This document shows, piece after piece, positions 1 through 64,000 of a stretch of DNA of 64,000 nucleotides; position 1 is the stretch's first letter; the number at the start of each line of letters is the position of its first letter. This DNA comes from Chloroflexota bacterium (GTDB taxonomy: Bacteria; Chloroflexota; Limnocylindria; Limnocylindrales; CSP1-4). A program made the position numbers and the translations under genes. Where the stretch lies: assembly GCA_016191345.1 (NCBI GenBank), contig JACPOU010000025.1, positions 1 through 64,000 of the forward strand. Direction: 5' to 3'. Under the pieces are notes generated by a model, which worked only from the letters and a program-made list of their open reading frames with translations, made no database searches and had not been told where the DNA came from.

Positions 1-124
1 CGCGGGCGACGGGGCGGGCGGGCGGGGCGGGGCGGGGCGCCGGCGTCCAGCGCGCCGGTGTGCACCGCGAGGGAGCGCGGGCGCCCTGCCGCCGTGCCGC
101 GGGACCTGCGGCCCCGTGGCCGGG
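1..124. other. Noncoding edge with G-runs
   Basis: This stretch lies downstream of the clpX stop codon and shows no gene. Bases 10 to 40 are a string of G3 and G4 runs separated by single C, which could fold as a G-quadruplex on the plus strand. No clear hairpin-plus-T terminator is visible. Confidence 0.5.
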
Positions 125-1438
<1,314 letters not shown>

Positions 1439-1487
1439 GTGCCTGCCTCGTGCATCCGTCGCCGGGTGTCCCGATCCCCCGCCGGGA

Positions 1488-2168
1488 TCAGCCCTTCGAC
1501 TTCTTCGTCTCCGGCTCCACGATCGTCGCGACCTTGCTGCCCTCGCCACCGGCCAGTCCGGCGTCGTGGGCCTGCGAGATCAGCGAGGCACCCTGGACCA
1601 CGTAGACCGCGTCGATGATGCCATAGTCCTTCGCCTCCTCGGGCGACATGAACCGGTCTCGATCGGTGTCCTTCTTGACCTGCTCGATGGGCTGGCCGGT
1701 ATGGCGGCTGAGGATCTCGTGGTTCATGTCCACGAGGTGCTCCCATTCCTTCATCTGGATCATCGCGTCGGGGGCGTTGCCGCGGAACCCGCCGGAGCCC
1801 TGATGGATCATGATCCGGCTGTGGGGCAGCGCATAGCGCTTGCCCTTTGCCCCCGCCGCCAGCAGCACCGCAGCCATGGACGCAGCCTGCCCGAGACAGA
1901 TCGTGCTGACAGGGGCCCGAAGGTACTGCATGGTGTCGTAGATCGCGAGGCCCGCGGTCACCACCCCGCCCGGCGAGTTGATGTAGAGGCTGATGTCCTT
2001 CTCCGGGTCCTCGGATTCAAGGAACAGGAGCTGCGCGATCACGAGGTTGGCGAGGTGGTCCTCGATCGCGTCGCCGATGAAGATGATCCGCTCCTTCAGC
2101 AGGCGCGAGTAGATGTCGTAGGCGCGCTCTCCGCGACTGGAGGATTCGATGACCATCGGGACGAGCAT
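1488..2168 (-). CDS. clpP: ATP-dependent Clp protease proteolytic subunit ClpP
   Basis: ClpP is the serine peptidase that forms the tetradecameric barrel for ClpX-delivered substrates. The product is 226 residues, slightly longer than usual because of a C-terminal tail. The catalytic Ser lies in GQAASMAA, the His in MIHQGSGG and the Asp in KKDTDRD. The ATG at 2168 has an AGGAG 7 bases upstream and gives the expected N-terminus (MLVPMVIE). It lies between tig and clpX on the same strand. Confidence 0.97.
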
Positions 2169-2215
2169 TCGAGGCTCCTGTTCCACGAGACGGGGTTGAG
2201 GCCGACGGACGGGAT

Positions 2216-3646
2216 CTAGCGCGAGGCCGCCGGCGAGGCGTCGGCCTCGACCTCGGCCGCAGGGTCGGGGGCGCCGATGGCCGCGTTCGCCTCGGCGGTG
2301 CTGGACGTGACGCCGCTCGGGGCGTCGTCCTCGAGATGCGGGATCGCGGGGTGCTCGGGATGCGCGGCAAGCCAGGCGTTGACGAGCTGCTCCACGACCC
2401 GGCTCCGCCGGAGCGTGCTGCGGATGAAGCTCCGGCCGCGGGCGGATTCGAAGTACGCGATCGTCTTCTTGTCCTTCTCGTAGCGCTGCCGCGCCCGGTC
2501 CACCTCGGCCGCCACGTCCGGGTCGGAGATCTCGACGCCCTCGGCCTCGGCGACCTTCGAGAGGACCAGCAACACCTTGACCCGCTTCTCGGCGTTCGGC
2601 CGGAACTCGGCGTGGAGGTCCGCCTCGGTCTTCTCGACGACCTTGAGGTACGCCTCCTCGGTGATCCCCTGCCGGGCCAGCGTCATCCGGAACTCGTCGT
2701 GCATCACCTCGACCTCCTGGTCGACGAGGATGTCCGGCAGCTCCACGGTCGCGTTCGCGACGGCGTACTCGATGATCCTGTCCGAGAACTCGTGGCGGGC
2801 CTTGTCGAGGGCGTTCCGCTCGAGGCGGGCCTGGATCTCGGTCCGCAGCGCCGCGAGGTCCTCGTAGGACCCCATCGACCGTGCAAACTCGTCGTCGACC
2901 GTCGGCAGGACCTTCTCGCGGAGCTCCCGCAGCTCGACCTCGAAGTGGGCGACCTGGCCGGCGAGGCTTGCCTCGGCGTAGTCGGCCGGGAAGGTGATGT
3001 CGAAGCCCTTCGACTCGCCCGGCCTGAGGCCCATGAGGTTGTCCTCGAAGCCGGGGATGAGGCGCTCCTGGCCCAGGATGAGCGGCATCCGGTCCGCGGA
3101 GCCGCCGTCGAACGGCACGCCGTCGCGCGTCCCGACATAGCCGATGACGGCGTAGTCGCCGGCCTTCGCGCCCCGATCCTCGACCGGGGCGAGGCTCGCG
3201 TTCTGGTCCGCCAGCTCCTCGAGGACCTTGTCCACCTTGGCGGCGTCGACGGTCTCGATCACCGGCCCGAAGTTGAAGGCCCGGTAGTCGCCGAGCTGGA
3301 CCTCCGGCCGGACCTGGACCGTCGCCGTGAAGATGACGGGCCTGCCCTCCTCCGCCTGCTCGATCGCGACGTCCGCGTTGTTGAGCGGCGTCAGGTCGTG
3401 CTCGATGAGGGCATCGCGGTAGGCCCGCTGGACGAGGTGGTCCATCGCCTCGTCGAGGATCGCCGGGGCGCCGACGGCGCGCTCGACGACGGGCCGGGGA
3501 GCCTTGCCGGGCCGGAAGCCCGCGATCCGGGTCCGGCGCGAGATGTGGCGGACGGCCTCGTCGAGGGCGGCCGTGAGCTGCTCGGGCGGCAGCTCGAAAC
3601 GGATGGTGATGGAGCTCCGGGGAGCCGGGGTGATCGTGCTGGTCAT
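2216..3646 (-). CDS. tig: Trigger factor
   Basis: Trigger factor is the ribosome-bound chaperone and peptidyl-prolyl isomerase that meets nascent chains. The 476-residue product has the N-terminal ribosome-binding domain with the GFRPGKAP signature (the usual GFRxGKxP loop), a central FKBP-type domain (about 160 to 250), and a long helical C-terminal domain with a Ser/Ala/Asp-rich tail. The ATG at 3646 fits the conserved N-terminus. The reading frame stays open upstream but encodes a Pro/Ala-rich stretch. No ribosome-binding site is seen; instead a TATACT lies 8 bases before the ATG, suggesting a leaderless message. It is first in tig-clpP-clpX. Confidence 0.95.
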
Positions 3647-3654
3647 TGCCGGGA

Positions 3655-3660
3655 AGTATA
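3655..3660 (-). promoter_or_regulatory. -10 box of a probable leaderless tig promoter
   Basis: TATACT on the minus strand is followed by 8 bases and then the tig ATG. Transcription would begin at or next to the start codon. No convincing -35 hexamer is visible, which is common for such promoters. Confidence 0.5.
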
Positions 3661-3842
3661 CGGGCGAGCGGCGTGCGGGCCCGGCTGCGGGGGCGCGCGG
3701 TGCGGGCGGGCGCGGGAGCGGCGACGGTTTCGGCCCGGCGGCGAGCGGCGTACCGGTGCGGGCTGCCGGTGGCGCGGCGATCCGGGTGACCGCGGGCGCC
3801 ACCGACGCGTGGCGGCGCCGGGCGATCCGCTACCGTAGCCGC

Positions 3843-3930
3843 GGGCGAGTGGCGGAATGGCAGACGCGCCGGCCTTAGGAGCCGGTGCCGCGTGAGCGGC
3901 GTGTCGGTTCGACCCCGACCTCGCCTACCA
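3843..3930 (+). tRNA. tRNA-Leu (anticodon UAG)
   Basis: The 88-base gene folds as a type II tRNA. The 7-bp acceptor stem GGGCGAG pairs with CTCGCCT (one G-U pair). The anticodon stem CCGGC/GCCGG holds the loop CTTAGGA with anticodon TAG, reading CUA. A long variable arm (GCCGC/GCGGC) marks a Leu isoacceptor, the T arm is GTCGG-TTCGACC-CCGAC, and CCA is encoded. A TACCGT box at 3831 to 3836 is a possible -10 element. Confidence 0.95.
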
Positions 3931-4307
3931 CCTTCGCGTCGCTGGCCGGCCCGCCCGGCCCGCGCCAACCTCGCGGCCTCGCGGCCACGCGGGGCTCCCG
4001 GCCTCGCGGCCTCGCGGGCTCGCGGGCCGCATCCCGCCAGGAATCGCCCAGGTGCATCTTGTGCGGCGCAACGCGGCCCCGTCCCACCGGGAATCGCTGT
4101 CCGGCATCGATGACGGCGCCTTGGCCCTCCGCGGCCGGGCCGGTGCCGCGATTCGAGCGTGGGATGGCCCTCTGCCGACGCCGGGGCGCCCTCGATCGGC
4201 CCATCGAGCCGTCCTGCATTCCGCGGGGCGATTCCTGACGGAGAGGAGCGCCGCCGCGCGACATCGAGGCGCGAGCCCCTCCCCCGCCTCGCGCGAGTCG
4301 CGTGCTC
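3931..4307. other. Intergenic, GC-rich simple repeats
   Basis: This 377-base gap between the tRNA and the next gene contains short reiterations of CTCGCGG and GCGGCC around 3965 to 4035. No convincing gene, RNA or terminator was found; open frames here look like composition artefacts. Confidence 0.5.
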
Positions 4308-4940
4308 TCAGCCCCGGGGCGGGATCCCGGCGTCGTGCGGCGCGCGCTCCTGCGGCGCGCGCTCGTGCGGCGCGGCTCCCGCGACGCCGTCCGCAGCGCT
4401 GCCCGCCGCCTCGCCGCGCTGCATTCGCTCCCGCGCGCGCCGCAGGCCTTCCGAGAACGACGGGCCGTCCGGGTCGAAGAGCCGCTCGGCGAACTGCTTC
4501 CCGGCCTTGATCGTGGCGGGCCGGACCAGCCCCACGAGGATCGCCGCCGCGGCGCCCCGCAGGTCGCGGTCCCGGCGCTCCGGTGCCTTCTCGTCGAGGT
4601 AAGCCGCGAACTCGCGCTCCAGCGTGCCGCGGACCCGCTCGCCGTCCGTGCCGAGCTTCTTGAGGGTCTTCTCGACCTCGGGCGGGAGCATCGATTTCGG
4701 AAGGTCCGCGTCCCTGCCGAAGATCGCCCGGCGCGCGCGCCTCAGGACCCGGCCGGGGCCGCCGAGCAGCAGGAACGCGGCACCGGCCGCGGCCCCGGCG
4801 ACCTTCGCCGGCTCGCGCCGGAGCCGGGCGGGGATGTCCACCGCGGCACGACCGGAGGCCTCGAGGCGGACGAGCTCCTCGGTGAGCCCGTCGCGCGCCG
4901 CTAGGACTTCCGCCCGAGCGGCGTCTGTTCGCGCACCCAC
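4308..4940 (-). CDS. Uncharacterised protein downstream of a holin-like gene
   Basis: The product is about 210 residues. It has one short hydrophobic segment (AKVAGAAAGAAFLLLGGPG, about residues 50 to 70) followed by a charged helical region and a polar tail, so it may be anchored or peripheral to the membrane. The start is uncertain: the GTG at 4940 overlaps the preceding gene by 40 bases, and a later GTG is possible. It directly follows a phage-holin-family membrane gene on the same strand, an arrangement usually seen with small envelope-stress proteins of unknown role. I do not recognise the family with confidence. Confidence 0.55.
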   Translation of the reverse strand: MGARTDAARAEVLAARDGLTEELVRLEASGRAAVDIPARLRREPAKVAGAAAGAAFLLLGGPGRVLRRARRAIFGRDADLPKSMLPPEVEKTLKKLGTDGERVRGTLEREFAAYLDEKAPERRDRDLRGAAAAILVGLVRPATIKAGKQFAERLFDPDGPSFSEGLRRARERMQRGEAAGSAADGVAGAAPHERAPQERAPHDAGIPPRG

Positions 4941-5833
4941 TCGATGGTCTCCTTTGTGGTCTCGATGGTCTGCGAGGGATAGAACCGGGCCTTCAGGGCG
5001 TCCGTGTCGATGCCCTCGCGGGCGACGGCGAGGCCGGCTAGGACGAGCCAGGCGATGAGCCAGGCCAGAACGCCGAACGCGGCGCCGACGCGGGGCCCGA
5101 GTGCGATCGCGGTCAGGATGCCGAGCAGCGCCCCGACGATCGCCCCGGCCACGAGCCCGCCGAACGCGGCGCCCCCACCTGAGCCGCCGCGGAGGCCGGC
5201 CACCAGGCCGACCACGGCCCCGACGACGGCGAGGACGAGCGCCGCGGCCGCCAGCGGCCGGACGGCGGCGTCGACGGTGGGCAGGAGCGAGTCGCCGACG
5301 ATCGTCCAGGCCCGGTTCGACAGATCGAGTCCGAGGATGACGCCGACGACCACGCCGATCAGGAGGGCGACGAACCCGGCCCGGGCCAGGCGCCCACCGC
5401 CGATCCCGATGGCGACGAGGATGAGGCCCACGGCGCCGTCGATGAGCAGCAGCGACCCGAGCAGCACGCCCCAGCCGATCGACCCGAAGATCCATTCGCC
5501 GAGAAACAGCATGAGCCCGACGGGGACGAGGATCCCGGCGAGGAACAGCAGCCCGAATGCCGCGCCGGCATACATCGCGACCCGGCCGACCTCGCCCATG
5601 ATCTCGCCGGCCTCGGCCTTGCCGAGGTCGATGTGGGCACGGATGAGCCGCTTGCCCGCCTCGAGCGTCGCGCCGAACTGGCGACGGAGGCCCGGCGGAT
5701 CCGGCTCGTCGACGGGCGGGGGCGGACTCCAGTCCGCGCCGGGCAGGACCGGCTCCTCGGGACCGCCGCCTGGGCGATCCATGCCCGGAACGCGGGCCGG
5801 ACCCGGCGGGGCCGGATCGTTCGGTGTCGTCAA
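4901..5833 (-). CDS. Holin-superfamily-III-like integral membrane protein
   Basis: The product is 310 residues, with a Pro-rich cytoplasmic N-terminus and an amphipathic region containing EAGEIMGEVGRVAMYAG, which resembles the start of the Phage_holin_3_6/DUF1469 family. At least six further Gly/Ala/Val-rich membrane segments follow, which is longer than the usual two- to four-helix family member. The C-terminus carries the DALKARFYP and WVRE motifs common in such proteins. The TTG at 5833 is preferred over the ATG at 5782 because GGAG lies 5 bases upstream of it. Despite the name, these chromosomal proteins are not known lysis holins. The next gene overlaps its 3' end. Confidence 0.7.
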   Translation of the reverse strand: MTTPNDPAPPGPARVPGMDRPGGGPEEPVLPGADWSPPPPVDEPDPPGLRRQFGATLEAGKRLIRAHIDLGKAEAGEIMGEVGRVAMYAGAAFGLLFLAGILVPVGLMLFLGEWIFGSIGWGVLLGSLLLIDGAVGLILVAIGIGGGRLARAGFVALLIGVVVGVILGLDLSNRAWTIVGDSLLPTVDAAVRPLAAAALVLAVVGAVVGLVAGLRGGSGGGAAFGGLVAGAIVGALLGILTAIALGPRVGAAFGVLAWLIAWLVLAGLAVAREGIDTDALKARFYPSQTIETTKETIEWVREQTPLGRKS

Positions 5834-5967
5834 GGTCGCTCCAATGCTGCGCGGGGCAGTCGCTGGGACCCGCGAATCATACCAACCGCGGCTGACGCGA
5901 CCCTGTGCGACCCCGTCGGTCGCCTCGCACCGGCATCGCACCGGCGCCGCCCCGGCGGCACACGGCC

Positions 5968-5973
5968 TACCAT
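5968..5973 (+). promoter_or_regulatory. -10 box of a probable leaderless cinA promoter
   Basis: TACCAT is followed by 8 bases and then the ATG at 5982. There is no purine-rich ribosome-binding site in between, so translation probably starts on a leaderless message. Confidence 0.45.
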
Positions 5974-5981
5974 CGGCCCCG

Positions 5982-7190
5982 ATGCGCCCGATCCACACCG
6001 CCGAACTCCTCTCCATCGGATCCGAGCTGACCGTCGGCGAGACGCGCGACACGAACGCCGGCGAGCTGGCCCGGAGCCTGACCGAGCAGGGCGTCGAGGT
6101 CCGCCGGATGACGGCCCTCCCCGACGAGCAGGAGGCCGTGACCGCCGCCGTCCGCGCCGCCCTCGAGGCGACCGACCTCGTGGTCTCGACCGGCGGCCTC
6201 GGGCCGACGCCGGACGACCTGACCCGCGAGTCGATCGCCGCGGCCATCGGGGAGTCACCGGCCATCGATCCCGAGCTGGAGTCCTGGCTGCGGAACCTCT
6301 TCGAGCAGCGCGGCCTCGCCTACCCCGCCTCGAACGCCAAGCAAGCCTGGCTCACGCCTTCGACCACCGCGGTCCCGAACGCCAACGGGACTGCGCCGGG
6401 CTGGTGGGTGGACCGGCCGGACGGCCGGATCGTCGTGGCGCTGCCCGGACCGCCGCGCGAGATGCGCCCGATGTGGCACGACTGGGTCCTGCCCCGGCTC
6501 GCGGCGGCGGGGCTGGGCCGCGCGTCGGTGTCCCGCACGCTCCGCACGGCCGGCCTCGGCGAGTCGCTCATCGCGGAGCGCCTCGGGCCGCTCCTCGAGC
6601 GCGGCGCCAATCCAACCGTGGCCACGTACGCCCGGTCCGACGCGGTCGACGTCCGGATCTCGGCCGTGCCGGCGGCGGAGGCCACGGCCGAGGACCTCGT
6701 CGCCGCGGCCGAGGCCGCGGTCCTGCACCTCATCGGCGACCACGTCTGGGGCCGCGGCGACGTGACGTGGCCGGCCGCGATCGCCGCCGCGCTCGACGCC
6801 CGCCGCCGGGCCTGGCGCCTCGGGATCGTGGAGGTCGGGACGCGTGGCAGCGTGCTGGCCCTGCTCGGCGAAGGTCTCGGGGACCGGATCGCCTTCGCGG
6901 AGACGCTCCCGGCCGGCCACCGGCCGGCGACCGGCGGGTGGATCGACCTCGCGGCCCTGGCCGACGGGGTCCGGGGGGCCGGAGGCTGCGAGGTGGGCCT
7001 CGCCGTCCGGACGCGGACGCGCGGCGGCGACATGGCCGTTTCGATCGCGATCGTCGATCCCGATGGCCGGCACGTGGAACGGCGCGTCGCCTTCCTCGCC
7101 GGCCCGACGGGCCGGACGCGGGCCGCCCTGCTCGCCGCGGCGGCGCTCTGGCGCCGCCTCGCCGGACGATCCCTCGGCGAGCCGAGCTGA
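5982..7190 (+). CDS. cinA: CinA-family protein with degenerate amidase domain
   Basis: The 402-residue product has the N-terminal MoaB/molybdopterin-binding-like domain of CinA, with ELLSIGSEL, DTNA, STGGLGPTPDD and the NANGTAPG/GPPREM loops; in CinA this domain can act as a COG1058-type pyrophosphatase. The C-terminal part (about residue 263 onward) lies where the PncC nicotinamide-nucleotide amidase domain should be. The usual AESCTGG catalytic motif is replaced by VEVGTRGS, so amidase activity is doubtful. The gene is divergent from the holin-like operon and ends 111 bases before a hydrolase gene. No recA is visible nearby. Confidence 0.85.
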   Translation: MRPIHTAELLSIGSELTVGETRDTNAGELARSLTEQGVEVRRMTALPDEQEAVTAAVRAALEATDLVVSTGGLGPTPDDLTRESIAAAIGESPAIDPELESWLRNLFEQRGLAYPASNAKQAWLTPSTTAVPNANGTAPGWWVDRPDGRIVVALPGPPREMRPMWHDWVLPRLAAAGLGRASVSRTLRTAGLGESLIAERLGPLLERGANPTVATYARSDAVDVRISAVPAAEATAEDLVAAAEAAVLHLIGDHVWGRGDVTWPAAIAAALDARRRAWRLGIVEVGTRGSVLALLGEGLGDRIAFAETLPAGHRPATGGWIDLAALADGVRGAGGCEVGLAVRTRTRGGDMAVSIAIVDPDGRHVERRVAFLAGPTGRTRAALLAAAALWRRLAGRSLGEPS

Positions 7191-7301
7191 AATGTCGCCC
7201 AGCCGACACGCCCCGCGTCGCGGTGCGCCTTCCACGCCCGGCACCCGCCCTGTCACGATGCGCGCGGCGGGCCGCCCCGGTCCCGCGCCCGGAGGAAATT
7301 C

Positions 7302-8141
7302 ATGCGAGTGACGGTCCTGGGGACGGGCACCGCGCGCCCCGTCGCGGATACGGGTGCGTCCGGAATCCTCATCCAGTCCGACCGGACCGCCGTCCTCTTC
7401 GACATCGGCAGCGGCATCGCCTCGCGGCTCGAGCGGACGGTCGGGGCGGCCGGCCTTGACGGGCTCGTCGTCGGGCACATGCATGCCGACCACTGGATCG
7501 ACATCGCCCCGCTCCGCTACCGCTTCCCGTGGGGCGAGCTCTCGCCGCGTCCCCTGCCCGTCCACCTGCCGCCCGGCGGGAAGGAGAAGCTGGACCACCT
7601 GGCGGCGGTGATCAGCGAACGACATGGCTTCTTCGAGGTCGCCTTCGACGTCCGTGAGTACGCGACCGGCGACACGATCCGCATCGGGGACCTCGTGATC
7701 CGGCCCCACCCGGTTGGCCATTATGTGCCGGCCTGGTCGATGGACATCACCGGGCCCGGCGGCGAGCGCATCGTGTATGCCGGCGACATGGGTCCCTCCG
7801 ACGAGCTCGTCGAGCTGGCCCGCGGCGCGGAGCTCCTGATCCTCGAGGCGACCCTCGACACGAGCCGCTACGACGACGCGAAGCGCGGCCACCTCACCGC
7901 CGAGGAGGCCGTGGACCACGTCATCCGGTCCGGGGTCCCGCGGGGGATCCTCGTCCACTACCCGTCGGAGCGGCGCGATGCCATCCGCGACATCTGCGCG
8001 CCGACCAACGGGCTGGTCATGCCCGCGGTGACGGGAACCGTCCTCGAGATCCGCCGCAGGGCCGTCCCCGCGCTGTCGGCCGCGCCCGCCCTCGCGGAGG
8101 CCGGGACGTCCCTCCCTCAGGAGACCGTCAGCAGGGGCTGA
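7302..8141 (+). CDS. Metallo-beta-lactamase-fold hydrolase (RNase Z-like)
   Basis: The 279-residue product belongs to the MBL fold. It opens with the strand VTVLGTGTARP typical of RNase Z-like members. It carries the metal motif HMHADH (about residues 60 to 65), a later H in HPVGHYVP, D in YAGDMGPSD, and a final H in ILVHYPS. The substrate cannot be told from sequence: tRNA 3' processing, cyclic nucleotides or lactone-type esters are all possible for this subgroup. A GGAGG 6 bases before the ATG supports the start. Its 3' end overlaps the convergent Mrp gene by 25 bases. Confidence 0.8.
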   Translation: MRVTVLGTGTARPVADTGASGILIQSDRTAVLFDIGSGIASRLERTVGAAGLDGLVVGHMHADHWIDIAPLRYRFPWGELSPRPLPVHLPPGGKEKLDHLAAVISERHGFFEVAFDVREYATGDTIRIGDLVIRPHPVGHYVPAWSMDITGPGGERIVYAGDMGPSDELVELARGAELLILEATLDTSRYDDAKRGHLTAEEAVDHVIRSGVPRGILVHYPSERRDAIRDICAPTNGLVMPAVTGTVLEIRRRAVPALSAAPALAEAGTSLPQETVSRG

Positions 8142-9196
8142 CCCGCGCCCGTCGCCGCGCGGACGCTCATCCGGGCCGCGACCGTCCGGGCCAGGTTCAC
8201 GAGGGCGACGGCCGCCGGACCCGGTTCGCGCTGGGCGACCGCCGGCACGCCGACGTCGCCGCCCTGGCGGACCGTGACGTCGAGCGGGATCCCGCCGAGG
8301 AACTCCAGGCCGTGCTCGCGCGCGAACCGCTCGCCGCCGCCGCGCCCGAAGAGGTCGATCATGTCGCCGCAGTGGGGGCAGACGAGGCCGCTCATGTTCT
8401 CGACGATGCCGATGACCGGGACGCTCATCCGCTTGAACATCGCGAGGGCCTTCTCGACGTCGAGGAGGGCGACCTCCTGGGGCGTCGTCACGAGGACGGA
8501 CCCGGAGATCGGCACGGCCTGGGCGAGGGTGAGCTGCGCGTCGGAGGTCCCCGGCGGCAGGTCGATGACGAGGTAATCCAGCTCGCCCCAGTCCACGTCG
8601 CGGAGGAACTGCTGGATCGCCCCGCCGACGAGGGGCCCGCGCCAGATGATCGGCTGGCCCGCGGGGACGAAGAACTGGATCGAGATCGCCTTCACGCCGT
8701 GGCGCTCGAGCGGGATGATCTTCTCGTTCGCGCTCTTGCCGGGCTGGCCGTCGAGGCCGAGCATGAGGGGCACGTTCGGGCCGGTGATGTCCGCGTCGAG
8801 GAGGCCCACCGCGGCGCCGTCGCGGGCGAGGGCCACGGCGAGGTTGACCGCGACGGTGCTCTTGCCGACGCCGCCCTTCCCGGACGCCACGGCGATGACG
8901 TTCTTCACGCCCGGCAGCAGCTGCTCCGGGGTCCGGGGCGCCGCGCGGCGGACCATCGACCCCCAGGTCAGCTCGATCGACTCAACGCCGATCGGGTCGA
9001 GGGCCGCGTGGACGCGCGATTCGATCTCGTCCTTGAGGGGACAGGCCGGCGTCGTCAATTCGATCGTGAACGCGAGCGCGCTCCCGTCGAGGACGAGGTC
9101 CTTGACCATGTTCCGCGTCACGAGGTCGCCGCCCAGCTCGGGCTCCTGGACCGTGCGAAGCGCGGCGTAGACGGCGTCCTCGGTGAGCTGCGGCAT
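8117..9196 (-). CDS. apbC: Mrp/ApbC-type iron-sulfur cluster carrier ATPase
   Basis: Mrp proteins bind and transfer Fe-S clusters to apoproteins using a deviant Walker P-loop. The 359-residue product has an N-terminal MIP18/DUF59 domain (VQEPELGGDLVTRNMV), then SGKGGVGKST, DADITGPN, and the DLPPGTSD switch. A CPHC pair near residue 270 is the cluster-binding CxxC that bridges the dimer. The ATG at 9196 is preceded by GAGGA at a 4-base distance, and a GTG 8 codons upstream is a weaker alternative. It is divergent from the polyamine transporter operon. Confidence 0.93.
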   Translation of the reverse strand: MPQLTEDAVYAALRTVQEPELGGDLVTRNMVKDLVLDGSALAFTIELTTPACPLKDEIESRVHAALDPIGVESIELTWGSMVRRAAPRTPEQLLPGVKNVIAVASGKGGVGKSTVAVNLAVALARDGAAVGLLDADITGPNVPLMLGLDGQPGKSANEKIIPLERHGVKAISIQFFVPAGQPIIWRGPLVGGAIQQFLRDVDWGELDYLVIDLPPGTSDAQLTLAQAVPISGSVLVTTPQEVALLDVEKALAMFKRMSVPVIGIVENMSGLVCPHCGDMIDLFGRGGGERFAREHGLEFLGGIPLDVTVRQGGDVGVPAVAQREPGPAAVALVNLARTVAARMSVRAATGAGQPLLTVS

Positions 9197-9512
9197 GGGT
9201 TCCTCGGGCTGTGGCACTGGATTCAGGCGGTCGGCGCGTCGATATCCTAGACCCGTGTCTCCGGATCCGCCGCCGGGCCGGGCCGACCACGAAGGGAGCG
9301 CGGTGCCGACCCGCGCGCGGCGAGCGGATTCGTGAGAACCCGCGGCGATTCCGTGCGAATTTCGAACGCGTCCCGCAATCTGAGCTGGGCCTTCCGTGGT
9401 TTGACACCACCGCTCGTGCGCACCTATCCTCCGGCCACACCCCGCCCCCACGAGATCGCGCGCGAGCGCGAGGCCGAGTGACCGGGACCACCAGCGGAGG
9501 AACACCAGGCTC
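9197..9512. other. Divergent intergenic region between apbC and potA
   Basis: This 316-base gap carries the promoter regions of both flanking genes. The pot promoter is at 9401 to 9430. On the minus strand a TAGGAT near 9249 to 9244 is a possible apbC -10 box, with about 48 bases of leader. No small gene was found. Confidence 0.5.
9401..9430 (+). promoter_or_regulatory. Sigma-70-type promoter of the pot operon
   Basis: TTGACA at 9401 to 9406 and TATCCT at 9425 to 9430 are separated by 18 bases. It is the clearest consensus promoter in the left half of the window and lies about 80 bases before the potA start codon. Confidence 0.7.
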
Positions 9513-10730
9513 GTGCCCGAGGTCGAGGTCCGGCTGACCCAGGTCTACAAGGCCTTCGGCGGCGACGCGGTGGGACGTCGCGTGGCGAAGTACGTCGAGC
9601 CCTCCGAGAGCGGCGCCATCATCGCCGTCGACCACATCGACCTCGACGTCCAGGACGGCGAGTTCTTCAGCCTCCTCGGGCCATCCGGCTGCGGCAAGAC
9701 GACGACGCTCCGGATGATCGGCGGCTTCGAGCAGCCCACGTCCGGGAAGATCGAGCTGGCGGGCGTGGACGTGACGTGGCTTCCGCCGTACAAGCGCAAC
9801 GTCAACACGGTCTTCCAGAACTACGCCCTCTTCCCCCACCTCTCGATCTTCGACAACGTCGCCTTCGGGCTGCGGCGGCGCCAGGTCGCCGAGAAGGAGG
9901 TCCGGGAGCGGGTGACCCTGATGCTCGAGCTCGTGGAGCTGCCGGGCTACGAGCGCCGCAAGCCCGGCCAGATCTCGGGCGGCCAGGCCCAGCGCGTCGC
10001 GCTCGCCCGGGCGCTCGTCAACAAGCCGGCCGTCCTCCTCCTGGACGAGCCGCTCGGCGCCCTGGACCTCAAGCTCCGGAAGCAGATGCAGGTGGAGCTG
10101 AAGCGGATCCAGCAGGAGGTCGGGATCACGTTCATCTACGTGACCCATGACCAGGAGGAGGCGATGACGATGTCTGATCGCATCGCCGTCATGAACCGCG
10201 GCAGATACGAGCAGCTCGCCGACCCGGAGACGCTCTACGAACGGCCGAGGACGGAGTTCGTGGCCGGCTTCCTGGGGGTCAGCAACCTCCTCCCCGCGAC
10301 CGTCGAGGGGACGAGCGGTGCGTACGCCGCGGCCCGGCTCGCTGACGGGACCGTCGTCCAGGTCCCGGCCGGGGCCGTCGAGGGCAAGGCGTCCGTCAAG
10401 ATCGGCGTCCGGCCGGAGAAGATCCGGATGCACGCCTCCGCCGACGACCTGCCGGAGCACATGAACCGGCTCCGCGGCCGGGTGGTGGACGCTTCGTACC
10501 TCGGGGCCTCGACGAGCTACATCATCGAATCGAGCGCCGGCGACCGGCTGACGGTCTTCGAGCAGAACGTCGAGCGCACGTCGCACGGCTCCCTGCACCG
10601 GCCCGGAGAGGACGTCGTCCTCGCCTGGTCCCCGGACCACACCTTCGCGGTCGGCCCCGGTCGGGACGACCTGCCCGCCCAGTCCGCTGCCCGTGCCGCG
10701 GTGGAACCCCAGAAGGAGCGCGCGTCATGA
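9513..10730 (+). CDS. potA: Polyamine ABC transporter ATP-binding protein
   Basis: This is the ATPase that drives import by the PotBC permease. The 405-residue product has Walker A GPSGCGKTTT, the Q-loop in FQNYALFPH, signature ISGGQAQR, Walker B LLLDEPLGALD and the switch His in YVTHD, followed by a TOBE regulatory domain (about 280 to 370). A run of about 20 residues (GGDAVGRRVAKY and beyond) is inserted near the N-terminus before the usual AVDHIDLDV strand. The GTG start is poorly supported: GGAGG lies about 12 bases upstream. The stop overlaps potD by ATGA. Confidence 0.93.
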   Translation: MPEVEVRLTQVYKAFGGDAVGRRVAKYVEPSESGAIIAVDHIDLDVQDGEFFSLLGPSGCGKTTTLRMIGGFEQPTSGKIELAGVDVTWLPPYKRNVNTVFQNYALFPHLSIFDNVAFGLRRRQVAEKEVRERVTLMLELVELPGYERRKPGQISGGQAQRVALARALVNKPAVLLLDEPLGALDLKLRKQMQVELKRIQQEVGITFIYVTHDQEEAMTMSDRIAVMNRGRYEQLADPETLYERPRTEFVAGFLGVSNLLPATVEGTSGAYAAARLADGTVVQVPAGAVEGKASVKIGVRPEKIRMHASADDLPEHMNRLRGRVVDASYLGASTSYIIESSAGDRLTVFEQNVERTSHGSLHRPGEDVVLAWSPDHTFAVGPGRDDLPAQSAARAAVEPQKERAS

Positions 10731-11974
10731 CCGATCTCGAGCAGCGCGTCCGCGTCGTCCCCGTCACCCGCCGGGCGTTCCTGGTCGGGACCGGCATGAC
10801 GGGCGTGGCCGCCTTCCTCGCCGCCTGCAACAGCGGCGCCTCGTCGAGCCCGACCTCCGGCGCGAGCACGGAGCCCAGCGTCGGCCCCAGCGTCGGCCCC
10901 ACCGTCGAGCCGACCCAGGAAGCCATCGTCGGCCCGCTCAACTTCGCGAACTGGCCCGCCTACATCGACCTGACCGAGGACGAGAGCTCGTCGCCGACCC
11001 TCACCGACTTCGAGGCGAAGTACGGCATCAAGGTGAACTACCAGGAGAAGATCGAGGCGAACGAGGACTTCTACGCCACGATCGCGCCCCAGCTGGGGGC
11101 GAACCCGCCGCTCGCGACCGGCTGGGACCTCATCGTCCTGACCGACTACATGGCGGCCCGCGTCGTGCGCGCCGGGTGGATCGAGGCGTTCAACCCCGCG
11201 AACATCCCGACGGCCCTCGCCAACGTCCGCGACGAGCTCAGGGGCCTCGATTGGGACCCCGACATGAAGATGCACATGCCGTGGCAGTCAGGCGCGACCG
11301 GAGTTGGCTACAACGTCAAGTCGACGAAGCGCGACCTCACGAAGGTCGCCGACCTCTTCGACCCGGCGTTTGCCAAGAAGGTGACCCTGCTCACCGGGTA
11401 CGCCGACACGTTCTCGCTCGTCGGCCTGCTCCTGAAGGCGAAGGGCGACATCTCGAACGAGCCGGCATCCATGACCTACGAGGACGCCCAGAAAGTCCGC
11501 GACTACATCAAGCCCTTCGTCGCGAGCGGCCACATCCGGGCCTTCACCGGCAACGAGTACCTCCAGGACTTCGGGTCCGGCGACACCTGGGCGGCGATGG
11601 TCTGGTCCGGCGACCTGGCCTCGTCCGGCGGCAAGGACGACCGCTTCGTCTTCCCCGATGAAGGCTCGATCATCTGGACGGACAACATGCTGATCCCGAA
11701 GGGCGTCGAGCACAAGCGCGCCGCCGAGGCGATGGTCGACTTCGTCTACGACGTCAAGAACGCCGCGCGCCTCGCCGCCTGGATCTACTACATCTCGCCC
11801 GTGAAGGGTGTGGCAGAGGAGATCAAGAAGACGGATCCTGCCCTCGCGACGAATCCCCTGCTCTTCCCGCCCCCCGACATCGCCGCGAAGATGTACCCCC
11901 AGATGGCGCTGTCGGACGAGGAGGACGTCAAGTGGACCGAGCTCTCCTCCAACCTCGAGGAGAACGCCGGCTAG
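10727..11974 (+). CDS. potD: Polyamine-binding lipoprotein of ABC transporter
   Basis: This is the extracytoplasmic solute receptor delivering spermidine or putrescine to the permease. The 415-residue product has a Tat-like TRRAFLVG motif, a hydrophobic stretch and the lipobox LAAC (about residue 33), then a Ser/Thr-rich tether and the PotD/PotF fold (NFANWPAYID, LTDYMAARVV, MPWQSGATG). It should be anchored as a lipoprotein outside the membrane. It overlaps potA by 4 bases, and about 80 bases separate it from potB. The ligand (putrescine, spermidine or a related amine) cannot be fixed from sequence. Confidence 0.9.
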   Translation: MTDLEQRVRVVPVTRRAFLVGTGMTGVAAFLAACNSGASSSPTSGASTEPSVGPSVGPTVEPTQEAIVGPLNFANWPAYIDLTEDESSSPTLTDFEAKYGIKVNYQEKIEANEDFYATIAPQLGANPPLATGWDLIVLTDYMAARVVRAGWIEAFNPANIPTALANVRDELRGLDWDPDMKMHMPWQSGATGVGYNVKSTKRDLTKVADLFDPAFAKKVTLLTGYADTFSLVGLLLKAKGDISNEPASMTYEDAQKVRDYIKPFVASGHIRAFTGNEYLQDFGSGDTWAAMVWSGDLASSGGKDDRFVFPDEGSIIWTDNMLIPKGVEHKRAAEAMVDFVYDVKNAARLAAWIYYISPVKGVAEEIKKTDPALATNPLLFPPPDIAAKMYPQMALSDEEDVKWTELSSNLEENAG

Positions 11975-12054
11975 GGATCGTCCGTCCATTGCCGCGGCCC
12001 ATCGGGGTCGCGGCGCCAGCCAGCTGACGAGGGCAACGCACGCGTGTCGGTCCG

Positions 12055-13095
12055 GTGAGAAGCCGTCGGGCGATCCCCTATCTGCTCATGACCCCGGGAC
12101 TGCTCTGGCTGGTCCTGTTCTTCATCGTGCCCAACATCCAGATGCTGATCTTCAGCCTCTCGGAGGGCACACTCCGGACGGGCTTCGTCACGCCGCCGAC
12201 CGTGTTCGACACGCAGAACTACACCGAGAGCATCGGGAAGTTTGCTACCAACTTCGCGAACTCGATCGTCTACGGCGGCCTGGCGACGCTCCTCTGCTTC
12301 CTCATCGGCTACCCGCTCGCGTACGCCATCGCCTTCAAGGGCGGGCGGTGGAAGAACCTCCTGCTGTTCCTCGTCATCGCCCCGTTCTTCACCAGCTTCC
12401 TGATCCGGACCATCAGCTGGAAGATCATCCTCGGCAACAATGGGCCGCTCCTCGGGATCGTCCGCGACGGCCTGGGCCTCGTGCCGGACAACTTCAGCAT
12501 CCTCGGCACGCCGCTCGCCGTCGTCGGCGGGCTGACCTACCAGTTCCTGCCCTTCATGGTCCTGCCGCTCTATGTCTCGCTGGACAAGATCGACCGCCGG
12601 CTCATCGAGGCCGCCCAGGACCTGTACGCGGGATCGTGGCGGCGCGGGGGGCTCACGGTCGGCGCGATCACGGGGGCCGTCGCGGCGGTGTCAATCCAGA
12701 TCGGCCTCGGCTACGGGGCGCTCATCGGCGAGGATGCGGCGCCCCTCGCCGTCGTCGGCACCGGCCTCGTCGGCGCGGTGCTGGGCGGGCTCGTCGGCCG
12801 CTTCCTCGTCAGCGAATCGTTCATCCGGATCACCTTCCCGCTGTCGCTGCCGGGCGTTTTCGCGGCCTCGATCCTGACGTTCATCCCCGCCATCGGCGAC
12901 TACGTCAACGCCCAGCTCCTCGGCAGCCCGAAGACGCAGATGATCGGCAACACGATCCAGGGCCGCTTCCTCGACCAGAACGACTACCCGATCGCGGCCG
13001 CGCTCGCGTTCCTGCTCATGGCCGGCATCCTTCTCGCGATCGCGCTCTACGCCCGCATCCTGGGCACCGAGGAGCTGACGGGAGGCACGGCATGA
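12055..13095 (+). CDS. potB: Polyamine ABC transporter permease with split EAA loop
   Basis: The 346-residue membrane protein is the first permease of the importer. The N-terminal half (PYLLMTPGLLWLVLFF and following helices) is typical PotB. The cytoplasmic EAA loop that docks on PotA starts normally (residues 185 to 195, EAAQDLYAGSW) but is interrupted by about 59 residues containing two hydrophobic segments. It then resumes at residue 255 with FIRITFPLSLPGV. The insertion is in frame and has no stop codon. The GTG start lacks a clear ribosome-binding site. The stop overlaps the potC start by ATGA. Confidence 0.88.
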   Translation: MRSRRAIPYLLMTPGLLWLVLFFIVPNIQMLIFSLSEGTLRTGFVTPPTVFDTQNYTESIGKFATNFANSIVYGGLATLLCFLIGYPLAYAIAFKGGRWKNLLLFLVIAPFFTSFLIRTISWKIILGNNGPLLGIVRDGLGLVPDNFSILGTPLAVVGGLTYQFLPFMVLPLYVSLDKIDRRLIEAAQDLYAGSWRRGGLTVGAITGAVAAVSIQIGLGYGALIGEDAAPLAVVGTGLVGAVLGGLVGRFLVSESFIRITFPLSLPGVFAASILTFIPAIGDYVNAQLLGSPKTQMIGNTIQGRFLDQNDYPIAAALAFLLMAGILLAIALYARILGTEELTGGTA

Positions 13096-14006
13096 GCGCC
13101 GCGGCCGGGACCCGCACCACCCTCATGCCCGCCGGCCCGACGATGGCCCAGCGCCTCACGTCCCTCCTCGACCGCTGGCTCCTCAAGGTCTTCGCGGTCC
13201 TGGCGATCGCGTACCTCATGGTCCCGATCGCGGTCATGATCATCTTCTCCTTCAACGACCCGGTCGGAAAGTTCAACTTCGTCTGGGCGAAGTTCTCGCT
13301 CGATGCGTGGATGAGCCCGCTCAACCGCCCGGGCCTGGCCGAGGCGCTCCGGAATTCGATCTTCGTGGCGATCCTCGGGACGTTCTTCGCGACGATCCTC
13401 GGGACGCTCATCGCCCTCGCCCTGGTTCGCTACTCGTTCCGCGGCAAGAACGCAACGAACCTCCTCATCTTCATCCCGATGGCCACGCCCGAGATCGTCC
13501 TCGGGGCGAGCCTCCTCACGTTCTTCGTGGCAACGGCGACGATCGAGCCCTTCCGGTCGATCATCCCGCGGGGCATCTTCTATCCGCTCGGGTTCCAGAC
13601 GATCGTGATCGCCCACGTCATGTTCAACATCAGCTACGTCGTCGTGACGGTGAAGGCCCGCATCCAGGGCTTCGACCGCCATCTCGAGGAGGCGGCTATG
13701 GACCTCGGGGCCAACGAATGGACGACGTTCTGGAAGATCACCTTTCCACTGATCCGGCCGGGCATCGTCGCCGCGGCCCTCCTCGCCTTCTCCCTCTCGA
13801 TCGATGACTTCATCGTCACGAACTTCACGTCGGGCCTCGTGAACACCTTCCCGGTCTGGGTGTGGGGGACGATCCGCAACAACCTGCCGCCCCAGGTCCA
13901 CGTCATCGGCACCGCCATCTTCCTGATCGCGGTGACCGGGGTGGGCATCTCCGTCTGGATCCAGTCCCGGGGCGGCCGCTCCGTGGCCGCGGTCCGGCCG
14001 CGCTGA
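13092..14006 (+). CDS. potC: Polyamine ABC transporter permease
   Basis: The 304-residue product is the second permease of the importer. It has six membrane segments and an intact EAA loop (LEEAAMDLGANEWTTFWKI then TFPLIRPGI), in contrast to its partner PotB. Its start overlaps the potB stop, and it ends 9 bases before the aminotransferase gene, implying one transcript from potA to the aminotransferase. Confidence 0.93.
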   Translation: MSAAAGTRTTLMPAGPTMAQRLTSLLDRWLLKVFAVLAIAYLMVPIAVMIIFSFNDPVGKFNFVWAKFSLDAWMSPLNRPGLAEALRNSIFVAILGTFFATILGTLIALALVRYSFRGKNATNLLIFIPMATPEIVLGASLLTFFVATATIEPFRSIIPRGIFYPLGFQTIVIAHVMFNISYVVVTVKARIQGFDRHLEEAAMDLGANEWTTFWKITFPLIRPGIVAAALLAFSLSIDDFIVTNFTSGLVNTFPVWVWGTIRNNLPPQVHVIGTAIFLIAVTGVGISVWIQSRGGRSVAAVRPR

Positions 14007-14015
14007 CCGACGACC

Positions 14016-15338
14016 ATGGCCACGAACCCTGACGCTGCCCTGACCGCTCCCCTCCCCGACCACTCGGTCGTGCCGCCGGTCTGGGGCCGGATCACGAATC
14101 TCGAGGTGGACCGCGGGGAGGGCTCGTGGCTGATCACGACCGGCGGCGAGCGGTACCTCGACTACTCCTCGGGGATCGGGGTCACGAACACCGGCCACGC
14201 CCACCCTCGGGTCGTGGCCGCGATCCAGGCCCAGGCGGCCAAGCTCCTCCACGGGCAGCAGAACATCGTCTACCACGAGCCCGGGCTGCGCCTCTACGAG
14301 CGGCTCCGGGGCCTGCTGCCGGGCGGTCCATGGAGCGCCTTCCTCTCGAACTCGGGCGCCGAGGCGGTGGAGGCCTCGGTCAAGCTTGCCCGGGTGGCGA
14401 CCGGCCGGCCGGTGATCATCAGCTTCCGGGGCGGGTTCCACGGCCGGACCGCCCAGACGATGGCGCTCACGACCGCCAAGGACGTCTACCGGGCCGCCTT
14501 CGAACCGCTCCCCGGCAGCGTCTACCACACGAAGTTCCCGTACTGCTATCGCGCGGCCGGCGGCGGCCATGCGCCGGACGCGAACTGCACCTGCGACTGG
14601 GAGGCGGAGCTGGATCTCCTCTTCCACCAGGTCATCTACCCGGACCGGGTGGCGGCGATCATCGTGGAGCCCGTCCAGGGCGAGGGCGGCTACATCGTCC
14701 CGCCACCGGGATTCCTGCCCCGCCTCCGGGAGATCACCCGGGAGCACGGCATCCTGCTCATCGCCGATGAGGTCCAGACCGGCTTCGGGCGGACCGGCGA
14801 GATGTTCGCCGTCCGCCACTGGGACGTGGAGCCGGACATCCTCGTCATGGCCAAAGGGATCGCGTCCGGACTGCCGCTGTCCGGGATCCTCGCCCGGACG
14901 GAGCTCATGGATCGCCTGCCGCCGGGAACCCACGGCGGGACGTACGGCGGCAACGTCGTCTCGTGCGCGGCGGCGCTCGCCACGCTCGACGTCATCGAGG
15001 ACGAGGACCTCGTCGCCAATGCCCGGGCCCGCGGCGCGCAGCTCGTCGGCGGCCTCCGCGAACTCCAGGCGGATCACCCCGCCATCGGCGACGTCCGGGG
15101 CCTCGGGGCGATGGTCGCGATGGAGTTCGCGCAGCCCGGCAGCGCCGACGGCAAGGCCCCCGACCCCGACCTCGCGAAGCGCGTCATCGCGGCCGCCCTC
15201 GAGCGGAAGCTCATCGTCCTCTCGGCCGGCTCGTACGGCAACGTGTCCCGGATCATCCCGCCGCTCGTGACGACCCCGGACGAGGTCGATTCCGCCCTCG
15301 CCATCCTCGAGGCAAGCATCATCGCCGCCGGGGCGTGA
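14016..15338 (+). CDS. Class III PLP aminotransferase (4-aminobutyrate/putrescine type)
   Basis: The 440-residue product is a fold-type I class III aminotransferase. Key features are SNSGAEAVEASVKLAR, FRGGFHGRT, EPVQGEGGY, the Asp motif IADEVQTGFGRTG and the PLP Lys in VMAKGIASG. The last motif group matches GabT-like enzymes. Because it directly follows potABCD, the likely substrate is 4-aminobutyrate, putrescine or another omega-amine taken up by that transporter. A separate aldehyde dehydrogenase at 36669 could oxidise the semialdehyde. Exact specificity is an inference. Confidence 0.88.
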   Translation: MATNPDAALTAPLPDHSVVPPVWGRITNLEVDRGEGSWLITTGGERYLDYSSGIGVTNTGHAHPRVVAAIQAQAAKLLHGQQNIVYHEPGLRLYERLRGLLPGGPWSAFLSNSGAEAVEASVKLARVATGRPVIISFRGGFHGRTAQTMALTTAKDVYRAAFEPLPGSVYHTKFPYCYRAAGGGHAPDANCTCDWEAELDLLFHQVIYPDRVAAIIVEPVQGEGGYIVPPPGFLPRLREITREHGILLIADEVQTGFGRTGEMFAVRHWDVEPDILVMAKGIASGLPLSGILARTELMDRLPPGTHGGTYGGNVVSCAAALATLDVIEDEDLVANARARGAQLVGGLRELQADHPAIGDVRGLGAMVAMEFAQPGSADGKAPDPDLAKRVIAAALERKLIVLSAGSYGNVSRIIPPLVTTPDEVDSALAILEASIIAAGA

Positions 15339-15348
15339 TGATGGGCGC

Positions 15349-15795
15349 ATGACGCCCGAGCTCGAGCCCACCGCGGCCGACCGCCTCGACCGCTTCGCCG
15401 AGGCCTTCCATACGCTCGACGCCTCGATGTATCCGGCGTTCGCCGCGTCCTCCCTCGATCCCGCCGAGCGGCGGATCGCCCTCGACCGGGTCCAGACGCT
15501 GATCGGCGACGGTCCCCGGCGCGGCCCGATCCTCGAGGCCCTTCGTGACTTCCGCGAGTTCGCGGTCCAGTCGGCGACCCAGGCGCTCGGCGGCGCAAAC
15601 GCCGTCCTCCAGACCCGCTCGAACCCGTCATCCGCGGAGGAGCGGCTCCGGTTCCTCGCCTCGCTCGAGCTCGCGGTGGTCGTCGTCCTCCTCTGGGACG
15701 AGATCGAGCCGGACGAGCGCGAGGACCTGCTCGGACCCTGGGCGGAGATGGCGTCGAAGGCGGTCCGCGAGCCGCGCGCCCACCGCCCCGGCTGA
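15349..15795 (+). CDS. Hypothetical helical protein
   Basis: The 148-residue product is rich in Ala, Glu, Arg and Leu and predicted by eye to be mostly helical, with one moderately hydrophobic stretch (LELAVVVVLLWDEI, about residues 104 to 117). No family is recognised. It begins 10 bases after the aminotransferase stop, so it may be the last gene of the pot operon. No ribosome-binding site is evident. Confidence 0.55.
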   Translation: MTPELEPTAADRLDRFAEAFHTLDASMYPAFAASSLDPAERRIALDRVQTLIGDGPRRGPILEALRDFREFAVQSATQALGGANAVLQTRSNPSSAEERLRFLASLELAVVVVLLWDEIEPDEREDLLGPWAEMASKAVREPRAHRPG

Positions 15796-15799
15796 CGGG

Positions 15800-15817
15800 C
15801 CGGGCGACCTCGCCCGG
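15800..15817 (+). terminator. Possible bidirectional terminator hairpin
   Basis: Perfect 8-bp arms CCGGGCGA and TCGCCCGG enclose a 2-base loop between two convergent genes. There is no T-run, so function as an intrinsic terminator is uncertain. Confidence 0.4.
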
Positions 15818-15856
15818 GCAGCGCTGCTGGGCGGCGCCCGCTCGTTCGCTCCGGGG

Positions 15857-16600
15857 TCAGTCGGGCGGCGGACTCGGGAACATGGGATCCGCCGCGGCAG
15901 CCGTCCGCATCGCCTGCCGCATCCCGAGCACGGCCGTCCCCGCGAAGGCCACCACGAAGGCGAGCACGCCGAGGACGAGCCCGAGTGGGCGCGAGGCGCC
16001 CAGCCCGATCGACGCCACCGTCACAAGCGCCGCGAAGATGACCACGTTGATGAGCATCAGCATGCCGATCGCGGTCGTGATGCCATGCGCGACGTTGCGG
16101 ACCGCCGACGGGCCGAGGGGTTCGCCGAACGTGGCGAGCACGCCGCGGGCGTCATCGTGGATCGGCGCCACGAAGTATCGCTCGATGCCCGGAACCAGCT
16201 CGGTGTAGGCGTGTCGGATCCGGTTCATGCCCCGCAGCGCGATGAACTCCTCGCGGCTCGCCCCGATGAGCCGCGCGGCCGTCGCGAGGCCGATGAAGAG
16301 GTCCACGGCGAGGAGCAGGGCGACCACGGGCAGGACCGCGTCGGAGAACGAATCCGCAGCGATGAGGAAGCCGATGACGATCAACGTGGCCGACAGGAAC
16401 GACAGGAACATCCCGGCCCGGCTGAAGGCCTCGTTGTAGGCGAGCGAGCGAGCCGAGAGCAGGCTCCAGTGCTCGGTCGAGAGGATCTGGAGCGCTCGCG
16501 GGTCGACGAGCGGGTCGGGGTTCGGATCCGACGACCGGCGGCCGCTCGCGGAGCCGTCCGCGTCCTCGGCCCCATCCGGCGCTGGCATCTGGCCCGTCAT
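15857..16600 (-). CDS. Hypothetical four-helix membrane protein
   Basis: The 247-residue product has a Pro/Asp-rich N-terminal tail, then two pairs of membrane segments (FLSFLSATLIVIGFLIAA; VLPVVALLLAVDLFIGLA; TTAIGMLMLINVVIFAALV; GLVLGVLAFVVAFAGTAV) with a soluble loop between the pairs. The arrangement resembles small bacterial two-plus-two helix proteins of unknown function. The start codon overlaps the stop of the upstream phosphatase gene by ATGA, so the two are translationally coupled. Confidence 0.65.
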   Translation of the reverse strand: MTGQMPAPDGAEDADGSASGRRSSDPNPDPLVDPRALQILSTEHWSLLSARSLAYNEAFSRAGMFLSFLSATLIVIGFLIAADSFSDAVLPVVALLLAVDLFIGLATAARLIGASREEFIALRGMNRIRHAYTELVPGIERYFVAPIHDDARGVLATFGEPLGPSAVRNVAHGITTAIGMLMLINVVIFAALVTVASIGLGASRPLGLVLGVLAFVVAFAGTAVLGMRQAMRTAAAADPMFPSPPPD

Positions 16601-17478
16601 CCTGTCGGCCCCTCCCGATCCGCCACGATCCGCAGGACCGCATCGTGCAGCACGCCGTTCGTGGCCAGTGTCGTGCCGCTGCCGAGGTCGCGCGTCCCGT
16701 CGAGGTCCGTGATCCGGCCGCCGGCCTCCTCGACGATGACCGCGGGCGCGGCCACGTCCCACATCTTGAGGCCGCACTCGATCATGATCTCGGCCGCGCC
16801 TTCGGCGACGAGGCCGTAGCCCCAGAACTCCCCGAAGCCGCGTTCGCGCCACGTCGTGTCGACGAGCTTCGAGAAGCCCGGCGCCCTGCCGGTCGCGACG
16901 AGGTCGCGCGGTCCCGCGTACACGAGCTGGGCCTCGTCGAGGGACGCGATCTCGGTCGCCCGGAGCCGCCGCGGTGTTCGTGGGTCCGCGGAGCCGCCGG
17001 ACAGGCCGGTCGCCCAGGCTCCCCCACCCCGCCACGCATACCAGCGGACGCCCATCGCGGGCGCCGATATGATCCCGGCCTGCAGCTCGCCGTCGCGCTC
17101 GACGCCGAGGAGCGTGGCGAAGATCGGGATGCCGCGCAGGTAGTTGTGGGTGCCGTCGATGGGATCGACGTACCAGCGGACCGACGCGCCGCCGGCGTCG
17201 TTGCCGTATTCCTCGCCGACGACCCCATGGGCGGGCAGCTCGGCGGCGATCCGGTCGCGGATGAGCCGCTCGATCGCCGTGTCGGCCTCGGTCACGAACG
17301 TCCGGTCCGGCTTGCGCGTCGTGACCGGCGCCTCGCGGAAGTACCGAAGCGCGATCTCGTCGGCGGCATCGCACCAGCGGAGGGCCGCCTCGACCCAGCC
17401 CCGGAGCTCGGCGTCCGTGCCGCGCTGGAGCGAGGCGCTCCAGCGCGGGCCGAACGCTGCGGACGCGGCTCTGCTCAT
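16597..17478 (-). CDS. Inositol-monophosphatase-family phosphatase
   Basis: The 293-residue product is a Mg-dependent, Li-sensitive-type phosphatase. Metal and catalytic motifs are GEEYGN (about residue 87), DPIDGTHNYLRGIP (about 102) and WDVAAPAVIVEEAGG (about 240). The family includes inositol-1-phosphatase, HisN histidinol-phosphatase and nucleotide phosphatases, and sequence alone does not choose between them. It overlaps by ATGA both the upstream oxidoreductase gene and the downstream membrane-protein gene, so the three form one operon. Confidence 0.88.
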   Translation of the reverse strand: MSRAASAAFGPRWSASLQRGTDAELRGWVEAALRWCDAADEIALRYFREAPVTTRKPDRTFVTEADTAIERLIRDRIAAELPAHGVVGEEYGNDAGGASVRWYVDPIDGTHNYLRGIPIFATLLGVERDGELQAGIISAPAMGVRWYAWRGGGAWATGLSGGSADPRTPRRLRATEIASLDEAQLVYAGPRDLVATGRAPGFSKLVDTTWRERGFGEFWGYGLVAEGAAEIMIECGLKMWDVAAPAVIVEEAGGRITDLDGTRDLGSGTTLATNGVLHDAVLRIVADREGPTG

Positions 17479-19913
17479 GACCGGATCCGGGTCCCGTCCG
17501 GATCCCAGAGCGGCTCCCGCGCGACCTCGGAGCCGACCCACGTGCCGAAGATGTCGATCTCGCCCCGGGTTCCGATCGCCGCCTGGTCCGGCGGCAGGTA
17601 GGCGTAGGCGATCGAGCGCTCCACCGCGAAGCCGTAGCCCCCCGACGTGACCCGTCCGACCACCCGCCCGGCAACCCGGACCGGCTCGTTGCCGAGCGCC
17701 ACGGAGCGGGGATCGTCGAGGACCAGGCAGCGCAGCCGTTTCCGCGGCCCGGCGGCCTTGGCCGCCACGAGGGCCTCGCGCCCGATGAAGTCGACGCCCT
17801 TGTCGAGCTTCACGGCGAACCCGAGTCCGGCCTCGAACGGCGTCTCGTCGGGGGTGATGTCGCTCGACCAGACGCGGTAGCCCTTCTCGAGCCGGAGCGC
17901 GTCGATGGCCCGGTAGCCGCCGGCGACGAGGCCGTGCGGCCGGCCCGCCGTCCAGAGCGTGTCCCAGAGCGCCGGCCCGTACTCCATGCCCGCGTACAGC
18001 TCCCAACCCAGCTCGCCGACGTACGTGACCCGAAGCGCGTAGACCGGTACGTGGCCGACCGAGATCCGCCGTGCCTCCAGGTACGGGAAGCCCTCGTTCG
18101 AGACGTCGTCATGGGTCACGGAGGCGAGGATGTCCCGGGCCCGCGGACCCCACAGGCCGAAGCAGACCATCTCCGAGGTGATGTCCGAGACGAGGACCGA
18201 CTCGTCCCCGTCGGTCTGCCTGCGAATCCAGCCGAGGTCGTGGTTGCCGAACGCGGTGCCCGTGACGAGCACGTACTGCTCCGGCCCGACCCGGGTCACG
18301 GTCAGGTCGCAGACGATCCCGCCTCGCCGGTCGAGGAGCTGCGTGTAGACGATCCGCCCGGTCGGGACGTCCATGTCGTTCGCGCACAGCCGCTGGAGCG
18401 CGGCGGCAGCCCCCGGTCCGGCGACCTCGATCTTGGCGAAGCTCGTCTCGTCGAAGATCGCGGCGGCAGACCTCGTGGCCAGCGCCTCGGCCGCAATCGC
18501 CGGCGACCAGTGCCGGCCCGCCCAGCCCCGGGGCCGGAGCGACGGGTCACCCGCCGCGGCATTCGACTCGAACCAGTTCGCCCGCTCCCAGCCGGATTTC
18601 TCTCCGAACGACGCGCCAAGTGCTTCGAGCCGGCCATAGGCCGGCGAGAGGCGCAGCGGCCGCCCGGCCTCGCGCTCCTCGTTCGGGTAATGGATGTCGT
18701 AATACGTCGCGTAGTTCTCGATCGAGCGGGCCAGCGTGTAGTCGCGGCTCCGGTACGTCGCCCCGAAGCGGCGGATGTCCATCTTCCAGAGGTCGAGCTC
18801 CGGTTCGCCCTCGACGATCCAGGACGCGACCTGCCGCCCGATCCCGCCGGCGCCGGCGATCCCGTGCGCCGAGAACCCGGCCGCGACCCAGAATCCGCGG
18901 ACGTCGCTCTCGCCGAGGATGAACTCGTTGTCCGGAGTGAAGGCCTCGGGCCCGTTGATGATCCGCGACACGCCGGCGTCGGCGATCGCGGGGACGCGGC
19001 GGACCGCGCCGGCCATGATCGGCTCGAAGCGCGGCCAGTCGGGCGCCAGGAGCTTGCCGTTGAAGTCGGCCGGGATCCCGTCCAGGGACCACGGCGCGGG
19101 ATCGCGCTCGTAGCCGCCCATGCACAGCCCGCCGACCTCCTCGCGGAAGTAGACGAAGTTGTCCGGATCGCGCAGCTGAGGCAGGCCGGGATCCACGCCC
19201 TCGATGGCCTCGGTGAAGAGGTACTGGTGGGCCATCGGGATGATGGGGACCGTGACGCCGGCGAGCCGGCCGATCTCGGGGGCGAACATACCGCCGGCAT
19301 TCACGACGACGTCGGCACGGATCGCCTCGCGGGACCCGTCGCGCAGCTCGACCTGCACGCCGGTCACCCGGCCCCCGTCCACCCCGATCCCGACGACGCG
19401 GCTGTGCGTGCGGATCGCGGCGCCGCGGGCCCGTGCCCCGGCCGCGAGCGCCATCGCCAGCCCGGACGGGTCCAGCCAGCCGTCGGTCGGCAGCCAGACC
19501 GCGCCGAGGACGCCGTCCGTGGACATGAGCGGGAAGCGGTCCTGGGCCTCCTGCGCCGAGATCAGCTCCAGCGGCAGCCCGAAGGTCGTCGCCCATGCCG
19601 CCTGGCGCTGGAGCTCCTCGTAGCGGGCGACGGTGGAGGCCAGGCGCAGCGAGCCGACCTCGTGCCAGGAGACGTCCGTGCCGGTCTCCGCGGTGAGGCG
19701 ACGGTAGAGGTCCGCCCCGTACATCATCATCCGGGTCAGGGTGACGCTGGACCGCAGCTGCCCGACGAGGCCGGCGCTGTGGAACGTGGAGCCCGAGGTC
19801 AGTTCGGCACGATCGACGAGGACGATGTCGGTCCAGCCGAGCTCCGCCAGGTGATACGCGATCGACGTCCCGCCGACGCCGCCACCAATGACCACCGCCC
19901 TGGCGTGCTCCAC
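17475..19913 (-). CDS. FAD-dependent oxidoreductase with GcvT domain (dimethylglycine dehydrogenase type), copy 1
   Basis: The 812-residue product combines an N-terminal FAD-binding DAO domain (VVIGGGVGGTSIAYHLAELG dinucleotide motif, SGSTFHSAG near the flavin-linking region) with a C-terminal aminomethyltransferase/GcvT fold (FDETSFAKIEVAGPGA, GLWGPRARDIL, GELGWELY, LRLEKGYRVW). Such enzymes demethylate dimethylglycine or sarcosine and pass the one-carbon unit to tetrahydrofolate. The GTG at 19913 is chosen because a GGAGGG lies 8 bases upstream and the FAD motif follows at once. It leads an operon with the phosphatase and membrane protein. A paralogue is at 21170. Confidence 0.9.
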   Translation of the reverse strand: MEHARAVVIGGGVGGTSIAYHLAELGWTDIVLVDRAELTSGSTFHSAGLVGQLRSSVTLTRMMMYGADLYRRLTAETGTDVSWHEVGSLRLASTVARYEELQRQAAWATTFGLPLELISAQEAQDRFPLMSTDGVLGAVWLPTDGWLDPSGLAMALAAGARARGAAIRTHSRVVGIGVDGGRVTGVQVELRDGSREAIRADVVVNAGGMFAPEIGRLAGVTVPIIPMAHQYLFTEAIEGVDPGLPQLRDPDNFVYFREEVGGLCMGGYERDPAPWSLDGIPADFNGKLLAPDWPRFEPIMAGAVRRVPAIADAGVSRIINGPEAFTPDNEFILGESDVRGFWVAAGFSAHGIAGAGGIGRQVASWIVEGEPELDLWKMDIRRFGATYRSRDYTLARSIENYATYYDIHYPNEEREAGRPLRLSPAYGRLEALGASFGEKSGWERANWFESNAAAGDPSLRPRGWAGRHWSPAIAAEALATRSAAAIFDETSFAKIEVAGPGAAAALQRLCANDMDVPTGRIVYTQLLDRRGGIVCDLTVTRVGPEQYVLVTGTAFGNHDLGWIRRQTDGDESVLVSDITSEMVCFGLWGPRARDILASVTHDDVSNEGFPYLEARRISVGHVPVYALRVTYVGELGWELYAGMEYGPALWDTLWTAGRPHGLVAGGYRAIDALRLEKGYRVWSSDITPDETPFEAGLGFAVKLDKGVDFIGREALVAAKAAGPRKRLRCLVLDDPRSVALGNEPVRVAGRVVGRVTSGGYGFAVERSIAYAYLPPDQAAIGTRGEIDIFGTWVGSEVAREPLWDPDGTRIRS

Positions 19914-20083
19914 GATGCCGCACCCTCCTCGATCCGACCGCTCGATCGTGACAGGGTACCGATCCGCAGCGTGCCGCGAGCCCCGATCTGGCGGCAGGTC
20001 ACGCTGGCCGCGCGTCGGGCCGCGGTGGTCGGCCCGTGGCCGGGCCGCGCGTCGGGCCGCGGCGGTCGGCCGCCCCCACCGCG

Positions 20084-20212
20084 GCGCGTGTCTCCAGGAC
20101 ACGCGATCGCAATGAACGAGCATGCCCCCTGGCCGACTTCCTGCAGATCCTGTCGGAATCCGGGGGTGGCCCGTGCTCATTCGTGGCCGGAGTGCTCCTG
20201 GCAGACACGCCG
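20084..20212 (-). repeat. Intergenic repeat R1, degenerate copy
   Basis: Read on the minus strand, this segment matches the two copies at 26651 and 26866. Shared blocks are GACACGCGATCG, AACGAGCA, CCGACTTCCTGCAG and GAATCCGG. It is clearly diverged and slightly shorter. Its orientation is opposite to the other two copies. Confidence 0.6.
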
Positions 20213-20243
20213 CCGCGGTCGGGGGACGTGGAGCGCCCTCCGG

Positions 20244-20249
20244 TACCCT
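20244..20249 (+). promoter_or_regulatory. -10 box of a probable leaderless promoter
   Basis: TACCCT is followed by 8 bases and the ATG at 20258, with no ribosome-binding site between them. Confidence 0.45.
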
Positions 20250-20257
20250 GCGCCGTG

Positions 20258-21163
20258 ATGAAACCGTCGATCGAGGAGGTCATCGCCGCGGTCCCGGCCT
20301 GGCGCGGCCGCGCCGTGACCGCGGAGCGCATCGCCGGCGGCTTGACGAACCACAACTACCGTGTCGAGGTCGAGGGCCGGCCCTGCTTCGTCCGGATCCC
20401 CGGCCCGGGCACAGACCTCCTGGCCGTCGACCGCGGGAACGAGCTCCACAACACCCGCGCCGCCGCGACCGCCGGCGTCGGGCCGCGGGTCCTTCATGTC
20501 GTGGAGCGCTGGAACGTCATCGTGCTCGAGTGGCTGCCCGCCAGGACCATGTCCAACGCCGCGTTCCAGGCGCCTGGCGAGCCAACCCGGATCGCGGAGG
20601 CGCTCCGCCGGCTCCACGGCGGCCCGCGATTCCGCGACGACTTCGACATGGTCGCCCTGGCGAGCCGGTACCTGGCGGTGGTGGACGAACGCGCCATCCC
20701 GGTCCCGGCCGGGTATCGCGAGCACCTCGACGCCGTGCCACGGATCGACGCCGCGCTTCGGGCGTGTCTGCTGCCCATGGTTCCTTGCCACAACGACCTC
20801 CTCGCGGAGAACTATCTCGACGACGGCGATCGGCTGTGGATCGTGGACTACGAGTACAGCGGCAACAACGACCCCACGTTCGAGCTGGGCAACACCGCCC
20901 AGGAGCTCGAATTCGACGAGCAGCGCCTCCGCGAGCTCGTGGACGGCTACTTCGGCGAGGCCACGCCCGCGCTCGTCGCGCGCTGCCGGCTCCAGATGAT
21001 CCTGTCCGACGTCGGCTGGAGCCTCTGGGCCGCGCTCCAGGCCCGGATCTCCCCGATCGACTTCGATTTCACGGGCTGGGCGAACGACCGCTGGACCCGG
21101 GCCGAGGCGATGATCGACGGTCCAGACTTCGAGGGCTGGCTCGAGGCGACCGCGCGCGGCTGA
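20258..21163 (+). CDS. Choline-kinase-like phosphotransferase, copy 1
   Basis: The 301-residue product has the APH/choline kinase (LicA-like) fold. It shows a glycine loop GGLTNHNYRVEV, the catalytic HNDLLAENYL (Brenner motif), and the metal-binding DYEYSGNNDPTFELGN, close to the DWEYAGMGDP form of choline/ethanolamine kinases. It probably phosphorylates a small hydroxylated amine; true antibiotic resistance is unlikely given the context. It sits between two dimethylglycine-dehydrogenase-like genes and is convergent with the second one, the gap being 6 bases. A paralogue is at 23723. Confidence 0.82.
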   Translation: MKPSIEEVIAAVPAWRGRAVTAERIAGGLTNHNYRVEVEGRPCFVRIPGPGTDLLAVDRGNELHNTRAAATAGVGPRVLHVVERWNVIVLEWLPARTMSNAAFQAPGEPTRIAEALRRLHGGPRFRDDFDMVALASRYLAVVDERAIPVPAGYREHLDAVPRIDAALRACLLPMVPCHNDLLAENYLDDGDRLWIVDYEYSGNNDPTFELGNTAQELEFDEQRLRELVDGYFGEATPALVARCRLQMILSDVGWSLWAALQARISPIDFDFTGWANDRWTRAEAMIDGPDFEGWLEATARG

Positions 21164-21169
21164 GCAGCC

Positions 21170-23629
21170 TCAGCCGCGCATCCGCGCGCCACCCGGGTCG
21201 TGCAGGACCTCCGCCGCAACCTCGCCCCGAAGCCGGCCGTCGAAGACATCGACCTCGATGGCGGTGCCCTGAGGGACCTCGGCGGGAAGGTAGGCCGTCC
21301 CGACCGTCCGGCCGACCGTGTACCCGAACGCGGCGCTCCGGAGCCGGCTCACCACCATGCCGTCGAGCCGGACCGCCTCCCCGCCGTACACCGCCTCCCA
21401 ATCATGCCCACCGATCGTGAGCGTGCGAAGGCGCCGTGCCGCGCCCCTGGAACCGGAGCCGGCGGCAGCGGCACTGGCCTCGCGGGCTGCAAGCGCCGCC
21501 TCGCGGCCGATGAAACCGCCCTTCGAGAACCGGACGAACCCCCCGAGCCCGGCCTCGAGCGGCGAGTCGAGCATCGTCAGCTCCGCCCCGTAGTAGCGGT
21601 AGCCCTTCTCGAGGCGGAGCGATTCGAGGGCCCGGTAGCCGATCGGTTCGAGGCCCGCCTCGACCTCCCGCGCCGCCGTCACGAGCGAATCCCAGGTCGC
21701 GACCGCGTCCTCGGGCGCCGTCGTCAATTCCCAGCCGAGCTCGCCCGCGTAGCTGATCCGGGTTGCGAGCGCGGCCGCGGCTCCCGCGCCGATCCGGACC
21801 TCCCGCGCCGCGCGCAGCGGCAGGACGTCGTCGGACACGTCGTCCCGGGCGGTTGCGGCCAGGATGTCCCGAGCCCGCGGCCCCCAGAGCCCGATGACCG
21901 CGAGGTCGTCGGACACATCCCGGATCTCGACGTCGGCCCCGGCCTCGGCATTGGCGCGGACCCAGCCCATGTCCGCGGCGAGGTAGCCCGCGCCGGTGAG
22001 GATGCGGAAGCGATCCGGGGCGAGGCGGGTGACCGTCACGTCGGCGAGCATTCCGCCGCGCTCGTCCAGGAACTGCGTGTAGACGGCCGAGCCGGCCGGT
22101 CGGTCGACGTCGTTGGCGCAGACGCGCTGGAGCAGCGACAGGGCCGCACCGCCGCGGACCTCGAACTTGCCGAACGAGGTGAGGTCGATGATCCCGGCCC
22201 GCTCCCGGACGGCCCGATGCTCCTCCCCCACCCGCTCGAACCAGTCCGGCCTGGCCCAGCCGCGGTCGCGTGGCACGCGGCCGGCACGCGACCAGGCAGC
22301 CCCGGGCCGGAGCACGTCCGCCCGCTCCCAGCCGGCCTTGGTCCCGAAGGCCGCGCCCGCCTCCTGGAGCCGGCCGTGGAGCGGCGAGAGGCGGCGCGGC
22401 CGGCCCGCGACGTCGGCGTCGTACGGGAACCGGAGCCGGTAGTAGTCGCCGTACGTCTCCCGGGCGAGCGCCGCGGCCCAGGCCGGGTCGCGGTACGTGC
22501 GGGCGAAGCGCCACGCTCGGTACGGCGCCACGTCCACGCCCGGATCGCCGGCGGTGATCCAGCCGGCCAGCGCGCGCCCGATCCCGCCTCCCCCGCCGAA
22601 CCCGTTGAGGCTGAGGCCCGCGGCGACCCACAAGCCGCGGATCCCCGGGATCGGCCCCAGGAGCGGGTTTGCATCCGGTGTCATGGCGTCCGGATGGCAC
22701 ACGAGGCGGATCGCCTCGGCCTCGGCGAGGAACGGGAAGCGCCGGATGGCGCCGGCCATGAGCGGCCCGAAGCGCTCCCAGTCGGGCGGCAGCGACGTCG
22801 CCGCGTGCTCCCACGGGACGCCGTCCTCCCAGCGGGATCGGGGCTCCGCCTCGTAGCCGCCGAAGATCATCCCGCCATGCTCGCTCTTGCCGTAGACGAG
22901 GTTGTCCGGGTCGCGGAAGCACGGCATGTCGCGCGGCAGCTCGGCGCCCGGGACGGCCTTCAGCGCGACGTGCTGGTGATCGACCGGCGTCGAGGGCAGG
23001 AACGCGCCGGCCATCGCCGCGATCCGCGGCGCCCACATCCCCGCGGCGTTGACGACGACCTCGGTCTCGATCGGACCGCGATCCGTGAGGACGCGGCGGA
23101 CCTCGCGCGCTCGCGTCAGCTCGAAGCCGGTGACCCGCGTGTTCAGCTGGAACCGGACGCCGAGCGCGCGGGCCGCGTCGGCCACGGCGTGCGTGGCGCC
23201 ATGTGGATCGAGGTGCCCGTCACCGGGGATGTGGACGGCGCCGTACAGCGAATCCGGCGCGGCGGCGGGCATGAGCGCGCGGGCCGCCTCCGCGGAGATG
23301 ACACCGGCATCGAGGCCGATCCCGCGGGCCCGGCTCGCCGTCCGCTCCAGCTCTCGGAGCTGCTCCGGCGATGATGCGAACCGGATGCTCCCCACCCGCT
23401 CGAAGACGCCCAGCCGCTCGTACAACTCCACGCTGTAGCGACGGAACTGCATCATCGTGCTCGAGGGGTTGAACATCGTCACGAGCCCCGCCGCCTGGCA
23501 GGTGGACCCGGCGGTCAGCTGGGCCTTCTCGACGAGCAGGACATCCGTCCAGCCGGCAAGGGCGAGGTGGTACGCGACGCTGCAGCCGGTGATCCCGCCG
23601 CCGATGACGACGACGCGCGCCTGGTCCAT
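21170..23629 (-). CDS. FAD-dependent oxidoreductase with GcvT domain (dimethylglycine dehydrogenase type), copy 2
   Basis: The 819-residue product is a paralogue of the protein at 17475, with the same order of parts. It has an FAD motif VVVIGGGITGCSVAYHLA, SGSTCQAAG-like residues (here AGSTCQAAGLV), and a GcvT-like C-terminal half (IDLTSFGKFEVRGGAA, GLWGPRARDIL, GELGWEL, LRLEKGYRYYG). The expected reaction is oxidative demethylation of an N-methylated glycine with folate as acceptor. A GTG two codons upstream is possible, but ATG at 23629 is preferred: a TACCGT box ends 6 bases before it, suggesting a leaderless message. Confidence 0.88.
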   Translation of the reverse strand: MDQARVVVIGGGITGCSVAYHLALAGWTDVLLVEKAQLTAGSTCQAAGLVTMFNPSSTMMQFRRYSVELYERLGVFERVGSIRFASSPEQLRELERTASRARGIGLDAGVISAEAARALMPAAAPDSLYGAVHIPGDGHLDPHGATHAVADAARALGVRFQLNTRVTGFELTRAREVRRVLTDRGPIETEVVVNAAGMWAPRIAAMAGAFLPSTPVDHQHVALKAVPGAELPRDMPCFRDPDNLVYGKSEHGGMIFGGYEAEPRSRWEDGVPWEHAATSLPPDWERFGPLMAGAIRRFPFLAEAEAIRLVCHPDAMTPDANPLLGPIPGIRGLWVAAGLSLNGFGGGGGIGRALAGWITAGDPGVDVAPYRAWRFARTYRDPAWAAALARETYGDYYRLRFPYDADVAGRPRRLSPLHGRLQEAGAAFGTKAGWERADVLRPGAAWSRAGRVPRDRGWARPDWFERVGEEHRAVRERAGIIDLTSFGKFEVRGGAALSLLQRVCANDVDRPAGSAVYTQFLDERGGMLADVTVTRLAPDRFRILTGAGYLAADMGWVRANAEAGADVEIRDVSDDLAVIGLWGPRARDILAATARDDVSDDVLPLRAAREVRIGAGAAAALATRISYAGELGWELTTAPEDAVATWDSLVTAAREVEAGLEPIGYRALESLRLEKGYRYYGAELTMLDSPLEAGLGGFVRFSKGGFIGREAALAAREASAAAAGSGSRGAARRLRTLTIGGHDWEAVYGGEAVRLDGMVVSRLRSAAFGYTVGRTVGTAYLPAEVPQGTAIEVDVFDGRLRGEVAAEVLHDPGGARMRG

Positions 23630-23635
23630 CGGCAC

Positions 23636-23641
23636 ACGGTA
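23636..23641 (-). promoter_or_regulatory. -10 box of a probable leaderless promoter
   Basis: TACCGT on the minus strand ends 6 bases before the ATG at 23629. No ribosome-binding site intervenes. Confidence 0.35.
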
Positions 23642-23722
23642 GCCGCTCCGATGTGGCCGCGCGGCCCGGAACGCGGCCGGCCAGGTGGAGGAGCCGCGTA
23701 AGCCTGCTGCGCGCCGCTGCGG

Positions 23723-24673
23723 TCAGCCCTCCGCGGCCTCGCGGAGCGCCCGCTCGAACGATGGCCCGGCGGCATTCGAGAGGAGCCGGTCGAAGTGCTC
23801 CGCAGCGTACGCGACGAAGTCGACGTCGAGCGTGCTGATCCCCTGCTGGAGGACGCCCCACATCGCCTCGCGGAAGTCGGACACGATCCGCATGAGGTGG
23901 AGGCGGGCTGCCCGGGCCGGCCGGACGCGGCCCTCATACGCCTCGAGCAGGATCGCATCCTCCGCGGGCGTCAGGTCGTGGTTGACCGAGAAGTTCCCGA
24001 GATCGAAGAACGGGTCGCCGAGGCCGGCATATTCCCAGTCCACGATCCGGATCCGCTCGCCGTCGTCGATGAAGTTCGCGTTCAGGAGGTCGTTGTGGCA
24101 CGGCCGGAGCTCGATCGGCGCGGACAGCAGCGCCAGCTCGATCCGGCGCGCGACCGCGGAGGCCAGCTCGTACGCCTCGGGGATGGCGACGCCGCGGGCC
24201 CCGGCGAGGGCCCGGTACGCCTCGACGATCCGGAACGGGATGAAGAGCCCGGGGATCGCCGGCCCGTCGTGGACGCGACGGATCGAATCCGCCACCCGCC
24301 GGATCGTGGCCGGATCGTGGACCGCCGACTCCGAGACCGGGCTGCCCTCGATGAACCGCGTCACGAGGTAGCCCTCGGGCCGGACGAACGCCACGACCTC
24401 GGGACCCACACCGACGCCGGCAGCCGCCACGGTTGCGGCATGTTCCACCTCGCGGCTGATGCCCAGCAGGTACGTATCGTTTCCGGCCAGCCGCAGGACG
24501 AACCGATCCCGCGCCCCGGTGGCGGTGATGAGGAAGTTCCGGTTCGTGATCCCGCCCGAGAGGGCCGTGAACTCGAGCCCTCGGCCGGCGATGTCCGGCA
24601 CGCGCTGCATCGCCCGGGTCAGCTCGTTGAGGAGCTCGCCCCGTGGCGCGTCGTCGGTCGCCGGTGTCGTCAT
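23723..24673 (-). CDS. Choline/ethanolamine kinase-like phosphotransferase, copy 2
   Basis: The 316-residue product is a paralogue of the 20258 protein. Motifs are SGGITNRNFLI (nucleotide loop), PCHNDLLNANFI (catalytic) and VDWEYAGLGDPFFDLGNF (metal site), the last being the usual LicA/choline kinase form. The ATG at 24673 has GGAGG 5 bases upstream. It lies between the second oxidoreductase and an amino-acid permease on the same strand. A role in choline or related amine metabolism is inferred from the family and from its neighbours. Confidence 0.85.
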   Translation of the reverse strand: MTTPATDDAPRGELLNELTRAMQRVPDIAGRGLEFTALSGGITNRNFLITATGARDRFVLRLAGNDTYLLGISREVEHAATVAAAGVGVGPEVVAFVRPEGYLVTRFIEGSPVSESAVHDPATIRRVADSIRRVHDGPAIPGLFIPFRIVEAYRALAGARGVAIPEAYELASAVARRIELALLSAPIELRPCHNDLLNANFIDDGERIRIVDWEYAGLGDPFFDLGNFSVNHDLTPAEDAILLEAYEGRVRPARAARLHLMRIVSDFREAMWGVLQQGISTLDVDFVAYAAEHFDRLLSNAAGPSFERALREAAEG

Positions 24674-24833
24674 CGCGCCTCCTCGAAGCTCGGCCGGGTC
24701 GGAATCGAGACGGCGCAGCGGGCGAGCCGCCGCGCCGTCCCTGCCACGGCTCAAGGGCCGAGCGTCGAGGGTGGTGCCGGGAGGCCGACGCGCCGACCTC
24801 CCGGCCCGGGACGCCCGGGACGCCCGGGATGGG

Positions 24834-26474
24834 CTACGCGATCATCGCCTCGCCGGTCGCCGTGTCGGCTTCGACATCGGCAGCCTTGCCGCGAACGGCG
24901 ACCGCGTAGTAGAGGATGCCGAACAGCAGGATGACGCCGACGATGACCTCGAACGTCGGCCACGGCGGCAGGTTCTCGTATCTCTGCCGGAACGGGGTGA
25001 AGAAGGCGGAGAAGGCCGGGTTCGTGAACCCGCGCCCTTCGCCGCCGAACTCGCCGAACAGGCCCTTGTCCTGCCAGAGGCCGATGTTCACGATCATCGC
25101 CCCGCCCCACACGAGCGCGAGGACGTTGACGAGCATGCCCCACTTGCCGAGGTTGAACCAGGCGGGCTTGTGCGGCCAGCCGCGGCGCCGCGCCTGGAGG
25201 ACGCCCACGTTGCAGAGGAAGTAGCTGAGGTAGATGAGCCCCGTCGCCGCGATCGACATGTAGAAGCCGCCCAGCGGCCCCACCACGATGATCGGGAGCG
25301 CGGCGAGGATCCCGACCGCGATCGCCGCGTTGGCGGGCGTCTTGAACGACGTGTTGACGCTGCCCCAGAGCTGGCCGAACGGCAGGTGCCGGTCGCGGCT
25401 CATCGAGAACATCATCCGGGTCGCGGCGCCCTGGATCGCCAGGGTGCAGACGAAGACGGACGCCAGGATGACGAACAGGTAGACCTCGCCCAGCGTGATC
25501 CCGGCGATGAGCTCCGTCTGGAGCGCGCCGATGATCGTCGTCGCGATCGGGAAGCCGCCGGCCTGACCCTCGGCCATCGCGTCCGGGATGCTCGGGATCG
25601 CGAGGATCACGGCCAGGAGGAACACCGCCCCCACGGCGCCGGAGATGAGGATCGACGACAGGACGCCGCGCGGCGCCTGCCGGCTCGCGTCGAGCGTCTC
25701 TTCGCCGAACGTCCCGGCGGTATCGAAGCCGTAGACGATGAACAGCGACATGAACATGCCGAGCATGAACGCCGGCAGGTAGTTCCCACCCGTGGCCGCC
25801 TCGGAGCCGCCCGTGTCGAACAGGATCGCCGGCGACTGGTTGTTGGCAAAGAACAGCAGGATGAGGGCGAAGACGAACATCCCGAGGATCTCGGTCGCGA
25901 CCCCGATGTTGTTCAGGATCGAGAGGAGCCGGACACCGAACGCATTGATCAGCGTCGTGATCAGGAGCGTCAGCAGCGAGATGAACGTGAACATCGTCGT
26001 CAGGCCGGTGGGATCCGGCGAGTCGAGGAATGACGACTTGTCCGGCATCGGGCCGTGGATGCCGTCGATGACGAAGGCGACGATGACCGCGACGGCCGTG
26101 ACCGTGACGACCTGCGCCCAGAAGTAGAACCAGCCCGTGAACCAGCCGAGCGTCCGGTTGGACAGGCGCTTCGACCATTGGTAGATGGAGCCGGCGACGG
26201 GGAAGTGGCTCGCGAGCTCGGCGAAGACCAGGGCCACGAGGAGCTGGCCGCCGATGACGATCGGCCACGACCAGAAGAACGCGGGCCCTCCCAGCCCGAT
26301 CCCCACGCCGAAGTTGCCGAACGACCCGGTCGAGACGCTGATGAAGCTGAAGGCGATCGCGAAGTTCGAGAGGAACCCCAAGGTGCGCCGCAGCTCCGGT
26401 TTGATGCCGAGCGACCGCAGGTGCGCGTCGTCGCGCGCGGCCTGCTCGGCGTTCGCTGAACCTGGACCCGACAC
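24834..26474 (-). CDS. APC-superfamily amino acid/amine permease
   Basis: The 546-residue product is a 12-helix APC transporter of the amino acid/polyamine/GABA permease type. The N-terminus shows LGFLSNFAIAFSFISVSTGSFGNFGVG and later FAELASHFPVAGSIYQW, the usual helix I to III signatures; YGFDTAGTFGEET falls in the helix VI region. The GTG at 26474 has GGAGG 6 bases upstream. Substrate is not determinable, but the surrounding kinase and oxidoreductase genes suggest an amine or amino acid. About 160 bases separate it from the downstream kinase gene. Confidence 0.88.
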   Translation of the reverse strand: MSGPGSANAEQAARDDAHLRSLGIKPELRRTLGFLSNFAIAFSFISVSTGSFGNFGVGIGLGGPAFFWSWPIVIGGQLLVALVFAELASHFPVAGSIYQWSKRLSNRTLGWFTGWFYFWAQVVTVTAVAVIVAFVIDGIHGPMPDKSSFLDSPDPTGLTTMFTFISLLTLLITTLINAFGVRLLSILNNIGVATEILGMFVFALILLFFANNQSPAILFDTGGSEAATGGNYLPAFMLGMFMSLFIVYGFDTAGTFGEETLDASRQAPRGVLSSILISGAVGAVFLLAVILAIPSIPDAMAEGQAGGFPIATTIIGALQTELIAGITLGEVYLFVILASVFVCTLAIQGAATRMMFSMSRDRHLPFGQLWGSVNTSFKTPANAAIAVGILAALPIIVVGPLGGFYMSIAATGLIYLSYFLCNVGVLQARRRGWPHKPAWFNLGKWGMLVNVLALVWGGAMIVNIGLWQDKGLFGEFGGEGRGFTNPAFSAFFTPFRQRYENLPPWPTFEVIVGVILLFGILYYAVAVRGKAADVEADTATGEAMIA

Positions 26475-26650
26475 GATTCCCTCCTCAACCACCGCGGGTG
26501 GACGCCCGCGAGACTGCCCTCTTCGGAGTACGCGTGGATGCCGTGAACCCGATCCTCGACAAGCCCTCCACTCCTGCCGTTCGTCCGCGGGAGCATAGGA
26601 GGGCTCGGGGGCAGAATCAAGATGATCCCGCACAGCGGCCCGAGGTGGCG

Positions 26651-26812
26651 GCCCGCGTCGTTGTCACGCTCGGCTCCGCGCGTGTTTCCTGGACACACCC
26701 GTGGGATGAGTGAGCACCCGCCCTCCGCCGAATCCGGCGGATCCTGCAGGAAGTCGGGGGTGGCTCGTGCTCGTTCGTTTCGATCGCGTGTCCTGGGAAC
26801 GCACGCCGAGCC
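26651..26812 (+). repeat. Intergenic repeat R1, copy A
   Basis: This copy is 162 bp and differs from copy B (26866 to 27027) at about six positions. It starts with GCCCGCGTCGTTGTCACGCT and ends with GCACGCCGAGCCG. Internally it carries GTGTTTCCTGGACACAC and GCGTGTCCTGGGAACGC, similar blocks near the two ends, with CCTGCAGG in the middle. Confidence 0.85.
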
Positions 26813-26865
26813 GTCCCCGCCCGCGGCCCGCCCCGCCCGCGGCCCGCGGCCCGCCCCGCCCGCGG

Positions 26866-27027
26866 CCCGCGTCGTTGTCACGCTCGGCTCCGCGCGTGTT
26901 TCCTGGACACACCCGTGGGATGCATGAGCACCCGCCCCGCCCCGAATCCGGCGGATCCTGCAGGAAGTCGGGGGTGGCTCGTGCTCGTTCGTTTCGATCG
27001 CGTGTCCTGGAAACGCACGCCGAGCCG
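26866..27027 (+). repeat. Intergenic repeat R1, copy B
   Basis: This is the second 162-bp copy in the same orientation, 215 bp downstream of copy A start to start. The spacer is made of GC-only simple sequence. The close identity suggests recent duplication or continuing homogenisation. Confidence 0.85.
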
Positions 27028-27131
27028 GCCTCGCGCGATGGTCGGGCTCGATCGCCCCCCTCGGCCGCGCCCCGCGGCCGCGCCCCGCGGCCGCGCCTCG
27101 CGCCCGCGCCTCGCGCCCGCGGCCCCGGGAG

Positions 27132-28526
27132 CTAGACCTCGACGAGGCTGGGTGCCGCTCGGTGGACCTCGACCGGCTTCACGTACCGCTCCACGAGGTC
27201 GGCCGTGCCGCCGACCCGCAGCTCCCGGAACAGGAACGCGATCTTCTGGGCCTGCGTGGCGAGGATGTCGTCCTTCGTCCCGAGGTCCCACAGCTCCCGC
27301 TTGAACGGCCCGATCGCCTTCTTGCGCGTCGTGTACACGAACTGCTGGTCCGTCTGGTCCGCCTTGCGCTCATCGAGCGCGTTCTCGAAGCACCAGGCGT
27401 GGATCTCCTCGTGGAGCGAGGCCGGGAACGCGGGGTGGTCGTAGAGCGAGTTCTGGAAGCCCGTCGCGAGGTGGATCTCGGCGGTCTCCGTCTCGGGGAA
27501 GGTGTGGAACATCTCCTCGGGCAGGGTCGAGGCCACGTGCTGGACCGTGCCGGCGAGGCCGTACTCCTCGCGGGCAACCTCGCCGAGCCGGCGATGGACG
27601 TCGAAGTCGACCGCGACTTTCGCGACCGTCCCGTCCGGCAGGACGACCCCGCCGTGGGACGTGCCGGTCTGGACGCTCACCTTCGAGATCCCGATCGCGC
27701 CCGGCGCGACACGGGCGAGCTCGGTGCGCAACCCGTCGAGATAGGCGTGCAGCTCGCCCTCGGTCGAGTTCGACTTGCCGACTTCGCCGATCTCGCCGCC
27801 GACCGAGACCGTGACCCCATCGGTCTCGAGGGACCGGATGAGAGCGATGAGCTCGGCCGTCCGCTCGTAGTTCGCCTGCTGCTGCTCCTCGACCGTCGGG
27901 AGCGAGAGGTCCACGAGCGTCGAGGAGTCGATGTCGATGTTGCGGTAGCCGGCCTCGAGCGCGAGACGGCAGGCGCGCCGGATCTCCTCGGTCATCGATT
28001 CGGGATCGGCTGCGTACTTCTTCGCGTTGAACTGGTAATGGTCGCCCTGGAGGAAGACGGGTCCCGTCCAGCCCGCGGCCACGGCGCCCGCGAGACAGGC
28101 GGTCGCGTAGTCGATGGGCCGCTGGTACGTGTAGGTCTGCTCGCTGCGGGCCAGCTCCAGGATGACGGCGCCGACGCCGGAGGCCGCCGCAGTCTCGAAG
28201 ATGATCCGGGCCATGTCGAAGGTCTGGGCCCGGATGTTGATCGCCGGAACGGTGAAGCCCGAGACCTCGCCGCGGGCCCGGGCCGTGTACAGGTCCTGGA
28301 TCGAGGCGGAGCGGGCGCCGGTCTCCTGGGAGCTCTCCCAGGCAAGCCATTGGGCGGTCGCCACGGCACCGGCGTCAACTCCGAACGCCGCGGTCCACGC
28401 GATATGGCGGATCGCGTCGGCCCGCAGACGGCCGAGGTGGTCGATGACGACGCGATCGCCCTCGATATGGAGGGCCGGCCTGACCTGCTCGAGGAGGTCG
28501 GCGGAGGAAGCGGCGACGTGCGGCAT
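27132..28526 (-). CDS. Class II (metal-dependent) aldolase, fructose-bisphosphate aldolase-like
   Basis: The 464-residue product matches the zinc class II FBP/tagatose-BP aldolase fold. It has VPAINIRAQTFDMARIIFETA, FLQGDHYQ (zinc His), the NIDIDSSTL and GGEIGEVG strands, and GTSHGGV near the phosphate site. It is longer than typical FbaA (about 300 to 360), with an N-terminal helical extension of roughly 90 residues and a long C-terminal tail. The ATG at 28526 has AGGAG about 10 bases upstream. The likely reaction is reversible aldol cleavage of a ketose bisphosphate, but a different sugar phosphate is possible. Confidence 0.82.
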   Translation of the reverse strand: MPHVAASSADLLEQVRPALHIEGDRVVIDHLGRLRADAIRHIAWTAAFGVDAGAVATAQWLAWESSQETGARSASIQDLYTARARGEVSGFTVPAINIRAQTFDMARIIFETAAASGVGAVILELARSEQTYTYQRPIDYATACLAGAVAAGWTGPVFLQGDHYQFNAKKYAADPESMTEEIRRACRLALEAGYRNIDIDSSTLVDLSLPTVEEQQQANYERTAELIALIRSLETDGVTVSVGGEIGEVGKSNSTEGELHAYLDGLRTELARVAPGAIGISKVSVQTGTSHGGVVLPDGTVAKVAVDFDVHRRLGEVAREEYGLAGTVQHVASTLPEEMFHTFPETETAEIHLATGFQNSLYDHPAFPASLHEEIHAWCFENALDERKADQTDQQFVYTTRKKAIGPFKRELWDLGTKDDILATQAQKIAFLFRELRVGGTADLVERYVKPVEVHRAAPSLVEV

Positions 28527-28722
28527 GGGGCGAGGCTCCTGGTCGATGGCGACCGTTCGACGTGTCCCGCCAAGTATCGCCCGGAGCGCCGCACGGCGCC
28601 TGCGACGCGGCGCCGGGGTGATCGGGACGCCGCGTTCGGAGCGCGGTCGCCGGGGGCGCGGCGCCGGGATGCGACGCCGCGCCGAGGGCAGCGCCGCGGC
28701 GGGCGTCGCGTCCGCTCGAGTC

Positions 28723-29217
28723 CTAGAACTGCGGCTTGATCACCATGAGGAAGATGATCGTCACGATCAGGACGGTGAGGACCAATCCGCCCTGCCGGAC
28801 CTTCTTGACGGCGGCCATGAGCGCCGGCGGCGGCCCCGACGGCGCGGCACCCGGGGCGGGGGCCGGCGGCGGGGTCGAGGTCATGTGGATGACCGTCTCG
28901 ACCCGCTTCAGCTGGACGAAGATCGCGAAAGAGAGCGCGATCGCGTAGAGGACGATGGCGATCCCCAGCCAGTAGTTCGCCTTGTCCGACAGGTTCCTCC
29001 CCGAGACGAGGAGCAGACCCACGCCGGTCACGCCCTGGAGGATCGCCAGCGGGATCGTGATCCCGCGCTCGATCTTCTCCGTGATCCGGGTGGCAAAGTT
29101 GGCGTGCATGGGCTCCTTGCCGCCCATGCCGCCGATGAGCGGGAACGCGAACGTCGGCCCGAAGGCCACGATCGCGCCGAAGATGTGCAGCCAGAGCAGC
29201 CACGGAAACCAGTTCAC
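28723..29217 (-). CDS. DUF2269-like membrane protein
   Basis: The 164-residue product has four membrane segments (WFPWLLWLHIFGAIVAFGP; an ITIPLAILQGVTGVGLLLV stretch; YWLGIAIVLYAIALSFAIF; and VLTVLIVTIIFLMVI near the C-terminus). A Pro/Ala linker lies before the last helix. This matches the general layout of the DUF2269 family of unknown function. The GTG at 29217 is chosen because GGAGG lies exactly 7 bases upstream; the ATG at 29238 has no such site. Confidence 0.65.
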   Translation of the reverse strand: MNWFPWLLWLHIFGAIVAFGPTFAFPLIGGMGGKEPMHANFATRITEKIERGITIPLAILQGVTGVGLLLVSGRNLSDKANYWLGIAIVLYAIALSFAIFVQLKRVETVIHMTSTPPPAPAPGAAPSGPPPALMAAVKKVRQGGLVLTVLIVTIIFLMVIKPQF

Positions 29218-29359
29218 GCCATACCCTCCACGTGCCATGGACCGGAGCGACGTGCCCCCGCTCGACCGCATCGAGCCGGTCTCGTCCATCCAGTTCGACG
29301 TCGCCGCGATCCTAGCGCGTCCCGATCAGCCCGGAAGGCGCCCCGCGCACATGGCGCGC

Positions 29360-30172
29360 TCAGTGTCCCGCGCCGCCCCCGTGGGCGTGGCCGTACCCGA
29401 CGCGATACCCGGCGACGAGCCGCCCGACCTCGCCGATCGAGGTGACGCCGGCCGCCGCCAGACCGCCGAGGTCGTCACGACGATGGTGGAGATCCGCCTC
29501 GAGGTCGCCGGTGCGGCGGCCGAGCCGGGCCGCGATCTCGGGCAGGACGCCCCACGCGAAGTGCTCGAAGCGGAGGGTCACCGGATCCCAGGTGGCGAGA
29601 ACGGCCGGACCGAGCAGCTGTGGATGCCCGTGCTCGTCCCGATGCAGCGGCCGGACATAGTGCGAGGCCACAACGCGGATGGGCCGGGCCGGGTCCATCG
29701 CGGGGTCCGCGGCCACGACCGGAGGGGCGGCGTCCGTGCCGAGGACGAGGATCGTGCCGAGGAACGACAGCTCGTCGTCGGTCAGGTCGGCCGGCGGCGA
29801 TGCGCCCAGGAGGTCGCGGACAGCCTGGAGCGAGTCCGCGGTCGCGATGCCGCCCGGCCGGCCGCCGTGCACCAGCTCGCGGGCGGTCCGGGCGGCGAGC
29901 GGTTCGGCAAGTCGAGAGGCATCGACGGCCGCCAGGCCGAGGTCGGGTCGGAGCGACGCGATGAGGCCCCGGAGGACCTCCGCGGCCGTGCCATCGTCGA
30001 CGAGGGGGCGAGGAGCCGCGACCACGACCGGGATGCGCCCTTCGACGAGGACCCAGACGAGCGCCGCGAGCTCGGCATCGAGCGTCCCGCGGCGGACGAG
30101 CTCCACGATCGACGGCGGCTCGCCCGGGACGGGCGGCTCGGGCAGCGGCCGGGCGAGCTCGGGCAGTTCCAT
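29360..30172 (-). CDS. Hypothetical protein, possibly a degenerate secretion-ATPase relative
   Basis: The 270-residue product is soluble and Ala/Arg/Asp-rich. The segment LAALVWVLVEGRIPVVVAA (about residues 34 to 52) resembles the strand before Walker A in type II/IV secretion ATPases. The P-loop itself is missing (PRPLVDDGTA follows), so ATP binding is unlikely. The C-terminus has a FEHFAWGVLPEIA segment and ends in a Gly/His-rich tail (GHAHGGGAGH). The relation to GspE-like ATPases is a weak inference. A TACGCT box lies 7 bases before the ATG, suggesting a leaderless message. Confidence 0.55.
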   Translation of the reverse strand: MELPELARPLPEPPVPGEPPSIVELVRRGTLDAELAALVWVLVEGRIPVVVAAPRPLVDDGTAAEVLRGLIASLRPDLGLAAVDASRLAEPLAARTARELVHGGRPGGIATADSLQAVRDLLGASPPADLTDDELSFLGTILVLGTDAAPPVVAADPAMDPARPIRVVASHYVRPLHRDEHGHPQLLGPAVLATWDPVTLRFEHFAWGVLPEIAARLGRRTGDLEADLHHRRDDLGGLAAAGVTSIGEVGRLVAGYRVGYGHAHGGGAGH

Positions 30173-30179
30173 TGACGGG

Positions 30180-30185
30180 AGCGTA
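30180..30185 (-). promoter_or_regulatory. -10 box of a probable leaderless promoter
   Basis: TACGCT on the minus strand ends 7 bases before the ATG at 30172, with no ribosome-binding site between. Confidence 0.4.
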
Positions 30186-30415
30186 GCGCGGCGCGGGTTC
30201 GCGCGGTGGAAGGAGGCAGGGCGCCAGCGCCTGCCCTGTCCTCGGGCGCGGTGCCATCTACCCGCTCCGGATGAAGATCGTGCCCCTCACCATCGTCGGG
30301 TACCTGGGACACGTCGCCTGGATCGCGCATATCCAGAGCGCCTGACCAACGCGTCGGCGCTGTGCCGCCGACGTGAGTCCAGCGAACGCCGGGTGCATGC
30401 CGAGGTAAGCCGGCG

Positions 30416-31279
30416 ATGACCGGACGTGGTCATCCTGCCTCGATGCCACCTCGCGAGCGCCCGGCCGATCGAGGGACTCGACTTGCCCGAGCGACCCTGC
30501 TCCGGATCGGAGACGAGCTGCGGGCCGCCCGGGTCGATCGCGGGCTCACGCTCAGCGTCGCCGCAGCGGCCGCATCGATCTCGATGGCCGAGCTCAGCCG
30601 CATCGAGCGCGGCCTCGCGCCGCGCGTCCCCCTCGCGGTCCTCGGCCGGTGTGCCGTGACCGTCGGCCTCGACCTGTCCGTCCGCTGCTATCCCGGCGGC
30701 TCGCCGGTCCGCGACGCGGGTCACCTCGCGCTGCTGGCCGACCTCCGGTCGCGGCTGCATCGAAGCCTCACGTGGGCCACCGAAGTTCCCCTCCCGATCC
30801 CCGGCGACCAGCGCGCCTGGGATGCCCTGGTCACGGGTTCGGGCTGGTCGTGCGGTGTGGAGGCCGAGACACTGCCGCGCGATGCGCAGGCCCTCGTCCG
30901 GCGGCTGCTCCTGAAGCAGCGCGACGGGGGCGCGGAGGCGATGATCCTGCTCCTTCGCCAGTCGCGGGCGGTGAGCGTCTTCCTGCGCGAGGCCGCCGAC
31001 GAGCTGGCGCCGGCCTTCCCGATTCACGGACCGCGCGCCCTCGAACTCCTGGCGGCGGGCATCCGGCCAGGTGGGAACGCGATCGTGCTGCTCCCGCGGG
31101 TGCCGGGGCAGCGGCGGACGGCACCCCGGGTGAGCTCGGCGGGCTCGGCCGGCTCGGCGGGCTCGGCGGGCTCGGCGGGCTCGGCCGGCTCGGCCGGCTC
31201 GGCGGGCTCGGCCGGCTCGGCGGACTCGGCCGGCTCCGCGGGTGCGGAGCCACGCGCCGGCAGCCGTCGGCCGCCCTGA
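30416..31279 (+). CDS. XRE-family DNA-binding protein with Gly-Ser-Ala repeat tail
   Basis: The 287-residue product has a helix-turn-helix of the XRE/Cro type (LRAARVDRGLTLSVAAAAASI through MAELSRIERG, about residues 35 to 65). A middle domain without a recognised family follows. The C-terminal 55 or so residues are a run of Gly-Ser-Ala triplets encoded by a 9-bp tandem repeat. It is probably a transcription regulator; the middle part may sense a ligand or carry an unrecognised activity. The start is uncertain, as no ribosome-binding site is seen and other in-frame starts exist within 30 codons. Confidence 0.7.
   Translation: MTGRGHPASMPPRERPADRGTRLARATLLRIGDELRAARVDRGLTLSVAAAAASISMAELSRIERGLAPRVPLAVLGRCAVTVGLDLSVRCYPGGSPVRDAGHLALLADLRSRLHRSLTWATEVPLPIPGDQRAWDALVTGSGWSCGVEAETLPRDAQALVRRLLLKQRDGGAEAMILLLRQSRAVSVFLREAADELAPAFPIHGPRALELLAAGIRPGGNAIVLLPRVPGQRRTAPRVSSAGSAGSAGSAGSAGSAGSAGSAGSAGSADSAGSAGAEPRAGSRRPP
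31133..31242 (+). repeat. 9-bp tandem repeat coding for Gly-Ser-Ala
   Basis: About twelve copies of GGCTCGGCG or GGCTCGGCC run head to tail inside the 3' end of the XRE gene. Because the unit is 9 bp, changes in copy number would keep the reading frame. Confidence 0.9.
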
Positions 31280-31341
31280 TTTCCGCCCCACGGCACAAAC
31301 CGACGCGCGAAGCGCCGGCCGCGCCCCGGATCGTGGAGATG

Positions 31342-31561
31342 CTTCCGCCCGGCGGAAGGAACTGGGGCACCACGGGCGCCCGCGGTCAGCCCTGCCGCTT
31401 CCGTTCCGTGGGGCGGAAGGAACTCGACACCAATCGGCCCGGAACCCCAACTTGTTCCGCCCCACGGAAGGCGAGTCGCTTCGCTTCCCCCGGGCGGAAG
31501 GAACGTGCACGGATCGGCGCATCCGATCGTGGCCAGACGGCCTGCTTCCGTCCCGCGGAAG
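31342..31561. repeat. Cluster of five CTTCCG...CGGAAG palindromes
   Basis: Palindromes lie at 31342 to 31358, 31398 to 31419, 31455 to 31469, 31484 to 31500 and 31545 to 31561. The first is perfect, with 8-bp arms CTTCCGCC/GGCGGAAG and a 1-base centre. The others keep CTTCC/GGAAG or TTCCG/CGGAA arms. Three are followed by GAAC. A partial copy (TTCCGCCCCACGG) is at 31281. Confidence 0.75.
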
Positions 31562-31588
31562 CAACGGGCGAAAGGCGCCGCGCGCCGC

Positions 31589-31699
31589 CCACGCAGCGGC
31601 GCCACTCCCCCCACGCAGCGGCGCCATTCCCCCCACGCAGCGGCGCCATTCCCCCCACGCAGCGGCGCCACTCCCCCCACGCAGCGGCGCCACTCCCCC
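31589..31699. repeat. 22-bp tandem repeat downstream of rpoD
   Basis: Five copies of a 22-bp unit contain ACGCAGCGGCGCCA, starting at 31591, 31613, 31635, 31657 and 31679. Each unit holds the near-palindrome AGCGGCGCCACT. The array ends 6 bases beyond the rpoD stop codon and could act in transcription termination or mRNA 3'-end protection. Confidence 0.85.
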
Positions 31700-31704
31700 A
31701 GGGG

Positions 31705-33409
<1,705 letters not shown>

Positions 33410-33429
<20 letters not shown>

Positions 33430-35476
33430 GGGTGCCTCCTTGCGGGGAACGAGTGGGTGCCGGGGTGGCCATCGGGCGCGCACCCGAGCCGGGTTCGCCG
33501 GTGTTGGGCCGGCCGAGGAGTCGGGTCTGGTCGCGGCGCCGATGGAGCGACAGCCGCTGGGTGTTGATGACCTGGGTCTCGAGGAGGAGGCGATTGGCGG
33601 TCTCGCGGTCCCCCGCCTGCTCGGCCTCGTTGAGAGCGTCCTGGAGAAACTCGGCGCGCTCCTCGAGCGCGCGCTCCTCGAGGTCGATGATCAGGCGCTC
33701 GACTTCGTAGGCGAGGTCCGCCTCGGACAGCGAGCGCGGGTTCGGCTCGCGGCGGGCGACGACCGCCTGCGCGAGGGCCGCGGTCTCGGGATCGAGGGCC
33801 TGGACGAGCGCGGTCAGGCTGAACGGCGGATGGACGCCCTGCTCGTCCGGCTCCCGGGCGAGGACGATGGCCCGGAAGAGCTCCCGGGCCACGGTGTTCG
33901 GGAGCTGGTCCGGGCCGATGGCCTCGGTGATCTTCAGCTGGATCTCGGGGACGAGGAGGAGCAGTCGGAGGAGCTCCTGCTCCTGGGGCAGGATCGCGCG
34001 GAGGATCTCGCCGGCCGGCAGCGCGTCCGGTGCGGCGGCGATCGCGTCCGCAGTGAAGCGACCCTCGCGGCTCGCGGCCGCGGCGCCCCCCGCACCCGCG
34101 CCCGGCTGGGCGAGGCCCGTCGCGGACCGGCCGCTCCGGAGGACCTCGAGGAGGACGCGCTCCTCGACGCCCGAGACCTGGCGGACGCGCTGCAGCCAGC
34201 CGTCGCGCATGACCGGGTTCGGGACCGCCCGGATGGTGGGCATGAGCGCATCCACGAAGCGGGCCTTGCCACCCGGGGTCTTGAGGTCGTACGTCTTCGA
34301 GTAGGTGTCGATGAGGTAGTCGACGATCGGCTGCGCAGTCCGGACCTCCTCGCGCCACAGGTCGGGGGTGTCGCGGAGGACCTCGTCCGGGTCCCGGTCG
34401 GCGGGCAGCCGGACGACCTTGACCTCGTCGAGCTCGACGCCGGTCTCGGTGGCCGCGAGCTGGCCGATCAGGCCCTCGAGGGCCTGGACACCGAACGTGC
34501 CGGCCTTCTGGCCGGCGGCATCGACGTCGTAGGCGAGGGCGACCTTCTTGCCGTAACGGGTGAGGAGCGCGATCTGGCCCGGGGTCAGCGCGGTGCCGAG
34601 CGAGGCGACGACGTTGTCGAACCCGGCCTGGTGAGCCATGAGCGCGTCGGTGTAGCCCTCGACGATGACGGCCTGGCCCGACTTCCGGATGGAGCCCTTG
34701 GCCTTGTCGATGAGGTACAGCGTCCGGCTCTTGTCGAAGAGCGGCGTCGCCGGGGAGTTGAGGTACTTGGGTCCGGTGTCGCGCGGGTTGCCCTGGGCGT
34801 CCTGCCCCTCCTTGCCCAGGATCCGGCCGCCCATCCCGACCGCGGCGCCGTTCTGGTCCCGGATCGGGAAGAGGACGCGGCCGCGAAAGCGGTCGATGAC
34901 GCCGACGCCGCGAGACGGCGAGCGGCCCTGCGACGCGAGCCCGGCCTCGACGAGCTCCTCCGGCTTGATGCCGCGCTTCTCGACGAGGCGGCGGCTCATC
35001 GTGTCCCAGCCGTCCGGGGCCCAGCCGAGCTGCGCGGCCTCGATCGTGGCGTCGGTGAAGCCGCGGCCGCGCAGGTAGTCGAGCGCGGGAGCACCCATCT
35101 TTGTCGCGGTCAGGACCTGGTGATAGAAGGCGATCGACGTCTCCAGGATGTCCCGGAGCCGGGCCCGATGCGCGTCCTCGCGCTTGGTCCGCTCGTCGAT
35201 CTCGACGCCGGCCTTGCTGGCCAGGGTCCGAAGCGCTTCCGGGAACGGGACCGAGTCCCGCTGCATGACGAAGCTGAAGATGTCCCCGCCGAGGCCGCAG
35301 CCGAAGCACTTCCACGAGTCGCGAGCCGGGGTGACGGTGAACGAGGGTGTCTTCTCACCGTGGAACGGGCAGAGTCCCTTGTAGGTGGTGCCCGCCTTCT
35401 TCAGCTGGACGCTCTCGCCGATCACGTCGACGACGCTCAGCCGGCTCTTGACCTCTGCGGCAATGCCTCCTGCCAA
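33410..35476 (-). CDS. dnaG: DNA primase DnaG
   Basis: DnaG lays RNA primers at the replication fork. The 688-residue product has the CHC2-type zinc motif ([11 protein letters not shown] through CFGCGLGGD, about residues 36 to 65), the primase core, and the TOPRIM acidic residues in [12 protein letters not shown] and AYDVDAAG. It ends in a DnaB-binding-like helical region. The start is not certain: TTG at 35476 is chosen because CGGAGG lies 4 bases upstream and the [15 protein letters not shown] sequence matches a normal DnaG N-terminus. Confidence 0.93.
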
Positions 35477-35581
35477 CGGACCTCCGGTCCTTCTCGCTCC
35501 ACACCGGTCTCTACGCGTCAGGTGGGGCCGAGGTTCTGGCCGGGCCTCGCCCACGTCGCGAGGCGCCGGAAACAGTTCGGG

Positions 35582-35600
35582 CCTGTCAAGTCTTGACAGG
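35582..35600. promoter_or_regulatory. Operator-like palindrome 1 near the dnaG promoter
   Basis: Perfect 9-bp arms CCTGTCAAG and CTTGACAGG flank a single T. On the minus strand it lies about 15 bases downstream of the -10 box, where a bound repressor would block transcription. Confidence 0.65.
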
Positions 35601-35614
35601 CCAAATCGGAGGCT

Positions 35615-35643
35615 ATCTTACCCCCTTGTCAAGGGCTTGACAA
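35615..35643 (-). promoter_or_regulatory. Promoter of dnaG-rpoD
   Basis: On the minus strand, TTGTCA (35643 to 35638) and TAAGAT (35620 to 35615) are spaced by 17 bases. The -35 box and spacer lie inside palindrome 2. The predicted start is about 130 bases before the dnaG start codon. Confidence 0.6.
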
Positions 35644-35645
35644 GG
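35624..35645. promoter_or_regulatory. Operator-like palindrome 2 over the dnaG promoter
   Basis: Perfect 10-bp arms CCTTGTCAAG and CTTGACAAGG flank GG. The core TGTCAAG/CTTGACA is shared with palindrome 1, so one dimeric regulator could bind both sites. The motif is neither CIRCE nor HAIR. Confidence 0.65.
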
Positions 35646-36093
35646 TTCGTGTCAATACTGGGCTGGAGTATTCTGCACTCGCGTGAGGCTTCGGCGGCGT
35701 TCGCTTGCGGCGACAAGGAGGGAGTGCTGCCTTGCAGGAGACACGGGCGCTCAAGAATCGTCGCCGCACCTCCTCCCGCGCGGCGGTTTCCGCCACCTAC
35801 TCCCACCACGAGTGTTGGTAGGCCCGCGCCATGTCCGTCGACCCGCCCGCCGCCACTCCCCCGCACGGATTGCGCGCAGTACTCGGTCGCGGCGGCGCGG
35901 AATCACCACCCGGCGCTACCACCACTCGCCCGGAGAGTGAGCGGCGGGGAATCCCGGGCTCTGGCGGGGGCGCGAGACGGCACGCCCAGGTCCGGCCCAC
36001 CCACCCCTGCGCCCGGAATCGAACGACCCGGGCCACCGGGCCCGGGTCGCTGGTGTGTCGCGCGATCGGGTCGAGAGAGCGACCCGCCGGCAA

Positions 36094-36465
36094 CTACCCC
36101 CGCATCGAGCGGAAGCAGTCGCTGCAGTAGACGGGCTTGCCGCTCGTGGGTCGGAAGGGCACCTGGGCGTCCTTGCCGCAGTTCGAGCAGGTTGCGGAGA
36201 ACATCTCGCGGGGGCCGCGGTCGTAGCCGCCCCCGCCACCGCCGCCGCCGTAGCTGCCGGCGCCGCTGGAGTAGCCGCCACCGCCGCGGGACGACCCGCC
36301 GCCGTAGCTGTCCCCGTCGCCGCGAGCGGCCTTGCGGCTCGCCCGGCACGAGGCGCACCGACGCGGCTCCGTGAAGCCGCGCTGGGCGTAGAAGTCCTGC
36401 TCGGACGCGGTGAAGACGAACTCCTGTCCGCAATCCGCACAGGTCAGATTCTTGTCGTTGTACAA
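36094..36465 (-). CDS. Small protein with two CxxC zinc-ribbon halves
   Basis: The 123-residue product has an N-terminal zinc ribbon (CADCGQEFVF and CASCRASR, about residues 9 to 45), a Gly/Ser/Tyr-rich linker of about 35 residues, and a second CxxC pair (CSNCGKDAQVPF and YCSDCF). The two ends match the zinc-ribbon and CxxC-x(n)-CxxC proteins common in Chloroflexota and candidate phyla. A nucleic-acid-binding role is a guess from the zinc ribbons and RGG-like linker. The TTG start at 36465 has AGGAG 9 bases upstream. Confidence 0.75.
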   Translation of the reverse strand: MYNDKNLTCADCGQEFVFTASEQDFYAQRGFTEPRRCASCRASRKAARGDGDSYGGGSSRGGGGYSSGAGSYGGGGGGGGYDRGPREMFSATCSNCGKDAQVPFRPTSGKPVYCSDCFRSMRG

Positions 36466-36655
36466 GGGAACGAACTCCTGCTATCTCGCCGGCGCGTTGT
36501 CCATCGGGTTCTCGTGTCCGGTGACTGAGGAGTCCGTGTGGTTGCGTCGAGCACTTGATTCGCGTCACCTGTCGTGACGTCCGGCGCATGGTACGCCATC
36601 GATCCCGCGAATCACAGCCCCCAAAGTTGCAGCACGGTTGCGGCCCCGTTCGGGG

Positions 36656-36661
36656 CATACT
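36656..36661 (+). promoter_or_regulatory. -10-like box before the aldehyde dehydrogenase
   Basis: CATACT is followed by 7 bases and the ATG at 36669. It resembles the other leaderless starts, but the first base of the box deviates from TANNNT. Confidence 0.35.
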
Positions 36662-36668
36662 CGCGCGC

Positions 36669-38183
36669 ATGACCGACACCCTGATCCCCGGCGCGGACGA
36701 GCTTCGAGCCCGGGCGTCCCGCCTCGACCTCCGGACCCAGGCCTTCATCGGCGGTCGCTTCGTCGACGCGGCGAGCGGCCGGCGCTTCGCGACCGAGAAC
36801 CCGGCCACGGGCCAGGCGTTCGCGGAGGTCGCCGAGGGCGGCCCCGAAGACGTGGACCGCGCCGTGGCGGCGGCGAGGAAGGCGGCGGACAGCGGCGCCT
36901 GGTCGCGGATGAGCCCCGGCGACCGGAAGCGGATCCTCATCCGCTGGGCGGACCTCATCGAGGCCAATGCCGATGAGCTCGGGCTCATCGAGACGCTCGA
37001 TTCCGGCAAGCCGATCGGCGACACGGTCCCCCTCGACATGCCCGAGACCGCGACCTGCATCCGCTGGCACGCGGAGGCGGCCGACAAGCTCTACGGCCAG
37101 GTTGCCCCCTCGCCCGAGGGCACGGTCGCGACGATCGTCCGTGAGCCGGTGGGCGTCGTCGGTGCGGTGATCCCCTGGAACTACCCGGCCCAGATGGCGG
37201 CCTGGAAGCTCGGGCCGGCGCTCGCAACCGGGAACACGATCGTCATCAAGCCGGCGTCGACGACCTCGCTCAGCCTGCTTCGGATCGCGGAGCTTGGCGC
37301 GGAGGCCGGCATCCCCGACGGCGTGCTCAACGTCGTGCCCGGGCCGGGCGGCACCGTCGGCGAGGCGATCGGGCGGCACCCCGACATCGATGCCGTCGCG
37401 TTCACCGGCTCGACCGAGGTGGGGCGCCAGTTCCTCCACTTCTCGGCGGAATCGAACCTGAAGCGCGTCCTCCTGGAGCTCGGCGGGAAGAGCCCGCAGC
37501 TCGTCTTCCCCGACGTCGAGGACTTCGCCTCGATCGCCGCGAACGTGGCCCTGGCCATCTTCTGGAACATGGGCGAGAACTGCAGCGCAGGGTCGCGACT
37601 GATCGTCCATCGCGCGGTGAAGGACCGGGTCCTCGAGGCCGTCCAGGCGGAGCTCGCGGCGTGGGCCGTGGGCGACCCGCTCGATCCGGCGACGAAGATC
37701 GGCGCGCTCATCTCGCGCGGCCACATGGAGCGGGTGCTCCGGTACGTCCAGGTCGGCCGCGAGGAAGGGGCGCGCGTCGTCGCCGGCGGGGAGCAGATCC
37801 TCGAGCAGACGGGTGGCTACTTCGTCCCGCCGACGATCCTCGACGGCGTCCGCAACGAGATGCGCGTCGCCCAGGAGGAGATCTTCGGGCCGGTCCTGTC
37901 GGTCATCGAGTTCGAGACCGAGGCCGAGGCCCTCGCGATCGCGAACGACACGCCGTACGGCCTGGCCGCCTCGCTGTACACGCAGGACCTGAACGTGGCG
38001 CACCGGGTCGCGCGGGACCTGAAGGCCGGCGTCGTCGGCGTCAACGGCTATTCCGAGGGCGACATGACGACGCCCTTCGGCGGGTACAAGCTGTCCGGCT
38101 TCGGCGGCCACGACAAGTCGATCCACGCCCACGACCAGTACACCGAGCTCAAGACCGTCTGGATCAACGTCGCCGCGCGGTAG
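36669..38183 (+). CDS. NAD(P)-dependent aldehyde dehydrogenase (aminoaldehyde type)
   Basis: The 504-residue product has the ALDH catalytic motifs: LELGGKSPQLVF (general-base Glu), GENCSAGSR (nucleophile Cys), IPWNYP, and FTGSTEVG in the cofactor site. It resembles the PuuC/betaine-aldehyde group. With the polyamine importer and omega-aminotransferase at 9.5 to 15.3 kb it could oxidise 4-aminobutyraldehyde, gamma-glutamyl-aminobutyraldehyde or betaine aldehyde. The choice is inference, since it is not in the same operon. The region upstream in frame is not ALDH-like, so ATG at 36669 is used. Confidence 0.9.
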   Translation: MTDTLIPGADELRARASRLDLRTQAFIGGRFVDAASGRRFATENPATGQAFAEVAEGGPEDVDRAVAAARKAADSGAWSRMSPGDRKRILIRWADLIEANADELGLIETLDSGKPIGDTVPLDMPETATCIRWHAEAADKLYGQVAPSPEGTVATIVREPVGVVGAVIPWNYPAQMAAWKLGPALATGNTIVIKPASTTSLSLLRIAELGAEAGIPDGVLNVVPGPGGTVGEAIGRHPDIDAVAFTGSTEVGRQFLHFSAESNLKRVLLELGGKSPQLVFPDVEDFASIAANVALAIFWNMGENCSAGSRLIVHRAVKDRVLEAVQAELAAWAVGDPLDPATKIGALISRGHMERVLRYVQVGREEGARVVAGGEQILEQTGGYFVPPTILDGVRNEMRVAQEEIFGPVLSVIEFETEAEALAIANDTPYGLAASLYTQDLNVAHRVARDLKAGVVGVNGYSEGDMTTPFGGYKLSGFGGHDKSIHAHDQYTELKTVWINVAAR

Positions 38184-38218
38184 CATGCGGCGGGCGGCAG
38201 GCGTCGGCGGGCGCGCCC

Positions 38219-38611
38219 TCAGCCGTGCAGGCGGGCGATCAGCTTGTGGAGCATCGGGATCGCCATCGCCGGGTGCGCCTCGAGGAGGGCCCGGAATTCC
38301 CACGCCGGGATCAGGTGGCAGACCAGGTCGTCCTCGGCGGTGACCGTCGCGGTCCGGTTCGTCTCGTCGATGAGCGCGAGCTCACCGAAGAAGTCGCCCG
38401 GCCCGAACCGGCCGACCGTTCCCGTACCGGCACGCTCGATCCGGGCATGGCCCGAGTCGATGATGAACAGGTACATCGCGCCGTCGCCCTCCTTCACGAG
38501 GACGTCGCCGGCCGCGTAGCTTCGCGTCCTGGCGTTCTTCACGACCTCCGCCCGGGTCTTCGGCGGAAGGGCATCGAGGATCCCGGCGTGCGTCGAGTGG
38601 TCGCCATGCAT
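38219..38611 (-). CDS. Stand-alone cyclic-nucleotide-binding-domain protein
   Basis: The 130-residue product is a single cNMP-binding (Crp/Fnr-type) beta-barrel. Features are YAAGDVLVKEGD and the phosphate-binding cassette FGPGDFFGELALIDETNRTATVTA, with R and E in the expected places. There is no helix-turn-helix or enzyme domain, so it may act as a ligand-binding partner of another protein. A TAGGAT box at 38626 to 38621 lies 9 bases before the ATG, predicting a leader of only 2 or 3 bases. Confidence 0.85.
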   Translation of the reverse strand: MHGDHSTHAGILDALPPKTRAEVVKNARTRSYAAGDVLVKEGDGAMYLFIIDSGHARIERAGTGTVGRFGPGDFFGELALIDETNRTATVTAEDDLVCHLIPAWEFRALLEAHPAMAIPMLHKLIARLHG

Positions 38612-38972
38612 CGTCCGCGCATCCTATCGCGTCGTCCCGGCCCGGGGAGCGTCGTGGCCCGCTCGTATTCCCGATTTCGGCCCCGGTTGCGCCGTCCCCG
38701 CAGGCGATGCCCGTCGCCGTCATACGAACGACGGATGGTCATCGGAGGCGGCAGCGGGGCGGACGGTACGGGGCAGCGCGGGTGCCCTTGATTCGTGCGG
38801 AACCGGGTCGAAGTGGCCTGGCGGCCGCGCGGAGCGCGTGCCACGCCGCCCACGCAACGCCCCTTGTATGACGCCGATGGGCATCACGTCGGCGGGGTCT
38901 GCCGAGAGGGACGGAATCCGGGAATACAAGCTTGGCACTGTGCGGCTGCCGGCGCGAGCATGGCGCGCGGGC
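38612..38972. other. Intergenic region with a nested palindromic repeat
   Basis: This 361-base gap between the cNMP-binding gene and the helicase gene is mostly occupied by the first copy of repeat R2 (38664 to 38928). No gene is supported. Confidence 0.6.
38664..38928. repeat. Nested palindromic repeat R2, copy 1
   Basis: Outer ends are CGTATTCCCGATT (38664) and, inverted, AATCCGGGAATAC (38915 on). The inner arms are GCGATGCCCGTCGCCGTCATA (38704 to 38725) and the inverse GTATGACGCCGATGGGCATC (38866 to 38885). The 265-bp element has about 135 bp between its inner arms and could form a large hairpin. A second, shorter copy lies at 41203. Confidence 0.75.
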
Positions 38973-40982
38973 TCAATCCCGGGCGCTGCCCCGCACGATC
39001 TCGAGCATCTCCTCGCCGTACCGGCCGAGCCGGGACGGGCCCATGCCCTTGACGCGCCGCAGCGCCGGGAGCGTCGTCGGCCGCTGGTCGGCGATATCCG
39101 CGAGGAGCGTGTCCGGCGCGACGACGTACGCGGGCACGCCGTCGGACCGCGCCGCATCGAGGCGCCAGGCGCGGAGGGCGGCCATGAGCGGCGAGTCCTC
39201 GCTGCGTGCGCGACTCGGAGCCGCGTTCATCGGTGCCCCGGGCAGGACCGTCACGCGACCCGCGTGCGGCCGGTCCACGAGCGCGCCGAGGAACTCGCTG
39301 GGCCGCCGCCGGACCTCTCGATCCCCCGCCCCGGTGCGCCGCTCCGCCCATGACAGCGAGAGGAACCGCCGGGCGCGGGTCAACCCCACGTACAGGAGCC
39401 GCCGCTCCTCCGCGAGCTCGGCATCGGATTCGGCCTGGCGTATGGGCAGCGTCCCCTCCTCGAGCTGCGGCAGGAGCACCGCATCCCACTCGAGGCCCTT
39501 CGCCCGGTGGAAGGTCAGGAGGTTCACCCCGTCGCCACCGGCGCTCGCGGCCGCCTCGGCCGCCCCACGCGTCTCGAAATCCGCGACCAGCCCCTCGCGG
39601 TCGAGGTCGTGCCGCGCAGCGACGGCCTCGGCCGCGATCTCCAGCACGAGCGCCAGCGAGGCAGTGCGCTCCCGCGCCTCCGCTCCCCCACCCTGGTCCA
39701 CCGCCTCGAACCCCAGGTCTGAGCGGAGCCGCGCATCGAACGCCGCGAGCAGCAGCGACCCGCGTGCCTCGGCCGGCAGCCGGCGCACGATCCGGACCGC
39801 CTCTCGGACCTCGGGCCGTTCGAAGAACCGCTGGCCACGGACCCGGAACGCGATCCTGGCCTTCGTCAGCGCGGCCTCGATCGGCGGGATCTGGGCGTTG
39901 ATCCGGACGAGGATGGCGATCTCCGACGGGGGCGTACCCGCCCCGACGAGCCGCCGGATGGAGGCGACCAGGTGCGCCGCCTCGGCGTCGGCGTCGGCGA
40001 AGCGCTCGATCCTCGGCACGTCGCCCGGCGCCGCGGTCGCGACCAGTTGCTTGCGGCGCCCCTCGGCCGCGAGGAGCCGGTTTGCGAGGGCGAGGATCTG
40101 GGGCGTCGATCGGTAGTTGCGCGACAGCGTGATCTCCCGCGCCCCGGGGTGGCGCGCCACGAACCCCGTGAGGTAGTCCGAGGTCGCGCCCGTGAAGGTA
40201 TAGATCGTCTGGTCCTCGTCGCCGACCACGCACAGGTCCTCGCGGTCGCCGAGCCACAGCTCCAGGAGTCGCTGCTGGAGCGGGTTCGTGTCCTGGTACT
40301 CGTCGACGCTGAACCAGCGCTTCCGCGCGCGAATCGTGGCCGCCGCGTCGCCGTTGCCCTCGAGGAGGTTCACGGTCTCGACGAGGAGGTCGTCGAAGTC
40401 GATGCGATTGGCTCGTTCCTTGGCCCGCTCGTAGTCGCCGTAGACCCGGACGAAGAGGTCCACGGGAATCGGCGGCTCGCGGCGCGCGGCCGCGGCCTCG
40501 CGCTCGTAGGCACCCGGGGCGATCCGCCGCGCCTTCGACCACTCGATCTCGTCCGACAGGTCCTTCGAGGGCGTGAACCGGTAGTGCCCTGGCAGCTGCC
40601 GCGCCAGCCGCGAGACGATCAGCCCCTTCGAATCGAGGAGCTCGGGGAGCGGCCGCCCGTCGTGCGTGACCGGCCAGTAGTGCCGAAGCTGGCTGAGCGC
40701 GTGGGCGTGGAACGTCCGAGCCGTGACCCCCGGCAGCCCGAGCCCCCGGAGGCGCTCCACCATCTCGTTCGCGGCCCGGTCCGTGAAGGTCACCACGAGG
40801 ACCTGGTCCGCGGGCACGACACCCGTCGCGATCGCGTAGGCGGTCCGGCGGCTGATCACGCGAGTCTTGCCGCTCCCCGCGCCGGCATGGACCGCGACCG
40901 GCCCGCTCGTCGCGAGCACGGCCTCGCGCTGGTCCGGGTCCAGATCGGCGAGGAGCGTCTCGGGATCCAATTGGCGAGCCAC
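38973..40982 (-). CDS. UvrD/PcrA-type DNA helicase with C-terminal HRDC-like region
   Basis: The 669-residue product is a superfamily 1A 3'-5' DNA helicase. Motifs are the Q motif plus Walker A HAGAGSGKT (about residue 33), VDEYQDTN (Walker B), YRSTPQI (motif IV region), TFHRAKGLEWDAVLLP (motif V) and LLYVGLTRARRFL (motif VI). The last 70 residues look like an HRDC helical domain (LRAWRLDAARSDGVPAYVV and GMGPSRLGRYG). The GTG at 40982 is preceded by TACCCT at a 6-base distance. It is likely a repair and replication helicase, unrelated to the defence-island helicase at 51769. Confidence 0.9.
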   Translation of the reverse strand: MARQLDPETLLADLDPDQREAVLATSGPVAVHAGAGSGKTRVISRRTAYAIATGVVPADQVLVVTFTDRAANEMVERLRGLGLPGVTARTFHAHALSQLRHYWPVTHDGRPLPELLDSKGLIVSRLARQLPGHYRFTPSKDLSDEIEWSKARRIAPGAYEREAAAARREPPIPVDLFVRVYGDYERAKERANRIDFDDLLVETVNLLEGNGDAAATIRARKRWFSVDEYQDTNPLQQRLLELWLGDREDLCVVGDEDQTIYTFTGATSDYLTGFVARHPGAREITLSRNYRSTPQILALANRLLAAEGRRKQLVATAAPGDVPRIERFADADAEAAHLVASIRRLVGAGTPPSEIAILVRINAQIPPIEAALTKARIAFRVRGQRFFERPEVREAVRIVRRLPAEARGSLLLAAFDARLRSDLGFEAVDQGGGAEARERTASLALVLEIAAEAVAARHDLDREGLVADFETRGAAEAAASAGGDGVNLLTFHRAKGLEWDAVLLPQLEEGTLPIRQAESDAELAEERRLLYVGLTRARRFLSLSWAERRTGAGDREVRRRPSEFLGALVDRPHAGRVTVLPGAPMNAAPSRARSEDSPLMAALRAWRLDAARSDGVPAYVVAPDTLLADIADQRPTTLPALRRVKGMGPSRLGRYGEEMLEIVRGSARD

Positions 40983-40988
40983 GTCTCA

Positions 40989-40994
40989 AGGGTA
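40989..40994 (-). promoter_or_regulatory. -10 box of a probable leaderless helicase promoter
   Basis: TACCCT on the minus strand ends 6 bases before the GTG at 40982. No ribosome-binding site is present. Confidence 0.4.
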
Positions 40995-41202
40995 CGGGCG
41001 GACGCTCACCGCCGGGTTATGCCGCGCACGCCTCAGCGTCGCCCGTTCCGATCCGCGACCCGTCCGGAACTTCGCCGTGCCACGATCCACGAGCTCGTTC
41101 GCGAGCGACCGCATCGCCGAGCACGGCGGCCACGGGGGTGGCATCCACATCGCCGCCTGGGGCCGCCCGCCGGCCGAACCTCGCTGCAACCCGCGCTGCC
41201 GG

Positions 41203-41360
41203 TTCGTATTCCCAGATTGCGGGTCGTCGAGCACGCTTCCGTACGGCGATGCCCGTCGCAGTCATACGAGGGCGGGCGTGGCCAGGCCACCCCTCGGATG
41301 ACGCCGATGGGCATCACGCCGCGGGAAGGGGTTCCCCGGGCCACGTTCGGGAATTCGAAG
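41203..41360. repeat. Nested palindromic repeat R2, copy 2
   Basis: This 158-bp copy has the same parts in the same order: TTCGTATTCCCAGATT; GCGATGCCCGTCGCAGTCATA; the inverse GATGACGCCGATGGGCATCA; then TTCGGGAATTCGAA. The loop between the inner arms is only about 30 bp, against about 135 bp in copy 1, so the arms are conserved while the centre varies. Confidence 0.75.
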
Positions 41361-41438
41361 CGACGCGGGCGGCCCCGGCCGCTCGAACGTCCGGGAACGC
41401 GGCCCCGAGCAAGGTCGCCACGGGGAACCTGCCCGCTT

Positions 41439-42455
41439 CTAGCTGAACAGCCCCGCGTACGCGTTGAGCGCCGGCTGCCCGCCGAGGTGGGCGTAGAGCA
41501 CCGTCGACGAGGCCGCGATCTCGCGCCGCGAGACCAGGTCGATCAGTCCCGCCATCGACTTTCCCTCGTAGACCGGGTCCGTGATCATGCCCTCGAGGCG
41601 GGCGACCAGGCGCATCGCGTTCAGCGTCGAGGCGTCGGGGATCCCGTAGATCCCCGCGTGGTATCGGTCGTCGAGGATGATCTCGTCCTCGCGAAGGTCG
41701 CGCGAGACGCCGATGGCCGCAGCCGTGAACCGCGCGATCCGGGCGACCTGGTCGCGCGTCTCCGCCGGCTTCGCAGAGGCATCGATGCCGATGACCCGCC
41801 GTTCCCCTGCCCGCTCGCGATCCGCGAAGCCGGCGATCATTCCGGCCTGCGTGGAGCCCGTGACCGAGCAGACGATGATCGTGTCGAAGAAGACACCGAG
41901 CTCGCGCTCCCGTGCCTCGACCTCGCGCGCCCAGCCGGCAAACCCGAGGCCGCCGAGCGGGTGGTCGGACGCGCCGGCCGGGATCGCGTAGGGCTTGCCG
42001 CCCGCGGCCTCGATCTCGGCGAGCGCCTGCTCCCAGCTTTCCTTGAAGCCGATCCCGAAGCCCGCCTTCACGAGGCGGACGTCGGCGCCCATGAGCCTCG
42101 AGAGCAGGATGTTGCCGACGCGGTCGTACGTGACGTCCGGCCAGTCGACCCAGCTCTCCTGGACGAGGAAGCACTTCAGGCCGGCCACCGCGGCCGCCGC
42201 CGCGACCTGGCGGGTGTGGTTCGACTGGACGCCCCCGATCGAGACGAGCGTGTCGCAGCCCGTCGCGAGCGCGTCGGCGACCAGGTACTCGAGCTTCCGC
42301 GTCTTGTTGCCCCCGAAGGCGAGCCCCGAGTTGACGTCCTCGCGCTTGGCCCACACCTGCGCGCCGCCGAGGTGCGCGCTCAGCCGCTCGAGGCGATGGA
42401 CCGGCGACGGGCCGAACGTGAGGGCGTACCGGGGGAAGGATTCGAGGGTTGGCAT
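41439..42455 (-). CDS. acdS: 1-aminocyclopropane-1-carboxylate deaminase or D-cysteine desulfhydrase
   Basis: The 338-residue product is a PLP enzyme of the tryptophan synthase beta family. Its length equals that of classical ACC deaminase, and many blocks match: [44 protein letters not shown] (PLP Lys in GGNKTRK), [28 protein letters not shown] and [13 protein letters not shown]. The enzyme would split ACC into ammonia and 2-oxobutyrate, although D-cysteine desulfhydrases share most of these motifs. It lies 14 bases downstream of a PIN-domain toxin gene on the same strand. Confidence 0.85.
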
Positions 42456-42469
42456 CAGGTCAATGAACC

Positions 42470-42946
42470 TCAAGGAAATGGCAGGTGGTCGGAGAGCGTG
42501 ACGACCCTGACCCGATCCGACATCGAGACCAGCTTCGCCGACCACTTTCGATCATTGGTGACGAGGTGGCCCACCTGGCCGGCCAAGCCCGTTCCAACCA
42601 CCAGCGCGTCCGGCGGGGAGAGGCGCGAGGCCGCGCGAAGGAAGGCGGCGTCCTGGGCGACCTGGAGGTCGACCGGCATCGCGACGAGGTTGGGATGGTT
42701 CCTGATGAAGGAGAGGATCGTGTGATGGCCGGGCGGGCTCGCCCGCAACGGGCGGACGAGCAACTCCATGACGGTGATCATCGACACGATCGCCGGGTTT
42801 CGACCCGAGGCCACCAGGTCTTCCATCACGTGCCGTGCGACCGGGTGCGCGATCTCCGAGCCGTCAAGGTACGCCGCGAGGGTCGTCGTATCGAGCAGCA
42901 TCCGGTCCCCGGCGGGGATGACTCCGAGCAACGTCGCGACGCTCAT
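42470..42946 (-). CDS. PIN-domain toxin (VapC-like)
   Basis: The 158-residue product has the PIN nuclease fold with acidic residues at [13 protein letters not shown] (first Asp), [11 protein letters not shown] (Glu), [13 protein letters not shown] (Asp) and VTNDRKW (Asp). PIN toxins cut RNA, often tRNA or rRNA. The ATG at 42946 starts 15 bases after the stop of an AbrB-type antitoxin gene, giving a VapBC-like pair. A shorter product could start at the internal ATG before LLDTTT. Confidence 0.85.
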
Positions 42947-42961
42947 CGGTCGAGCCCGTCC

Positions 42962-43225
42962 CTACTCGCCCCACGCGGCATGCTCTTCGCGCAGGAACGC
43001 GATCACCTCGTCGGAGGACCCGTAGACCCCGGTCATGCTGCCGGCGAACTCATGGCGCACGAGGTGGATCCGGGCGGTTCCCGGCTCGCGCGGGTCCGCT
43101 TCGAACACCAGGACGTCATCCGGGCGGGCATCGAGCGCGCTCGCGATGGCCTCGGGCAGCGTCAGTTGGTTCTTCGCCCGCAGCCGGGCCTCGGCTTCCA
43201 CAGGGCGGTCCATCGTCGCGTCCAT
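42962..43225 (-). CDS. AbrB/MazE-type antitoxin
   Basis: The 87-residue product has a SpoVT/AbrB swapped-hairpin DNA-binding domain (RAKNQLTLPEAIASALDARPDDVLVFEAD) followed by a C-terminal tail that should wrap the PIN toxin. Such antitoxins repress their own promoter. It is directly upstream of the PIN toxin gene. The ATG at 43225 has GAGGA about 9 bases upstream; the ATG four codons later is possible. Confidence 0.8.
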   Translation of the reverse strand: MDATMDRPVEAEARLRAKNQLTLPEAIASALDARPDDVLVFEADPREPGTARIHLVRHEFAGSMTGVYGSSDEVIAFLREEHAAWGE

Positions 43226-43442
43226 GAGTCAGATCCTCTTGCCTTGGTACGACGATGATGCTCTGGTGGGACGAGGACGTCAAGGTCGGACAAGAGTCAT
43301 GGCCTCGCCCGTCCCTGCGCGCACGGGGATCGCGCGCGTTCTCCCTGTGTCCCACGCGCGGGTGGCGCACGCGGATCCGCGTGCGCGGGCAGGTCAGGGC
43401 AGGGGCCCCGACCAGCCGGCCCGGTCAGGACGGAGGTCCAGG

Positions 43443-43580
43443 ATGCAGTACGGCCAGTGCCCCACCCGGCTCGAGAGCGGCGAACGATGCCCGCGCTCGG
43501 CGATGCACGAGGGTCCATGCCGACCCACCCGACGACGGCGCCAGGCCGCCCGCGACCTGCAGCGCGGCACGGACCGATGA
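43443..43580 (+). CDS. Small Cys/His protein of unknown function
   Basis: The 45-residue product has Cys6, Cys16, His22 and Cys26 followed by a very Arg-rich tail (PTRRRRQAAR), so it may bind zinc and nucleic acid. A perfect GGAGG lies 6 bases before the ATG, which is why this very short frame is accepted. The stop overlaps the next start (ATGA). Confidence 0.5.
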   Translation: MQYGQCPTRLESGERCPRSAMHEGPCRPTRRRRQAARDLQRGTDR

Positions 43581-43843
43581 CGATGCTCCCCGACGCGCCG
43601 GGGTTCGAGGTGTTCGAGCACACGCCCTCGACGCCGCTCGCCTTCCTGCGCTGGACCGGCGACCCGAGCCGCTTCGGCTGGTACGTCATCGACCGCCCGT
43701 CCCGCTGCCTAGTCAACGTGAGCGGGCCGTACGCCACGGAGGTCGAGGCCCGGGAAGCGGGCCTGGCGCGAGCGGTCGCCCGAGCCGCGCGATCTGCGTC
43801 AACGGCTCCCAGAGGTCCTCGAAGCGGTGAGGACCGACGATGA
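43577..43843 (+). CDS. Hypothetical protein upstream of a Phd-like antitoxin
   Basis: The product is 88 residues. The first two thirds (FEVFEHTPSTPLAFLRWTG and GWYVIDRPSRC) look like a real small globular protein. The last 20 residues (ARSASTAPRGPRSGEDRR) are low-complexity and overlap sequence that encodes Phd-like antitoxin residues in another frame. It is translationally coupled to the 45-residue gene. Family unknown. Confidence 0.5.
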   Translation: MTMLPDAPGFEVFEHTPSTPLAFLRWTGDPSRFGWYVIDRPSRCLVNVSGPYATEVEAREAGLARAVARAARSASTAPRGPRSGEDRR

Positions 43844-44045
43844 GCCCACGCTGGTCCTCCAGCGATCCCGGCCGGCGGCGTACCTCGTGGGCGCCGAGCG
43901 GTACGAGCGCGACCAGTCCGAGCTGACCGCGCTCCGTCGCGCCCTGTTCCTGCACGAGGTGCGCGAAGCAGAGGCCGAGTACGCGGCTGGCGAGGCAACC
44001 CGCTTCGGGGACGTCGAAGCACTCCTGGGCGAGCTCAAGGACTGA
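43827..44045 (+). CDS. Phd/YefM-type antitoxin, N-terminus uncertain
   Basis: The product from the GTG at 43827 is 72 residues and contains PTLVLQRSRPAAYLVGAERY, the Phd/YefM core, and a helical toxin-binding tail. In the same frame the sequence DLRQRLPEVLEAV lies just upstream (43791 to 43829) and is a standard Phd N-terminal motif. However, no ATG, GTG or TTG exists between the TGA at 43719 and 43827. Either a CTG (43794) is used, or the N-terminus is frameshifted into the previous gene. It pairs with the toxin 4 bases downstream. Confidence 0.75.
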   Translation: MRTDDEPTLVLQRSRPAAYLVGAERYERDQSELTALRRALFLHEVREAEAEYAAGEATRFGDVEALLGELKD

Positions 44046-44049
44046 TCAC

Positions 44050-44304
44050 TTGCGGTTCTCCGCATCGAGCCGCTTCCTCCGCCGGGCCAGGAAGCTCAAG
44101 GAGCCCCAGGCAACCATGCTGCGGGCCGCCCTGCGTCGATTCGCGGCGGACCCGAAGGACCCGCTCCTGCGGACGCACAAGCTCAAGGGAGACCTGGATC
44201 CCTATTGGGCGTTCAGTGTCGACGACGACCTGCGGGTCTTGTTCCGCTGGGACGACGACGAGGCCTTCCTGGTGAACATCGGCACCCACAATGAGGTTTA
44301 CTGA
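44050..44304 (+). CDS. RelE/ParE-fold toxin
   Basis: The 84-residue product has the RelE-superfamily pattern: an N-terminal helix pair (SSRFLRRARKL), a strand with HKLKGDLDPYWAFSVDDDLRVLFRWDD, and a final VNIGTHNEVY close to the GxHDxVY end of YafQ/RelE/StbE toxins. It probably cleaves mRNA on the ribosome. The TTG at 44050 follows the antitoxin stop by 4 bases. Confidence 0.8.
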   Translation: MRFSASSRFLRRARKLKEPQATMLRAALRRFAADPKDPLLRTHKLKGDLDPYWAFSVDDDLRVLFRWDDDEAFLVNIGTHNEVY

Positions 44305-44619
44305 GAACCTGGCACCTTGATCGACCGCCTCAAGCCGAGGCGGCCGGGCCACGGTGCCGCCTATCCAGAGCGCCCGAGAGCCCCGGCTCGATGACGGCGC
44401 AGCAACCGATCGAGGCCCTCACCTCGACACGGTGCTCCTGCCGGGTGCGATAGGAGCGAGGCATGACCACCGACGGTCGCAAGCCCAGATCCGAGCTGCG
44501 GCACTGGTCCATCTACACGACCGTGTTCGAGTGGTGGGGGGACTACAAAGGCTACGTCCCGATCGGCGGGCGCGCGAATTGACCAAGTTCGTTCGGAAAC
44601 GGCCACTCCTCATAGTACG
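44305..44619. other. Gap with one possible small gene
   Basis: This 315-base stretch between the toxin and the next gene contains only a 39-codon frame with a good ribosome-binding site (44463 to 44582). Nothing else is supported. Confidence 0.45.
44463..44582 (+). CDS. Possible 39-residue protein
   Basis: An ATG with AGGAG 6 bases upstream opens a frame for 39 residues with an aromatic core (HWSIYTTVFEWWGDYKGYV). It matches no family I know. The ribosome-binding site and unusual aromatic content are the only support. Confidence 0.3.
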   Translation: MTTDGRKPRSELRHWSIYTTVFEWWGDYKGYVPIGGRAN

Positions 44620-45135
44620 GTGGACGAGCTGATCCCCGCCGCAATTCGAGCATCGTTCGAGTCTTCATCGGGAAAGTTCGTCCTCGACCCGGCGTCTGGA
44701 GTCGTCACGGCCGCCATCCGAGGCGTGAACCTAGCCCGCATAGGCACCCGCCCACCGAGCTTCGCGTGGGCAGAGCCTCGGTTCGGAGCGCTGCTGCGCA
44801 TGCTCCTGCAGTACACGCGCTGGACTCGAATGCTTCAGGACAATCGAGGATTCGACACCCTCTCACTCCGAACCGAACTCCGGGAGAAACTCGACGGGGC
44901 AGCGTTACTCGCCAATGCGGAGCTCGCTGGGTGCCGAGTGCGAAAGCATGGGGGCCTAGTCGCCAGGGAGTACGACCTAATCCACCACGCCATCGGACCA
45001 TTCGTCAATTTCCGGGTACTTCGCGGTCAGCGCCACGTCGTGGACCTGACATGGTTGGGAAGCAACCTCTACGAGCCTCTGGAACTCCTCGCGACGATAG
45101 AAGCCAAGGGCATCGCGGGTCCCGAATCACGGTGA
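44620..45135 (+). CDS. Hypothetical protein convergent with the defence operon
   Basis: The 171-residue product starts with GTG and has no recognised domain. It is of mixed composition with a hydrophobic middle and no membrane segment. Its base composition is visibly lower in GC than the core genes to the left, matching the defence island. It is convergent with the last gene of that operon, 52 bases apart. It may be cargo of the same island. Confidence 0.5.
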   Translation: MDELIPAAIRASFESSSGKFVLDPASGVVTAAIRGVNLARIGTRPPSFAWAEPRFGALLRMLLQYTRWTRMLQDNRGFDTLSLRTELREKLDGAALLANAELAGCRVRKHGGLVAREYDLIHHAIGPFVNFRVLRGQRHVVDLTWLGSNLYEPLELLATIEAKGIAGPESR

Positions 45136-45187
45136 GGACGCGCCTCCCGGACGTCCCCGTCACCAAGCCAAGCCGACGGACTCGAAG

Positions 45188-45787
45188 CTACGGCCCCAAT
45201 TCGCTGAGCGGGTACGAAACAGATCCTCGAACGACGGCAAATTGCCTTACAGCGATCCCCGCCCGACGGGCACTCGAATAAAACGCCTGCTCGCCTCTCG
45301 TGAACGGCTCACCCGGAGCCTTGCACTCCACGAACATCAACCCGTCGCCGCGCCACGCGAGGATGTCCCAGGGCCTCGCCGAGGCCTCCGACTCCCGGAT
45401 GGCGCGCAGCGTGGACAGGACGGCTCTCGGGGGCGGTGGATCGCTCTGCGTCCAAGGCCGCATCCATGACGGAGCGCCGCCGAACGAGTCTTGCCATCGC
45501 GCATGCCAGCCGGCGCGGTGAAAGGCCTTGACGACTTCGATCTCGGGGACACTGCGGCCCTCATCGCGAATGCCCCGGATGAGGACCTTCCCGTAGTCGT
45601 CGCGCCAAGAGTCGCGGCGTTCTTTGGCAGCCCTCCGGGGCCCGATTGCATCGAAGTCAATGCAATAGGCCGCGACGGATTCGGGTCCGGTCGGCGTGAA
45701 GATCGCGGAATCCTGGCAATGGGCTGCGCCTAACTCAGATACCCAGTCGTCAGACCGGCCGGGGCTGTCATTCGCTTCCATGTTCAT
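45188..45787 (-). CDS. PD-(D/E)XK nuclease, VRR-NUC-like
   Basis: The 199-residue product ends in a restriction-endonuclease-like core. The sequence HRAGWHARWQD is followed by RPWDILAWRGDGLMFVECKAPG, which gives the Asp and the E-x-K pair. The final strand IAVRQFAVVRG follows, as in VRR-NUC and related nucleases. The N-terminal 60 residues are of unknown fold. Its start overlaps the stop of the upstream gene by ATGA. As the last gene of the island operon it may be an effector nuclease acting with McrBC or the DarT-like protein. Confidence 0.75.
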   Translation of the reverse strand: MNMEANDSPGRSDDWVSELGAAHCQDSAIFTPTGPESVAAYCIDFDAIGPRRAAKERRDSWRDDYGKVLIRGIRDEGRSVPEIEVVKAFHRAGWHARWQDSFGGAPSWMRPWTQSDPPPPRAVLSTLRAIRESEASARPWDILAWRGDGLMFVECKAPGEPFTRGEQAFYSSARRAGIAVRQFAVVRGSVSYPLSELGP

Positions 45788-46767
45788 GAACGGCTTCCGT
45801 ACCGCAGGCGATCGATGATCGCCTCTTGGGTGGTGCCGGTGGCACCGACGTCGGGGGCCACCCGGGCGGCGTCTCCGTCCTCAAGAGTGCGAATGGTCCC
45901 TTCCGCGAGGTATTGAGCGTAACGGGCGAACTGCCAACCCAAGTCCCGCGACAGTAGCTTCGATGACCACTCTCGAGTTTCGGGCAGGACATCGGCCCGG
46001 CCGGCCAGCATCCGTAGACTCGGCGCAGATGCCGCCTGGTCGATGAACCGCACAATGTCGGCAAGCACCTTGCGCCGCGCCTCATCGCAATAGCGGGTGC
46101 GAACTCTGATCTTGACCCCCGCGGACTCCGCAACGATCTCGACGGCAGACGAGAGGTCGCGATCCTCAATTCTGATCGGATCGACCCAGGCGGCGATCAC
46201 CTCGTCGAGCGGGATCAGCTCGGGATCCAAGGTGACGCTGACCTCGGCAGCAGTGGCCTCCGGCCATCGAGGCGCGACTGCGCTCCTCAACCTCTCCCCA
46301 TGGCGAACCATCGAGCGTTCCGGGAAGGGGGCGCTCGCGGCGTGCAGGAACAGTGCCTCCAGGTCATCCTCGGGTCCCAGGCTCTCGGATCCGCGGTCGA
46401 AGTCATGCGCGCCCGCGGATCGAAGGCATACGGCGACGTCTGCGGCGCGGAGCAGGGCTTCGGGGCGGATTTGGAAGACGATCGGGCCATAAGGATTTGG
46501 GACGGCTTCGGCGCTGTGGGCAAATGACGCACCGAAGTCCTCGAGATTGACGAAGACCTTTGCCCAAACACCCGCCGATCGATCGGTCGTATCGGTTACA
46601 AACGGGGTGAATTCGACCCGGGATTGCTCGAGGAAGCTCCGTGACGGGATCCCGCCGACTTCCAGGTACGACCGGAAGTCACGGAGTTGGCACGCATGCC
46701 AAAGGGAAACGTCGCGCGACTTCAGGTGCGCGACGAAGGCTTCGATCTGTGCTCTGCCTTGAAACAT
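45784..46767 (-). CDS. Possible DarT-like ADP-ribosyltransferase-fold protein
   Basis: The 327-residue product begins with an N-terminal segment (SLWHACQLRDFRSYLEVGG then IPSRSFLEQS) that recalls the start of DarT/DUF4433 and related ADP-ribosyltransferases, where a His-containing strand is followed by a helix and a 'GGIPSR'-like turn. This is followed by KVFVNLEDFGASFAHS and NPYGPIVFQIRPEALL. The C-terminal half is not recognised. The assignment rests on by-eye resemblance only. It lies between mcrC and the nuclease gene and overlaps the latter by 4 bases. Confidence 0.45.
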   Translation of the reverse strand: MFQGRAQIEAFVAHLKSRDVSLWHACQLRDFRSYLEVGGIPSRSFLEQSRVEFTPFVTDTTDRSAGVWAKVFVNLEDFGASFAHSAEAVPNPYGPIVFQIRPEALLRAADVAVCLRSAGAHDFDRGSESLGPEDDLEALFLHAASAPFPERSMVRHGERLRSAVAPRWPEATAAEVSVTLDPELIPLDEVIAAWVDPIRIEDRDLSSAVEIVAESAGVKIRVRTRYCDEARRKVLADIVRFIDQAASAPSLRMLAGRADVLPETREWSSKLLSRDLGWQFARYAQYLAEGTIRTLEDGDAARVAPDVGATGTTQEAIIDRLRYGSRS

Positions 46768-46838
46768 GTGCCCGCATCCCCCGACGTGGATGCGAGACGG
46801 TACTGGGCGCGGTCCGCTCTGTCTAGTAGCCCGCTGGA

Positions 46839-48047
46839 CTAAGACGCGACCGCGACGATTGTTCGATTGGCAGCATGGCGGATCCCGGCGGCGATCTGGC
46901 CGACCTGCGCGAGGAGCTCCTCCGGACTAACGGAAAGGTCCAGGGCAATGCCCTCCACCGTCTTGCCCACGTTGACGATGCGGTGGGCGGACGTCGGTCC
47001 CTCCGACCGGGCGTAGATGAGGGTGGCTCGATCCAGCCCGGTTGCGATCGCGTACGCCGTGACCTGGTAGACGTCTGCGTTCGGGTAGACCGCACTCGCC
47101 ACGCGCTTGTACTTGGCATCGCCGAGCCAGACGCACCGACCGTCACGCCACAAGCTCAGGTCGGGCTGCAGCTTGATCGTCGAACCCTCATCGAGATGCA
47201 GCGCGTGGTGAGACGATCCACGGACCCAATCTCCTTCGATCGGGGCAAGAGCATCCCGCAGGGCTTCGAAGAGAAACTCCTCGAAGACGCGGTTCATGTC
47301 CACGAGGAACGAGCTCGCCGGGGCGTGGCCAAACCCAAGGTCAAACGAGGTCGAACGCAGGACCAGGCGCGAGAGCACCACTGCTCCTCGATACCGCTCA
47401 TTCAGCCTGCTGAAGGTGACGGCTGGCAGTCGGCGAGGGTCGTACGAGACCAGATTGACGCCGTCCAGTCGCGCATCGATCGCGCGCAATGCATTGACCG
47501 ACCGAGCGGACTTCAATCGCATACGCAGGAGGCGTCGCGTGGCCGCCCGAATCAGGCGATTCATCTCGATGTCGACGGTGTAATCGTCATAGGTGATCTC
47601 GGCGGGAGGCAAAGGTCCGAAGCGGCGTCGGATCTGATCGCCGACCCGCAACCGCCCACGGAGGGTGAGGGCCGACTCATCGATCTCGCGATAGCCCTGC
47701 TGAACGCCACGTCTCAAGGCATGCCCCGCCCGAAGGACGAAGGCCGCGACGATCGCCTCCACCAGGTCGTCGGCTTGCTCCAACTCCATATCGTGGACGT
47801 TCGAGATCCGTCCGAGCGCGTACGACACCATGAAGAGGACGCGGTCCATGGATACCTTGGGCTGGATCGTCAGGTCCAGGTCATCGATTCGAATTGCGCC
47901 GACGACCGAACCCGGCGTGATGTCGTACAGCCCCTCTTCGCCGGCCGATGGTGCGACGGTCATGACTTTCCCGAGTTCATCCCTCTGTCGGATCGAGAGT
48001 CGGACGGAGCCCCGCGTCTGATACTCCCGGAGTACGAGCTGCGGCAC
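46839..48047 (-). CDS. mcrC: McrC-like nuclease subunit of a type IV restriction system
   Basis: McrC binds McrB rings and cuts DNA carrying modified bases. The 402-residue product has the McrC N-terminal domain (GLYDITPGSVVGAIRIDDLDL then IQPKVSM), the YREIDESALTLRGRLRV segment and a C-terminal PD-(D/E)XK core with QPDLSLWRDG and GDAKYKR. It follows mcrB by 12 bases. About 70 bases separate it from the DarT-like gene. Confidence 0.9.
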   Translation of the reverse strand: MPQLVLREYQTRGSVRLSIRQRDELGKVMTVAPSAGEEGLYDITPGSVVGAIRIDDLDLTIQPKVSMDRVLFMVSYALGRISNVHDMELEQADDLVEAIVAAFVLRAGHALRRGVQQGYREIDESALTLRGRLRVGDQIRRRFGPLPPAEITYDDYTVDIEMNRLIRAATRRLLRMRLKSARSVNALRAIDARLDGVNLVSYDPRRLPAVTFSRLNERYRGAVVLSRLVLRSTSFDLGFGHAPASSFLVDMNRVFEEFLFEALRDALAPIEGDWVRGSSHHALHLDEGSTIKLQPDLSLWRDGRCVWLGDAKYKRVASAVYPNADVYQVTAYAIATGLDRATLIYARSEGPTSAHRIVNVGKTVEGIALDLSVSPEELLAQVGQIAAGIRHAANRTIVAVAS

Positions 48048-48059
48048 GGATTTCGCCTA

Positions 48060-50483
48060 TTACTCGGCGGCGACGACGGGCGACGGCAGATCGAAAAATG
48101 AGGGCTCTGCGGCATCGTCGTCGATCACCCCGTCGCCGCCCTTTCGCAAGCGATCGAGCGCGAACTCCTTGAGGCGCTCCGGCGACTCGAAGAAGTGATC
48201 TTCCAGAAGCGGCAGGATCTCGTAGCGCCACACCCTGTCCAGGCGCGCCTCGTTCAACTCCTTGTTCATGAAGAAGCTCGGCCCGATCGCCGTATTCCGA
48301 TCGGCAAGCTTGGCGTTGGCGGCGTCCACGACACCAGCCACCCAACTCATCTCCGGTCGATGTCGCTGGAGCCATCGACCCAGAAGGCCAGCGATTGGAG
48401 CGATGTCGGGAAAGAACGGAACGAAGGCGAAGCGCCGCCGGAGCGCGGCGTCCAGCAACGCGATCGACCGATCCGCCGTGTTCATCGTGCCGATCAGGTA
48501 CAGATTGGTGGGGAGTCGAAACGCCCGCGTCGAGTACTGGAGCATCATCTCCTCGTCGCGGTACTCGAGCAGGAAATACAGTTCTCCGAAGACCTTCGCG
48601 ATGTTGCCCCGGTTCAACTCGTCTACGATCAGGAAGTAGTCGTGTCCGGGATCGTCTCGCGCCGCTTCAGCGAGGGACTTCATCGGGCCTGAGCGAAGTT
48701 CGAATCCGGCAACCCCGTTGGCGAGCGTCGGTCGATATCCCTCGATGAAGTCCTCGTAGGCATACGACGGGTGGAACTGCACCAGCCGGACCCGCGAACG
48801 ATCGCCCGCGAGCGCGAGGGCGAGCCGCTGTGCCACATACGTCTTCCCGGTTCCGGGCGGCCCATAGATGATGATCTGGCGCTTGCTCCGCAACAGCTCC
48901 TCGACCTCGCGCAGGTTGCCGAGCTCCATCAACAGTTCGTCCGCCAGGCCAACCAACGGATCCACGAATGGCGGCTCGGCAATACCTCCACCACCCCCAG
49001 GTTCTTCAGGTGGATAGACCTCGTCATCGGTTTCGTCCGAAACGCCGTGACGATAACGTTCGAATGCCGCTTGGTCCTCCGAAGGCCAAGCTCCGGGCAC
49101 GGGCCAGCTCGCGATGCACCAAGTCACCGATTGGGCTTCAAGCCGGTCCTTGAGCGAGAGCCCACGTTGTGTCGCGCGCTCCCGAATTGTGTCGAGAAAG
49201 GCAAGTCCCGCTCGATACGTGGAGACCTCATCCTTCTCATCCCCTGGGTCGAACTTCGCGAGCCGGTAGGCGGCGTGCATCGCTGCCGTCCGATACGGCG
49301 GGTACTGGTCGGGTCCAAGCGCCATGAGGAGAAAGGATCCAAATGTGGTTCGCGTGCCCAGGCCGGACAACACATCGCTCGGCAAGTGCAAGAGGAAGTC
49401 CCCCAGTCGGTCGAGCGGTTCGTCGTCCCCGTCCCAGAGTCGGCGAAGGAGCTTGGCCCCTCGGGTCCGATCTTCATCTAGCCACTTCAGGACCGTGTCA
49501 TGGGAGCGCCAGTTCGTGAGGTTGTTTGGCGGGCCGAATGCGCGCTTGAGAGGCGAGTACCAATCGCCATCCGCCAGCAGGGCAGAACGCGCTTCAGAGA
49601 GGTGCCTGACGATTTCGAGCTTGTAGGTGAGCTCCTCCGGGACGAACTCCGGAAGCTCATGGAATCGGGATGCCCAGTAGATGAACTCATCGACCGGGTT
49701 GTCATATCGCTTCCAGAGCGCTCGGGCTCCGTCGGCCTCGTAGAAGTCGAACCCCGGCCCGAACCGATGCTCGAGCTTGGTTCGGATTTGGGCAATCCTT
49801 GCGTCGACATTGGCACTTGGATCATCGACGAGCGCCTTGAGGGTATCGGCGAGCCGCCACTTGTCAGCTCCGGAAAAGATTCGCTCAAATGCGTCCGGAA
49901 ACACGAGGTGCAGAAGCGCCTCCCGGCCATAGATCCCACCCCCGTCCGTCGGGATCTGGGACACGAACTCCCTGAATCGCCATGGATCGGCCATTGCCGC
50001 AGACCTGACACCGGGGCTGGATTGCTTCCATCGGCGGGCAAAGGTAATGAGGAATGTGATGCTGGCCCACTTGTACGAGTGGAACCCGACCCCACCTGAC
50101 CCGATGCCGTAGTCGGTGACCTCGAGAAGATCGGCGGGAATGGCGACGGGTTCGGCCATCCAGCTGAGCACCTGCTGCAGCTTCTGCCGTTTGGTGGCGC
50201 CAGCGATGTTGTAGTGGGCCGGGAGGTAGTAGACGAACAAGATCTCGGCCATGAGCTGAATCGCCGCCGGCGATGCGCCGTCAAGTTGCGATTGGAGCTT
50301 CTCCTCGAACCCGCCTTCGCCGAGTTCCGGCCGCTGGACATAGTGCGCATCCAGCTCGTCGAGAAGCTGGAGCGTCCAGATAGCCCGGCCGGGCGTGAAC
50401 AGCGAGTCGTCGCGTCGAAGCGCGGCGTCGACGAAGCGGTCCGCGATCTCGTAGACGAGCGGCGGTGCGTTGAATCTTGCCAC
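48060..50483 (-). CDS. mcrB: McrB-like AAA+ GTPase of a type IV restriction system
   Basis: McrB is the ring-forming GTPase that recognises modified DNA and drives McrC. The 807-residue product has a long unique N-terminal part (about 540 residues) for target recognition, then the AAA+ core. That core has Walker A IIIYGPPGTGKT, Walker B FLIVDELNRGN, and the MNTADRS signature specific to McrB. The N-terminal part is different from E. coli McrB and does not show its DUF3578 domain by eye. The GTG at 50483 has GGAG 5 bases upstream. It is preceded by a tandem winged-helix gene with a 12-base gap. Confidence 0.9.
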   Translation of the reverse strand: MARFNAPPLVYEIADRFVDAALRRDDSLFTPGRAIWTLQLLDELDAHYVQRPELGEGGFEEKLQSQLDGASPAAIQLMAEILFVYYLPAHYNIAGATKRQKLQQVLSWMAEPVAIPADLLEVTDYGIGSGGVGFHSYKWASITFLITFARRWKQSSPGVRSAAMADPWRFREFVSQIPTDGGGIYGREALLHLVFPDAFERIFSGADKWRLADTLKALVDDPSANVDARIAQIRTKLEHRFGPGFDFYEADGARALWKRYDNPVDEFIYWASRFHELPEFVPEELTYKLEIVRHLSEARSALLADGDWYSPLKRAFGPPNNLTNWRSHDTVLKWLDEDRTRGAKLLRRLWDGDDEPLDRLGDFLLHLPSDVLSGLGTRTTFGSFLLMALGPDQYPPYRTAAMHAAYRLAKFDPGDEKDEVSTYRAGLAFLDTIRERATQRGLSLKDRLEAQSVTWCIASWPVPGAWPSEDQAAFERYRHGVSDETDDEVYPPEEPGGGGGIAEPPFVDPLVGLADELLMELGNLREVEELLRSKRQIIIYGPPGTGKTYVAQRLALALAGDRSRVRLVQFHPSYAYEDFIEGYRPTLANGVAGFELRSGPMKSLAEAARDDPGHDYFLIVDELNRGNIAKVFGELYFLLEYRDEEMMLQYSTRAFRLPTNLYLIGTMNTADRSIALLDAALRRRFAFVPFFPDIAPIAGLLGRWLQRHRPEMSWVAGVVDAANAKLADRNTAIGPSFFMNKELNEARLDRVWRYEILPLLEDHFFESPERLKEFALDRLRKGGDGVIDDDAAEPSFFDLPSPVVAAE

Positions 50484-50495
50484 GTGATCTCCGCC

Positions 50496-50963
50496 CTACA
50501 GCTTCCAGCGAAACACACCGGAGGGAACCAGATCGAACCAGCGCTTCGCAGCGACGAGCGACCGGTACACGGTCCGCCCTTGACTCGGGCCTTTGATGAT
50601 GACCCCCGCTTCGACCAGTAGCGCCTTCAGCGCCTCGTAGTCGAGCCCTTGTCGCTGGGGGTCCGAACGCATGGCAATGCGGTACGCCTCCTCCGCCAGG
50701 GCCAGCCCGGACAATCCCACAGACGGCGCCAATGCAGGCTCAATCCACGTCCACTGGCCCGTGCTGACCCACCTGAAGAGATCCTGTGCGTTGTTCATCG
50801 CGGAGCTGAGCGTCTGCCGAGTGACCTTGCCACCGATTTCGACCCCATTCGCAACCGCTGCGGCCTCGATGTCCGCGATCGAGGCTCCGGCCTGTTGCGG
50901 GTCCAACAGTCGGCAAACGGGGTGAACGGCGGCGGCCAGGGCGCGACCAACGAGCGCGCTCAT
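50496..50963 (-). CDS. Tandem winged-helix protein (HARE-HTH-like)
   Basis: The 155-residue product appears to hold two similar small domains. The first ends in VTRQTLSSAMNNAQDLFRWV and QWTW. The second is LDYEALKALLVEAGVIIKG followed by RTVYRSLVAAKRWF and VFRWKL. Both have the helix-helix-wing layout of HARE-HTH or other restriction-associated winged helices. It probably binds DNA or mediates protein contacts. The start codon overlaps the CBS-HEPN stop by ATGA; mcrB follows. Confidence 0.6.
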   Translation of the reverse strand: MSALVGRALAAAVHPVCRLLDPQQAGASIADIEAAAVANGVEIGGKVTRQTLSSAMNNAQDLFRWVSTGQWTWIEPALAPSVGLSGLALAEEAYRIAMRSDPQRQGLDYEALKALLVEAGVIIKGPSQGRTVYRSLVAAKRWFDLVPSGVFRWKL

Positions 50964-51772
50964 CCGGCGCCAGCAACGGCATGGTCGACTCGCGCGACGA
51001 GGTCTCGGATGCGCTGCTCACGCTCGCGGAGTCGCACCAGGCCGCCTTTCGCGAGCACGATGTTCCTGACGGGGTGCATCACGTTGTTGCGGAGTGCGAC
51101 GAGGCCCCCGGTCCGTGTCTTCCATGTCCGCCTTGACCAGCCACAGATCCAGGAACGCAGGATGTCATCCTGCGCCACCACGATGAGGAGGTCGGAAAAG
51201 TCGAAGTAGGCAACGTATTCGCCCTCTTCGCCGGCCGATCGGTCGTCCTGATAGTGGCTCGTGATCGTGGCCTGGGAGGGCTCGGAGAGGAGGGCCAAGG
51301 CAGCCGACTGGTCGTGCCCAAACCTGCGCCGCAGCAACTCCGCCAGGCCAATCTCGAGTCTTGCCAGCAGCAGGTACACGTAGCCGCGCGCGGGCTGCTT
51401 GTTGAAGTCAGACACCGTGATGAACCCCGTCACATCGCGGCCCTCGAGCACAAAGAGGAAGCCGGGGTCGATGATCCATTCGAGCAGGCGCCCGACGGAG
51501 GCGTCGGCGCTCACCACGTTGCCGGATCCCAAGCGCGTCATGACGTCAGCGATGGGACGACGGTCTCCGGCCACGAGCTCCCGTGTCAGGACGAACCCCA
51601 ATGCCTCGTCGCCGTCGATGACCGGAGCCTGGTCAAAGCGTCCCTCGGTGAGGAGCTGGCGAGCATCGTCGATCGATTGCTTCGGCGCCAGGGCGAACGC
51701 CGACCGCATCGGAATGGCCAGGTGGTGAGCCTGGAAGGCATCGTCCAGGTGCTGATCGTCGAACTCGATCAC
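50960..51772 (-). CDS. CBS-pair/HEPN fusion protein
   Basis: The 270-residue product has two CBS domains (about residues 15 to 65 and 70 to 125), which usually bind adenosine nucleotides. A helical C-terminal domain follows, whose second half carries ALRNNVMHPVR. The R228-N-N-V-M-H233 spacing is the R-x4-H motif of HEPN ribonucleases, and the preceding ARLEIGLAELLRRRF helix with a conserved-looking Glu also fits HEPN. It may be a nucleotide-controlled RNase. The GTG at 51772 overlaps the stop of the RelE-UvrD gene (GTGA). Confidence 0.7.
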   Translation of the reverse strand: MIEFDDQHLDDAFQAHHLAIPMRSAFALAPKQSIDDARQLLTEGRFDQAPVIDGDEALGFVLTRELVAGDRRPIADVMTRLGSGNVVSADASVGRLLEWIIDPGFLFVLEGRDVTGFITVSDFNKQPARGYVYLLLARLEIGLAELLRRRFGHDQSAALALLSEPSQATITSHYQDDRSAGEEGEYVAYFDFSDLLIVVAQDDILRSWICGWSRRTWKTRTGGLVALRNNVMHPVRNIVLAKGGLVRLREREQRIRDLVARVDHAVAGAG

Positions 51773-53679
51773 GGTCGCGCGGCCTCCTCGACAACCTCGA
51801 CGTGCGGTCGGACCGCATCGATGAACATCGACGGGTTGCCAGCGTAACTCAGCGTCAGCTCGTCCTTGGCGCGGCTCAGCGCGACATAGAGGAGGGAGCC
51901 GGCCTCGATCAGCTCGTCCGGATCTCGGGTGTCGCCTCGCGGGAAGCTGTCGTCGAGGCCCGGAACGTAGAGCCGTTTGAACTCGAGGCCTTTGGCCCGA
52001 TGGTAGGTGCCCACCTTCACGCCGGGGACCGAGCGCCCGCGGTACTCCTCCAGCGGGACGGAGCCGATACCGGAATCGCGCAGGCGCGCTCTCAACGAGT
52101 CCGCCTTCCGATTCGTGAAGACGAGGATCCCAGTGGCGTCGAGGTCCGGATCGTCGACGTCGAGCTGCCCCATGATCCACGCGACTTCGTCATCGACTCG
52201 ATCGAACCCCGCGAGCCGCGGGCGATTGCCCGATCGAACGGTCGCCGTCGACAGGCCTCGGACGCCGTCTTCACCGAACTCGTCGGTCGAGACGTACTGC
52301 CCGAGCGCGCCGACGACCTGCATGATCTCGTCAGTGGATCGATAGCAGACCGACATCGGGAAGCTGCGGCCGCGGATCTCCAGGCCGAGTTCGGACAGCC
52401 GGTAGCCACCGGGATAGATCCGCTGCCCCGCGTCGCCGATGAGCATGATCCGCCCGGACGCGCCGCCCTCCAGGAGCTCGAGCAGGAACCGGATACCCAC
52501 TTCCGAGATGTCCTGTGCCTCGTCGACGATGACCGCTGAGTAGCGCTCGCGCGGCGGGTTCGCACGGACCTCATCGAGGGCCAGCTGCAGGACGCGATCC
52601 CAGTCGACGAGCGGCTCGTTGCCGGTGTCGCAGGCGGCGCGGTACTCCTCGTACACGTCCCAGATCAGGCCGCGGATCATCGCCGGCAGCGGCCGCTTCC
52701 GGCCGTGGCGTTGGAGCCCGAGGTACTCGACCCGTCGTGTCAGCCCGCGCCCCTCGATGACCCGGGTGACCTCCTCCCAGAGATACTCGTCGGAGAGTCG
52801 CGCTCCGGCGCTGAGCTGTCGATAGCGATCGGACTGCGCCTGGAGGCGGCGGAGGAATCGACGTCTCGCGGCGTCCGCATCGACCTTGGGCTGGCGCCCG
52901 GCGAGCGCCTTCATCGCCAGCGAATGGACGCTCGCGAATTGCATCTTCGACTTCAGGTCCGGCGCCAGCCGCTCGAACAAGCCCTCCAGCACACCCGGGA
53001 CGGTGTTCACGAACGAGGTCATCAGGACTTTCTGGCCATCGGGCGACTCCCTTGCGAGAGCCACCGCCCGGTGAAGCCCGACGACCGACTTTCCGGTGCC
53101 CGGACCGCCCGTGACCCGAGCCGGCCCGCCGACAGCCCGATCGACCGCCCGACGCTGGACCGGCGATAGGAAGATCATCCACTCTTCGATCGTCCCGTCG
53201 CGCCAGCCTTCGAGCACGCCGTCGACACAGTTGGTCAGGAGATCGGCGACTTCATCGGAAGCGGCGATCTCCGCGAGCGTCGGCGGGATCTCGAACATCA
53301 AATTGGACGCCGCCTTGATTCGCTTGGCGCGCGCAAGGATCACCGGATCGAAGGCGAGCCGTTGCTCGAGTTCGCGGAGCGTCGCCCGCTCCCCCCAGCG
53401 CTCGGTCTCGTCGTGGTTTCCGACCTTCAGGAGGAAGACATGTCGTCCCTCGACGGCCGCGACGATCCGATAGCCGTCATCCACGTTCATCAGCCGGAAC
53501 CGGCGGTCGGGGTTGCGTTCGATCGGCCGCGTCTTGAGGCTGCCGTAGGTGATGCCGTGCTCCGCGATCAGTCGGACGGTCGTTTCAAGGTTCGCTCCTT
53601 GGGCGTCTGGCAGACGACCGGCATCGGCGAGGAACCGTCGACTCGCCTTGACATCGACCGGTGGGGCCATCGACGTCAA
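51769..53679 (-). CDS. RelE-fold/UvrD helicase fusion
   Basis: The 636-residue product has an N-terminal RelE/ParE-like domain (about residues 12 to 95, with FRLMNVDDGYRIVAAVEGR and VFLLKVGNHDETERW). It is followed by a superfamily 1 helicase: Walker A VTGGPGTGKS, VDEAQDIS, YRSTDEIMQVV, VGTYHRAKGLEFKRLYVPG and LLYVALSRAKDELTL. Compared with PcrA the helicase is short and lacks long 1B/2B insertions. The fused toxin-like domain suggests RNA or ribosome sensing, or an effector controlled by the helicase. It overlaps both neighbours by 4 bases. Confidence 0.8.
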   Translation of the reverse strand: MTSMAPPVDVKASRRFLADAGRLPDAQGANLETTVRLIAEHGITYGSLKTRPIERNPDRRFRLMNVDDGYRIVAAVEGRHVFLLKVGNHDETERWGERATLRELEQRLAFDPVILARAKRIKAASNLMFEIPPTLAEIAASDEVADLLTNCVDGVLEGWRDGTIEEWMIFLSPVQRRAVDRAVGGPARVTGGPGTGKSVVGLHRAVALARESPDGQKVLMTSFVNTVPGVLEGLFERLAPDLKSKMQFASVHSLAMKALAGRQPKVDADAARRRFLRRLQAQSDRYRQLSAGARLSDEYLWEEVTRVIEGRGLTRRVEYLGLQRHGRKRPLPAMIRGLIWDVYEEYRAACDTGNEPLVDWDRVLQLALDEVRANPPRERYSAVIVDEAQDISEVGIRFLLELLEGGASGRIMLIGDAGQRIYPGGYRLSELGLEIRGRSFPMSVCYRSTDEIMQVVGALGQYVSTDEFGEDGVRGLSTATVRSGNRPRLAGFDRVDDEVAWIMGQLDVDDPDLDATGILVFTNRKADSLRARLRDSGIGSVPLEEYRGRSVPGVKVGTYHRAKGLEFKRLYVPGLDDSFPRGDTRDPDELIEAGSLLYVALSRAKDELTLSYAGNPSMFIDAVRPHVEVVEEAARP

Positions 53680-53927
53680 GGTCGGCGGTACCTCCAGCGA
53701 ACCGTTCCCCGCCTAGCCCGCCTGCTCCCCGGTTCGAATACTCGCTCCAGTCCGGGCGCGCGGCCATCCCGGACCGCGACGTACAGCGCGGCTGCAACCG
53801 TGGCGCTTGGCGTCTTACCTGACGAAGTCAGGTATCGGCGTTCGAGGATGACCTCGGCGATCTCATCAGTCGTCATCGGCCGCTCTGAGCCGTCGAGTAC
53901 TTGAAGCGACGCATCAAGGAACTTCAC
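53676..53927 (-). CDS. Single HARE-HTH domain protein
   Basis: The 83-residue product is almost entirely one HARE-HTH winged helix (FLDASLQVLDGSERPMTTDE then GKTPSATVAAALYVAV). This is the domain shared by HB1, ASXL and restriction proteins and proposed to link chromatin or DNA-modification enzymes to DNA. It lies between the methyltransferase and the RelE-UvrD gene, overlapping both by ATGA. It may recruit the helicase or methyltransferase to modified or unmodified DNA. Confidence 0.82.
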   Translation of the reverse strand: MKFLDASLQVLDGSERPMTTDEIAEVILERRYLTSSGKTPSATVAAALYVAVRDGRAPGLERVFEPGSRRARRGTVRWRYRRP

Positions 53928-56900
53928 GATCGATCAGCCACAGCCGTCATCGCCCGGGCGGTTACGCGAGGGCCGTCGTAGTGCTCGAGCGCGAGGCGCT
54001 TGCTACGGAACTCTCCCATCCGGCGCATCTCCTCATTCTGGACGCCCTGGAATGAGTCAAGCACGTACTCGTACTCTTCGCGCGTCAACTCGAACAGGTC
54101 TCGGGCGACGATGGCGTCGATTAGAGCCTCCGCCTCCGCGCGATCCAGCGGTTCGACGAGACCCGGCGGGATGCCATCCGCCACAGGCTTGACCCAACCA
54201 TACTGCGCCATTTGGTTCCAGAAGCCCCGCATCTCGGCGCCCGTCGACACGAGACGGACCACAAGCGGCGCCATGGCCTCGAGGCGAGGGTCGCCGGGGC
54301 GGAGCCTTGGAAACGGCAGCCCGTCGAGGATCGTGAAGTTCAGGTGCTTCGCGTTCAGCCGTGTCCGCGCAAGGAAGTCGAAGGCGAAGGAGTTCGCTAC
54401 GCCGAGGAAGCCTGGAAATGCCCATGATTCCTCCGGGGAGAAGAGGATCGTTGGAACGGCGTGGCCACAGACGGCCCCGGGAGGAATCATCGTTGCCACA
54501 ACCGATCGGGCAGTGCGCGGGTCAGCGATATCCGCGTAGCCCACCCTGTAGTGGGTCGGCCTATCTCCGAGCTTTTCGGGTACCAACTCAGGCCGGATGT
54601 ACCACTGCGGCACGATCGCCTTGTCAGAGTCGCCGAACTCCCGCGCGTCCCAGCGGGAGCTGTTTCCGTGGCCCTCCCGATAGGTCTTGGCGCGGTAGTC
54701 ATACCGGTCGATCATTCGGCCTTCGAAAACAGGCAGCCCGCTCTGGCTGTTAAATCGGCTCCGGTCGTTCCCCATGTGGACTTCCGCGAGATAGTGCCGG
54801 TGAGGTGGTCCAGCCGTGATCTCGCCGAGCGCGGGCCAGGCGGACTGCATCTTCCTCGCGATCCGACTCTCCATGACATTCGCAATCTCGGAGAGCGCGT
54901 AAGTCCGAGGAGCCTCGCGACGCACCTCGTCGGCATCCATTCGAATTAGGCGGACTTTGAGCGTGGCCGCCTCCTCCGGCGATGCGATGGCGAAGGCCGC
55001 GTCAAGCTCACGGGTACGACCACCTGGCGATGCGACGTACACGCATACGGAGTTCACGCTCACGTCGAACCACTGGTGTTGCTGATTGTCGAATCCAAGG
55101 ACACGCTCGAGAACACAGTCGTCAAAGAGGTACTTGCGGATCGCCGACGTGTTAGCGCCGTTGTAGAGTCCGGCTGGAACGACTTGGGAGGCTCGACCGC
55201 CTACTCTCGTGGCGCGCAAGGCCAGTTCCACGAACGGTCGGTAGATGTTGAAGTCGCCCTTGCCGAGGTTCCCAGACGCGTACATTGTGTACCGCCCCGC
55301 GTTCTTCAGGAAATGCACCAGTCCGAATAAGCGGCGGCGGTATAGGTTCCACTCGAGCCCGATCTGCGGATCGGCGAGCAGCCCGACAATGATCTCATCC
55401 TGACCGTCCTTGCCTTGGGCCCGAATGCCCGGGTCGTACTGGGCGAAGAACTCGCGCCGGTCCGGGCTCAAGGCAGCCCATGGTGGGTTCCCAAGAACGA
55501 CATCGAAGCCGCCGCGAGCGGTCACCGCCGGGAATTCGAGCGGCCAATGAAAGAACGCGAATTCAGCGACGAGACCGGCCACAGCGCCGGCGACCCCGGA
55601 GGGCGGCAATCGATCGCGCACGGTTTGCCGCAACGTGCTGGTGGTGGGGACATCGCCGCGGTTGGACTTCGGCATGAGAATCGCCGCGCACCAAACGTCA
55701 GCCGCTGCCCGAGTCCCCAGAAGCTCTGGAGACGACATCAGACGCTCTAGATGGGCCGCCTTTGTCGCCAGCTGTGGGGGGTTGTCGTCGGGCATCCGAT
55801 CGAGATCAGCAGAGCCCGCAGCGAGCGGCGAGAGGTCGAATGTGATCGGTCGCTCCCCGAACGTGAGCTGCCCTGCGCGCTCTAGGGCGTTCCGGTCGCG
55901 GAGGCTGCGCGCGGCCGCTTTGTCGTCGCCTTCGATCGGGTCGTAGGCGGCGTCAGGGATGCCCTGCGCGATGAGCTCAGGGGTCGTGCCCAGGAGGCTG
56001 TTGCCGCACTTGATGTGGGCATCGAGGAAGGTGAGGGGCTTGCCCGGCTCGAGCGCTTCGAGCCAGAGGCTGACCTTGCACAGCTCGACGGCCATGGGGT
56101 TAATGTCGACGGCGTAGAGACAGTGGCCGATGACGTCGCGGAGGGCGGTCGTGATCGCCGTGGGGGCGGGTTCCTCATCCTCGGTCCGGACCTGGGCCAG
56201 GCGCTTTGCGATCCGGTGGGCGGCCGCGACGAGGAAGTGGCCGGAGCCGGCCGCGGGATCGACGACGGACATCTCGAGGATGGCTCGCTCCGCTTCTTCC
56301 TTCGTCGGCTTGTCGGCGATCTCGGCGAGGACCGGGTCGAGGGCCGAGTCGAGAAGGACGCTGATGAGCGAGGATGGGGTGTAGTAGGAGCCGGTCGTCT
56401 TGCGCTCGTGGCCGGCGGCGATCGTGAGCTTGAAGACGCCGGCCGCGGTGTCGATCTCGGGATGGAGCTCGAGGAGCGACTCGTAGATGGAGCCGAGCTC
56501 TTCGGCGCCGAGGTTGCGGTAGTCGACCGTCCGGAGGACGTTGCGCTCCTCGATCGTGGCGAGTTTCCGGATTGCCTCGAGGAGATCGGCGTTGGCGAGC
56601 TCGGCGCCATCGAGATGGGGACACGCCTCGGGGCCGAAGAGGAAGCCGCCGAGCGGCGGCAGGCCGATTCCCAAGGCGCCGTCGTCCGAACCCAGGGCGC
56701 CGATGACGACCCGGAGCCCGGCATAGAGGTCGGCGTGACGGCTGCCCTTGCGACGCTCGGCGAGGTGGCGGAGTCGCGCGGTCGAGTAGAAGCGGGCATA
56801 GCGGTCGCGGATGGCCGGCCCTGCTTTGGGGTCGAGGAGAAGGTCGCGATCCTCGGCGACGAAGAGGAGGATGAGCCGATAGACGAGGCGGAGGAGCTCC

Positions 56901-57787
56901 CGGTAGTAGTCCTGGGTGGCGAGTTCACCGTTCTGGAGCGCGGTCTTGAGTGCGGCGTTCGCGGGATGGGCGAGGAAGCCGGAGCCCAGGGCCTCGATCG
57001 CCTCCTGGACACCGTCGCGGAGACGGTCCCGGGCGCGGGCCCCGGTCTCCTCGGCGACCTTGCTCCAGCGCTCGAGGTAGCAGCCAGCCTGAGTCGGCTT
57101 GCTCCCCTCCTCCGCCCCGTCGGCGACGCGCGGCTCGAGGCGCGTCCGGTGGGCGAGATGCCAGAGGAGGGCGAAGTCGGCATACGCCTCGCCGGCCATG
57201 ATCGCTTCGAGATCGAACTCGACGTACGCCTGGCGGACGAGCGACGCGTTGTCGCGGAGGATCCGGAGGGTCCGCCCGTTCGTCACGATCCCCCAGAGCC
57301 GCTCCGGGCTCCGGTTGAGGAGCTCCTGGACGAGGCCGTGGGGTGACTGGCCGGCAGCTCCCGCGACGCCCTTGCTCCGATGGTCGATCGGGACGTTCGC
57401 CCCGACGAGGTGGAGCGGGACGCTTTCGTAGCCGTGGCTGACCGGATAGGCCTTGCCGTCGATCTCGATCGACTTCGTCGGGCTCAGGCGGCCGTAGCCG
57501 AGTTCTTCGAAGAGCGGCAGGAGGAAGCGCTCCCGGGTCGTCGTCGTGGCCGGATCCGACGGCGGAACGTTCGGCAGCTCGTCCTGAAACGTTGCCCAGG
57601 CACCGGTCAGCTTGTTCCAGGTCCGGGCGATCGCGTCACCGAAGCGCTCGTTCTTGGCGAGGCCGTATGAGGCTTCGTCGAGCCCGGGCAGTTTGCGGTC
57701 GAGAGCGCGGACCCGCTCGAGGAGGTCCGCCGACAGCAGACCCCCTTCGGTGCGGACGAAACCGGACGTACGACCGCGCAGCTGCAT
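53924..57787 (-). CDS. DNA N6-adenine methyltransferase, DISARM DrmMI/Eco57I-like
   Basis: The 1287-residue product is a large gamma-type adenine methyltransferase. The N-terminal region has [17 protein letters not shown] and IDHRSKG, like type IIG enzymes. Motif I is [13 protein letters not shown] (about 520), a [16 protein letters not shown] stretch follows, and motif IV is VVLGNPPW (about 760). A long target-recognition part with DNxxxQxxxF-like sequence and a C-terminal conserved region end the protein. It may protect host DNA; a nuclease activity in the N-terminus is possible but not shown. It starts 3 bases after the SNF2 helicase gene. Base composition shifts to lower GC in the 3' half. 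Confidence 0.88.
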
Positions 57788-57790
57788 GGG

Positions 57791-60655
57791 TCAGACGGTC
57801 ACGTGGGGGAGATAGACGTAAATCCCGAGCAGGTCGATCGGCAACCTGGCCTCCACTCGCGTCTTGCCAACGAGCTTTCCGGCGGTCCTGACGCGCTCGT
57901 GCGCATCACGCAGTTGAACGGCGCGCTCCTTCGCCATCGTCTCGAGCGCGGGCGTAAGCGAAGACAGGGAGGCCAGGACCTGCAACACAGCTTGGGTCTG
58001 CTGTTCCGGAATCGCGTTCGCAGATGGCGATGCGGCAAACAGGCCGAGAGCCGAATCCTCGTCCAGCCATTCCGGGGCGGCCGGGCTGCCCCGGAATGCC
58101 ACGATCCGTGCCTCCTCGGCGATCTGCTGGCCACCACCGGCCGCGCTCGTAAGGTCGTACCGGATCCGGACGACGAGCGCGGTCGTTCGAGCGGCAACAG
58201 CCGCCGTTCGGACCGCACCGCATCGTCGCGCGGCACTGTCCAGGATTGGATCCAAGGCCGTATCGATCACCCAGGACGCCAGTCCCTCCACGACGGGGTG
58301 GGTGCGGGCCAGAAGGAGTGTCTTCTCGTCCACGGGTTCCTCGAACCGCGCCTTGAACCGCCGCTTGTCGTGGAGCGTCGCTGAGAGGTTCGTCGCCTCG
58401 AGGAACGCACGGTGTGCATGCTCCAGGTCGACATCGATGACTCCGTTGACCCGCACCGCGGCTCCATGGCGCTCGAGCGTCTCGATCGTGAATCGCTTGA
58501 CGTCCACGGCGGACCCGACGGCAGCCCTCGCGCCGCGCAACTCCTCCGCCACCTCGTCGACGTTGATGGCCCGTTGCGCGAACCGGCTTCGCGACTGCTT
58601 CTCGGCTTCGGCGGCTCGCTCCCATTCCTTGTGCAGGTCGTCCTTCTTCGGCTTCACGAGGTCTTCGAAGAAGACGAGCTGCTCCTCGGCGCCGTCGCCT
58701 CTGGGCCGCTTGAGGAGGATGCCCTCGAGAATCGCCTCGAGCACCGCGTTCGAGTCAACCGGCACAGGAACGGAGAAGCCAAGCGCCGTCCGGATCCTGT
58801 CGTGGCGCCGAAGGAGGACGTCCAGGACGAGTCCGTCGATCGGGTTATCGCTCCCGTAGAGCGTGGCCACGACGACGGTCTTCTCGGGCTGCCCGTAGCG
58901 ATCGACACGACCCTCTCGCTGCTCGTGCCTGGTGGGGTTCCAGGCCAGGTCATAGTGGATCACGGCATCGAAGCCACGCTGGAGGTTGATCCCTTCGGAC
59001 AGGCAATCGGTGGCGACGAGCACCCGTCGCGGTTGGTCCGCCAGTGCCTCGACGCGAGCCTTTCGCTCGTCCGCGGGCAGCTGGCCCGTCACTGCCTCAA
59101 CGGTGACCTCCCCGAATTCGCGCTTGTTCGCGGCTCGGCCAAGATCGTCGCGAAGAGCCTCGGCGACGTACTCCGCCGTCGCGATATACCGGCAGAAGAC
59201 GATCGGGTTGCGGCCCTTCTTCATCAGATCGCGGACGAGCGCGAGGCCTCGGATCAGCTTCGGGTCGGATCCGATCAGCGCCTCGGCTTCAGTGGCGAGG
59301 TCGCGGAGTCGCCGCTTGGTCGATGTCGGAGAGGCACCCTCACCGTCGGCCGTGTCCGCCTCCGCGCCCGGCACGACATCGGAGCCCTCGTCGCTCTCGT
59401 CCTCGATCATGTCGAGGACGTTCCGTCGACCGAGCTCCTCGATCTCGCCAGCATTCAGCGTGTCCGCGAACGACGCGCGATTCCTCAATGTTTCCATCGC
59501 CGCGCGGGGGCTCGAGGAGACGGAGCGAAGGAGCGCGAGCGCGGCCCACCATCGAATCCGCTGTCGTTGGGCGGCTTCTCCCGGCACCCGGATCGAGTCC
59601 CGGGCGTACGCCAGGACTCTTTCGAGGAGCGCGCGGTAGGCCGGCGACAGGTTGTAGGTCGCGTCGATCGCCGGTTCGCGCTCCGGGAACGGGGTCTCCG
59701 TGTCGAGATAGGCCTTGATGTCGCCTCGCCTTCGCTGGACGAAATGCTTGGCCAGCCTTGCGCGCTGCGTGTCGTTCGTCCCCTGCGCAAAGGGCCGGAA
59801 CGCGGGATCCAGGAAGGCGAGGAGCTCCCCGAACGCGTCGTCCTTGCCGGAGTGCGGCGTCGCCGTGACGAAGATCATGTGGCGAGTGCCCTTGGCCGCC
59901 AAGTCACGGACAAGCCTGTTCCGGTGATGCCGCGACCCGCGGCCTGCGGACGCGTCCGTGCAGGTGTGGGCTTCGTCGACGATCACCAGCTCCGGCGCCT
60001 TCTGGATGAACTCGTCGCGGCGAGTCTCGGTCTTGATGAAGTCCATGGAGACGACCGTCGCCTCAAGCCGGTCGAAGACAGACTCTCCAGCTGACAGCTT
60101 CATGCTCCCCTCCAGCCGGGCGGCGCTCGCTGCCACGACGAGCTCCGCGTCGATGTGGAACTTCGTCCGCATCTCGGTCTGCCACTGCTCGGCGAGGTGT
60201 GGCGGACAGAGGACCGCCATCCGCTGGATCTCGCCACGGTCCAGGAGCTCCCGCGCAATCAGGAGCGCCTCCACGGTCTTGCCGATGCCCACGTCGTCGG
60301 AGATGAGCAACCGGACTGGATCCTGGCGGAGCGCAATGAGGAGCGGGACGAGCTGGTACGGACGTGGCTCCACGGCAATCCGGCCGAAGGACCGGAACGG
60401 GCCCGCGCTGGCTCGCACGGAGAGGCGCAGGGCTTCGTGGAGGAGGCGGCCGCTCCGGAAGTCGCCGAGGTCCTTCACCGGATCGGGCGGCGCGAACGTA
60501 GCAGCGCGAACCGCTTCGAGCGGCAGGTAGATCCCGGTGACCTCGTCGTCGCTGCCGCCGAGCGGCCGCACGACAAGCAGGTCGGCATCGGAGTCCGGGA
60601 GCACGATCCATTCGCGGCCGCGAGCGTGGACGAGACTTCCCGCGGCGAAGGTCAT
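57791..60655 (-). CDS. SNF2-family helicase, DISARM DrmD-like
   Basis: The 954-residue product is a superfamily 2 SNF2/HepA-type translocase. Walker A lies in SDDVGIGKTVEA (about residue 115), DEAH-type Walker B in VIVDEAHTCTDAS, and motif III in VTATPHSGKDDAF. Motifs V and VI lie in CLSEGINLQRGFD and QREGRVDRYGQ. An N-terminal domain of about 90 residues and a C-terminal region of about 280 residues are typical of DrmD proteins in class 1 DISARM. Its position directly before a DrmMI-like methyltransferase supports this. It overlaps the upstream DUF1998 helicase by ATGA. Confidence 0.85.
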   Translation of the reverse strand: MTFAAGSLVHARGREWIVLPDSDADLLVVRPLGGSDDEVTGIYLPLEAVRAATFAPPDPVKDLGDFRSGRLLHEALRLSVRASAGPFRSFGRIAVEPRPYQLVPLLIALRQDPVRLLISDDVGIGKTVEALLIARELLDRGEIQRMAVLCPPHLAEQWQTEMRTKFHIDAELVVAASAARLEGSMKLSAGESVFDRLEATVVSMDFIKTETRRDEFIQKAPELVIVDEAHTCTDASAGRGSRHHRNRLVRDLAAKGTRHMIFVTATPHSGKDDAFGELLAFLDPAFRPFAQGTNDTQRARLAKHFVQRRRGDIKAYLDTETPFPEREPAIDATYNLSPAYRALLERVLAYARDSIRVPGEAAQRQRIRWWAALALLRSVSSSPRAAMETLRNRASFADTLNAGEIEELGRRNVLDMIEDESDEGSDVVPGAEADTADGEGASPTSTKRRLRDLATEAEALIGSDPKLIRGLALVRDLMKKGRNPIVFCRYIATAEYVAEALRDDLGRAANKREFGEVTVEAVTGQLPADERKARVEALADQPRRVLVATDCLSEGINLQRGFDAVIHYDLAWNPTRHEQREGRVDRYGQPEKTVVVATLYGSDNPIDGLVLDVLLRRHDRIRTALGFSVPVPVDSNAVLEAILEGILLKRPRGDGAEEQLVFFEDLVKPKKDDLHKEWERAAEAEKQSRSRFAQRAINVDEVAEELRGARAAVGSAVDVKRFTIETLERHGAAVRVNGVIDVDLEHAHRAFLEATNLSATLHDKRRFKARFEEPVDEKTLLLARTHPVVEGLASWVIDTALDPILDSAARRCGAVRTAAVAARTTALVVRIRYDLTSAAGGGQQIAEEARIVAFRGSPAAPEWLDEDSALGLFAASPSANAIPEQQTQAVLQVLASLSSLTPALETMAKERAVQLRDAHERVRTAGKLVGKTRVEARLPIDLLGIYVYLPHVTV

Positions 60656-63600
60656 GGCCGTCTCCCGAACACGCCTGGATTCGCTTCGAAGATCGATGCC
60701 CAGTCCCGTTGGTCAGCGCCGAAGCGGATGACGAAGAACCCCAGATCCTCGAGACGCGACTGGGCGGCAGCGTCCCGTTCCTGGACGTCAGGGTAGTCGT
60801 GAACCGGCCCGTCGACGAAGACGGCGACCTGCATGTCGTCGTAGAGGAAGTCCGGGCGGGCGTTCGCGCCGGCCACGACTCGCTGGCTGGTCTCCGGCAT
60901 CCGGTAGCCGCGTGCGTGCAGGGCGTCGAGCCAAGCCCGCTCGAGCGTTGACTCGGCGGCCCGGCGCAGTGCGTCGAAGTGCGCGGATGGCGCCCGATAG
61001 GACGCCGAGGCCTCGACGGAGCTGCCGGCCAGCGCGAGGAGGGCGTCGCGGACCTCGAACCGGTCGAGGAGCGGATGGTCACGCTGGTTGCCGTAGCTCA
61101 TCAGGCAGTCGTAGCAGGCCGCGGCACAGTCGTCCTTCGCCCCGGGCGCGCGGTGAAAGTCTTCGCCGCTCGGGTCGAAGTGGCACAGATCGAGGGCGCG
61201 GCGGGCGACGGCTGCGAGCGCGCCGGGCTCCTCGGCCAAGCGACGAAGGACGCCGGCTCCGCCCTCTGCGGCCTCGTAGAAGAGGAGCAGGCGCCGCTCC
61301 CCCTCCGAGGGCAGCGGCTCGACCGCCATCTCCATGTCCTCGAGCTGGTATTCGGCCTGGATCGCTGCCTTGAGCGCAGCCGAGAGACTCGCCATTCCCT
61401 TGTCCGTGGGCGTTGGCCGCGGCGTGAGGAGGAGCACGTTGCGAGTGTCCTCGACGAACGGGATGACGACTTCCTGGGACTTGCTCATCGCGTCTTCGGT
61501 GTCGTCCAGCTCGGTCTGGTTCGTCGCCCAGTAGCCGCGCTCCGTGTCGAGGAGGAACCCCAGGCGCTCCTTGTTCGCGCGTCGCCGCCAGCCGACGTTG
61601 ATGCGCCAGATCGAGGTCGATGGTGCGAACGTGAGGTCGGCCAGGTGCTCATCCGCACGATTGACGGTGGACTTGTGGGCGGCCGGCAGGCCATCGTGGA
61701 TCGGGAACCGAACGGCGGTACGGATCTCGAAGCCCTGGCGCTGGCGATCCTCTTCGTCGCTCGTGATCCTGTCCTGCCGCCGCGTCATCACGTTTCGCAG
61801 GCGGAACAGCTTGTCGAGCGTGTTCGGGAGGGCGGACCCGCAGTTCTCGCAGATGTCCAGACCCGGCTCCGACCCGACGATGCGGTGCAGGTAGCCGCAT
61901 GCCTCGCAATGCTTGATCCGGTCCGTCGGCAGCTTGTTGTCGTCCGATCGCTCGGCCGGAAGCAGGACTTGGGTGATCCGGTAGCGCGAGCCCTCGTGGT
62001 ACACGATGCTCCGAGGCCCGAATTCGCTGATCGCCAGGAACCGTGGACGCGACAGGTACTCGTTTCGGCCGGAAGCGCCGCGGCGACCCGGGATGAATGC
62101 CGAGAGCGGCAATCTGGGGAAGCTGTACCCAGGCAGGAACCCCTCGCTCGCGAAGTAGCGGTAGCTGTAGAAGTCCGACTGGAACCGCGACTCGTCGCCT
62201 TCGCCCGTGAGGAGCTTGAGTTGCGCCTCTGCCTGCTCGCGAACCAGCTTCGCGCGGTTGCGCTCCTGGACGGTCCGGCTGCGGTCCCCAATGAGCGCGT
62301 GCTGGGATGCCCGATTGCTCCACGCCGATTGGTAGAGGTCACGCCAGCGTTCGCAGGCGGCGTCGAAGCGCGCCGGTGCTGCCGCCAGGACCTGGTCGAG
62401 CCAGCCATCCGTGAACCAATCGGCGTCCTCGATCCCCTGGAGCGATGCGATGACGGCTCGCGCCTTGTCGCGGGCGCGGCGCCGCGCGACGTCGCTGTTG
62501 ATCGCGTCGCGAACGGACTCCTTGATCTGCAGCTCCGGCGGATCGCCATCGAGTTCCAGCAGGTCCGCAAGGGAGCTCTTCAGGTCGAGGTTCGTCTCCG
62601 CCAGCCAGATCGCGTGGATATGGGATCGGATCAGGTCCTCGTTCGTCAGGTCGAGGCGAGGCGGGCGGACCTGGCCGCCGACCATCTCCGCAGGGCGACG
62701 GAAGAAATACTGATCGTGCGGGCTGCCCCACGCGCAGTAGTTGAAGACGAGGGCCGGCGCTCCGCTCCTTCCGGCACGGCCAGATCGCTGGGCGTAGTTC
62801 GCCGGCGTCGGGGGGACGTTTCGAAGGCCGACGACGTTGAGCTCCGAGATGTCGACGCCGAGCTCCATGGTTGGCGAGCAGTAGAGGATTGGCAGTGCCC
62901 CCGTCCTGAACCTCTCCTCGCGCTTGATCCGCTCCTCTCCGGGCACCTGAGCCGTGTGCTCCTTGGCCTCGATTCCGGCGTTGCCGGCGGCGGTCTGCGT
63001 GTAGAACCGCACGAAGAACTCGTTCGCACGGTGACCGGAGGCGGGAGCCCGTGGGACGCGCAGGGGGTCGTTGTATGGCTTCGCGTCGGTCGGAGCACGG
63101 CCAACCCAACGGATGCCGGCAGCCTTCAGCTGGTAGCCCCCGACTTCGCCAGGGGTGGCAGGTTCGTCGACCCGGGCGACCAGGCCGGCGATCCGCAGCG
63201 CCTCGAACAGGTCACGGATCACGGCCTCTCGTTCCTCGGTCTTGAGGGGTGCATGTCCGGCCGGTGTGAGGTTGCGGGCGACGTAGCGGCCCATGCCGCT
63301 GCGTCCGGACACGTACCGCTGTCCCTGGGAGTCATTCGGACGCTGGCTGCGTGGATACGCGACGGCGGCCACCTCGAGGCGCTCTTCCTCCTCGAGCGCC
63401 CATGGCGGAAGGAGATACTGCGTCGAGCGAAGCCGGAGCTGGCTCTGCCAAGTTGCGTTCAGGTATTCCACCTGGATCGCCAGGGTTCGTCGGAGGTAGT
63501 CCAGCAGCACCTGCGCCGCCGCGCGGCGCTTGTCGGGCGTGGCGAGGGACAGCGCGGAATGGAGGGGACTCCAGACGTCCTCAGCGCTGACGAGGTCATC

Positions 63601-64000
63601 GAGGGCGTCGTACCGGATCTCCAGGAGGCCCGTCTGTTCAAGGTTCGGCGCAGTGACGCGCCAGCCTCGCTCGAGATCTCGGTAGAGGCGGTAGGCAACC
63701 AGGTCACGGAGAGCCCGCTCCGTTTCCTCGCGGGCGATGAAACGAACGGTCGGGTCCTGGGCGTAGACGTCCATCGGAAGGTCCAGCGCAGACGTCACGC
63801 GTTCGGGCAGCTTATCGTGCTGGAGACCACCTTCTGCCGCCGCGTCCAGGGCAGCCTTGTGGAGTCCGTTTCGAAGCATCCCCACCTGGACGAAGTCGTT
63901 GAAGTGCCCGGCCTGGAGCGACGCGTCCTGTCGGTTGTCCGTGAACGCAAGCAGCTTGCGGGCATGCGGCTCCAGGTCGCCCTCGGCTCGGAGCTGCTTG
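60652..64000 (-). CDS. DEAD-type helicase with DUF1998-like and Vsr/DUF559-like parts (partial)
   Basis: The gene runs off the right edge, so its 5' end and helicase motifs I to III are missing. About 1115 residues are visible. They begin with the FTDNRQDASLQAGHFNDF block seen in large DUF1998 helicases, then helicase motifs V and VI (SPTMELGVDISELNVVGLRN; YAQRSGRAGRSG). A Cys4 ribbon (CEACGYL and CENCGSAL), a DUF1998-like region (FYEAAEGGAGVL), a CAAACYDCLMSYGNQ cluster and a C-terminal Vsr/DUF559-like nuclease (RPDFLYDDMQVAVFVDG) follow. It resembles DISARM DrmA/DrmB or Druantia DruE, but the fused nuclease is distinctive. Confidence 0.8.
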   Translation of the reverse strand, partial: KQLRAEGDLEPHARKLLAFTDNRQDASLQAGHFNDFVQVGMLRNGLHKAALDAAAEGGLQHDKLPERVTSALDLPMDVYAQDPTVRFIAREETERALRDLVAYRLYRDLERGWRVTAPNLEQTGLLEIRYDALDDLVSAEDVWSPLHSALSLATPDKRRAAAQVLLDYLRRTLAIQVEYLNATWQSQLRLRSTQYLLPPWALEEEERLEVAAVAYPRSQRPNDSQGQRYVSGRSGMGRYVARNLTPAGHAPLKTEEREAVIRDLFEALRIAGLVARVDEPATPGEVGGYQLKAAGIRWVGRAPTDAKPYNDPLRVPRAPASGHRANEFFVRFYTQTAAGNAGIEAKEHTAQVPGEERIKREERFRTGALPILYCSPTMELGVDISELNVVGLRNVPPTPANYAQRSGRAGRSGAPALVFNYCAWGSPHDQYFFRRPAEMVGGQVRPPRLDLTNEDLIRSHIHAIWLAETNLDLKSSLADLLELDGDPPELQIKESVRDAINSDVARRRARDKARAVIASLQGIEDADWFTDGWLDQVLAAAPARFDAACERWRDLYQSAWSNRASQHALIGDRSRTVQERNRAKLVREQAEAQLKLLTGEGDESRFQSDFYSYRYFASEGFLPGYSFPRLPLSAFIPGRRGASGRNEYLSRPRFLAISEFGPRSIVYHEGSRYRITQVLLPAERSDDNKLPTDRIKHCEACGYLHRIVGSEPGLDICENCGSALPNTLDKLFRLRNVMTRRQDRITSDEEDRQRQGFEIRTAVRFPIHDGLPAAHKSTVNRADEHLADLTFAPSTSIWRINVGWRRRANKERLGFLLDTERGYWATNQTELDDTEDAMSKSQEVVIPFVEDTRNVLLLTPRPTPTDKGMASLSAALKAAIQAEYQLEDMEMAVEPLPSEGERRLLLFYEAAEGGAGVLRRLAEEPGALAAVARRALDLCHFDPSGEDFHRAPGAKDDCAAACYDCLMSYGNQRDHPLLDRFEVRDALLALAGSSVEASASYRAPSAHFDALRRAAESTLERAWLDALHARGYRMPETSQRVVAGANARPDFLYDDMQVAVFVDGPVHDYPDVQERDAAAQSRLEDLGFFVIRFGADQRDWASIFEANPGVFGRRP

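Follow-up and report, generated by a model that had tools for sequence, protein, structure and literature searches.

In type I ABC importers, permease and ATPase are mechanically connected mainly through the EAA loop, whose length is regarded as constrained. In MalFGK2, as described in a molecular dynamics study (PMC3150292), the EAA motif forms two short cytoplasmic helices approximately parallel to the membrane, and one of these, the coupling helix, makes the docking contact with the ATPase. The closest described system to the locus analyzed here is E. coli PotB within PotD–PotABC (8y5f and 8y5i; PMC11414716), a subunit with six membrane helices according to that report. Operon role, EAA loop, and overall fold are common to both proteins, but E. 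coli PotB has 2 residues where the protein analyzed here has 60. The uninserted PotBs of the CSP1-4 family and Limnocylindraceae share its operon order and are 56–70% identical to it (alignment of 29 sequences) but, unlike it, have a canonical EAA loop with a spacing of 19. CSP1-4, in the class Limnocylindria, is described as a soil and sediment sister of Limnocylindraceae (PMC13212565).

The window, a stretch of 64,000 nucleotides from a Chloroflexota metagenome-assembled genome (contig JACPOU010000025.1), contains a four-gene operon for a polyamine-type ABC importer, followed by an aminotransferase gene:

9513–10730, + strand: potA, ABC ATPase subunit (TIGR01187 potA, 389.5 bits against a cut-off of 355.6; PF00005 and TOBE_2)
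10727–11974, + strand: potD-like substrate-binding protein (SBP_bac_8, E 9.7e-24; PotF/PotD models below cut-off)
12055–13095, + strand: potB, insertion-bearing permease subunit, 346 amino acids, GTG start (PF00528; E. coli PotB chains, E 5e-38; fold match)
13092–14006, + strand: potC, second permease subunit, without insertion (PF00528, 60.6 bits; best NCBIfam model PotC; EAA spacing 20)
14016–15338, + strand: class-III aminotransferase, an operon neighbor and not part of the transporter (PRK08117 and GABA-transaminase models, below equivalog cut-offs)

The potB reading frame is uninterrupted from the GTG at 12055 to the stop at 13095. Its product scored 28 bits with PF00528 (cut-off 26.4), with the profile split and its best stretch at 256–334, and 186.3 bits with NF007044, the NCBIfam spermidine/putrescine permease PotB equivalog, for which the cut-off is 348; a substrate is therefore not asserted. 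Because the EAA motif and the PL that follows it are 77 rather than 19 positions apart, the window PotB is a variant, not a standard member, of the PotB-like BPD_transp_1 type I ABC importer permeases. The spermidine-contact positions of E. coli PotB named in PMC11414716 include S113, I160, F164, L213, and Y223. Three of these five differ in the window protein (S113 to F115, I160 to Q163, and Y223 to V284) and two are kept (F164 as F167 and L213 as L274), and on this comparison the substrate of the window transporter may not be spermidine.

In the alignment to E. coli PotB, residues 15–193 of the query correspond to 8y5i_B 15–190 and residues 254–332 to 8y5i_B 193–271. The 60 window residues thus stand against 2 in E. 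coli PotB, giving a net in-frame insertion of 58 residues (R196–S253, nucleotides 12640–12813) that separates EAA helix 1 from EAA helix 2 and lies 4 residues past the position of the conserved EAA glycine of E. coli PotB. This bears out the first-pass annotation, which had reported an in-frame insertion of about 59 residues in the loop. The parts of the loop are as follows:

12595–12624, + strand: coupling helix (EAA helix 1), residues 181–190, intact (AlphaFold2 helix; invariant residues in 29 sequences)
12640–12813, + strand: net insertion R196–S253, 58 residues, predicted glycine-zipper membrane hairpin (alignments, hydrophobicity, AlphaFold2, charge and zipper statistics)
12646–12705, + strand: predicted hairpin helix 1, residues 198–217, with G199-x3-G203-x3-G207 (AlphaFold2 helix; zipper in 31/31)
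12739–12807, + strand: predicted hairpin helix 2, residues 229–251, with small residues at 240, 244, and 248 (AlphaFold2; [GAS]x3Gx3[GAS] in 25/31)
12814–12843, + strand: EAA helix 2, residues 254–263, where the canonical loop resumes (AlphaFold2 helix; alignment, E. coli PotB Q193 onward)

Wherever both motifs could be recognized, the EAA-to-PL spacing in inserted relatives was 66 or 75–77, as compared with 19 in uninserted ones, so the net insert is 47 or 56–58 residues and always in frame. PotC had been called normal, and it is: the EAA motif was found at the standard spacing of 20 in 52 of 58 PotC sequences. Six gave no regular-expression match; on visual inspection the loop is normal in five of them, whereas in the sixth (G017) the PotC frame is lost close to a contig end.

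Alignment of PotB homologues from related genomes, the check proposed in the first-pass annotation, revealed the same insertion at the same site. With a profile of the EAA region, the full inserted form was found in 33 of 107 genomes of the family CSP1-4 (Chloroflexota), distributed over 10 genera; a further 31 of the 107 matched only by the parts flanking the insert, and some of these are distant paralogues. A class-level search returned the insertion in 33 of 177 genomes and a phylum-level draw in 12 of 400, in every case within the CSP1-4 family, and none was found outside it among either set. Presence is patchy within single genera, and many close relatives lack the insertion. A whole-protein search of 61 relatives gave 30 aligned PotB loci, 17 of them inserted. 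When one genome per species was scanned (genome_contigs, 84,980 species), 9 of the best 80 loci carried the insertion and the other 71 did not. The nine assemblies, all Chloroflexi, are RBG_16_72_14, Chersky_267, CF_85, FW300_bin.39, DBS2-4.bin61, KatS3mg065, CSP1-4, HEB_FP_1_bin.40, and MnB_4; all nine coincide with genomes already counted in the family search. Among plasmid records, 1437 had a PotB-like match, none of them at 60% identity or above.

For characterization of the insert, sequence statistics were compiled over 31 of the 33 inserted genomes, leaving out one fragment (G073) and one genome not fetched whole (G111). Glycine makes up 23% of the inserts and alanine 19%. Each half of the insert is hydrophobic, with Kyte–Doolittle 19-residue peaks of 1.46–2.75; in the window the two peaks are 1.79 and 1.96, and those of the other PotB membrane helices are 1.65–2.8. 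On a biological hydrophobicity scale, the two window segments sum to approximately +3 each, marginal for a lone transmembrane helix because of the many glycines. Only 2 of 868 residues in the putative transmembrane cores are charged. The turn region is acidic (40 Asp/Glu against 1 Lys/Arg), and the cytoplasmic edge, residues 196–198, is basic (45 Lys/Arg against 0 Asp/Glu), as would be expected of a hairpin with cytoplasmic ends and an outside turn. Residues R196, G199, and G203 are invariant in 31/31, and residue 207 is glycine in 28/31. A G-x3-G-x3-small pattern is present in helix 1 of all 31 inserts (shuffled mean 9.3, maximum 17 in 2000), and small-x3-G-x3-small occurs at fixed positions of helix 2 in 25 (shuffled mean 0.9, maximum 5 in 2000). 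The conserved small positions sum to 451 in each pair (203 + 248, 207 + 244, and 211 + 240), which would suit an antiparallel, tightly packed hairpin, with the pairing read from alignment columns.

An AlphaFold2 model of the window PotB, built from 60 sequences (the window and related loci), had a mean pLDDT of 89.7 and a pTM of 0.85. Helices were predicted at 181–190, 198–217, 229–251, and 254–263, with pLDDT mostly 84–91 in the hairpin, 76 in the turn block, and only approximately 70 in the linker, residues 191–200. The short insert type (KatS3mg065) was modeled in the same arrangement (mean pLDDT 90.4), and in both types the insert forms two helices of 19–23 residues with the coupling helix kept. 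Among the best 50 matches of a structure search, 8y5f_B, the E. coli PotB chain, matched the window model with a Z of 22.5 and an rmsd of 3.0, and 270 of its 273 residues were aligned; the canonical fold is therefore kept in the model, with the hairpin as an addition. Hydrophobicity, charge bias, and predicted helices thus support the earlier suggestion that the loop crosses the membrane twice more and ends up back on the cytoplasmic side, and the sequence evidence favors a two-pass transmembrane hairpin.

The insert resembles the glycine zipper 2TM domains (PF13441, PF13488, and PF05433), which likewise consist of two short Gly/Ala-rich helices with GxxxGxxxG spacing. When small residues are allowed, this spacing is present in helix 1 of 31/31 inserts and in helix 2 of 25/31. 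The known families of this type are envelope proteins, and to our knowledge none is an insert in a permease loop. Matches up to E 1 were obtained for 8 of 17 inserts with PF05433 and for 7 of 17 with PF13488; the best score, among the 10 of 17 inserts scored, was 27.1 bits against a gathering cut-off of 28.9, and ten shuffles of the best insert gave no glycine-zipper match. That the insert is a copy of a known domain was rejected, as the insert profile had no match in PDB sequences up to E 10 and the Pfam zipper matches lie below cut-off.

Selection on the insert was estimated from 15 pairs of inserted genes, in all of which Ka/Ks was below 1 (0.11–0.69, as compared with 0.04–0.31 for the rest of the gene). 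By this measure the insert is evidently under purifying selection and less constrained than the rest of PotB. A tree of PotB built without the insert columns rejected descent of the inserted forms as a single clade (p-AU 0.0008) and required six label changes, four of them forced by well-supported branches. In a tree of PotA, PotD, and PotC, the insert falls into five clades and five changes are needed; it therefore largely follows operon lineages. The inserts share an R-x-x-G-x3-G start and an S-E/Q end, which argues for their homology and makes independent gains less likely. A single gain with several later losses would fit these trees as well as recombinational exchange.

Similar splits were sought in other permeases. 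In the window's own genome no convincing second copy of the hairpin was found (best other E 0.27), and 23 of 24 PF00528 matches were unsplit. Four further inserted genomes gave 126 PF00528 matches, three of which were split, at profile position 96–97, and all three are PotB. A half match at 3–92, below cut-off, was set aside as its frame reads in translation as histidine-kinase-like; of other partial matches, one (84–177) is truncated where its contig stops, and another (53–182) is without the N-terminal part of the profile. The inserted PotB of one genome (G109) was itself missing from the PF00528 matches, which shows that split permeases can escape this screen.

Taken as a whole, we consider it reasonably probable that an in–out–in glycine-zipper hairpin anchors the elbow of the PotB coupling loop in the membrane and leaves the docking helix unaltered. 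The PotB of a PotA–PotD–PotB–PotC importer would have gained two glycine-zippered helices at the EAA-loop elbow, turning a 6-pass subunit into an 8-pass one, with the coupling helix still free to dock into PotA. In an otherwise pseudosymmetric importer, a single coupling loop out of two would thereby have its elbow held in the bilayer, which would most likely restrain loop motion as PotA opens and closes, stabilize the PotB side of the complex, or both. The data establish the insertion, its conservation, the purifying selection on it, and its hydrophobicity, charge, and zipper patterns, together with an intact coupling helix and PotB fold in a predicted model. Entry of the hairpin into the membrane, its placement against the remaining helices, and any consequence for ATP hydrolysis or transport are inferred from them. 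Against a membrane anchor count the pLDDT of only approximately 70 in linker 191–200, the marginal sums of approximately +3 for the window segments, and both the more rapid evolution of the insert than of the remaining PotB sequence and its absence from many close relatives; the last two would also fit a dispensable decoration.

An assembly error, pseudogene, intron-like element, or bypassed sequence would require the insert not to be translated as part of PotB. The locus was noticed in a single window, from a metagenome-assembled genome with 6.7% contamination, but nine separate named assemblies carry the insertion, no stop codon lies inside the matched inserted region in any of the 33 genomes, length differences are all whole codons, and Ka/Ks points to selection at the protein level. 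These explanations were rejected on that evidence and are scarcely credible; both outcomes named in the first-pass annotation as fatal to the insertion, absence from independent assemblies and a broken reading frame, were contradicted. The same annotation had also proposed that the insertion rebuilds the coupling interface. A remodeled interface, in which the insert alters the docking of the loop on PotA, would be in keeping with an insert inside the EAA loop only 4 residues past the conserved-glycine position of E. coli PotB. However, all PotBs in the alignment of 29, with or without the insertion, have the same coupling-helix residues E185, A186, D189, and L190, and the predicted helix 181–190 is uninterrupted despite the insertion. 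When 26 inserted and 22 uninserted operons were compared, the 14 most discriminating columns of PotA, which also reflect shared ancestry, all fell at residues 264–393 in the C-terminal regulatory region, and none of the 14 was in the ATPase core. Together with the retained E. coli fold, these results do not support a rebuilt interface; the interface is probably unchanged, though a subtle change is possible, and remodeling of loop docking seems very improbable.

The unchanged coupling helix and PotA core are equally what would be expected if the elbow faces away from PotA and simply tolerates a self-contained hairpin, whose retention or loss would matter little for transport. This neutral account stays alive because the insert is patchy, even within single genera, and changes more quickly than the remainder of the protein. 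It is harder to reconcile with Ka/Ks below 1 in 15/15 pairs, with the invariance of R196, G199, and G203, with a zipper register conserved across 31 sequences, and with maintenance of the hairpin over 10 genera, and we regard it as unlikely, if still a serious contender. That same register, conserved on the faces of both helices, could instead mark a docking site, the zipper face or the periplasmic turn binding another membrane protein or a second transporter and regulating through the coupling loop; the longer polar turn of the 56–58-residue type would suit such a role. Neither inserted nor uninserted loci have an extra gene within the operon, however, and gene order is A–D–B–C in both. Antiparallel pairing between the conserved small residues of helix 1 and those of helix 2 is possible (sum 451), so that no partner is needed, and we consider a docking site improbable. 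Returning to the membrane anchor, one coupling loop would then be an integral-membrane element, and we suggest, quite tentatively, that its tethered elbow transmits ATP-driven motion asymmetrically, with the bilayer or a partner protein in it perhaps adjusting the transmission.

The elbow between the EAA helices can thus accommodate a large, probably membrane-embedded module while only one of the two permease subunits carries it, and matched inserted and uninserted operons within one bacterial family provide a test of how rigid the permease–ATPase link must be. No description of such an EAA-loop insertion was found in full-text literature that includes few subscription papers, nor in the accessible parts of PMC3150292, PMC1810536, PMC3302838, and PMC11414716.

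Several minor features of these operons were also recorded. The N terminus of the PotD-like protein (10727–11974) has a twin-arginine stretch and, after it, an AAC resembling a lipobox, with a weak Pfam TAT_signal match (E 0.11). At one locus (L199, genome G035), the potB frame enters the second half of potC to give 411 amino acids. The two permease genes look fused by a deletion, which may be an assembly error. At another (L190, genome G010), the potC frame continues into the aminotransferase gene, with 703 amino acids between stops, representing either a true fusion or an assembly deletion. The class-III aminotransferase lies 3′ of potC in many inserted and uninserted operons, either directly or approximately 1 kb downstream, which suggests a shared amine catabolic theme.
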